Source: a virus. Taken from it: a stretch of 33,211 nucleotides of DNA. The position numbers were made by a program, and so were the translations under genes. Of the stretch, positions 1 through 33,211 are shown piece after piece (the first letter of the stretch is position 1; each line of letters opens with the position of its first letter). The notes under the pieces are model-generated. The model saw nothing but the letters and a program-made list of their open reading frames with translations, made no database searches and was not told the DNA's origin. The DNA lies in the IMG/VR virus record IMGVR_UViG_3300013133_000027, positions 1 to 33,211 of that record, one strand, 5' to 3'.

Positions 1-1078
1 AACTACCAAGGTTATTATTGTATCAACTCCAAAAGGTATGAATCACTTCTACCGTCTTTGGCATGATGCTGAAAGAAGTAGAAATGAATATATCCCCACA
101 GAAGTTCATTGGTCTGAAGTTCCAGGAAGAGATGCTGCTTGGAAAGCACAGACAATTAGTAATACTTCAGAGCAACAATTCCAACAGGAATTTGAATGCG
201 ATTTCTTAGGATCATCAGATACTTTAATTTCCAGTGCTAAATTGAAGTCTTTGGTATTTGAAGACCCAATACAAAAAAATAAAGGGTTGGATGTATATTT
301 TAATCCTATTGAAGATAGAAATTATTTTATAACTGTTGACGTTGCTAGAGGAACTGAAAATGATTACTCAGCATTTATTGTTTTTGATATCACCGAATTT
401 CCTTGGAGAGTTGTAGCAAAATATAAAAACAATCAAATCAAACCAATGCTGTTTCCTAGCATTATAAACGATGTTGCTAAAGCATATAATAAATCTTATG
501 TTTTAGTTGAGATCAATGATATTGGGGAACAAGTTGCAAATATTTTACATTTTGATCTTGAGTATGAAAATGTTTTAATGTGTTCAATGCGAGGAAGAGC
601 GGGTCAAATAGTAGGTCAAGGTTTTTCCGGATCTAAATCTCAACTTGGAATTAAAATGTCCAAAACGGTTAAGAAGATTGGATGTTCTAATTTAAAAACT
701 TTGATTGAAGATGATAAACTTATATTCAGTGATTATGAAATCATTTCTGAATTAACTACTTTTATTCAAAAAAATCACTCCTTTGAAGCAGAACAAGGAG
801 CAAATGATGACTTGGCAATGTGCCTTGTTATATTTGCATGGTTAGTAGTACAACCATATTTTAAAGAGATGACCGATAATGATGTTCGTAAAAGAATATA
901 TGATGAACAAAAAAATCAAATTGAACAAGACATGGCACCATTTGGATTTATTATAGATGGTTTGGATGATGATATCGAAGTTATAGATAAACATACTGGT
1001 GATAGATGGGTAAGAGCAAATAACAATTCCAATTTTGATGAGTATGGTAATCGTTCTTTTATGTGGGACTACGTTTAA
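1..1078 (+). CDS. 17: Terminase large subunit gp17, 5'-truncated by the window
   Basis: C-terminal 358 residues of the DNA-packaging motor; the open frame enters from the window edge (first full codon at base 2), so the first internal ATG at 38 is not the true start. The protein cuts concatemeric DNA and pumps it through the portal. The end of the ATPase domain is visible as VSTPKG, matching the T4 gp17 motif before the linker. The RNase H-like nuclease domain is complete: VDVARG supplies the first catalytic Asp, VEINDIG the second acidic residue, and GANDDLAMCLVIF the final Asp pair, in the T4 order. The portal, sheath and tube genes follow, as in T4. The frame ends 12 bases before a late promoter for gene 18. 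What lies upstream (small terminase, N-terminal ATPase) is outside the window. Confidence 0.96.
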   Translation, partial: TTKVIIVSTPKGMNHFYRLWHDAERSRNEYIPTEVHWSEVPGRDAAWKAQTISNTSEQQFQQEFECDFLGSSDTLISSAKLKSLVFEDPIQKNKGLDVYFNPIEDRNYFITVDVARGTENDYSAFIVFDITEFPWRVVAKYKNNQIKPMLFPSIINDVAKAYNKSYVLVEINDIGEQVANILHFDLEYENVLMCSMRGRAGQIVGQGFSGSKSQLGIKMSKTVKKIGCSNLKTLIEDDKLIFSDYEIISELTTFIQKNHSFEAEQGANDDLAMCLVIFAWLVVQPYFKEMTDNDVRKRIYDEQKNQIEQDMAPFGFIIDGLDDDIEVIDKHTGDRWVRANNNSNFDEYGNRSFMWDYV

Positions 1079-1089
1079 AAGAAGGAATT

Positions 1090-1097
1090 TATAAATA
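1090..1097 (+). promoter_or_regulatory. T4-type late promoter before gene 18
   Basis: Exact TATAAATA, the T4 late promoter -10 element recognised by gp55 on host RNA polymerase. It lies in the short gap between the gene 17 stop and the gene 18 start, about 38 bases before the ATG. No -35 element is expected for this class and none is seen. Confidence 0.8.
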
Positions 1098-1134
1098 TCT
1101 TATAGAGCAATGAAGATTTATCAGAGGGATCAAA

Positions 1135-3567
1135 ATGCCTATAGGTTTGGTATCACCTGGAACTAAGGTTAGAGAAGTTGATTTAACGCAAGGGCGTATA
1201 GATAGTGTATCTACCACTACCGGAGCAATCGTTTGCCCGTTTGCACAAGGTCCTGTAGAAGAACCTGTATTTATTGATAGTGAGCAGGCACTAATAGACA
1301 CTTTTGGCAAGCCCTCAGATAATGATAATCACTACGAGTATTGGTTGTCTGCATCAAACTATCTCACTTATGGTGGGGTAATGCGTGTTGTAAGAGTAGA
1401 TGGAACTAATTTAAATAATGCTAACGCAAGTAAGGCCACTCCCGGTGGTAGCGAAACATTAAAAATTAAAAGTTACGAAGATTATCAAAATGACTACACA
1501 ACTGCATCAACTTGGTTCTGGGCGGCAAACAATCCAGGATCTTGGGCGAATGAAATTAAAGTATGTGTAATTGATGGATTTGCTGATCAAATTATCAGTG
1601 GTGTAGATACCTCTAATAATAATGTTCGTGTTGGCGCTGCTGTAACTCAAGCAATTTCAGGAGATCTTGCTGGAAACGGAACAGTTTCAACTTTTACTGG
1701 ATTCATAAAAGGAATTATCACTGGTGTTGGAAACACCTTACAAAACCCAACTTCAAGTGGGGTAGGAACTGATAGTATTACTGTTAGAGTCGTATCAAAA
1801 GTTACTGAATCGTTTAATACGTTTTCAACAGTTGGAATAGTAACAACTTTACTCACAGCAGGTATCGGAACCGATATAGTTTCTATTGCGAGTACATCAG
1901 GGTTATCAGTTGGCAATCTCTTTTCTCCTGGTGACATTGTAGTCACTTCAATTGGAGACACAACAGTATCTCTTGCAAGCACAATTTCTGCACAAATTAC
2001 AGTTGGAACTGCAGTTACTTTTAGTACAACTGTCTCCGTTGCAGGAACAGAAACAGCAACCGTTTATACTGAGGGTGGATTATTTTCCTTTAGTGCAGGA
2101 ACGATTGGAGTTTCTTCGGTAACTATTGGTAGTGGAACATCTACATTTACGAGCACCACACAACAAGATTGGTACGATTTGCAAGATGTCGGATTAAATA
2201 ATTCCGATCTTTTATGGAAAGAAATTGCAGAAAGACCAAGGACCAGTAATTTTGCCACTAACAGAAGTGGGAAAAATGATGAAATTCATATTATTGTTAT
2301 TGATGATAAAGGGACGATTTCAGGAACTCCCGGAACAATTCTTGAAAAATTTGTAGGACTTTCCAAAGCAGTAGATGCTACTTCTTCCACATCTGGCCCA
2401 ATCTATTATAAGAATTTTATAGCAGATAATTCCCGATACTTATTTGCAGGAGATGCTGAAGTTGGCAAACCAACTGGATTTAGTAGTGGAATTACATCTA
2501 TTACTAATGGTGATGGAGCTTGGGGATTAACTGCCCAAGGTACTACTTACCACGCTGTTGGTAAAAAAACATATACACTAAAAGGTGGAAATAATTATGG
2601 TGCTGGTGATTCAACAAATCCAAGATTTGAAACTACTCTTGGAGATTTGATTGCAGGGTATGATTTATTTGTTAATCAAAGAGAATACCCAATCAATTTC
2701 CTAATTCAGGGTCCTGGATTTGGTACTAAAGAACAAACTCAAGCAAAAGCAAATAAACTGATTCAAATTGCAGAATTGAGAAAGGATTGCATCGCATGTA
2801 TTTCTCCTCAAAGATCTGCAGTATTAGTTGATCCTGGGGCGGGTGGAAGTTCACCAGCACCAATTGTAAGCACCACTACACAAACAAATAATGTTATCGC
2901 ATTCTATGATTCTGTAGCATCATCTTCTTATGCAGTCTTTGATACTGGTTACAAATATCAGTATGACAGATTTAGTAATAAGTTTAGATACGTTCCATTA
3001 AATGCTGATATTGCTGGTTGCATGGCAAGAACTGGAATTAATGATTTTGCATGGTTTTCTCCTGCTGGTACAAGACGTGGTGTTATCAACAACGCAGTTA
3101 AACTGGCATACAATCCATCACAATCTGAAAGAGATCGTTTATATGTTAGAAGAATCAATCCAGTAATTTTTGCTCCAGGGTCAGGAATTATCCTGTTTGG
3201 TGACAAAACTGGACTTGCTGTTCAATCAGCATTTGATAGAATTAATGTTAGAAGGTTGTTCCTTGTTCTTGAAGAGTCAATCGAAAGAGCATCGAGAGCA
3301 TCACTCTTTGAATTTAATGATGCAATCACTAGAACAAACTTTGTGAACATTACTGAACCATTCCTCCGTGATGTTAAAGCGAAAAGAGGTATTCAAGACT
3401 TTGTTGTTATTTGTGATGAAACCAACAACACTCCTGATGTAATTGATGCTAATGAATTTAAGGCTGATATCTATATCAAGCCTGCTCGTAGTATCAACTT
3501 TATCGGACTCACTTTCGTTGCCACCAGAACGGGAGTATCCTTTGAAGAAATCATTGGAAGAGTTTAA
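1135..3567 (+). CDS. 18: Tail sheath protein gp18
   Basis: Contractile sheath subunit, 810 residues against 659 in T4. The N-terminus (LVSPGTKVREVDLTQ) and the C-terminal region (ARSINFIGLTFVATRTG, then FEEIIGRV) match the sheath family, where the terminal regions interlock neighbouring subunits around the tube. Between about residues 180 and 350 lies a Thr/Ser/Val/Gly-rich, beta-type insertion with repeated IGT/VGI-like steps that interrupts the conserved core and accounts for the extra length. GAGGG at 1124-1128, six bases before the ATG, supports the start. It is the first gene after a TATAAATA late promoter and is followed by the tube gene, the T4 order. The sheath assignment is secure; the role of the insertion is unknown. 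Confidence 0.95.
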   Translation: MPIGLVSPGTKVREVDLTQGRIDSVSTTTGAIVCPFAQGPVEEPVFIDSEQALIDTFGKPSDNDNHYEYWLSASNYLTYGGVMRVVRVDGTNLNNANASKATPGGSETLKIKSYEDYQNDYTTASTWFWAANNPGSWANEIKVCVIDGFADQIISGVDTSNNNVRVGAAVTQAISGDLAGNGTVSTFTGFIKGIITGVGNTLQNPTSSGVGTDSITVRVVSKVTESFNTFSTVGIVTTLLTAGIGTDIVSIASTSGLSVGNLFSPGDIVVTSIGDTTVSLASTISAQITVGTAVTFSTTVSVAGTETATVYTEGGLFSFSAGTIGVSSVTIGSGTSTFTSTTQQDWYDLQDVGLNNSDLLWKEIAERPRTSNFATNRSGKNDEIHIIVIDDKGTISGTPGTILEKFVGLSKAVDATSSTSGPIYYKNFIADNSRYLFAGDAEVGKPTGFSSGITSITNGDGAWGLTAQGTTYHAVGKKTYTLKGGNNYGAGDSTNPRFETTLGDLIAGYDLFVNQREYPINFLIQGPGFGTKEQTQAKANKLIQIAELRKDCIACISPQRSAVLVDPGAGGSSPAPIVSTTTQTNNVIAFYDSVASSSYAVFDTGYKYQYDRFSNKFRYVPLNADIAGCMARTGINDFAWFSPAGTRRGVINNAVKLAYNPSQSERDRLYVRRINPVIFAPGSGIILFGDKTGLAVQSAFDRINVRRLFLVLEESIERASRASLFEFNDAITRTNFVNITEPFLRDVKAKRGIQDFVVICDETNNTPDVIDANEFKADIYIKPARSINFIGLTFVATRTGVSFEEIIGRV

Positions 3568-3601
3568 ATCATAAATTATCACATAACCATCGGAGAAAAA
3601 C

Positions 3602-4231
3602 ATGTCATTTCAACAAATTCCAAACTCTGGGAGTGATGGAAGATTTCTAGATAACTTTAAGGGCAGAATGAGTGGAGGTGGTGTTCGCGCCAATCTCTTT
3701 GAATGCGAAATCGCATTTCCAACCATTGTTCTTCCTAACGGGGTTACTGAAACTAACATTACTGACAAAATTAAATTTTTAGTAAAAGCATCATCTCTTC
3801 CAGCTTCAACAATCACTCCAATTTCTGTTCCCTTTAGAGGTAGAGAACTGAAAATTGCTGGAGACAGAACATTTGAACCGTGGTCAGTTACAGTTATCAA
3901 CGACACTGATTTTTCAATTAGAGGTGCTTTTGAGAGGTGGATTAATTATATGAGCAGATCTTTGGATAATGCTGGAGAGGTTAATCCCGCAACATATCAA
4001 AGAGATGCCTGGGTCTATCAACTTGGACGTGCTGCGATGAATACCGCTGTGGATAGTTCAGATACTATTCCAGTTCTAAGAGCATATCACATGTATGGTG
4101 TTTTCCCAACTAATGTTTCGGCAATCCCAGTTTCCTATGCGGATAATAGTAGTATTGAAGAATTTACAGTAGATCTTCAAGTTCAGTATTGGGAAGCATA
4201 TAATGGTAATAAATCTATCGAAGTTCAGTAG
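3602..4231 (+). CDS. 19: Tail tube protein gp19
   Basis: Subunit of the inner tail tube through which DNA passes, 209 residues (T4: 163). The stretch VPFRGRELKIAGDRTFEPW, followed by SVTVINDTDFSIRGAFERW, is the tube signature and aligns with T4 gp19 (NRKINVAGDRTFDDW). The C-terminus (YGVFPTNVSAIPVSYADN, then VDLQVQYWEAY) also aligns with T4 (LWPTNVGELQLDW, LALDYWE). The start follows GGAG at 3592-3595. A near-match to the late promoter, CATAAATT, lies at 3570-3577 in the gap after gene 18. Another tube-fold protein is encoded at 10088-10657. Confidence 0.94.
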   Translation: MSFQQIPNSGSDGRFLDNFKGRMSGGGVRANLFECEIAFPTIVLPNGVTETNITDKIKFLVKASSLPASTITPISVPFRGRELKIAGDRTFEPWSVTVINDTDFSIRGAFERWINYMSRSLDNAGEVNPATYQRDAWVYQLGRAAMNTAVDSSDTIPVLRAYHMYGVFPTNVSAIPVSYADNSSIEEFTVDLQVQYWEAYNGNKSIEVQ

Positions 4232-4232
4232 A

Positions 4233-4240
4233 CATAAATA
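4233..4240 (+). promoter_or_regulatory. Late promoter-like CATAAATA before gene 20
   Basis: CATAAATA lies directly after the gene 19 stop codon and 30 bases before the gene 20 ATG. It differs from TATAAATA by one base, and the same variant occurs before gene 22. Confidence 0.6.
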
Positions 4241-4270
4241 GGTTGATACCATTTTAAATGTAACTATAAT

Positions 4271-6037
4271 ATGTCTGGACTTTTTGGATTTTCTATAAAC
4301 AGTAACGTACAAAAACCTAAAAAACAAATCAGTCCTGTTGCTCAATCAAATGAGGATGGGTCTGATTATTATATTAGTAGTGGGTTTTACGGACAATATG
4401 TAGACATTGAAGGTGTTTATAAAACTGAATATGATCTTCTAAAAAGATATCGTGAAATGGCTTTACACCCAGAATGTGATCGTGCAATTGAAGACGTTGT
4501 TAACGAAGCAATTGTATCAGACCTAAATGATTCGCCAATTCAAATTGAATTGTCAAATTTAATAGTTGATGAAAGTATTAAACAAATTATTCGTGGAGAA
4601 TTTCAATACATTAAAGACTTGATGCAGTTTGATAAAAAATGTCATGAAATTTTTAGAAATTGGTATGTAGATGGAAGAATTTATTATCATAAAGTAATTG
4701 ATTTAGATAATCCACAAGAGGGTATTAAAGAAATTAGATATATTGATGCTATGAAAATTAGGTTCATTCGAGAACTTAAGAAAAAAAATAACGGTCTAGG
4801 TGCGGTTAACATTTCGAACACATCATCAATAAATAATATTTTTGGAAAGATTGATGAATCTTCTTTAGATTTTCCAGAAATTGAAGAGTATTTTGCATAC
4901 ACTCCAAAGTTAACTGGTTATGCATCTGCTTCAGCTGGAAATTCTGGAGGTGGTGGATATGGAAAGTCAATTAAAATTTCTAAAGATGCCATCACATTTG
5001 TATCTTCAGGATTGGTAGATAGAAATAAACAAACTGTTTTATCCTATTTGCATAAAGCAATTAAGGCATTGAATCAATTGAGAATGATTGAGGATTCTCT
5101 TGTCATTTATAGAATGTCTCGTGCTCCAGAACGTAGAATTTTTTACATCGATGTAGGTAATCTCCCTAAGATTAAAGCAGAACAATATCTTAAAGAAGTT
5201 ATGAGTCGCTATCGTAACAAAATTGTTTACGACTCTAGTACAGGAGAAATACGTGATGACAAAAAGCATATGAGTATGCTTGAGGACTTCTGGCTTCCTC
5301 GTCGTGAAGGTGGTCGTGGAACCGAAATTACTACCTTACCTGGTGGTCAGAATCTTGGTGAATTAACTGACGTTGAGTATTTTCAGAAAAAACTTTATAG
5401 ATCTTTAGGAATTCCAGAATCTAGAATTGGAGCAGACCAAGGATTCAATTTAGGAAGGTCCTCAGAAATTTTAAGAGACGAAATTCAGTTTTCAAGATTT
5501 GTAGGAAGACTTAGGAAAAAATTTAGCGGTCTTTTTCATGATATGTTGAGAACTCAACTTATCTTAAAGAATATTGTTACTCCAGAAGAATGGGATTGGA
5601 TGAGTGATCATATTCAATATGATTACTTATATGACAATCATTTTGCAGAGTTAAAGCAAACAGAATTGATGAATGAAAGAATGAATCTTCTTCAAGTTAT
5701 GGATCCTTATATCGGTAAATATTATTCAGTTGATTATATCAGAAGAAATATTCTCCATCAAACTGATCATGAGATTGTGGAGCAAGATCAAAAAATGGCA
5801 TATGAGAAAGAGGTTGGTATTATTCCTCCCCCAACGCCAACGATTGATCCCAGTACCGGAATGCCAATGGATTATATTACGGACGTTGGTTCAAAACTGG
5901 TTAAGAAAACTCAAAATCAAAACACTAAGGATCTTGAGATTGGACTGGGTAAATCTATAAAAGAACCAGATTTAAAAAAATCAGGTAAATCTACGGAAGC
6001 ACCTGAAATTAAAACCAGTAAAGGCGAAAAGATATAA
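4271..6037 (+). CDS. 20: Portal vertex protein gp20
   Basis: Dodecameric portal at the unique capsid vertex; it nucleates prohead assembly and later docks the terminase and tail. It has 588 residues (T4: 524). Recognisable family blocks are KRYREMALHPECDRAIEDVV near residue 65, SYLHKAIKALNQLRMIEDS, YRMSRAPERRIFYIDVGNLP, and the DFWLPRREGGRGTEITTLPG block with QNLGELTDVEYF, which is near-invariant in T4-like portals and is the usual g20 diversity-marker region of cyanophages. The C-terminal 60 residues are Lys/Ser/Pro-rich and probably disordered. No strong Shine-Dalgarno sequence precedes the ATG. The stop overlaps a TATAAATA late promoter for the next gene. Confidence 0.96.
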   Translation: MSGLFGFSINSNVQKPKKQISPVAQSNEDGSDYYISSGFYGQYVDIEGVYKTEYDLLKRYREMALHPECDRAIEDVVNEAIVSDLNDSPIQIELSNLIVDESIKQIIRGEFQYIKDLMQFDKKCHEIFRNWYVDGRIYYHKVIDLDNPQEGIKEIRYIDAMKIRFIRELKKKNNGLGAVNISNTSSINNIFGKIDESSLDFPEIEEYFAYTPKLTGYASASAGNSGGGGYGKSIKISKDAITFVSSGLVDRNKQTVLSYLHKAIKALNQLRMIEDSLVIYRMSRAPERRIFYIDVGNLPKIKAEQYLKEVMSRYRNKIVYDSSTGEIRDDKKHMSMLEDFWLPRREGGRGTEITTLPGGQNLGELTDVEYFQKKLYRSLGIPESRIGADQGFNLGRSSEILRDEIQFSRFVGRLRKKFSGLFHDMLRTQLILKNIVTPEEWDWMSDHIQYDYLYDNHFAELKQTELMNERMNLLQVMDPYIGKYYSVDYIRRNILHQTDHEIVEQDQKMAYEKEVGIIPPPTPTIDPSTGMPMDYITDVGSKLVKKTQNQNTKDLEIGLGKSIKEPDLKKSGKSTEAPEIKTSKGEKI

Positions 6038-6040
6038 ATA
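6033..6040 (+). promoter_or_regulatory. Late promoter overlapping the end of gene 20
   Basis: Exact TATAAATA; its first bases are the last codons of gene 20. It is positioned 20 bases before the small core-protein gene and would serve the 67-21 group. Confidence 0.75.
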
Positions 6041-6060
6041 ATTAAAATTACTAATGATTT

Positions 6061-6234
6061 ATGGAAACTTCGGAATTTGTCGATATGGTAATGTCTGATG
6101 CATCTCCTACAGATTTGGCGGATAACATCAAACAAATGTTATTTGATAGATCTGTTCAAATGATTGATGACGTGAGACCATATGTTGCAGCACAATTATT
6201 TGATCCCACACAACTAGAGGTAGAAGAAGAGTAA
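6061..6234 (+). CDS. 67: Small prohead core protein, gp67-like
   Basis: A 57-residue protein in the position T4 gene 67 occupies between portal and protease. It starts METSEFVDMVMSDAS, has a helical middle (DLADNIKQMLFDRSVQMI) and ends in an acidic tail (LEVEEE). T4 gp67 is also small, helical at its N-terminus and acidic at its C-terminus, and is a scaffold component degraded by gp21. The stop codon shares one base with the next ATG (TAATG at 6232-6236), so the two genes are probably translationally coupled. The assignment rests on position, size and composition, with only weak sequence similarity. Confidence 0.6.
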   Translation: METSEFVDMVMSDASPTDLADNIKQMLFDRSVQMIDDVRPYVAAQLFDPTQLEVEEE

Positions 6235-6773
6235 TGGCATTAAAAATTGTTCAATTAGTGAATGCAGTATTTCCTCCTAATAATGGAATCAGCACCAGTT
6301 CAGCAATTAATCTTAAAAGTGGTTATTTAAGATTGACTTCTGTAGGAGCTGGTAATCATATTGCTATAGTTGATGGTAATAATAATGTTGCAGTTACAAG
6401 CGAATCTTCTCTATTAATTCCACAAAATACAAGTGAAGTTATTAAAGAGAGAGTTGCTAGACAGAGAATTTCTGGCATAACTACTGGAACTACAACTGTA
6501 ATTACCTTTGAGGAAAATGCAGGAAATCCATTCATTGTTGGTGATCATGTAAGTATTATTGGTGCTCAACCTTCAGGAATCAATACTGATTTTAATTTAG
6601 TATCCGCAGTTACAGATTCTTCTGTCACAATAGTGAAAAATAGTTCTTCAGTAGTTGGAGTTATTACTACGACAAATGCCGTATTATCCAGATCTGTAAA
6701 AGTAAGTGTTCATGGTGAAGGTAATAACTCACATCTTCATATTGCAGAAGTTCAAATCACATCCCAGGCATAA
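6234..6773 (+). CDS. Putative virion protein between genes 67 and 21
   Basis: A 179-residue protein I cannot assign to a T4 gene; T4 has gene 68 here, and this protein does not look like it. It is rich in Val, Ser, Thr, Ile and Asn, has no Cys, and reads as all-beta. An N-terminal part (LRLTSVGAGNHIAIVDGNN) is followed by a module with GNPFIVGDHVSIIGA and INTDFNLVSAVTDSS. Its C-terminus reads HGEGNNSHLHIAEVQITSQA. The middle module resembles the beta-rich insertion of the sheath protein (GNLFSPGDIVV). It is coupled to the gp67-like gene by a one-base overlap and followed two bases later by gene 21, so it is a late, head-region gene. A structural or decoration role is inferred from context only. 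Confidence 0.6.
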   Translation: MALKIVQLVNAVFPPNNGISTSSAINLKSGYLRLTSVGAGNHIAIVDGNNNVAVTSESSLLIPQNTSEVIKERVARQRISGITTGTTTVITFEENAGNPFIVGDHVSIIGAQPSGINTDFNLVSAVTDSSVTIVKNSSSVVGVITTTNAVLSRSVKVSVHGEGNNSHLHIAEVQITSQA

Positions 6774-6775
6774 CC

Positions 6776-7420
6776 ATGAAACTTATTACAGAACAAATCG
6801 AATCCATTAAAGTCATTAAGGAAGAAAAGAACGGTAAAACTAACTTGTATATTACCGGACCATTTCTTCAAGCAGAGGTCACAAATAGAAACGGACGTTG
6901 CTACCCCTTTCCAATTTTAGAAAGAGAAGTTAAAAAATACAACGATAAGTATATCACATGTGGTAGAGCGTTAGGAGAACTTGGACACCCTGATGGACCA
7001 ACTGTAAATCTGGACAGAGTGTCCCACATGATCACAAGTTTGAAGGCAGAAGGAAATAACTTCGTAGGAAAAGCAAAAATTCTTGATACACCAATGGGTA
7101 ACATCGCCAAGTCTCTTCTTGGCGAAGGCGTAAAACTCGGCGTCTCTTCAAGAGGAGTTGGATCTCTTGTTGAAAGAAATGGCATTAAATATGTCGGAGA
7201 TGACTTTATGTTATCTACTGCTGCTGATATTGTATCAGATCCTTCTGCACCTGACGCATTTGTTCAAGGTATTATGGAGGGTAGAGAGTGGGTTTGGCAA
7301 AATGGCAAACTTGCGGAGCAAACTTTAAATGGACTTTTGACTATGAAAATGAGTCCAGATAAAATGGCGAATGAAGAGAAATTACTTGGTCTCTTCAATC
7401 ATTACCTCAAAAATCTTTAA
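6776..7420 (+). CDS. 21: Prohead core protease gp21
   Basis: Serine protease that matures the prohead by cleaving after (L/I)-x-Glu sites in scaffold and capsid proteins. It has 214 residues (T4: 212). Family motifs are GPFLQAEVTNRNGRCYP near residue 28, the catalytic His in GELGHPDGP (His71) and the nucleophile block LGVSSRGVG (Ser124/125). Two bases separate it from the preceding stop. Likely substrates are encoded next to it: gp22 carries several LSE/LTE sites and gp23 has a single FLSE site after its N-terminal propeptide. A CATAAATA motif for gene 22 follows three bases after the stop. Confidence 0.95.
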   Translation: MKLITEQIESIKVIKEEKNGKTNLYITGPFLQAEVTNRNGRCYPFPILEREVKKYNDKYITCGRALGELGHPDGPTVNLDRVSHMITSLKAEGNNFVGKAKILDTPMGNIAKSLLGEGVKLGVSSRGVGSLVERNGIKYVGDDFMLSTAADIVSDPSAPDAFVQGIMEGREWVWQNGKLAEQTLNGLLTMKMSPDKMANEEKLLGLFNHYLKNL

Positions 7421-7422
7421 TT

Positions 7423-7430
7423 CATAAATA
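7423..7430 (+). promoter_or_regulatory. Late promoter-like CATAAATA before gene 22
   Basis: CATAAATA directly after the gene 21 stop, continuing as AATAATAG, 46 bases before the gene 22 ATG. No TATAAATA-like element is seen in the 49-base gap before gene 23, so this may also supply gene 23. Confidence 0.6.
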
Positions 7431-7475
7431 AATAATAGAATAAAGGATAGTTTAAATTTATTCGGAGAGATCTAA

Positions 7476-8570
7476 ATGTCAACTGGTAATTTACAAGAAA
7501 TGGGCGCTACAGCAACTAATCAATCCAAGTCTGCGGTAAATGCGACTGCTCAACCTGGGGATCCAATGTTGAGTAATGGCGCTTTTGTTGGCGGAACTCC
7601 TGAGCAAACTATTACTGATCTCGGGGGTCCTACTCCTGATAATTACAGATCTACAGATGACTCAGCAAAATTAAACTTTGCTGCTGTTGCTTCTGTTAGA
7701 AACGTAGTTAATGCAAAGGCAATGAGAGCAGAAGAAGAAGAGTATGAGGACGAAGAGGTAATTTCCGAAGTTGATGAAACTGAAGGATATGAAGAAGAAG
7801 AAGAAGTTGAAAATGAAGAAGTAGGAGATGAGGATGAAGATGAAATTGAAATTGATGTAGAGGAAGATGTCCAAGCTTTATTTGGTAATGAAGATCTCTC
7901 AGAAGAATTTAAAGAAAGAGCAAAAACTGTTTTTGAAACAGCACTTAGATCAAAGATTCAAGAAGCTGCCGATATGATTGCTGCTCGTTATGAGAAAGCA
8001 CTCGAAGAAAACGTAGCAGCAATTCACCAGGAACTTACAGAAAGAGTGGATTCATACCTTGAGTATGTTGCTGGTGAATGGATCACCGAAAATGCGCTCC
8101 AAGTAGAGCGTGGACTTAAATCAGAACTCTCTGAGTCCTTTATGACTGGACTCAAGGGTCTTTTTGAAGAACATTATGTACAAATCCCTGAAGAAAAATA
8201 TGATGTGCTTGAAAGCATGGTAGACAAACTTGATGATATGGAGTCGAAACTCAACGAACAAATCGAAAGAAACGTTCAGTTAACCCAAAGACTTAGCGAA
8301 TCAGTTTCCGATAGCATCTTCCACGAAGTTGCTAGAGGTCTCTCTGAGACCCAAAAAGGAAAACTCGCAGGTCTTTCCGAAAGTGTTGAGTTCATTAGTG
8401 AAAATGACTATCGTGGGAAGTTGGAAGTTCTTAAAGAATCCTATTTCTCTAGAACCCCAGTAACTCAATCTAGAGTTAACGATGATGAAATGCTCGGAAC
8501 AACGTCAGAAACTCTTTCAGAGTCAATGGACATGTATGTCAGAGCAGCTCAAAAATACTCTATTAAGTGA
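7476..8570 (+). CDS. 22: Prohead scaffold core protein gp22
   Basis: Main internal scaffold of the prohead, 364 residues (T4: about 269). The first 80 residues are low-complexity (Ala/Thr/Asn). Residues 85-131 are almost all Glu/Asp, and the rest is strongly helical and charged, as expected for a core protein (for example AADMIAARYEKALEENVAA). The C-terminus SMDMYVRAAQKYSIK fits gp22 proteins of marine T4-like phages. At least five LSE and one LTE tripeptides lie in the helical part; these are gp21-type cleavage sites, consistent with complete destruction of the scaffold. It lies between gene 21 and gene 23 as in T4, and a GGAG at 7463-7466 precedes the ATG. The long acidic block is larger than in T4. 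Confidence 0.92.
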   Translation: MSTGNLQEMGATATNQSKSAVNATAQPGDPMLSNGAFVGGTPEQTITDLGGPTPDNYRSTDDSAKLNFAAVASVRNVVNAKAMRAEEEEYEDEEVISEVDETEGYEEEEEVENEEVGDEDEDEIEIDVEEDVQALFGNEDLSEEFKERAKTVFETALRSKIQEAADMIAARYEKALEENVAAIHQELTERVDSYLEYVAGEWITENALQVERGLKSELSESFMTGLKGLFEEHYVQIPEEKYDVLESMVDKLDDMESKLNEQIERNVQLTQRLSESVSDSIFHEVARGLSETQKGKLAGLSESVEFISENDYRGKLEVLKESYFSRTPVTQSRVNDDEMLGTTSETLSESMDMYVRAAQKYSIK

Positions 8571-8619
8571 TTTTTAAATTATAACTTAAACACTTTTTAA
8601 CTAACGGAGAAATTTTCCA

Positions 8620-10017
8620 ATGTATAACGCAGAATATCTGCAGGAAAAGTGGTCCCCTCTCTTAAATTGTGAAGGACTTGATCCCATCAAGGATTCACAT
8701 CGTAGAGGAGTAACCGCTATTCTGCTAGAAAATCAAGAAAGAGCACTCCGCGAAGAGCGCGGTTTCCTTTCAGAAGCCCCAACCCACGTAGCTGGCACTG
8801 GTGGTTTTGGTGGTGGTACTTATGGTACTGCTGCTGCATCAGGTCCTGTTGCTGGTTTCGACCCTGTTCTGATCTCTTTGATCAGACGTTCAATGCCACA
8901 ACTGATTGCTTATGATATTTGTGGTGTTCAACCAATGACTGGTCCTACTGGACTGATCTTTGCAATGAGAACTCGCTACGGTACTAACCGTACTGCTGGA
9001 ACCGAAGCATTCTTCAACGAAGCAGATTCCAGATTCTCTGGTCAAGACGCCAACTTTGATATTGCCGCAAGTGATTACACTGCACAAGCATCTGTTGGTA
9101 TCGCCACCACTGCTGCCCAAACTGGTAGCAATCCATCGGTTCTCAACGATGCCTCACCTGGAACCTACAACGTAGGTCAGGCAATGGCAACCACCGACGC
9201 TGAAGCACTCGGAGATACTGCGAACAACTTCTTCAACGAGATGAATTTCTCGATTGAGAAAGTCACTGTTGCCGCAAAGTCAAGAGCACTGAAGGCCGAG
9301 TATTCACTCGAACTCGCTCAAGACCTTAAGGCTATTCACGGTCTTGATGCTGAAGCAGAACTTGCGAACATTCTCTCAACTGAAATCCTTGCAGAAATCA
9401 ACAGAGAAGTTGTTCGTACCGTTTATCAAATTGCTGAAGCTGGCGCTCAAGCAAACACTGCTACTGCTGGTATCTTTGACCTTGATGTTGACTCCAACGG
9501 TCGTTGGTCAGTTGAGAAGTTCAAAGGTCTTCTGTTCCAACTAGAGCGCGATGCTAACGCTATCGCTCAAAGAACTCGTAGAGGAAAGGGTAACACGATC
9601 ATCTGCTCTGCTGACGTTGCTTCGGCACTCACCATGGCTGGTGTTCTTGATTACACCCCCGCTCTCCAAGTTGGGCTCAATGTTGATGATACTGGCAGCA
9701 CTTTTGCTGGTGTTATTAATGGTAAATATAAGGTTTATATCGACCCATATTCGGCTAACGTTTCTGCTAACCAGTATTATGTTATCGGATTTAAGGGCGC
9801 ATCCCCTTATGACGCTGGATTGTTCTACTGTCCTTATGTCCCTCTCCAAATGGTTCGCGCCGTTGGTCAGGACACCTTCCAACCAAAAATTGGATTTAAG
9901 ACCCGCTACGGCATGGTTGCTAATCCATTCGCTGAAGGGACCGATCAAGGACTTGGTAGACTCAAGACTAACTCTAACCGTTATTACAGAAGAGTACAAG
10001 TCAAGAACCTTATGTGA
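8620..10017 (+). CDS. 23: Major capsid protein gp23
   Basis: HK97-fold hexamer protein of the head, 465 residues. The N-terminus (EKWSPLLNCEGLDPI) and LIAYDICGVQPMTGPTGLIF align with T4 gp23. A predicted gp21 cleavage site, GFLSE/AP after Glu52, lies at the equivalent of the T4 site FLTE/AE and would give a mature protein of 413 residues. The C-terminal block YYRRVQVKNLM is typical. GGAG at 8606-8609 gives a good ribosome site. Codon use is markedly richer in C-ending codons (ttc, aac, acc, ctc) than in neighbouring genes, as expected for the most abundant phage protein. A strong terminator follows 22 bases after the stop. Confidence 0.98.
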   Translation: MYNAEYLQEKWSPLLNCEGLDPIKDSHRRGVTAILLENQERALREERGFLSEAPTHVAGTGGFGGGTYGTAAASGPVAGFDPVLISLIRRSMPQLIAYDICGVQPMTGPTGLIFAMRTRYGTNRTAGTEAFFNEADSRFSGQDANFDIAASDYTAQASVGIATTAAQTGSNPSVLNDASPGTYNVGQAMATTDAEALGDTANNFFNEMNFSIEKVTVAAKSRALKAEYSLELAQDLKAIHGLDAEAELANILSTEILAEINREVVRTVYQIAEAGAQANTATAGIFDLDVDSNGRWSVEKFKGLLFQLERDANAIAQRTRRGKGNTIICSADVASALTMAGVLDYTPALQVGLNVDDTGSTFAGVINGKYKVYIDPYSANVSANQYYVIGFKGASPYDAGLFYCPYVPLQMVRAVGQDTFQPKIGFKTRYGMVANPFAEGTDQGLGRLKTNSNRYYRRVQVKNLM

Positions 10018-10039
10018 TATTGGTTCACATGTTTTTCAA

Positions 10040-10065
10040 GGAGTCCCTAGGGGCTCCTTTTTTTT
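10040..10065 (+). terminator. Intrinsic terminator after gene 23
   Basis: Hairpin with arms GGAGTCCC and GGGGCTCC (one T-G wobble, tiny CTAG loop) followed directly by eight T residues. It closes the head-gene transcript. Confidence 0.9.
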
Positions 10066-10066
10066 A

Positions 10067-10074
10067 TCTAAATA
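10067..10074 (+). promoter_or_regulatory. Possible weak late promoter after the gene 23 terminator
   Basis: TCTAAATA, one mismatch to TATAAATA, directly after the terminator T-run and 14 bases before the next ATG. The same variant recurs at 27006-27013. Position favours a restart of late transcription, but the motif alone is weak. Confidence 0.4.
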
Positions 10075-10087
10075 AAAATAAAAGAAA

Positions 10088-10657
10088 ATGTCAGCAACAC
10101 CATATAGTAATCAAATAAGTAATCGCAATTATTTGTCCCCAATTGGATTTAAATTTATATTATCAAGATATCCTAAAGTTGATTTCTTTTGCACCAAAGC
10201 CGGTATACCTGGAGTAAATCTTGGTGTTGCAATTCAACCAACATACTTAAAAGATATTCCAATTCCTGGTGATAAATTAGAATACGAAGATTTAGTTTTA
10301 GATTTTTTAGTTGATGAAGATCTAGTTAATTACATTCAGGTATATAACTGGTTAATTGGTTTAGGTTATCCAGAAAATGTTTCACAATTTAATGAGTGGA
10401 GAGCAACGAATACAACAGATCCATCCACAGATGGTAAAGATCTTAGAAACATATATTCGGATGCAACCTTGCAAGTTCTGAATAGTAATTTTCAACCACA
10501 AGCAAATATTAAATTTAGGGATATTTTTCCAACTTCATTAACTGGATTATCGTTTGATACGACGAAAAAAGATTACGACTATTTTACAGCAAGAGTCACT
10601 TTTAAGTATACTATATACAATATAATGGATCAAAATTATAATGAGTATGAACCTTGA
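10088..10657 (+). CDS. Tube-fold tail protein downstream of gene 23
   Basis: A 189-residue protein with the outline of a contractile-tail tube-fold subunit. FKFILSRYPKVDFFCTKAGI starts near residue 19, then PGVNLG, then the block YLKDIPIPGDKLEYEDLVLD, matching the pattern of gp19 (FECEI, SSLPAS, FRGRELKIAGDRTFEPW). It ends with YDYFTARVTFKYTIYNI, a closing beta-strand pair. It is clearly diverged from the gp19 at 3602-4231. Cyanophage genomes carry such a gene just after 23 and, as I recall, annotate it as tail completion protein gp3; I cannot confirm that name from sequence. It overlaps uvsY by 17 bases. It may be a tail terminator or a tube-baseplate adaptor of the gp54/gp48 kind. Confidence 0.7.
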   Translation: MSATPYSNQISNRNYLSPIGFKFILSRYPKVDFFCTKAGIPGVNLGVAIQPTYLKDIPIPGDKLEYEDLVLDFLVDEDLVNYIQVYNWLIGLGYPENVSQFNEWRATNTTDPSTDGKDLRNIYSDATLQVLNSNFQPQANIKFRDIFPTSLTGLSFDTTKKDYDYFTARVTFKYTIYNIMDQNYNEYEP

Positions 10658-11078
10658 TGAAATCCAGGAATCCTGGAGAAATGATGCAATTATAGACGTT
10701 GATAATTTACATGTGGAATCAATAAAAATTCCACAACTTCACGCAAAATATTACAACATTTATAACAATGTTTCTTTACTTAAGAAAAAATCTTTAGATG
10801 ATTTTAATAAGTTAAAGAAAGAAAGATATGAGTATTATAGTGGAAAATCTTCAGCAGAGATTTATTCTGAAGAACCATTTCCATATAAAGTTCGGGATAA
10901 AGAATCTATGAATAGATATATTGATGCTGACAATAAACTGTCAACGATTAGATTAAAAAATGAATACTATGATTCAATGTTGAGATATCTAGACGATATT
11001 ATCAAGCAGATTCATAACCGAACATATCAAATTAAGAATGCAATTGACTGGCATAAATTCCAAGCAGGATATGAGTAA
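10641..11078 (+). CDS. uvsY: Recombination mediator UvsY
   Basis: Hexameric mediator that loads UvsX recombinase on gp32-coated single-stranded DNA. It has 145 residues (T4: 137). It aligns along its length with T4 UvsY: NLDEIQESWRNDAIID (T4 RLEDLQEELKKDVFID), then HAKYYNIYNN, a helical KKERYEYYSGKSSAEIY segment (T4 KARLDYYSGRGDGDEF), and C-terminal KNAIDWHKFQAGYE (T4 QDMRAFEAGK). A second ATG at 10647 would give a start closer to T4. It overlaps the upstream tail gene by 17 bases and uvsW by 8 bases, so the three are co-translated. Confidence 0.93.
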   Translation: MSMNLDEIQESWRNDAIIDVDNLHVESIKIPQLHAKYYNIYNNVSLLKKKSLDDFNKLKKERYEYYSGKSSAEIYSEEPFPYKVRDKESMNRYIDADNKLSTIRLKNEYYDSMLRYLDDIIKQIHNRTYQIKNAIDWHKFQAGYE

Positions 11079-12534
11079 TATTATAATTTCAAAAAAGAAT
11101 GAAGTTTACTTACATATTGAAGCAGAACCTCACATATGTCAGGAGTTAAACGACTTGTTCACTTTTGAAGTTCCTGGTGCAAAATTCATGCCACAGTATC
11201 GCAGTAAATATTGGGATGGAAAAATACGATTGTTTAGTTTAACTAAAAATGAATTGTATGTTGGACTATTAGATAAGTTAATAAGTTTTGCTAACTCTAG
11301 TAATTACACTTATGAATTTAAAAATAGTAAATTTTATGGATTACCTTTTGAAGTAAACGAAAATATTTCTTATGAGGGAGTGTCTGATTATATCACATCT
11401 ATCTCATGTCATAAACCAAGAAATTATCAAATTGAAGGTGTTTATGATGCATTAAAAAACAATCGCAAACTTTTAGTATCTCCAACTGCATCTGGTAAGT
11501 CTTTAATAATTTATTCAATTACTCGATACTATACAGAGAAAGGTTTGTCAACTTTGATCATTGTTCCTACAACATCTCTTGTAGAACAAATGTATAAAGA
11601 TTTCTCAAGTTATGGATGGGAATCTGAAAACTATTGTCATATCATTTATTCAGGAAAAGAAAAGTATGATATTAATCTACCAGTAGTCATTACAACCTGG
11701 CAATCAATTTATAAAGAACAATTGAAATGGTTTGATCGTTTTGATGTTGTTATTGGGGATGAGGCGCATTTATTTAAATCAAAGTCTCTCGTTGACATCA
11801 TGACCAAATTATTAGACTGCAAGTATAGATTTGGTCTCACTGGAACTTTAGACGGCACACAGACGCATAAATGGGTCTTAGAGGGGTTGTTTGGACCCTC
11901 ATATAAAGTGATTCAAACTAAAGAATTAATTGAGAAAGGACACCTATCAAATTTAAACATTAAAATTTTATTACTTAAGCATAACGGAATTAAATTTGAT
12001 GATTATGAACAAGAGGTTCAATTCATTATAGGCAATGATCGTAGAAATTCTTTTATCAAAAATTTAACTTTAGATTTAAAAGGAAATACTTTGGTATTGT
12101 TTAGTAGAGTAGATTCTCATGGAAGGATTCTTTACGACCTTATAAATAGTTCTAAGAGCAAAGAAAGAAAACTTTTCTTTGTTTATGGTGGAGTTGATGT
12201 AAAGGAAAGAGAAGAAGTCCGAAGAATAGTAGAAACGGAAACCAATGCAATTATTATTGCTTCCTACGGAACTTTTTCAACTGGAATTAACATTAAAAAT
12301 TTACATAATGTTATTTTTGCTTCACCTAGTAAATCAAGAATTAGAAATCTTCAATCTATAGGAAGAGTTCTTAGAAAAAGTCAAGATAAAGTAGAGGCAG
12401 TTCTTTACGATATTGCAGATGACATATCAGTCAACTCTTCCAAAAATTATACATTAAATCACTTAATAGAAAGAATAAAAATTTATAACGAAGAGTCCTT
12501 TGATTACAGCATTATTAATATAAATTTAAAATAA
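11071..12534 (+). CDS. uvsW: DNA/RNA helicase UvsW
   Basis: SF2 helicase that unwinds R-loops and branched DNA, moving the phage from origin-dependent to recombination-dependent replication. It has 487 residues from the ATG at 11071. I prefer this over the ATG at 11038 because MSNIIISKKNEVYLHIEAE aligns with the T4 N-terminus, and the 8-base overlap with uvsY suits coupling. The N-terminal substrate-binding domain ends near residue 115. Motif I is SPTASGKS (137-144), motif II DEAH (230-233), motif III FGLTGTLDG, and motif VI QSIGRVLRKS. It ends 6 bases before the next gene. Confidence 0.96.
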   Translation: MSNIIISKKNEVYLHIEAEPHICQELNDLFTFEVPGAKFMPQYRSKYWDGKIRLFSLTKNELYVGLLDKLISFANSSNYTYEFKNSKFYGLPFEVNENISYEGVSDYITSISCHKPRNYQIEGVYDALKNNRKLLVSPTASGKSLIIYSITRYYTEKGLSTLIIVPTTSLVEQMYKDFSSYGWESENYCHIIYSGKEKYDINLPVVITTWQSIYKEQLKWFDRFDVVIGDEAHLFKSKSLVDIMTKLLDCKYRFGLTGTLDGTQTHKWVLEGLFGPSYKVIQTKELIEKGHLSNLNIKILLLKHNGIKFDDYEQEVQFIIGNDRRNSFIKNLTLDLKGNTLVLFSRVDSHGRILYDLINSSKSKERKLFFVYGGVDVKEREEVRRIVETETNAIIIASYGTFSTGINIKNLHNVIFASPSKSRIRNLQSIGRVLRKSQDKVEAVLYDIADDISVNSSKNYTLNHLIERIKIYNEESFDYSIININLK

Positions 12535-12540
12535 TAACTT

Positions 12541-12936
12541 ATGGAAGACGAATTCTATTCAGTATTAAAACTTGTATCTGGTGAAGAGTTAATGGCAAAG
12601 GTTTGTCCTTGTTATGAAGATGATCGTATTGTTTTAATTTTAGATAATCCTGTTGTTATAAAAGATATTATTAGAACTCAAACTGGTATGAGGGCTTATA
12701 GAGTAGAACCATGGGTTAAAGTAATTGAAGATGAAATGTTCTTTATTAATATGGATAAAGTTATTACTATGACTGAAGTATCGGATATACATACATTAAG
12801 AATGTATAAAAGATATCTTAGGGAGAATTGTAATCAAGAAGGAACATCTAGGATTAGTCCCTCTAAATCTATGGGGTACATATCTTCTGTATCTGAATTT
12901 AAGAATACTCTAGAGAATCTATATAAGAGTAGCTAA
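12541..12936 (+). CDS. Sm-like fold protein, paralogue 1 of 3
   Basis: A 131-residue protein starting EFYSVLKLVSGEELMAKV, then LDNPVVIKDI, then EPWVKVIEDEMFFINMDKVI and an extended helical C-terminus ending NTLENLYKSS. The same three blocks occur in the products of 27810-28220 (ITMLKSGEDIIADV, KLTKPYVIKI, YPWAPLSIDKEFFIPTDWVV) and 28120-28509, so the window encodes three paralogues. The pattern (short beta-strands, LxxGExxxAxV, then PW and I/V-rich strands) fits the Sm-like proteins of cyanophage origin for which a crystal structure was reported; that link is from memory. RNA binding like Hfq/LSm is possible but unproven. It sits last in the uvsY-uvsW group, before a promoter. Confidence 0.65.
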   Translation: MEDEFYSVLKLVSGEELMAKVCPCYEDDRIVLILDNPVVIKDIIRTQTGMRAYRVEPWVKVIEDEMFFINMDKVITMTEVSDIHTLRMYKRYLRENCNQEGTSRISPSKSMGYISSVSEFKNTLENLYKSS

Positions 12937-12984
12937 GGTGTCCTTTCAACCCCGACAGAGTTATTCTACACACATTCCACCCAC

Positions 12985-13014
12985 TTGTCAAGCCCCCCTC
13001 AAGTGTGGTATAAT
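12985..13014 (+). promoter_or_regulatory. Sigma70-type (early) promoter before gene 55
   Basis: TTGTCA (12985-12990), an 18-base spacer, and TATAAT (13009-13014) preceded by GTGTGG, an extended -10 context typical of T4 early promoters. The expected start of transcription near 13021 is only some 16-28 bases before the gene 55 ATG candidates. It would let host polymerase transcribe 55-47-46 early. Confidence 0.8.
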
Positions 13015-13036
13015 TATGAATAAGAAATGAGTAAAG

Positions 13037-13534
13037 TTGATGACAGTAGTAATGCCAAAAAGAAAAAAGGATGCAGATCATTACGTAAACAACAAAGAAT
13101 TTCTTTACGCAATAGTTGAATATAAAAGATTAGTGTCTCTTTCTGAATCTGAGAATGTTCAGAAACCTTGTATTCCACATTATATTGGAGAGTGTTTTTT
13201 AAAGATTGCTACACACTTATCATACAAACCAAACTTTGTAAATTATATGTTTAGAGAGGACATGGTTTCTGATGGTATAGAAAACTGTGTTCAATACATT
13301 AATAATTTTAATCCAGAAAAATCAACTAACCCATTTGCATATTTTACTCAAATCATTTACTATGCGTTTCTTCGTAGGATTGCCAAAGAAAAAAAACAAT
13401 TAGAAATCAAAAATAAAATTTTGGAACAGTCTGGATTTGATGAAGTTTTTGTTTCGGATAATAATGTTCTAAGTGGTACAAATTCGGATATGAATACAAT
13501 TAAGAGCAATATTCAAACTAAAATGAATTATTGA
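13037..13534 (+). CDS. 55: Late-transcription sigma factor gp55
   Basis: Phage sigma factor that directs host RNA polymerase to TATAAATA late promoters together with the gp45 clamp. It has 165 residues from ATG 13037; ATG 13049 (MPKRKKDADHYVNNKEF) is an equally good start because family similarity begins around HYVNNKEF. The core is CIPHYIGECFLKIATHLSYKP, followed by SDGIENCVQYINNFNPEKS and NPFAYFTQIIYYAFLRRI, which corresponds to sigma region 2 and is highly conserved in T4-like phages. The last 30 residues are poorly conserved. A sigma70-type promoter lies directly upstream. It stops one base before gene 47. Target promoters are visible at 1090, 6033, 18889 and 26511. Confidence 0.93.
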   Translation: MMTVVMPKRKKDADHYVNNKEFLYAIVEYKRLVSLSESENVQKPCIPHYIGECFLKIATHLSYKPNFVNYMFREDMVSDGIENCVQYINNFNPEKSTNPFAYFTQIIYYAFLRRIAKEKKQLEIKNKILEQSGFDEVFVSDNNVLSGTNSDMNTIKSNIQTKMNY

Positions 13535-13535
13535 T

Positions 13536-14573
13536 ATGAAAGTTGCGATTATTACCGATCAACATTTTGGAGTTAAGAAATCTGATAAGTCATATCACAA
13601 CTACTTCAAAAAGTTTTATGATAATATTTTCTTTCCAACTCTGGAGGAAAGAGGTATTACTCAATTAGTTGATATGGGTGATACTTTTGATAATAGAAAA
13701 AATATTGATATCTGGGCTTTAAAATGGTCGAAGGATAATTATTACAACCGGCTGTCGCAAATTGGAGTACAAGTTCATACAATTGTAGGAAATCATACTG
13801 CATATTATAAGAATACGAATGCAGTAAACTCAGTAGATCTTTTAATGAGGGAGTATGATAATATTCAGGTTTATTCTGAGATCACCGAAGTATTAATTGA
13901 TAAATTAAAAATTCTTTTTGTCCCCTGGATTAATTCTGAAAATACAAAAGATAGCATTGCAAAAATTAAATCATCTACATGTAATGTTTTAATGGGACAT
14001 CTTGAATTGAATGGATTCTCTCCTTACAAAGGACACACGATGACGGAAGGAATGAATTGTGATATATTTGAAAATTTTAAACTTGTTCTTTCTGGACATT
14101 ATCACACTAGATCAGATAATGGGAAAATATTTTATTTGGGTAATCCATATCAATTATATTGGAATGATGTGAATGATACGAGAGGATTTCATATTTTTGA
14201 TACAAAAACTTTGGAATTGGAATTTATACCAAATAGTTATGAAATGTTTAAGGTAATAGAATATAATGATACTCCACCTCAATTTTATAACTACAATGAA
14301 TGTTTTGAAAAATATGTAAAACTTATTGTCAAGAAAAAAACAAACTCAAAACAATTTGAAAAGTTTTTTAATAAACTATCAGATGCATCTCCATTTGAAT
14401 TGAAAGTTATTGATGAAATTAAAATTGAGGATTGTGATATTGAGGTGTTGGAATCCGAAGGAACAGTTGCAATTCTTGACAAATATATAGATAACGCAGA
14501 AATTGATTTAAACAAAAGTATGTTAAAATCAATGATGGAATCCATTTACAAAGAAGCATCGGAAGTTGAGTAA
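13536..14573 (+). CDS. 47: Recombination endonuclease subunit gp47 (Mre11-like)
   Basis: Metallophosphoesterase nuclease that, with gp46, resects DNA ends for recombination-dependent replication. It has 345 residues (T4: 339). The metal-binding motifs appear in order: TDQHFG (Asp8, His10), MGDTFDNR (Asp49), VGNH (Asn86, His87), GHLELNGF, and SGHYHTR. This matches T4 gp47 (GDWHLG, YGDIFDVR, VGNH, GHWELNGF, SGHFHT). The final base of its stop codon is the first base of the next ATG (TAATG). Gene 46 follows after one small gene. Confidence 0.96.
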   Translation: MKVAIITDQHFGVKKSDKSYHNYFKKFYDNIFFPTLEERGITQLVDMGDTFDNRKNIDIWALKWSKDNYYNRLSQIGVQVHTIVGNHTAYYKNTNAVNSVDLLMREYDNIQVYSEITEVLIDKLKILFVPWINSENTKDSIAKIKSSTCNVLMGHLELNGFSPYKGHTMTEGMNCDIFENFKLVLSGHYHTRSDNGKIFYLGNPYQLYWNDVNDTRGFHIFDTKTLELEFIPNSYEMFKVIEYNDTPPQFYNYNECFEKYVKLIVKKKTNSKQFEKFFNKLSDASPFELKVIDEIKIEDCDIEVLESEGTVAILDKYIDNAEIDLNKSMLKSMMESIYKEASEVE

Positions 14574-14845
14574 TGTTTGTTCTAGCTTTAAAGGGTAGAG
14601 AAAACGAGGGTCTTTATTCAGTCGATAATGAAGACGGTGATCGTGTTCTCTATCTGTTTAAAGAGGAAGATGATGCTGAACGATTTGTTGTATTGATGGA
14701 AGCAGACAACTTTCCAAAATTAGTGGTAATAGAAGTTGATGAAGAGTCAACCATTGCAGTGTGTGAGGCAAATCAATATACTTATGTTATAATAGAACCA
14801 GATGACCTTGTAATTCCTCCGAATGATCACATTTCAAAAAATTAG
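14573..14845 (+). CDS. DUF3110 family protein between genes 47 and 46
   Basis: A 90-residue protein: MFVLALKGRENEGLYSV, then VLYLFKEEDDAERFVVLMEA and DDLVIPPNDHISKN. The FEEEDDAxRF and PP-ending pattern is that of DUF3110, a small domain known from cyanobacteria and plants, function unknown. It is acidic and looks cytoplasmic, with no membrane segment. It overlaps gene 47 by one base and gene 46 by 23 bases, so it is translated as part of the resection-nuclease operon. Its presence points to a cyanobacterial host. Whether it affects gp46/47 or mimics a host protein cannot be told from sequence. Confidence 0.7.
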   Translation: MFVLALKGRENEGLYSVDNEDGDRVLYLFKEEDDAERFVVLMEADNFPKLVVIEVDEESTIAVCEANQYTYVIIEPDDLVIPPNDHISKN

Positions 14846-16532
14846 ATGGCGTAATTTTTTAAGTACAGGTAATCAGTTTACAGAAATTAATCTCACTGAA
14901 AAATCAACTACGTCTATTGTTGGTAAAAACGGATCTGGTAAAAGCACAATTTTGGATGCTCTTACTTTTGTTTTATTTAATAAACCTTTTCGTAGGATCA
15001 ATAAACCACAACTTTTAAATTCCACCAATGAAAAAGATTGTTTAGTTGAAATAGAGTTTTCGAGTTCTAATGTAAATTGGATGATTCGTAGAGGAATTAA
15101 ACCTAGTGTATTTGAAATTTATAAGAATGGGAATCTTTTAGAGCAAAGTGCAGATGTTAAAGATGATCAAAAGTTTTTAGAAACTAAAGTTCTCAAATTA
15201 AATTACAAATCTTTTACTCAGATCGTAATTTTGGGATCATCTACATTTGTTCCATTTATGCAGTTGCCTTTGGCATCTAGGAGAGAAATTATTGAAGATC
15301 TATTAGATATCAAGATTTTCTCTATAATGAATTCCGTTCTTAAAGATAAAATTAAAACAACTCAAGAAGAAATCAAGCAACTTAATTATAAGAAGAATAT
15401 AGTTAATGAAAAAACCTCAATGCAAGAAAGTTTTATATATGAATTAGATGTAAAAGGTCAATCAGAAATAACCAGAAAGAATAATAAAATTTTAGAAATA
15501 ACAAACAATATTAAATCAGCAGAAACTATTTGTGTTGAACTGGTAAAAGAGTCTGAGGATATTGATTCCGAAATACAGAAATATGTTAACTGCACAAATA
15601 AATCTAAGAAGTTATATGATCTAAGAGGTAAATTACAAAATAAATTAGATCGGTTGAACAAAGATAAATTGTTTTTTATTGAGAACGAAACATGTCCAAC
15701 ATGTAGTCAAGTTATTGGGGACGATGTAAAATCTCATAAAATTCAAGAGCATGATACTTTTCTTTCAGAAGTAAATGCGGGATTGACTGAACTTGAAAAA
15801 CAACTTGAATTGAATCAAGAAGAGGAGAAAAAACTGGCAAGATTCTCCTCTAAACTTTTAGAGTTGAATAAACAAATAAGAGATATCAATAATAAGTGTA
15901 AGTATGACTCTCAGGTCATAGAAGACATTAAGAATGAAATATTTGATATTGAGCATAACCTCGAAAATAAATTAGAGGAGACTGAAAAACTAAAATCATT
16001 GAAACGTGATGTTAGTTCTATCGAATCTAAATTAAATCAAAAAAGTGAACAGATAAAGTATCATGATTTCATCTATTCCCTTCTCAAAGACAATGGAGTA
16101 AAATCTAAAATCATTAAAAATTATTTACCAGTAATCAATCAACAGGTAAATCGTTTTCTTCAAATGATGGATTTTTACATCAACTTTAATTTTGATGAAG
16201 AATTTAATGAAACTGTGAACACACCAATACATGAAAACTTTTCATATGAATCTTTTAGTGAGGGTGAAAAGCAAAGAATCGATTTGGCCTTGGTGTTTAC
16301 TTGGAGAGAAATTGCACGGATGAAAAATTCTGTAAATACAAATCTTTTAATTTTAGATGAAGTGTTTGATAGTTCTCTTGATATAAATGGAACCGATGAT
16401 TTCTTAAAAATTATTAGATACATAGTTAAAGATGCAAACATTTTTGTTATCTCACACAAATCTGAAATGCATGATAAATTTGAAAATGTTATACAATTTG
16501 ATAAGGTTAAGGGATTTAGCCGGGTTGTGTGA
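14823..16532 (+). CDS. 46: Recombination endonuclease subunit gp46 (Rad50-like)
   Basis: SMC-type ATPase partner of gp47, 569 residues (T4: 560). Walker A is GKNGSGKST (34-42), then the Q-loop region FTQIVILGSSTFVPFM (131-146). A long coiled coil (about 160-450) has a central zinc-hook CPTC at 291-294. The C-terminal lobe has the signature FSEGEKQRIDLAL and Walker B LLILDEVFD, with VISHK as the switch His. All match T4 gp46. The start lies inside the end of the DUF3110 gene. It is followed by a small basic gene and a terminator. Confidence 0.97.
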   Translation: MITFQKIRWRNFLSTGNQFTEINLTEKSTTSIVGKNGSGKSTILDALTFVLFNKPFRRINKPQLLNSTNEKDCLVEIEFSSSNVNWMIRRGIKPSVFEIYKNGNLLEQSADVKDDQKFLETKVLKLNYKSFTQIVILGSSTFVPFMQLPLASRREIIEDLLDIKIFSIMNSVLKDKIKTTQEEIKQLNYKKNIVNEKTSMQESFIYELDVKGQSEITRKNNKILEITNNIKSAETICVELVKESEDIDSEIQKYVNCTNKSKKLYDLRGKLQNKLDRLNKDKLFFIENETCPTCSQVIGDDVKSHKIQEHDTFLSEVNAGLTELEKQLELNQEEEKKLARFSSKLLELNKQIRDINNKCKYDSQVIEDIKNEIFDIEHNLENKLEETEKLKSLKRDVSSIESKLNQKSEQIKYHDFIYSLLKDNGVKSKIIKNYLPVINQQVNRFLQMMDFYINFNFDEEFNETVNTPIHENFSYESFSEGEKQRIDLALVFTWREIARMKNSVNTNLLILDEVFDSSLDINGTDDFLKIIRYIVKDANIFVISHKSEMHDKFENVIQFDKVKGFSRVV

Positions 16533-16561
16533 TACCATGGATTTACTCACGGAGAACTGCA

Positions 16562-16729
16562 ATGGCAAATCAAGTTCCTAATTGGATTCACCATAGTAAA
16601 AAGGATCAAAAACGAAAATTGAAACCTCAGGCACTTAGACAAGCAAAGGCACGAAGAGGTGCCTTGCTGTGCCGCCTAGACAAGTGTCACAAGACCTCCC
16701 ACAACGGGGGGTCTTTTTTTGTAGTATAG
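16562..16729 (+). CDS. Small basic protein of unknown function
   Basis: A 55-residue, Lys/Arg-rich protein starting MANQVPNWIHHSKKDQKRKL, then ALRQAKARRG. It is not recognised. GGAGA at 16551-16555, seven bases before the ATG, is one of the better ribosome sites in the window, which supports expression. The last 30 codons run through two RNA hairpins, the second a terminator whose T-run encodes Phe-Phe, so the C-terminal part is shaped by RNA structure. Alternatively only the first half is under protein selection. Nucleic-acid binding is possible from its charge but is not shown. Confidence 0.55.
   Translation: MANQVPNWIHHSKKDQKRKLKPQALRQAKARRGALLCRLDKCHKTSHNGGSFFVV
16643..16667 (+). other. 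RNA hairpin inside the small basic gene
   Basis: Arms GCAAAGGCAC and GTGCCTTGC pair over nine bases with one bulged A, closing a GAAGAG loop. No T-run follows. It stands 26 bases before the terminator hairpin. It might protect the 3' end of the 47-46 transcript or assist termination; the function is inferred. Confidence 0.5.
16693..16720 (+). terminator. Intrinsic terminator after gene 46 operon
   Basis: Arms GACCTCCC and GGGGGGTC (one T-G wobble), loop ACAAC, then seven T residues. It lies within the last codons of the small basic gene and 30 bases before the next gene, separating the recombination genes from the HEXXH-VWA gene. Confidence 0.9.
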
Positions 16730-16749
16730 GATCAGTTCAAACAAACACC

Positions 16750-18888
16750 ATGCCTGTCAATCACGAAATCAAATCTCAACTCGCCAAACTACTTGCCACT
16801 GAAGATCTGGTGGTTGAACACAAAAAAGTTTCTACTGCTTGTTTTAACGTACATACAAGAGTGTTGACTTTGCCCATGTGGGATAGGGCTAGTAATATTG
16901 TATATGATATGTTGGTTGGTCATGAGGTTGGTCATGCTTTGTATACCAGTTATGATGATTGGAAAAAGGATTTTAAAATTCCAAAATCAATTATGAATAT
17001 TGTAGAAGATGCTCGTATTGAAAAATTGATGAAGCGTCGTTATGCTGGCATTGCTAAAACTTTCTATAATGGATATAAAGAACTTAATGATGAGGATTTC
17101 TTTAGCATCTCTGATACTGATATTTCAAAGATGAATCTTGCCGATAGAGCAAATCTTTTGTTTAAAATTGGTAATTATGTGGATGTTCCTATTAATGAAA
17201 ATGAAACACATATCATTAATATGATTGCTGATGCTGAGACATTTCAAGATGTCGTTGATGCTGCAACTGCACTTTACGAATTTTGTAAAATTGAGGAATC
17301 TACTAAAGGTGAAAATTCTACGAGTTCGGAGAGTTCTAACGAAAATTCTGAGACTCAATCAAGTTCTGAATTTATTGATTCGGAATCCAATGATGATAGT
17401 TCTGAATCCAATGATGATCCTACAGATGTAGATTCAAATGATGAAAAATCATATGGTGGCACCGCAGAAGATCAGTCTGAAGATCAATCTGAAAAAAGCT
17501 TTGTTCCAGAAGTTAAGACTATGGATGCATTGAATGATGCTATTGAAAAACTAATTAGTATGGATGGTGGTGAAAACAATTATATAGAAATTCCTAAACT
17601 AAATCTAGATACAGTTATTATAAAAAATAAAGAAGTTCACGATTGCATTACTCAAAAATGGGAATCTGTCGATGATGAGGCATTCACCTATGTCGATAGT
17701 GAGTATAATAAATTTAAACACAACTCTAAAAAAGAAGTTAGTTATCTCATTAAAGAATTTGAGTGTAAAAAATCTGCAGATCAATATTCTCGTTCTATTA
17801 CCGCTAGAACTGGAGTTCTAAACACATCCAAACTTCATACTTACAAATTCAATGAAGATCTATTCAGAAAAATATCAGTAGTTCCTGATGGTCAAAATCA
17901 TGGATTGATTTTTATTTTGGATTGGTCTGGATCAATGAATAGGGTTATGCTTGATACTATCAAACAATTGTATAATATTTTATGGTTTTGTCAGAAAGTG
18001 AATATTCCATTTGATGTTTATGCTTTTACTGAAGAGTGGTATTATCGATCAATTCAAAATTCAAACGGAGTCCCAACATATCCACAGCCACATTATGAGA
18101 AAGTAGAAAACGTTTTTTCTGTAGGCAATTCATTCTCACTGTTAAACATGCTCAGTAGTGAGGTAAAAACTAAAAATCTTAATGAACAAATGCGTAATAT
18201 TTTTAGAATTGCTTATTCTTTTAATACTTATCATAGTGGATGGGAAGTTCCTAATCAGTTAAGTTTGTCTGGAACACCACTCAATGAAAGTTTAATTGCA
18301 CTACATCAGATTATCCCCCAGTTTAAAATTAAAAACAAACTTCAAAAAACTCATTGCATTGTTCTTACTGACGGGGAGTCATCTCCTATAAACTTCCACG
18401 TCAAAGTTACTCGTAATATTGAAAGTGAATCTTATATTGGAGTGAGATCTATCAATCCAAATTGTTTTATTCGTAATCGAAAAACTGGTATGGTCTATAG
18501 TCTTAAAAATGCACAGGGATATAATTATCATAGTGCATTTACCAATGTACTATTATGTGATCTAAGAGAAACTTTTCCCGATGTAAACTTTATTGGAATT
18601 AGAATTATTCCATGTAGAGATGCTACACACTTTATTCGTTCTAATAGTTCTTGGGATGATTATGATAAATACTGCTCTCAGTGGAAAAAACAACGTAGCG
18701 TAGCATTGTCTGAAAGTGGATATCACAAATATTTTGGAATATCATCTTCGATCCTTTCTAATGATGTTGAATTTCAAGTTGATGAGGATGCAACAAAGTC
18801 TGCAATTAAAAATGCTTTTAAAAAATCTTTGAATTCTAAAAAAATGAATAAAAAGTTTCTAAACGAATTTATTGAATTGGTGGCATAG
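16750..18888 (+). CDS. HEXXH metallopeptidase-like protein with CobT-like VWA domain
   Basis: A 712-residue, three-part protein. Residues 1-180 hold a zinc-metallopeptidase-type motif HEVGH (58-62) followed by NIVEDARIEK (83-92), where E86/D87 could be the third ligand. Residues 182-250 are a Ser/Glu/Asp/Asn low-complexity linker. Residues 385-700 form a von Willebrand A domain with MIDAS DWSGS (391-395), a downstream SGTPLNES Thr, and VLTDGESS. An acidic linker followed by a VWA domain is the layout of CobT, the partner of the CobS ATPase in cobalt chelatase, and a CobS/MoxR-type ATPase lies at 20309-21439. MoxR-VWA pairs in general remodel or insert metal into other proteins. The ATG at 16750 is preferred because the start of similarity is MPVNHEIKSQLAKLL. 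Substrate unknown. Confidence 0.75.
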   Translation: MPVNHEIKSQLAKLLATEDLVVEHKKVSTACFNVHTRVLTLPMWDRASNIVYDMLVGHEVGHALYTSYDDWKKDFKIPKSIMNIVEDARIEKLMKRRYAGIAKTFYNGYKELNDEDFFSISDTDISKMNLADRANLLFKIGNYVDVPINENETHIINMIADAETFQDVVDAATALYEFCKIEESTKGENSTSSESSNENSETQSSSEFIDSESNDDSSESNDDPTDVDSNDEKSYGGTAEDQSEDQSEKSFVPEVKTMDALNDAIEKLISMDGGENNYIEIPKLNLDTVIIKNKEVHDCITQKWESVDDEAFTYVDSEYNKFKHNSKKEVSYLIKEFECKKSADQYSRSITARTGVLNTSKLHTYKFNEDLFRKISVVPDGQNHGLIFILDWSGSMNRVMLDTIKQLYNILWFCQKVNIPFDVYAFTEEWYYRSIQNSNGVPTYPQPHYEKVENVFSVGNSFSLLNMLSSEVKTKNLNEQMRNIFRIAYSFNTYHSGWEVPNQLSLSGTPLNESLIALHQIIPQFKIKNKLQKTHCIVLTDGESSPINFHVKVTRNIESESYIGVRSINPNCFIRNRKTGMVYSLKNAQGYNYHSAFTNVLLCDLRETFPDVNFIGIRIIPCRDATHFIRSNSSWDDYDKYCSQWKKQRSVALSESGYHKYFGISSSILSNDVEFQVDEDATKSAIKNAFKKSLNSKKMNKKFLNEFIELVA

Positions 18889-18896
18889 TATAAATA
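18889..18896 (+). promoter_or_regulatory. Late promoter directly after the VWA gene
   Basis: Exact TATAAATA beginning at the base after the TAG stop, 22 bases before the ATG at 18919. It predicts that the next gene is expressed late, with the virion genes. Confidence 0.75.
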
Positions 18897-18918
18897 ATAC
18901 TAAAAGTCAATTACTATT

Positions 18919-20202
18919 ATGAATTCTCAAGAAATTAAATATCTTACCGAGGCATACTCAAATCTTTATTCTGAGTCTGAAACTGATTGTCAGGAATTGT
19001 ATGATTCTTTTTTAGATTTATGCATTCTTGATGGGGGATTTACTACACTTGAAGAGTGTGAAGATTTTGCAGAAACTTTAGTTGCAGATAATCTTGTTGA
19101 GGATTTCATAATTAATCTTTTGGAGTATTATGAAGTAGAAAATTTAAATGAATCTTTTGAATTTTTGGGTGAAAACAGAGCAGCAGCTCTTAGAGCCGTC
19201 ATTAATGCTTTAAGTTCTGGGGGGAGATTAAAGGCAGGTCTAAAACCATTAACTGCACTTGGTAAAAAACCAGAGACTGTTGTGAAAGGTGCAGCAGCAT
19301 CAACTTCTATTAGAGGCGCAAGAGCACAAAGAACTCCTGTTCCAATACGAGAACCTGGAATATATTTGAAACTGCTTCAGCAAAAAAGAACCCCCAAACC
19401 ACTTTCCCCTCAGGGGCAAGAGATTAAAGATTTGAGTAAAAAGATGGGTGGTGGACTCATGGGGACTAGACCTACCCCCAGACCTAGTGGGGCTCCCGGT
19501 CTTGGAGATCCTATTCAAAAGGCTATTGATTTTGGTAGAAAGTCTAAAGAATCCCAACGTCTTGCTCTTCGTGCTCAACGTATGGCGAAAGATAACTATG
19601 GGAAATTGCTTAACACTCCCTTAGGTAAAGCTGCTGCTACCACTCTCGCCGCCGCTGGTTTTACTGCTGCTGCTACTTCTACTAATGAGAAAAAACCCGC
19701 AGCAAAATCAAATCCAGCAGACAGTGTTGGTAAATACATTACAAAAGATCCTGATGGTACAGTTAGGAACCGTTTAAAAGTCGGTCCAAAAATTGTTGGG
19801 ACTGGTAGTGTTGCTGGTGATTTTGATGCTGCGTTTAAAAAAGCAAGATCTTCTGGTGCCAAGGAGTTTGAATTCCAAGGTAAAAAGTACAATACAAAAG
19901 TAAGAGGTGAGGAAGTTGATTATTTTGATGTTGTTATGAATCATTTAATTTCTGAAGGATATGTTGATACGAATGAGGATGCTTTGGTTATGATGTCTGC
20001 TTTAGATGAAAATGCAATTGCTAGAATTGCTGCTTTATCTGAGCAGAAATATAGAATTATTAATAAGGATGGCACTGAAACCATATCAGACACTCCTCTT
20101 TATACTGGGTCGGGGGCTGCATCAACAGTAAAACCAATACCTACTACAGTAAAACGTAAATATGAAAATCCTTACAGACCAAGAGCTGGCGAATCTGATT
20201 AA
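18919..20202 (+). CDS. Putative internal virion protein, gp21-processed type
   Basis: A 427-residue protein not recognised by family name. The acidic N-terminus begins MNSQEIKYLTEAYSNLYSE and is rich in Glu/Asp up to about residue 90. A basic, Pro/Gly/Ala/Arg-rich middle (about 95-240) contains an Ala-rich stretch (AAATTLAAAGFTAAA) that could be a short hydrophobic segment. A C-terminal domain has GEEVDYFDVVMNHLISEGY. The N-terminal LTEAY pattern is familiar from many structural proteins of marine T4-like phages. LTE, ISE and LSE tripeptides are potential gp21 cleavage sites, as in T4 internal proteins packaged with the core. The TATAAATA promoter supports late expression. The virion role is inferred. 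Confidence 0.6.
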   Translation: MNSQEIKYLTEAYSNLYSESETDCQELYDSFLDLCILDGGFTTLEECEDFAETLVADNLVEDFIINLLEYYEVENLNESFEFLGENRAAALRAVINALSSGGRLKAGLKPLTALGKKPETVVKGAAASTSIRGARAQRTPVPIREPGIYLKLLQQKRTPKPLSPQGQEIKDLSKKMGGGLMGTRPTPRPSGAPGLGDPIQKAIDFGRKSKESQRLALRAQRMAKDNYGKLLNTPLGKAAATTLAAAGFTAAATSTNEKKPAAKSNPADSVGKYITKDPDGTVRNRLKVGPKIVGTGSVAGDFDAAFKKARSSGAKEFEFQGKKYNTKVRGEEVDYFDVVMNHLISEGYVDTNEDALVMMSALDENAIARIAALSEQKYRIINKDGTETISDTPLYTGSGAASTVKPIPTTVKRKYENPYRPRAGESD

Positions 20203-20273
20203 TTTTTTACGCAAGAGACACTTTTCAAACTGGCACAAGAAACCTCTGATTCCATTGAATGCGAGTATGATAT

Positions 20274-20300
20274 AAGAGTTCAAAAGAAAACTCAACTCTT
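20274..20300 (+). other. Inverted repeat in the leader of the CobS/MoxR gene
   Basis: AAGAGTT and AACTCTT are perfect 7-base arms around a 13-base loop, ending 8 bases before the ATG at 20309, where a ribosome site would be expected and none is seen. It overlaps a TATAAG that could be a weak -10. It could be a translational or transcriptional operator; there is no T-run, so it is not a standard terminator. The rest of the 106-base gap shows nothing further. Confidence 0.4.
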
Positions 20301-20308
20301 AATAAATC

Positions 20309-21439
20309 ATGCCTACCAACAATTCCACGATGGATAATCAAGTAATTGCTGAACTGAAATCTATGTTTGGTACTAATTTGACATCTGGTGATATTCGAGG
20401 ATTTTGCGCGTCTCGTAATCTTAACTATCAGACGGTAACTCGTCGTCTTGAAAATTTTAAGATTGGTCGTGGTCGTTGGAATCTGGAAGTCACACAACAA
20501 AAAGTTGAAGAGATCGAACGTACTTTCCAAGCACCTGCTGTTCTCCCATCTACATCACAAAATCTTATTCCTGTTAAAGATGATACCTTCGTCAAGTTTG
20601 GTAACTTTAACGATATTAAACTTATTATTCAATCCAATCTCTTTTACCCTACGTTCATTACGGGTCTTTCTGGTAATGGTAAGACGCTTAGTGTTGAGCA
20701 AGCGTGTTCTCAACTTAAAAGGGAATTAATTCGTGTCAATGTTACAATCGAAACTGATGAGGACGATCTTATTGGGGGTTTCCGCCTTATTAATGGCGAG
20801 ACAGTGTGGTACAATGGACCCGTCATCGAAGCACTCGAACGTGGCGCAATCCTACTTCTGGATGAAATTGACCTTGCATCTAATAAAATTCTTTGCCTCC
20901 AATCCGTCCTAGAAGGCAAGGGCGTCTTCCTTAAGAAGATTGGTCGTTTCGTAAAACCCACTGCTGGTTTTAATGTGGTTGCGACTGCAAACACCAAAGG
21001 TAAGGGTAGTGAGGATGGCCGTTTCATTGGCACCAATGTGCTCAACGAGGCATTCCTAGAGCGTTTCCCTGTGACCTTTGAGCAATCTTACCCTTCCTCT
21101 ACGGTTGAACAAAAGATTTTGGAAGGTGTTGCTTTGGATCTAGGTATTGAGGAACGTGATTTTTGTAAGCGTTTAGTTGACTGGGCCGATATTATCCGTA
21201 AGACCTTCTATGATGGTGGTATTGAGGAAATCATCAGTACCCGTCGTCTTGTTCACATCATTCGTGCCTACAGTATTTTCCAAAATAAAGCAAAGGCAAT
21301 TCAAGTATGTGTGAATCGTTTTGACGATGAAACCAAACAATCCTTCCTAGAACTGTATGATAAAGTGGATGCTGATTTTGTTATGCCATCCACTGAACTT
21401 GAACTAACGATTGAAGGTGGTCATCAAGTTGACCTGTAG
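20309..21439 (+). CDS. cobS: AAA+ ATPase, CobS/MoxR type
   Basis: A 376-residue AAA+ ATPase. Residues 10-60 look like a helix-turn-helix-type N-terminal domain (SGDIRGFCASRNLNYQTVTR). Walker A is GLSGNGKT (119-126), and the conserved DEDDLIGGFRL and TVWYNGPVIEALERGAI follow. Walker B is LLLDEIDLA (182-190), sensor 1 lies in FNVVATANT, and the Arg finger region is NEAFLERFP. The YNGPxxEA and DEID blocks are those of the CobS/CbbQ/MoxR branch. Cyanophage homologues are usually annotated cobS, but chelatase activity is not demonstrated here. A CobT-like VWA protein is encoded one gene upstream. Of 21 Arg codons 18 are CGT and none AGA, unlike its neighbours. A second ATG lies at codon 8. Confidence 0.85.
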   Translation: MPTNNSTMDNQVIAELKSMFGTNLTSGDIRGFCASRNLNYQTVTRRLENFKIGRGRWNLEVTQQKVEEIERTFQAPAVLPSTSQNLIPVKDDTFVKFGNFNDIKLIIQSNLFYPTFITGLSGNGKTLSVEQACSQLKRELIRVNVTIETDEDDLIGGFRLINGETVWYNGPVIEALERGAILLLDEIDLASNKILCLQSVLEGKGVFLKKIGRFVKPTAGFNVVATANTKGKGSEDGRFIGTNVLNEAFLERFPVTFEQSYPSSTVEQKILEGVALDLGIEERDFCKRLVDWADIIRKTFYDGGIEEIISTRRLVHIIRAYSIFQNKAKAIQVCVNRFDDETKQSFLELYDKVDADFVMPSTELELTIEGGHQVDL

Positions 21440-21457
21440 TTGATTGTATGTTATAAT
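21429..21457 (+). promoter_or_regulatory. Sigma70-type (early) promoter for the clamp/clamp-loader genes
   Basis: TTGACC (21429-21434) inside the last codons of the CobS/MoxR gene, a 17-base spacer, and TATAAT (21452-21457). The predicted start near 21464 leaves a leader of only about 8 bases, with GGAAGG (21461-21466) at its very beginning. It would drive 45-44-62-regA early. Confidence 0.8.
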
Positions 21458-21471
21458 TCGGGAAGGTAACT

Positions 21472-21894
21472 ATGCCTTCCTTTATGGTTAATTCCTGGAG
21501 TTTACTTTACGATATTATGTACGGACCTGAAGACGAACAAAACTATGTTGATTCACAAAACAAGATGTCAGAACAGAAATGTCATCTCTGGAAATACAAT
21601 GAGGATAGAATTCTAAAAGACATTGCTGATTATGTGACTAGTACCTATGGTAGTCACTACTGTGGGCATGAAGAAGAATATCAAAATATTCAAACCATTG
21701 ATTTAATGGCAGCGAAAGAATTAGCCTCTGGATTCTGTCAAGCAAATATCATCAAATATGGTAGTCGTTATGGTGATAAAAATGGTAGGGATAAACGTGA
21801 CTTGCTAAAGGTAATTCACTATGCCATGCTACTAATTCACTTTGATCGTCATTATTCTCGTAAAGATAATGGTATTACTGAGTTCTCTCGTTAA
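21472..21894 (+). CDS. DUF3310 (SaV-like) family protein
   Basis: A 140-residue protein. The C-terminal half carries the pattern of DUF3310: IQTIDLMAAKELASGFCQAN, then IIKYGSRYGDKNGRDKRDLL, then KVIHYAMLLIHFD, corresponding to the GF..GN.iKYi.R..K.G...DL.Ka..Y consensus found in many phage proteins, sometimes labelled nucleotide kinase. The N-terminal half, with two Cys/His pairs (KCHLW, SHYCGHEEEY), is not recognised. GGAAGG precedes the ATG. It is the first gene after a strong promoter and is followed two bases later by the sliding clamp, so it is expressed with the replisome. The enzymatic role is unproven. Confidence 0.6.
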   Translation: MPSFMVNSWSLLYDIMYGPEDEQNYVDSQNKMSEQKCHLWKYNEDRILKDIADYVTSTYGSHYCGHEEEYQNIQTIDLMAAKELASGFCQANIIKYGSRYGDKNGRDKRDLLKVIHYAMLLIHFDRHYSRKDNGITEFSR

Positions 21895-21896
21895 TT

Positions 21897-22583
21897 ATGA
21901 AATTGAATCCTACTATGAAATTCTCAAACACTACTATTGATATTCTTAAGAATTTTAATTCAATCAACCAATCTCTATTGTTTAGGGAAGGTAATGTAAT
22001 TCGCACCATGTCAGTATTGAAAAATATTTTAGCGGAGGCAGTTATTGAAGAGGAACTTCCTAAAGAATTTGCCATCTATGATTTGGGACAATTTATTAAT
22101 GGACTAGAACTTCAGCCAGATGCTCAGTTAGATTTTTCTCATGATTCATATGTGTTAATTAAAGACGAGTTTGATAACAAAACAAAATACTATTATTCAA
22201 GTCCAACTGTGATTATCAGTCCACCTGATAAACCTATGCAGTTGCCAACTGAAGATATTTGTTTTCAGATTGATTCCTCACAACTAAAAAAGTTGCTTAG
22301 AGCATCTTCTACATACAGAGTTCAAGATCTTTGTGCTATTGGAGATGGAAGCACTATCCGATTGGTTGTCAAGGATAAAGAAAATAAAACATCAAACGAA
22401 TATTCAATTAATGTAGGAACTACAGATAAAGTGTTTTCTATGAATTTTAAAGTAGAGAATATAAAAATCATTTTTGGAAAATATGATGTTGTGATTTCTA
22501 ACAAAGGCATTTCTAAATTCACAAATGTCAGTCGAAACCTGGTATACTACATTGCGTTAGAACCAGACTCAACTTTCGAATGA
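21897..22583 (+). CDS. 45: Sliding clamp gp45
   Basis: Trimeric DNA polymerase processivity clamp and late-transcription co-activator, 228 residues. Similarity to T4 gp45 (228 aa) runs from FSNTTIDILKNFNSIN (T4 LSKDTTALLKNFATIN), through FAIYDLGQFINGL and ISPPDKPMQLP, to LVYYIALEPDSTFE (T4 NYVVALEADSTHD). The ATG at 21897 directly follows the previous stop; an ATG at 21915 (MKFSNTT) would give the T4-like N-terminus, so the first six residues are uncertain. It overlaps the next gene by ATGA at 22580-22583. It should work with gp44/62, gp43 and gp55 encoded in the same window. Confidence 0.95.
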   Translation: MKLNPTMKFSNTTIDILKNFNSINQSLLFREGNVIRTMSVLKNILAEAVIEEELPKEFAIYDLGQFINGLELQPDAQLDFSHDSYVLIKDEFDNKTKYYYSSPTVIISPPDKPMQLPTEDICFQIDSSQLKKLLRASSTYRVQDLCAIGDGSTIRLVVKDKENKTSNEYSINVGTTDKVFSMNFKVENIKIIFGKYDVVISNKGISKFTNVSRNLVYYIALEPDSTFE

Positions 22584-23092
22584 ACATCTTTGTAACTTCT
22601 CCCTGGCCTGCTGAAAGTGCCGTCTGTCTTCCCGATAAACATATCGTTAAGATGCCTCTGGAATGCTGCCAAATGCTCTCCATTGTGGCATCTGAAAAGT
22701 GGGGTTATAACTATGGCACTCTGCCTAAGACTGATGGCACTCCTTACAGAACTGAAAAGGGTGCATTTCGTAATCATCCCTGTACCAAATGGGCAATGGA
22801 TAGTATTCACAATGCCTATTGGTTGATTAAGTGGGGTATGAACTTGTGTGATGAGTATGCTGTGCGATATGGTAAAACCCATTCGTGTTATAATACTCTT
22901 GTGTCTGCTTACTATCTGTTTCCAAAAGGAAAGATAACCAGTGTGACTCCATTTGCTCGGGCAATGCCTGTGGAATGGAAATTTGACGATAGCATTGATA
23001 CCTTTACTGCTTATAAAAGGTATATTGCTTCCAAACCTTGGGTGAAGGACAACTACCTTCGACTACCTCAGCGTAAACCTGATTGGATTTGA
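22580..23092 (+). CDS. Conserved phage protein between genes 45 and 44, unknown function
   Basis: A 170-residue protein with an unusual Trp/Cys/Tyr-rich composition: MNIFVTSPWPAESAVCLPDK, HIVKMPLECCQMLSIV, then FRNHPCTKWAMDSIHNAYWL and CDEYAVRYGKTHSCYNTL. The pattern MNIF..(S/D)P..A...DKH.VKM.LE..Q.L, followed by NHPC..W and RYGK.H, is one I recognise from phage hypothetical proteins of DNA-metabolism clusters, but I cannot name an activity. The conserved His, Cys and Lys positions (DKH, HPC, KTH) suggest a catalytic or metal site. The start is fixed by ATGA overlap with gene 45, and gene 44 begins two bases after its stop, so it is translated as part of the clamp operon. Confidence 0.7.
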   Translation: MNIFVTSPWPAESAVCLPDKHIVKMPLECCQMLSIVASEKWGYNYGTLPKTDGTPYRTEKGAFRNHPCTKWAMDSIHNAYWLIKWGMNLCDEYAVRYGKTHSCYNTLVSAYYLFPKGKITSVTPFARAMPVEWKFDDSIDTFTAYKRYIASKPWVKDNYLRLPQRKPDWI

Positions 23093-23094
23093 TT

Positions 23095-24039
23095 ATGAAT
23101 AGTGATTTTATTTGGGTTGAGAAATATCGACCTAAAACGATTGACGATTGTATTCTCCCAGAATCTACCAAAACTATGTTTCGGGAGTTTCTAAATAAGG
23201 GTGAAATACCAAATATGCTTCTTGCTGGTCCTCCTGGTATTGGAAAGACAACAGTAGCAAAAGCACTTTGTAATGAACTTGGAGTAGATTATCATGTCAT
23301 TAATGGATCCGATGAAGGTAGATTCCTTGATACTGTCAGAAACCATGCGAAGAATTTCGCTTCGACCTTATCGCTTACATCAACTTCTAAACACAAAGTC
23401 ATCATCATTGATGAAGCAGATAATACAACCTCAGACGTTCAACTCCTCTTACGGGCGTTTACTGAGGAGTTTAGTGGCAACTGTAGATTCATCTTTACTT
23501 GCAACTACAAAAACAAAATCATTCAACCAATTCATTCCAGATGCGCCGTCATTGATTTCACAATCAAAGGTAAACAAAAAACCGAGTTGGCAGAATCCTT
23601 CTTCAAGCGTTTACAAAACATCCTGGATGAAGAAAGCATCGAATATGATAAAAAAGTCATTGCGGCTTTGATCACAAAACATTTTCCCGATTTTAGAAGG
23701 GTGTTAAATGAATGCCAAAGATATTCATCTAGTGGAAAAATTGATGTAGAAATACTTTCAGAATTTTTAAAAGTAAATACAAATAATCTTATTAAATCAC
23801 TTAAAGAAAAGAAATTTACTGAAGTCCGAAAGTGGGTGGTCTCCAACTTGGATAACGATACTTCTAGTCTACTTCGTGGGATTTATGACTCCTGTTTTGA
23901 TTATCTTTTACCCACATCTATCCCTGCTGCTGTTCTTATTGTTGCTAAGTACCAGTATCAATCAGCATTTTGTGCTGACCCAGAGATTAATCTTCTAGCA
24001 GCATTAACTGAAATTATGTGTGAGTGTGAATTCAAATAA
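23095..24039 (+). CDS. 44: Clamp loader large subunit gp44
   Basis: AAA+ subunit that opens and loads the gp45 clamp, 314 residues (T4: 319). FIWVEKYRPKTIDD is the RFC-type N-terminus, Walker A is GPPGIGKT (45-52), Walker B is VIIIDEAD with Asp106/Glu107, and the trans-acting SRC motif is at 148-150 (HSRC). I start at ATG 23095, two bases after the previous stop; an upstream in-frame TTG lies inside the previous gene. Unlike T4, gene 62 does not follow directly: two other genes (24043-25655) lie between. Confidence 0.96.
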   Translation: MNSDFIWVEKYRPKTIDDCILPESTKTMFREFLNKGEIPNMLLAGPPGIGKTTVAKALCNELGVDYHVINGSDEGRFLDTVRNHAKNFASTLSLTSTSKHKVIIIDEADNTTSDVQLLLRAFTEEFSGNCRFIFTCNYKNKIIQPIHSRCAVIDFTIKGKQKTELAESFFKRLQNILDEESIEYDKKVIAALITKHFPDFRRVLNECQRYSSSGKIDVEILSEFLKVNTNNLIKSLKEKKFTEVRKWVVSNLDNDTSSLLRGIYDSCFDYLLPTSIPAAVLIVAKYQYQSAFCADPEINLLAALTEIMCECEFK

Positions 24040-24042
24040 ATT

Positions 24043-24594
24043 ATGAAACGAATTAAAAAAGATTGGAAAGCATATTGTAGAACTTCTTTTAATGCATTGC
24101 GAAATAATATAGATTATTGGGGTAAACCTGAGTTTTATCGTCCAATCACTAGAATTTATTATATTAATGTGTTTGATTGTTCCCTCTGTAATTTTACAGG
24201 ACTTGTGAGTGAAAAGGCATTAGCAAATAAACTTCAAGGTAAAAAAGTTGTTTATGATCATTGCCTTTCTCCGCAATTTATTGGGAGAATGATTATGGAT
24301 AATCCAAATAAGTATTTGTCAGAATATTCTGCATTTGAAAATATATTTTGGCAATCCTGTAAAACTGTTATGGTTACTCAAGACGAAAATTTTGCTCTTG
24401 CAGGGCTTACAGAAAACAATAGTCAAGAATATAAAGTTTACGTTCCTACAAACAAAAAGTATAATCATTTAGGAATCAATCTTTATTTTCGTCCACAAAA
24501 ACATGGACGATGGTCAGAAACAGTTCCTTTGGACACTAATATGATTGATGCCCCAAAAGATCTACTAGAATATGAAAAAGAATTTCTTGTTTGA
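24043..24594 (+). CDS. Unassigned protein with Cys/His motifs between genes 44 and 62
   Basis: A 183-residue protein, not confidently recognised. The N-terminus is basic (MKRIKKDWKAYCRTSFNAL). INVFDCSLCNFTG supplies a CxxC pair; KKVVYDHCLSPQFIGRMI follows, then NIFWQSCKTVMVTQDEN. A CxxC, then DH, then Asn and Cys further on is loosely the order of an HNH/endonuclease VII-type site, but the second zinc CxxC is reduced to a single Cys, so this is only a suggestion. The C-terminal third (GINLYFRPQKHGRWSE) looks beta-rich. It starts three bases after gene 44, and the next ATG is two bases after its stop, so it is in the clamp-loader operon. Confidence 0.6.
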   Translation: MKRIKKDWKAYCRTSFNALRNNIDYWGKPEFYRPITRIYYINVFDCSLCNFTGLVSEKALANKLQGKKVVYDHCLSPQFIGRMIMDNPNKYLSEYSAFENIFWQSCKTVMVTQDENFALAGLTENNSQEYKVYVPTNKKYNHLGINLYFRPQKHGRWSETVPLDTNMIDAPKDLLEYEKEFLV

Positions 24595-24596
24595 TT

Positions 24597-25655
24597 ATGC
24601 TATCTCCTGAGGACGCTGTTTGGGCAGCAGATCAATTTATACAATATTATTCTAAGTTTAATCGTATTGATGATTACATGCGATTTGTAAAAACTAGTAG
24701 ACTAATAAATTCTCCTGGTAAATTATTTGGACCTGAGGATGAAATTTTTTCCAATTTCAACATCTCACCCAATGGAATGAGGTTTTCTATTCATCAAGTT
24801 GATACTAGTTCAAAACCAAAATCCAAGTATAATCAAAATCTATATTCCGAAATTCTTAATCTAACTGCATCAAATGCAATTGAAGAGGCAATTCCTGGAA
24901 GAACTTTGAAGTGGATTGTCACCGAAGATACTACGGAGAAAATAATTGGAGTAATTAGATTTGGATCCCCTACGATTAATTCTAAACCTAGAAACGAATA
25001 CTTTCAAGAGGTGCTCCCTCTTGAAGTAATCAATAAAGAATTTGTAATGGGATTTAATATTGTTCCAGTTCAACCATTCGGGTACAATTATCTTGGTGGA
25101 AAACTTCTAGCACTGTTAGCATCTTCCAATGAACTCAAACGACAATTTGATGCAAAGTATGGAACTGATTTACATTACTTTGAAACAACTTCACTATACG
25201 GTACAACAAAGGGAGTATCCATGTATGATGGTCTTAAACCTTATATTCGACATATAGGAGATACTGAAAGTAAATTTCTTCCCCTATTTCATGACGATTA
25301 TTTTCGTGAAATGTTTTGGTGGTTTAATCACAATGCTAATGATGGGGAACGTCTTATTTCAGCAGACAAATCCTCGAAGAAATTGAAGATACAAACTAAA
25401 ATGCTTTCAATCATCATAAAGTCTCTTCAAGATGCTTCAAAGCTACATGAATTTAAACAGTGCATCGAACATGCTAAAACTTTGACTGAGAAGAAAAGAT
25501 ATTATATCTCAAAGTTTGGGTATGAACCTAAAGAGGTTATCGAGTGGTGGAAAGTTAAGGCAACACGAAGATACAATAAATTGATTCAAGACAATAAACT
25601 TAGAAGAGAACTTGAACTTTGGGAACTTGGAAAAGATATGGAGATTATACGATGA
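24597..25655 (+). CDS. DruA/DUF4338-like protein inserted between genes 44 and 62
   Basis: A 352-residue protein. The centre resembles DUF4338 (the DruA family of Druantia defence and of many mobile elements): LKWIVTEDTTEKIIGVIRFG with SP (104-125), then a predicted strand FVMGFNIVPVQPFGYNYLGG (149-168), KLLALLASSNELKRQFDAKY, and an ETTSLYGTTKGVSMYDGL block (196-213) corresponding to the ETFVD...GT.YKAANW region. The conserved order G-x-I-x-(L/F)-GSP, N-x-x-P, LG-x-(K/R)-LLALL, YG, ET, GT is what I rely on. The C-terminal 120 residues are helical and basic. Its ATG is two bases after the previous stop and its end overlaps gene 62 by ATGA. It could be a nuclease, DNA-modifying or GNAT-fold protein; function unknown. 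Confidence 0.5.
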   Translation: MLSPEDAVWAADQFIQYYSKFNRIDDYMRFVKTSRLINSPGKLFGPEDEIFSNFNISPNGMRFSIHQVDTSSKPKSKYNQNLYSEILNLTASNAIEEAIPGRTLKWIVTEDTTEKIIGVIRFGSPTINSKPRNEYFQEVLPLEVINKEFVMGFNIVPVQPFGYNYLGGKLLALLASSNELKRQFDAKYGTDLHYFETTSLYGTTKGVSMYDGLKPYIRHIGDTESKFLPLFHDDYFREMFWWFNHNANDGERLISADKSSKKLKIQTKMLSIIIKSLQDASKLHEFKQCIEHAKTLTEKKRYYISKFGYEPKEVIEWWKVKATRRYNKLIQDNKLRRELELWELGKDMEIIR

Positions 25656-26038
25656 ATTATGAATTAAAAGATTGGTTAGCATCGATTAATCAATCTAAAA
25701 TTAATATCATTCAAGAGGATATAGAATCTGAAAAAGAATATCCTCCATATATTATTAATAGATGTTTATCTGGATTTGTTGATACTATTATGTACTCAAA
25801 TGAGATGAATATGAGTTCACATTTAGACAAAAAGTTACAATATGATTTTTATCTAAATACTATTAGATCCAAGAAAAGATTTTCTCCTTGGATGCATAAA
25901 GAAAAAATCAAAGACCTTGAACTAGTTAAATCGTACTATGGTTATAGTAATGAAAAAGCAAAGCAAGCTTTGAGTATTCTAAATACAGAACAACTAGAAA
26001 ACATTAAATCCAAATTGGATACTGGAGGTATAAGATGA
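25652..26038 (+). CDS. 62: Clamp loader small subunit gp62
   Basis: Non-ATPase subunit of the gp44/62 loader, 128 residues, shorter than T4 gp62 (187) but the usual size in cyanophages. Diagnostic blocks are MNYELKDWLASINQSK, YPPYIINRCLSGFVDTIMYS, MNMSSHLDKKLQYDFYLNTI, and the C-terminal ELVKSYYGYSNEKAKQAL. The ATG overlaps the previous stop as ATGA; the upstream in-frame TTG at 25619 is not needed. The end overlaps regA in the same way. Confidence 0.88.
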   Translation: MNYELKDWLASINQSKINIIQEDIESEKEYPPYIINRCLSGFVDTIMYSNEMNMSSHLDKKLQYDFYLNTIRSKKRFSPWMHKEKIKDLELVKSYYGYSNEKAKQALSILNTEQLENIKSKLDTGGIR

Positions 26039-26469
26039 GTGTGGTGATCGAGTCCCTAGTAGATTGGTCTCAAGATCAAATGGTTCAAATTATTTTGAGT
26101 GAACCTGATGACTTTTTAAAAGTTAGAGAAACTCTTACTCGCATTGGGGTAGCTTCTCGTAAGGAAAGGAAACTTTATCAATCTTGTCACATTTTACATA
26201 AACAAGGCAAGTATTATATTGTTCACTTTAAAGAATTGTTTGCTCTGGATGGCAAACATGCAAATTTAACTGTGAATGATGTTCAAAGAAGAAATACAAT
26301 TACTCAACTCATTGCGGATTGGGGATTGATCACTCCTGTTGATCCTACACAAATTCAAAATGTCGCACCTCTTAATCAAATAAAAGTTCTTGCTTTTAAG
26401 GATAAGGGTGATTGGATTCTTGAACCTAAGTATAATATTGGTAAAAAGAAAGTTACTGTTGAGGAATAA
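26035..26469 (+). CDS. regA: Translational repressor RegA
   Basis: RNA-binding repressor that blocks ribosome sites of early phage mRNAs, classically including 44, 45 and rIIB. It has 144 residues; T4 RegA has 122. From MVQIILSEPDDFLKVRETLT it aligns with T4 MIEITLKKPEDFLKVKETLT, then LYQSCHILHKQGKYYIVHFK and the C-terminal WILEPKYNIGKKK. Fifteen extra residues precede the T4 start; either ATG 26035 (ATGA overlap with 62) or ATG 26080 may be used. Lying in the same operon as 45-44-62, it would be an autogenous regulator. A terminator follows. Confidence 0.95.
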   Translation: MSVVIESLVDWSQDQMVQIILSEPDDFLKVRETLTRIGVASRKERKLYQSCHILHKQGKYYIVHFKELFALDGKHANLTVNDVQRRNTITQLIADWGLITPVDPTQIQNVAPLNQIKVLAFKDKGDWILEPKYNIGKKKVTVEE

Positions 26470-26475
26470 AAAAAT

Positions 26476-26499
26476 ACGGGGTTCACTACCTCGTTTTTT
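26476..26499 (+). terminator. Intrinsic terminator after regA
   Basis: Arms ACGGGGT and ACCTCGT (one G-T wobble), loop TCACT, then six T residues, with an A-run on the other side that could make it bidirectional. It ends the clamp-loader operon. Confidence 0.85.
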
Positions 26500-26510
26500 A
26501 TTATCCGTGC

Positions 26511-26518
26511 TATAAATA
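26511..26518 (+). promoter_or_regulatory. Late promoter before hsp20
   Basis: Exact TATAAATA, with C before and TG after, 12 bases after the regA terminator and 57 bases before the hsp20 ATG. Confidence 0.8.
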
Positions 26519-26523
26519 TGTTT

Positions 26524-26540
26524 GGATGCCTTCGGGGTCC
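26524..26540 (+). other. UUCG-type hairpin at the 5' end of the hsp20 transcript
   Basis: GGATGCC-TTCG-GGGTCC: a cTTCGg tetraloop with a short stem and one bulge. Its first base is about where transcription from the late promoter should begin, so it would form at the very 5' end of the mRNA and could stabilise it. No T-run follows. Confidence 0.45.
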
Positions 26541-26575
26541 ACAAAACATAAACTCGCTTTTAAGGAGCTACCATA

Positions 26576-27010
26576 ATGACTAACCTTGCACGTTACACTG
26601 CGTCGGATCTCCCTGCCTTAATGGATAGGATTACCCGCAACAGTATTGGAATGGACGAATATTTTGATCGTCTGTTTAATCTTCACGAAACTACAAATAA
26701 TTATCCACCTTATAATCTTATTCAGGTAAATAATGTGGAATCTCTATTAGAGATTGCCCTTGCAGGATTTAAAAAGGAGGAAGTCAATGTCTTCACAGAG
26801 TATGGAAAACTTTTTGTCGAGGGGCAAAAATCAGATACAGAATCGGATAGGACGTTTGTCCACAAGGGTCTGGCTCAAAGAAGTTTTAAACGGGCGTGGA
26901 CACTCTCCGATGAAACCGAAGTCCGAGAAGTCACCTTTGAAGATGGACTACTTATCATTCGATTAGGAAAGATTGTCCCAGAACATCACACCCGAAAAGA
27001 TTATATCTAA
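26576..27010 (+). CDS. hsp20: Small heat-shock protein Hsp20
   Basis: Alpha-crystallin-domain chaperone that binds unfolding proteins without ATP. It has 144 residues. The alpha-crystallin domain spans about 44-132: PPYNLIQVNNVESLLEIALA, then GFKKEEVNVFTEYGKLFVEG (the usual GF...V.V...G.L.V.G), then FVHKGLAQRSFKRAWTL and FEDGLLIIRL, a variant of the usual A-x-x-x-n-G-v-L sequence. AAGGAG at 26562-26567 is a strong ribosome site. It forms its own late unit, bracketed by the regA terminator plus late promoter and by a terminator at 27035-27074. hsp20 with a late promoter is common to T4-like cyanophages. Confidence 0.93.
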   Translation: MTNLARYTASDLPALMDRITRNSIGMDEYFDRLFNLHETTNNYPPYNLIQVNNVESLLEIALAGFKKEEVNVFTEYGKLFVEGQKSDTESDRTFVHKGLAQRSFKRAWTLSDETEVREVTFEDGLLIIRLGKIVPEHHTRKDYI

Positions 27011-27013
27011 ATA
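27006..27013 (+). promoter_or_regulatory. Possible weak late promoter at the end of hsp20
   Basis: TCTAAATA, the same one-mismatch variant as at 10067, overlapping the hsp20 stop. Because a terminator lies 22 bases downstream, transcription from here would mostly be stopped; probably of little use. Confidence 0.2.
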
Positions 27014-27034
27014 TAATTGAATATCGTTGCCGCT

Positions 27035-27074
27035 GGGGAAGAGGTGGTCAGAATCATCAACCTTCCCCTTTTTT
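27035..27074 (+). terminator. Intrinsic terminator after hsp20
   Basis: GGGGAAG(A)GGT pairs with AACCTTCCCC around a 13-base loop, followed by six T residues at 27069-27074. It separates hsp20 from the nucleotidyltransferase-polymerase operon. Confidence 0.8.
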
Positions 27075-27091
27075 CCTAGGTAAAACTAAAA

Positions 27092-27820
27092 ATGCACTTA
27101 CAGGAGTTTGTTGATCAAAAACTCACCTATAAATATCACGATACGCTCAATCCTAAATTTTGGTCTAATAATAAATTAGACTCAAAAGTTAAAATGAGAT
27201 TAATTCGAATTGCAAGAGAGTGGGCAAAATTTGCAAACATTCCAGAAGCATCAATCAAGGATATAATTTTTGTAGGTGGTAATGCTAATTATAATTACAC
27301 AGAATTTTCTGATATAGATCTTCATCTAGTAGTTGACAAAACAAAATTACCGGATTGTCCAGATCTTATAGATGAATTTTTAAAAGATAAGAAACAACTG
27401 TGGGCATTAACTCACGACATCAAAATTTATAATCATGATGTTGAATTGTATGCTGAAGAAGAAGGTTTGAAGAGACCTGCTGATCAGGGTGTTTATTCTG
27501 TAAAATATGATAGATGGTTGGTTGTTCCTAAGAAAATGTCAAATGAAATTGACAAGACCTTGCTAAAGGGAAAAACTCGTGCTATGATGGATAAGATAGA
27601 TTTCCTAATTAGTAATCGATCTGATGACCTAGATGAATTCAAAAAACTGAAGGAAAAAATTAGAGAGATGCGTTCATCCGCAATTCGCAAAGGTGGAGAG
27701 TTTTCAATAGAAAACTTAGTATTTAAAGAATTGCGAAATAATGGGTATCTTGAAAAATTGTCAAATTACATTACAAAAATAGAAGACCAAAGTTTATCAT
27801 TAGAAAATTATGTCTATTAA
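27092..27820 (+). CDS. Nucleotidyltransferase-fold protein (pol-beta superfamily)
   Basis: A 242-residue protein. GGNANYNYTEFSDIDLH (62-78) is the pol-beta superfamily motif: Gly-Gly, then Asp74-x-Asp76 for metal binding. HDVELY with Asp116 fits the third acidic strand, so the active site appears complete. Residues 1-55 and 145-242 are helical and basic, the latter with KLKEKIREMRSSAIRKGGEF. Pol-beta-type proteins include CCA-adding and poly(A) enzymes, aminoglycoside and MNT-type toxin/antitoxin nucleotidyltransferases and cyclic-nucleotide synthases; the sequence does not say which. No strong ribosome site is seen. It overlaps the next Sm-like gene by 11 bases, which would put a nucleotidyltransferase and possible RNA binders in one operon with DNA polymerase. 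Confidence 0.65.
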   Translation: MHLQEFVDQKLTYKYHDTLNPKFWSNNKLDSKVKMRLIRIAREWAKFANIPEASIKDIIFVGGNANYNYTEFSDIDLHLVVDKTKLPDCPDLIDEFLKDKKQLWALTHDIKIYNHDVELYAEEEGLKRPADQGVYSVKYDRWLVVPKKMSNEIDKTLLKGKTRAMMDKIDFLISNRSDDLDEFKKLKEKIREMRSSAIRKGGEFSIENLVFKELRNNGYLEKLSNYITKIEDQSLSLENYVY

Positions 27821-28220
27821 GATTACTATGCTCAAGTCTGGGGAAGACATTATTGCAGATGTTCATGAAGTAATGCTCCCAGATGAAAACGGAAATGAAA
27901 AAGTTATTGCGTACAAACTTACAAAACCTTATGTCATTAAAATAACTGAACCAAGCGTTTTGTTAGAACAGAACCAAGAAAAAAAACCCCCGATTTCTGT
28001 TCTATATTATCCTTGGGCACCACTGTCTATTGATAAGGAATTTTTTATTCCTACAGATTGGGTGGTAACTCATTACAATGCACATTCTGATATTATAAAT
28101 TCTTATTTGGAGAAAAGAGATGGAAGAGGAAATGATAGACATGATGGAAGAACTGGAGGAGAATCCGGAGAAAGTAATAAAGTGTATCTTGCTGAGGAAC
28201 CATTATTGGTTGATAACTGA
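27810..28220 (+). CDS. Sm-like fold protein, paralogue 2 of 3
   Basis: A 136-residue protein: IKITMLKSGEDIIADVHEVM, KLTKPYVIKI, ISVLYYPWAPLSIDKEFFIP, then TDWVVTHYNAHSDIINSYLE. It is paralogous to the products at 12541-12936 and 28120-28509. The last 35 residues are Gly/Arg/Asp/Ser-rich, probably disordered, and are encoded in the region that overlaps the third paralogue by 101 bases in another frame. The start overlaps the nucleotidyltransferase gene. RNA binding is suggested by the Sm-like assignment only. Confidence 0.65.
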   Translation: MSIKITMLKSGEDIIADVHEVMLPDENGNEKVIAYKLTKPYVIKITEPSVLLEQNQEKKPPISVLYYPWAPLSIDKEFFIPTDWVVTHYNAHSDIINSYLEKRDGRGNDRHDGRTGGESGESNKVYLAEEPLLVDN

Positions 28221-28509
28221 GGTTCAGGAATTAAGAGTTGATTACGAATTAAATATACCTAATTGTAAATTAATTAAACCATATCAAATTGATACTACGT
28301 TTGATTTTAAGAATCGTTCAGAAGATATTTCATTTGAAGATGCACCTACTGTAAGAATTGGGAACAGTTTGCCACAATGCAAATACGAAATTTATCCCTG
28401 GAAGGAGTTTACGAATGATGACGAAATTTTGATCTTCTCTGAATATATTGTTACAATAGTAGAACCAAAACCAGAACTTCTGGAAGCGTATATCCAAGCA
28501 ACGGAGTAA
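28120..28509 (+). CDS. Sm-like fold protein, paralogue 3 of 3
   Basis: A 129-residue protein. An acidic Met/Glu-rich start (MEEEMIDMMEELEENPEKV) leads into IKCILLRNHYWLITEVQEL, LIKPYQI, YEIYPWKEFTNDDEILIFSE and YIVTIVEPKPELLEAYIQA, block by block equivalent to the other two Sm-like proteins; the LxxGE of strand 1 is replaced by LRNHYWLI. TTGGAGA lies just before the ATG. The first 34 codons are written inside the previous gene in a different frame. It ends 5 bases before the TTG start of gene 43, so it may couple to polymerase translation. Confidence 0.6.
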   Translation: MEEEMIDMMEELEENPEKVIKCILLRNHYWLITEVQELRVDYELNIPNCKLIKPYQIDTTFDFKNRSEDISFEDAPTVRIGNSLPQCKYEIYPWKEFTNDDEILIFSEYIVTIVEPKPELLEAYIQATE

Positions 28510-28514
28510 TTAAT

Positions 28515-31010
28515 TTGCGATTTTATACTAATGTTCAGATGGTCGGAGACGACTTTCTAGTTCGTGGATATGACAATGGTAGGCACTTTACTACTAGGGA
28601 AAAGTATTCCCCAACTTTGTTTCTACCATCAAATAATAAAACAAAATATAAAACTCTTGAGGGTAATTATGTTGAACCAATTCAACCTGGTTCGGTAAAA
28701 GACTGTAGAGAGTTTTATAAAAAATATAAAGACGTAGAAAATTTTAACATATATGGTAACAATCGATTCATTTATCAATACATTTCGGATCAATATCCAG
28801 AGGATGAAATCAAGTTTGATTTAAGTAAGATTAAACTTGCAATCATTGACATTGAGGTTGCTTCCGAAAATGGATTTCCTACTGTACAAGAATGTATAGA
28901 AGAGATTCTAGCGGTCACTATTCAGGACTATAATACAAAGAAAATTTTTACTTGGGGAATAGGACAGTTTCAAAACACAGATCCCAATATTCAATATTTT
29001 GAATGTTGGAGTGAGAAGGAACTGTTGAATAAACTTTTGTTGTGGCTGGAAGAGAATCCTCCTGAAGTGATTACAGGGTGGAACTGTTCTCTATATGATA
29101 TTCCATATGTAATTGGTAGACTTGAGAAAGTTCTGGGCACTAGAGAGATGAAAAGGATTTCTCCTTGGAAACTTGTGACGCAAGAGGAGACATATATTAA
29201 AGGACAAAACCATACTATATGCGATATTGGTGGAATTACTATTCTAGATTATCTTGAATTGTATAAGAAGTTTACTTATACTAATCAAGAAAGATACTCT
29301 TTGGATCATATTGCATTCGTTGAACTTGGTGAGAAAAAATTAGATCACACTGAGTATGAAACATTCAAGGACTTTTATACGAAAGATTGGCAAAAATACA
29401 TTGAATACAATATCAAGGACGTGCAACTTGTAGATCGTCTTGAGGATAAAATGAAACTTATCGAACTTGCCATTACGATGGCATTCGATGCGAAAGTTAA
29501 TTTCAATGATGTGTTTTATCAGGTAAGAACTTGGGATGCTATCATTTATAATTATTTGAAGAAGAAAAACATTGTAATTCCCCCTAAAGAGGATACATCT
29601 AAAGATGATAAGTATGAAGGTGCATATGTAAAAGAACCAGTTCCAGGAATCTATAATTGGGTTGTGAACTTTGACTTGAACTCTCTATATCCACACCTGA
29701 TTATGGAATTCAATATAAGTCCTGAAACTTTTGTGGAGGGAAAGCATCATTCAATCTCAGTCAATAAAGTTTTAAATGAAACTTTTCAATATGATCTTGA
29801 AGATGATTATGCAGTATGTCCGAATGGAGCAATGTACCGGAAAGACATCTATGGATTTCTTCCTCAACTTATGCAATCAAAATATGATGAACGTGTAAAC
29901 TGGAAAAAACTACAAATTGCTACGGAACAAGAATATGAAAAAACTAAAGACCCCTCATTAAAAAATACTATTGCCAAGGCAAAGATCTTTCAATTAGCAA
30001 AAAAAATTCAACTCAACTCTGCTTACGGTGCCGTAGGTAATCAATACTTCAGGTATTATAAACTTGAAAACGCTGAGGCAATTACGACTTCTGGTCAAGT
30101 TGCGATCCGTTGGATCGAAGCAAAACTGAATAAGCATATGAATAAAATTCTTAAAACTGAGGGTGTTGATTATGTTATTGCTTCTGATACTGACTCTGTG
30201 TATCTTCATATGGGTCCTGTGGTTGAAAAGGTATACGAAGGAAGAGAGAAAACTACTGAAGGCATTGTTTCGTTCCTTGATAAGATCTGTCAAATGGAAC
30301 TTGAAAAGTATATTGAAAGTTCTTATGAAGAATTGGCGAAGTATCTAAACGCATATCAGCAAAAAATGCAGATGAAGCGTGAGTGTATTGCTGATCGTGG
30401 AATTTGGATTGCTAAAAAAAGATATATTCTTAATGTTTATGATAGTGAAGGTGTTCGATATTCTGAACCTAAACTTAAAATGATGGGCATTGAAGCAGTT
30501 AAATCTTCTACTCCAGCGTCATGTAGACAAATGATTAAGGATGCCCTTAAAGTTATTATGGCGGGCACTGAAAGTGACATGATCAAATTTATTTCTAAAT
30601 GTAAGAGTGAATTTAAAAATCTATCTCCAGAAGAAATTTCTTTTCCACGATCAGTATCAGATGTTGCTAAGTTTAGAAGTGTAAATGAAATTTATTCAAA
30701 GGGGACTCCAATTCATGTTCGTGGGGCACTTCTATATAATCACTACATTAAGAGTGGGGGGCTTGACAAAAAGTATGCTTTGATCCATAATGGAGAGAAG
30801 ATAAAATTCTGCTATTTGAAAAAACCAAACCCAATTCATGAGAATGTAATTTCATTCATTCAAAGATTCCCCACTGAAATTGGAATTGATAATTATATTG
30901 ATTATGAATTGCAATTTGAAAAATCATTTTTAGATCCTCTAAAATCCATTCTTAATTGTATTGGATGGGATTATAAAGAACGTTCAACTCTAGAATCATT
31001 TTTTGTATAA
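28515..31010 (+). CDS. 43: DNA polymerase gp43, TTG start
   Basis: Family B replicative polymerase, 831 residues (T4: 898). Exonuclease motifs: DIE (112-114), GWNCSLYDIPYV (188-199), and YNIKDVQLVD near 298. Polymerase motifs: A DLNSLYP (387-393), B NSAYGAVGN (501-509), C ASDTDSVY (556-563), and KKRYILNVYD. All catalytic residues are present and the gene is uninterrupted. I use TTG 28515: its product RFYTNVQMVGDD aligns with T4 EFYISIETVGNN, and GGAG at 28503-28506 is 8 bases upstream. The first in-frame ATG (28539) would remove conserved residues. uvsX follows 5 bases after the stop. Confidence 0.97.
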   Translation: MRFYTNVQMVGDDFLVRGYDNGRHFTTREKYSPTLFLPSNNKTKYKTLEGNYVEPIQPGSVKDCREFYKKYKDVENFNIYGNNRFIYQYISDQYPEDEIKFDLSKIKLAIIDIEVASENGFPTVQECIEEILAVTIQDYNTKKIFTWGIGQFQNTDPNIQYFECWSEKELLNKLLLWLEENPPEVITGWNCSLYDIPYVIGRLEKVLGTREMKRISPWKLVTQEETYIKGQNHTICDIGGITILDYLELYKKFTYTNQERYSLDHIAFVELGEKKLDHTEYETFKDFYTKDWQKYIEYNIKDVQLVDRLEDKMKLIELAITMAFDAKVNFNDVFYQVRTWDAIIYNYLKKKNIVIPPKEDTSKDDKYEGAYVKEPVPGIYNWVVNFDLNSLYPHLIMEFNISPETFVEGKHHSISVNKVLNETFQYDLEDDYAVCPNGAMYRKDIYGFLPQLMQSKYDERVNWKKLQIATEQEYEKTKDPSLKNTIAKAKIFQLAKKIQLNSAYGAVGNQYFRYYKLENAEAITTSGQVAIRWIEAKLNKHMNKILKTEGVDYVIASDTDSVYLHMGPVVEKVYEGREKTTEGIVSFLDKICQMELEKYIESSYEELAKYLNAYQQKMQMKRECIADRGIWIAKKRYILNVYDSEGVRYSEPKLKMMGIEAVKSSTPASCRQMIKDALKVIMAGTESDMIKFISKCKSEFKNLSPEEISFPRSVSDVAKFRSVNEIYSKGTPIHVRGALLYNHYIKSGGLDKKYALIHNGEKIKFCYLKKPNPIHENVISFIQRFPTEIGIDNYIDYELQFEKSFLDPLKSILNCIGWDYKERSTLESFFV

Positions 31011-31015
31011 AAATC

Positions 31016-32044
31016 ATGGACTTTTTAAAAGATATTGTAAAAGAAATTGGCGGAGAATACACTCAATTGGCGTCAGATATTGATGAAACTGAAACATATG
31101 TGGATACAGGTTCATACATCTTTAATGCTCTTGTATCTGGTAGTATTTTTGGTGGGGTATCTGGTAATAAGATTACTGCAATCGCAGGGGAAACTTCTAC
31201 TGGAAAAACTTTCTTTTCTTTGGCTGTCGTTAAAAACTTCCTTGATAATAATCCTACTGGATATTGTTTGTATTTTGATACTGAGGCAGCAATCACTAAA
31301 TCCCTTTTGGAAAGTCGGGGAATTGACACAACTCGTCTGGTGGTTGTCAATGTAGTCACAGTAGAAGAGTTTCGCACTAAAGCACTTAAAGCAGTTGATA
31401 TTTATCTGAAGAAAAAGGAAGATGAAAGAAACCCTTGCATTTTTGTTCTCGATTCTCTAGGTATGCTTTCTACAAATAAAGAGATTAATGATGCCCTGGC
31501 AGAGAAAGATACTCGTGATATGACAAAGGCACAACTTATCAAAGGTGCCTTCCGTATGCTGACTCTAAAATTAGGACAGGCAAATATTCCTATGCTGGTG
31601 ACAAATCACACTTATGATAGCATGAGTCTTTATGGTGGTAAACAAATGTCGGGTGGTTCTGGATTGCAATATGCTTCATCTACAATTATCTACCTTTCTA
31701 AATCAAAAGAAAAGGACGGCACTGAAGTCATTGGGAATATCATTCGAGCAAGAACACAGAAGTCACGTTTAAGTAAGGAAAATCGAGATGTTGAAATACG
31801 TTTGTATTATGATGAACGCGGACTTGATCGTTACTACGGTCTTTTGGAACTTGGTGAACTTGGTGGACTCTGGAAGAATGTAGCAGGACGTTATGAAATG
31901 AATGGTAAGAAAATTTATGCTAAAGAAATTTTGAAAAATACTGAAAAATATTTTACTTCAGAAGTCATGAAAAAACTTGACTTAATTGCAAGAAGCGAGT
32001 ATAGTTATGGAAATTCTGAAGTGAGAATTGATGGAGAGGATTGA
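31016..32044 (+). CDS. uvsX: RecA-like recombinase UvsX
   Basis: Strand-exchange protein that drives recombination-dependent replication with UvsY and UvsW. It has 342 residues (T4: 391, so shorter at the C-terminus). Walker A is GETSTGKT (58-65), Walker B is CIFVLDSLGML, and MLVTNHTYDSMSLYGGKQMS with GGSGLQYASS is the DNA-binding loop region. The end is acidic, as in RecA proteins. It overlaps helicase gene 41 by 14 bases. Confidence 0.97.
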   Translation: MDFLKDIVKEIGGEYTQLASDIDETETYVDTGSYIFNALVSGSIFGGVSGNKITAIAGETSTGKTFFSLAVVKNFLDNNPTGYCLYFDTEAAITKSLLESRGIDTTRLVVVNVVTVEEFRTKALKAVDIYLKKKEDERNPCIFVLDSLGMLSTNKEINDALAEKDTRDMTKAQLIKGAFRMLTLKLGQANIPMLVTNHTYDSMSLYGGKQMSGGSGLQYASSTIIYLSKSKEKDGTEVIGNIIRARTQKSRLSKENRDVEIRLYYDERGLDRYYGLLELGELGGLWKNVAGRYEMNGKKIYAKEILKNTEKYFTSEVMKKLDLIARSEYSYGNSEVRIDGED

Positions 32045-33211
32045 AACTACCATCATATCAAATTTAATTTATAACGAGGAGTACTGTAGAAAAGTTCTTC
32101 CTTTTATAAAAACGCAATACTTCAATGACAAAAAGGAAAGAGTTGTCTTTGAAATTGTTTGTGAGTTTGTAGTGAAGTATGGTAAGATGATTACCAAAGA
32201 AATCTTACATATTGAACTTGATAATCGTAAAGACATCTCTGATTCTGAATTAGCAGATTCAAATAAAATTGTAGCAAATATTACTGATAACTCTTCGGAT
32301 TATCAATGGTTACTTGATACTACTGAGAAGTGGTGTCGTGATCGTGCCATTTATTTGGCATTGATGGAATCAATTCAGATTGCTGATGATGAATCTGAGA
32401 AACAAAATCGTGATGCTATTCCACACATCTTAAGTGAAGCATTAGCAGTATCTTTTGATCACAATATCGGACATGACTACATTAACGACTTCGAATCTAG
32501 ATTCGAATTCTACCATAGAGACGAAGAGAAGATTCCTTTTGATTTGGAATTCTTCAACAAGATCACAAAAGGTGGTCTTCCTAATAAGACTCTCAATGTT
32601 GCTCTTGCAGGCACTGGCGTGGGTAAGTCTTTGTTTATGTGCCATCTTGCCAGTTCTGTTTTACTACAAAACAAAAATGTTTTGTATATCACTCTGGAGA
32701 TGTCTGAGGAAAAGATTGCAGAACGTATTGATGCAAATCTTTTGAACGTAAATATTCAATCTCTTATGAACTTGTCTCATGGTGATTTTGAAACTAAGAT
32801 CAATAAACTATCTAAAAAAACTCAAGGTAAATTAATTATTAAGGAGTATCCCACAGCATCTGCCCACTCTGGGCATTTCAAATCTTTGTTAAATGAATTG
32901 TCCCTGAAGAAATCATTTAAACCTGATATTATTTTTGTAGACTATTTGAATATTTGTGCATCATCTAGGTATAAAGGTTCCGCAGTAAATTCATACACCT
33001 ATGTAAAGTCAATAGCGGAAGAACTTCGTGGCCTTGCTGTTGAAAATAATGTTCCAATTGTAAGTGCTACTCAAACTACTCGTTCAGGTTATGGAAATTC
33101 TGATGTTGATCTTACCGACACATCAGAATCATTTGGTCTTCCTGCTACTGCTGATCTTATGTTTGCTCTCATATCATCTGAAGAACTAGATAACCTTGGA
33201 CAAATTATGGT
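32031..33211 (+). CDS. 41: Replicative helicase gp41, 3'-truncated by the window
   Basis: DnaB-type hexameric helicase; 393 codons are visible and the frame is open at the window edge. The N-terminal helical domain (1-165) leads to the RecA-type motor: Walker A AGTGVGKS (193-200), then LYITLEMSEEKIAERIDANL, Walker B IIFVDYLNIC, and VSATQTTRSGYGNSDVDLTD, where the Gln senses ATP. These match T4 gp41. The ATG at 32031 lies within the end of uvsX. The C-terminal residues and whatever follows are outside the window. Confidence 0.94.
   Translation, partial: MERIETTIISNLIYNEEYCRKVLPFIKTQYFNDKKERVVFEIVCEFVVKYGKMITKEILHIELDNRKDISDSELADSNKIVANITDNSSDYQWLLDTTEKWCRDRAIYLALMESIQIADDESEKQNRDAIPHILSEALAVSFDHNIGHDYINDFESRFEFYHRDEEKIPFDLEFFNKITKGGLPNKTLNVALAGTGVGKSLFMCHLASSVLLQNKNVLYITLEMSEEKIAERIDANLLNVNIQSLMNLSHGDFETKINKLSKKTQGKLIIKEYPTASAHSGHFKSLLNELSLKKSFKPDIIFVDYLNICASSRYKGSAVNSYTYVKSIAEELRGLAVENNVPIVSATQTTRSGYGNSDVDLTDTSESFGLPATADLMFALISSEELDNLGQIM

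Follow-up and report, generated by a model that had tools for sequence, protein, structure and literature searches.

A 33,211-base virus record (the window), by gene content from a T4-like cyanophage, encodes an HExxH-VWA protein and a CobS-like ATPase that we read as a MoxR-class AAA+/VWA remodelling machine with an HExxH...E effector domain and a target in the replication phase (rough probability of this reading as a whole, 0.55). Near-perfect co-occurrence and adjacency support treating the two genes as a single module, which is likely to be a remodelling system, not a chelatase.

The structural genes of the window encode tail sheath and tube, portal, a gp21-type protease, scaffold and the major head protein. 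The pair is preceded on its 5' side by UvsY, a UvsW-type helicase, gp55, gp47 and gp46, and followed on its 3' side by gp45, gp44, gp62, RegA, DNA polymerase and UvsX. PADLOC defence families gave no match. The features discussed below are collected in Table 1.

Table 1. Positions of the module, its motifs and its flanking features in the window.
Feature	Position	Strand	Evidence
gp46 recombination endonuclease subunit (upstream context)	14823..16532	+	PHROG_77
Terminator-like hairpin with T-run, between gp46 and the module	16691..16715	+	Strong hairpin
HExxH-VWA protein, 712 aa, 'peptidase', T4-GC 146 / PHROG_459	16750..18888	+	Full-length PHROG_459 match, E 3e-257
HEVGH, residues 58-62, predicted metal site	16921..16935	+	H58, E59, H62 invariant; model helix 49-65
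VEDAR, residues 85-89	17002..17016	+	E86, D87, R89 invariant; model helix 79-97
Acidic Ser/Glu/Asp linker, ~residues 189-255	17314..17514	+	Low model confidence, pLDDT ~30 over 189-249
VWA domain, ~residues 384-620	17899..18609	+	MIDAS D391/S393/S395, T509, D541 invariant
TATAAATA, T4-type late-promoter-like site between VWA gene and 427-aa ORF	18889..18896	+	
427-aa ORF between the two genes	18919..20202	+	No PHROG match
CobS/CbbQ/NorQ-class AAA+ ATPase, 376 aa, T4-GC 150 / PHROG_249 'porphyrin biosynthesis'	20309..21439	+	Full-length PHROG_249 match
Walker A GLSGNGKT, residues 119-126 of AAA+	20663..20686	+	Invariant in AAA+ alignment
Walker B LLLDE, residues 182-186 of AAA+	20852..20866	+	Invariant in AAA+ alignment
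gp45 sliding clamp (downstream context)	21897..22583	+	Pfam gp45-slide_C + PHROG_223

The 712-residue VWA protein starts at an ATG at position 16750, which we prefer to an alternative GTG at 16669 because a gene starting there would span the terminator-like hairpin. As the first-pass annotation had described, the HEVGH and VEDAR motifs, an acidic linker and a MIDAS VWA domain all occur in this one protein. In the structural model an N-terminal domain extends to ~residue 188, followed by the linker, a helical section and the VWA domain. The MIDAS motif DWSGS occupies residues 391-395 (17920-17934) and is completed by T509 and D541. The model places HEVGH on one helix and E86 on another, with a spacing of 24 residues like that of gluzincins, and the protein has the gluzincin-type motif of an HExxH with a downstream Glu on a second helix; judged from sequence, E86 is a candidate third metal ligand. 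In a Foldseek search with the full-length model, the best PDB match of the VWA part was the VWA domain of NorD (E 3.9e-06), and no solved zincin was among the listed matches. A PDB search with the protein sequence gave nothing meaningful. Against the Pfam CobT N-terminal domain (PF06213) the protein scores 16.5 bits, below the cut-off of 26.1. On the strength of the motifs, the chances that the N-terminal domain is a working peptidase appear about even.

The AAA+ ATPase, which the first-pass annotation had correctly placed one gene downstream, passes the Pfam cut-offs for AAA_5 (59.2 bits, cut-off 22, E 5.8e-16) and CbbQ_C (24.1 bits, cut-off 20.6), and falls far short of the cut-off of the CobS equivalog TIGR01650 (67.1 versus 558.55 bits). 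Its structural model, which is of modest quality (pLDDT 71.7, pTM 0.45), is closest in fold to NorQ (up to E 3.3e-15). The pair has the traits of a MoxR AAA+/VWA system of the CbbQO or NorQD type, namely an ATPase with AAA_5 and CbbQ_C adjoining a VWA protein with an intact MIDAS. The 427-aa ORF found between the two genes has partial matches in only five phage records and is replaced or absent in other phages; it does not belong to the conserved module. Four of the six TATAAATA-type sites in the window lie just before an ORF, and the number of sites is not above chance.

Viral relatives of the VWA protein retain its key residues. A first scan, run with search peptides that contained neither HExxH nor MIDAS, recovered HExxH and ED.R in 36/36 complete N-terminal domains and the MIDAS in 39/39 VWA domains, down to ~30% identity; the motifs are therefore not chance occurrences. 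An AAA+ gene was nearby at each of the 34 viral loci with enough flanking sequence (33 downstream, one upstream), and all 66 loci of a second viral scan were paired. These counts bear out the first-pass proposal of a functional module; neither of the contrary findings it had named, frequent genomes with one gene alone or loss of HExxH or MIDAS residues in most homologues, was observed. The presence of HExxH in 80/80 sequences of the second scan is not independent evidence, because HExxH was part of the search pattern. Relatives from bacterial assemblies, which are probably mostly phage contigs, were paired in 17/18 cases, with HExxH in 25/25 and the plain MIDAS pattern in 19/21; in the sole unpaired one, the reading frame stops after the N-terminal domain. 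Across INPHARED, the peptidase matched 463 records and the AAA+ protein 713, which became 456 and 458 at query coverage of at least 80%. For the names Synechococcus, Cyanophage and Prochlorococcus, the two genes gave equal counts. Both genes have a dN/dS well below 1 (for the AAA+ gene, the comparison covered part of its length), at ~0.23 and ~0.30 when set against relatives of 96% and 73% identity.

HExxH is degenerate in two divergent phage lineages, reading SEISK in nickie and REVST in ANB28, so catalysis is not essential everywhere; all HExxH-degenerate branches lie outside the cyanophage branch. The ICP2 protein has HECYH and no clear ED.R motif. A possible further pair in Staphylococcus Kayvirus was rejected: the 682-aa neighbour is not an HExxH-VWA protein and the AAA+ protein has no canonical Walker A.

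In cyanophages the pair has been given a role in cobalamin synthesis. Liu 2021 (PMC8651126) described the pairing in tailed viruses and regarded the cyanophage peptidase as a misannotated CobT hijacking host CobN: the viral proteins would replace CobS and CobT, which cyanobacteria lack, dock on CobN of the host and raise cobalamin. Cyanobacteria do possess cobN and are missing cobS and cobT (PMC9227772), and the CobN profile PF02514 gave two matches in a Prochlorococcus genome. The N-terminal domain of the window protein is homologous to that of CobT, with its E86 helix (VEDARIE) matching, in the alignment, the E..R.E helix of true CobT. The SSU5 relative is a clear Pfam CobT (N-terminal domain, 2e-37; CobT_C, 2e-112) that also carries HEVAH and EDVFIE, and in a quick tree true CobT forms one clade (support 100) grouping with the HExxH-bearing CRP-810 protein (support 96). 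However, HExxH, which the cyanophage family keeps, is missing at the aligned site in 30/30 alphaproteobacterial cobaltochelatase CobTs, the one class sampled (typically ADAIAL, as in RGEADAIALR), and from that site in the solved CobT 9uka, as far as a weak alignment goes. HExxH needs three changes on the tree, which has no outgroup and very long branches and does not give their direction; three losses, true CobT among them, are compatible with it, though weakly.

The distribution of CobN also speaks against a cobalamin role, as do scores far under the CobS and CobT equivalog cut-offs. No CobN-like gene was found in the window, in agreement with the first-pass annotation; following its suggestion to search related genomes, we found none in 15/15 complete phage or plasmid records carrying the pair or a cousin, nor in 7/8 cellular genomes with an HExxH cousin. 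Cousins occur in elements borne by E. coli (IncC and SSU5-type), and an E. coli control genome gave no CobN match, while matching PF00268. The 15 records yielded no B12-dependent (class II) ribonucleotide reductase over the cut-off, and most of the phages carry the class I enzyme. Relatives also infect SAR11, which is not known to synthesize B12 de novo. In cyanobacteria, recruitment of host CobN would be compatible with these findings; we consider the replacement of host CobS and CobT quite improbable. More generally, given that CobN and a B12-dependent reductase over cut-off are lacking, that true CobTs have no HExxH and that hosts of the cousins have no CobN, the first-pass view of a module 'rather than a lone cobalamin gene' is probably right and the lone-gene reading probably wrong.

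A chelatase-free role in metal delivery is another possibility to be weighed. NorQD puts iron into cNOR (PMC9976466, PMC13036017), and the HExxH...E site could similarly deliver metal to a phage or host metalloenzyme, such as the class I ribonucleotide reductase subunit NrdB. NrdB is encoded by 11/14 tested phages with the pair. It is missing from CRP-810, ICP2, Kvothe and the IncC plasmid, which nevertheless have the pair or a cousin, and NrdB as a universal target was rejected on this ground. Conversely, NrdB also occurs in phages without the pair: T4 has NrdB and lacks the peptidase/cobS pair. The invariant catalytic-type Glu of HExxH is not obviously needed by a pure metal carrier. Metal insertion is an unlikely account of the pair.

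For the remodelling machine that we favour, the main basis for placing the target in replication or recombination is the repeated neighbourhood of the pair in unrelated elements. In cyanophages, HTVC008M and OC, the pair is flanked by gp46/gp47 on one side and by gp45 on the other, with gp44/gp62 beyond. It follows UvsX and a primase-helicase in DLP6, has DNA ligase and DNA polymerase beside it in SSU5, nickie and RHEph10, is near helicase and DNA polymerase genes in ANB28, precedes primase, helicase and polymerase in ICP2 and is near denV in CRP-810; Kvothe has no annotated replication neighbour at the pair. HExxH cousins on Vibrio and Vreelandella chromosomes sit beside RecT, YqaJ and DUF3150 genes, in a cluster of the type that reads ssb-bet-exo-DUF3150-VWA on the IncC plasmid. 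The full order in IncC plasmids and SXT-R391-type elements is AAA - ssb - bet - exo - DUF3150 - HExxH-VWA. The IncC cousin has HExxH, ED.RIE and a VWA domain, with a CobS-like AAA+ protein in the same cluster, and this type was found in 1,336 plasmid records; a plasmid search with the window VWA protein itself as query retrieved none. Compared with the window, the AAA+ gene of IncC is several genes away from the VWA gene, and DUF3150 is present. DUF3150 as a third universal partner had no match in eight phages, in a search in which no positive control rang. Transfer of the SXT ICE changed at most 10-fold when bet, exo, s067, s068 and s070, with the cousins putatively among these genes, were deleted (PMC2791158). 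Assignment of the target to replication or recombination is tentative, and the neighbourhood may reflect expression timing instead of function; published transcription timing for the pair was not found in the literature searched.

Genomic position also bears on a second published proposal. For MoxR with a metallopeptidase-vWA protein in T4-related group 2.2 jumbo phages, Iyer 2021 (PMC7824862) proposed virion assembly with processing, in the manner of a chaperone that also cleaves structural proteins; cyanophages and OC are in group 2.1 of the same study. The architecture described for that pair is the one seen here, proteolysis is part of T4-like maturation, and the late-promoter-like TATAAATA between the genes could drive late transcription of cobS. 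Yet the pair is located in the replication/recombination cluster, apart from the head and tail genes of the window, which already include a gp21-type head protease, and cousins are found on IncC plasmids, which form no virion. A role in virion assembly seems unlikely to us.

How the proposed remodelling machine might work is suggested by NorQD. NorD consists of an N-terminal domain, a flexible linker and a VWA domain, and NorQ rotates the VWA domain and stretches the linker (PMC13036017); the NorQD MIDAS is required for target maturation and not for NorQ binding (PMC9976466). By analogy, the CobS-like protein would be an ATP-driven ring engaging the VWA domain of its partner, whose MIDAS would grip the target protein. 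ATP-driven motion would stretch the acidic, flexible linker and so be transmitted to the HExxH...E domain at the N terminus. This domain would act on the target, going by its motif most likely through metal-dependent proteolysis. From the gene neighbourhood, the likeliest target would be a protein of the DNA replication or recombination phase. A bolder version, which we rate as rather improbable, is that of a mobile-element family of ATP-driven HExxH proteases clearing or processing DNA-bound proteins during replication and recombination, with CobT of B12 makers as a derived branch without HExxH. In working style such a family would be a prokaryotic counterpart of SPRTN with p97.

cobS is one of 25 cyanophage core genes (Sullivan 2010, PMC3037559); the same study found the peptidases diverged enough to place those of P-HM1 and P-HM2 in different clusters. 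The cobS gene is often taken for an auxiliary metabolic gene of vitamin B12. Should the pair instead remodel or cleave proteins, this metabolic view of a highly abundant group of marine viruses would be wrong, and the faster-evolving 'peptidase' would form one half of a conserved machine that has cousins on IncC plasmids. A few mutants can now tell the published B12 reading from the published peptidase/chaperone reading.

Both the kind of pair and this specific cyanophage pair are already known, and the module idea is largely published (Iyer 2021, Liu 2021). What looks new, and was not found in the literature searched, are the tests that help to decide between the B12 and peptidase/chaperone readings, together with the replication/recombination link to IncC plasmids. 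The pair of T4-like cyanophages (T4-GC 146/PHROG_459 with T4-GC 150/PHROG_249) comprises the same genes in the same gp46-gp45 position with full-length matches; nothing essential differs, except that the window adds the 427-aa ORF. The group 2.2 jumbo-phage pair (ASV44729/ASV44728) resembles it by published description, with an N-terminal metallopeptidase-vWA protein and a MoxR neighbour, and the MoxR-VWA pair of Acidianus two-tailed virus is a comparison case for the virion-assembly reading. CobS-CobT shares the homologous CobT N-terminal domain including the E..R.E helix, the C-terminal VWA domain and the AAA+ partner, but true CobT has no HExxH, no CobN partner is encoded here, and the scores are well under the equivalog cut-offs. 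NorQ-NorD is alike in AAA+ class and fold, in the N-domain/linker/VWA layout with the acidic linker at the matching position (PMC13036017), in the MIDAS and in the best PDB matches; it differs in its target, serving iron insertion into nitric oxide reductase.

The two genes of the pair are reversed or divergent in order or orientation in a few loci (L020, L066, L061 and L062), and they nevertheless remain together there. Phage-type pairs also occur in the single-cell genome of a Prochlorococcus and in the genome of a Nonlabens isolate (loci L055 and L060), each time on a contig of 188-189 kb; these contigs are perhaps whole phage genomes within those assemblies. Across the AAA+ family, the helical N-terminal domain (residues 1-60 of the protein encoded in the window) is strongly divergent, whereas the ATPase core is almost invariant.

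Coordinates of features in the window
Feature	Position	Strand
PHROG_45 tail-tube family gene	3602-4231	
PHROG_45 tail-tube family gene	10088-10657	
Small basic ORF, ~55 aa	16562-16729	
Terminator-like hairpin	16691-16715	
427-aa ORF	18919-20202	+
AAA+ N-terminal helical domain	20309-20488	
Putative sigma-70 promoter	21429-21457	

On one flank of the pair, the 3' end of the small basic ORF overlaps the terminator-like hairpin. On the other, a near-consensus candidate promoter (TTGACC-17-TATAAT, extended -10) lies at the AAA+ gene's 3' end, directly ahead of a DUF3310 gene and gp45. Elsewhere in the window, one of the two tail-tube family genes precedes the portal gene and the other comes after the major head protein.

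The 427-aa ORF between the paired genes has nearly no database relatives, and a late-promoter-like site, TATAAATA, is found just ahead of it. Its product starts with LTEAYSNLY, which, judging by impression from the sequence, we take to resemble cyanophage structural proteins.
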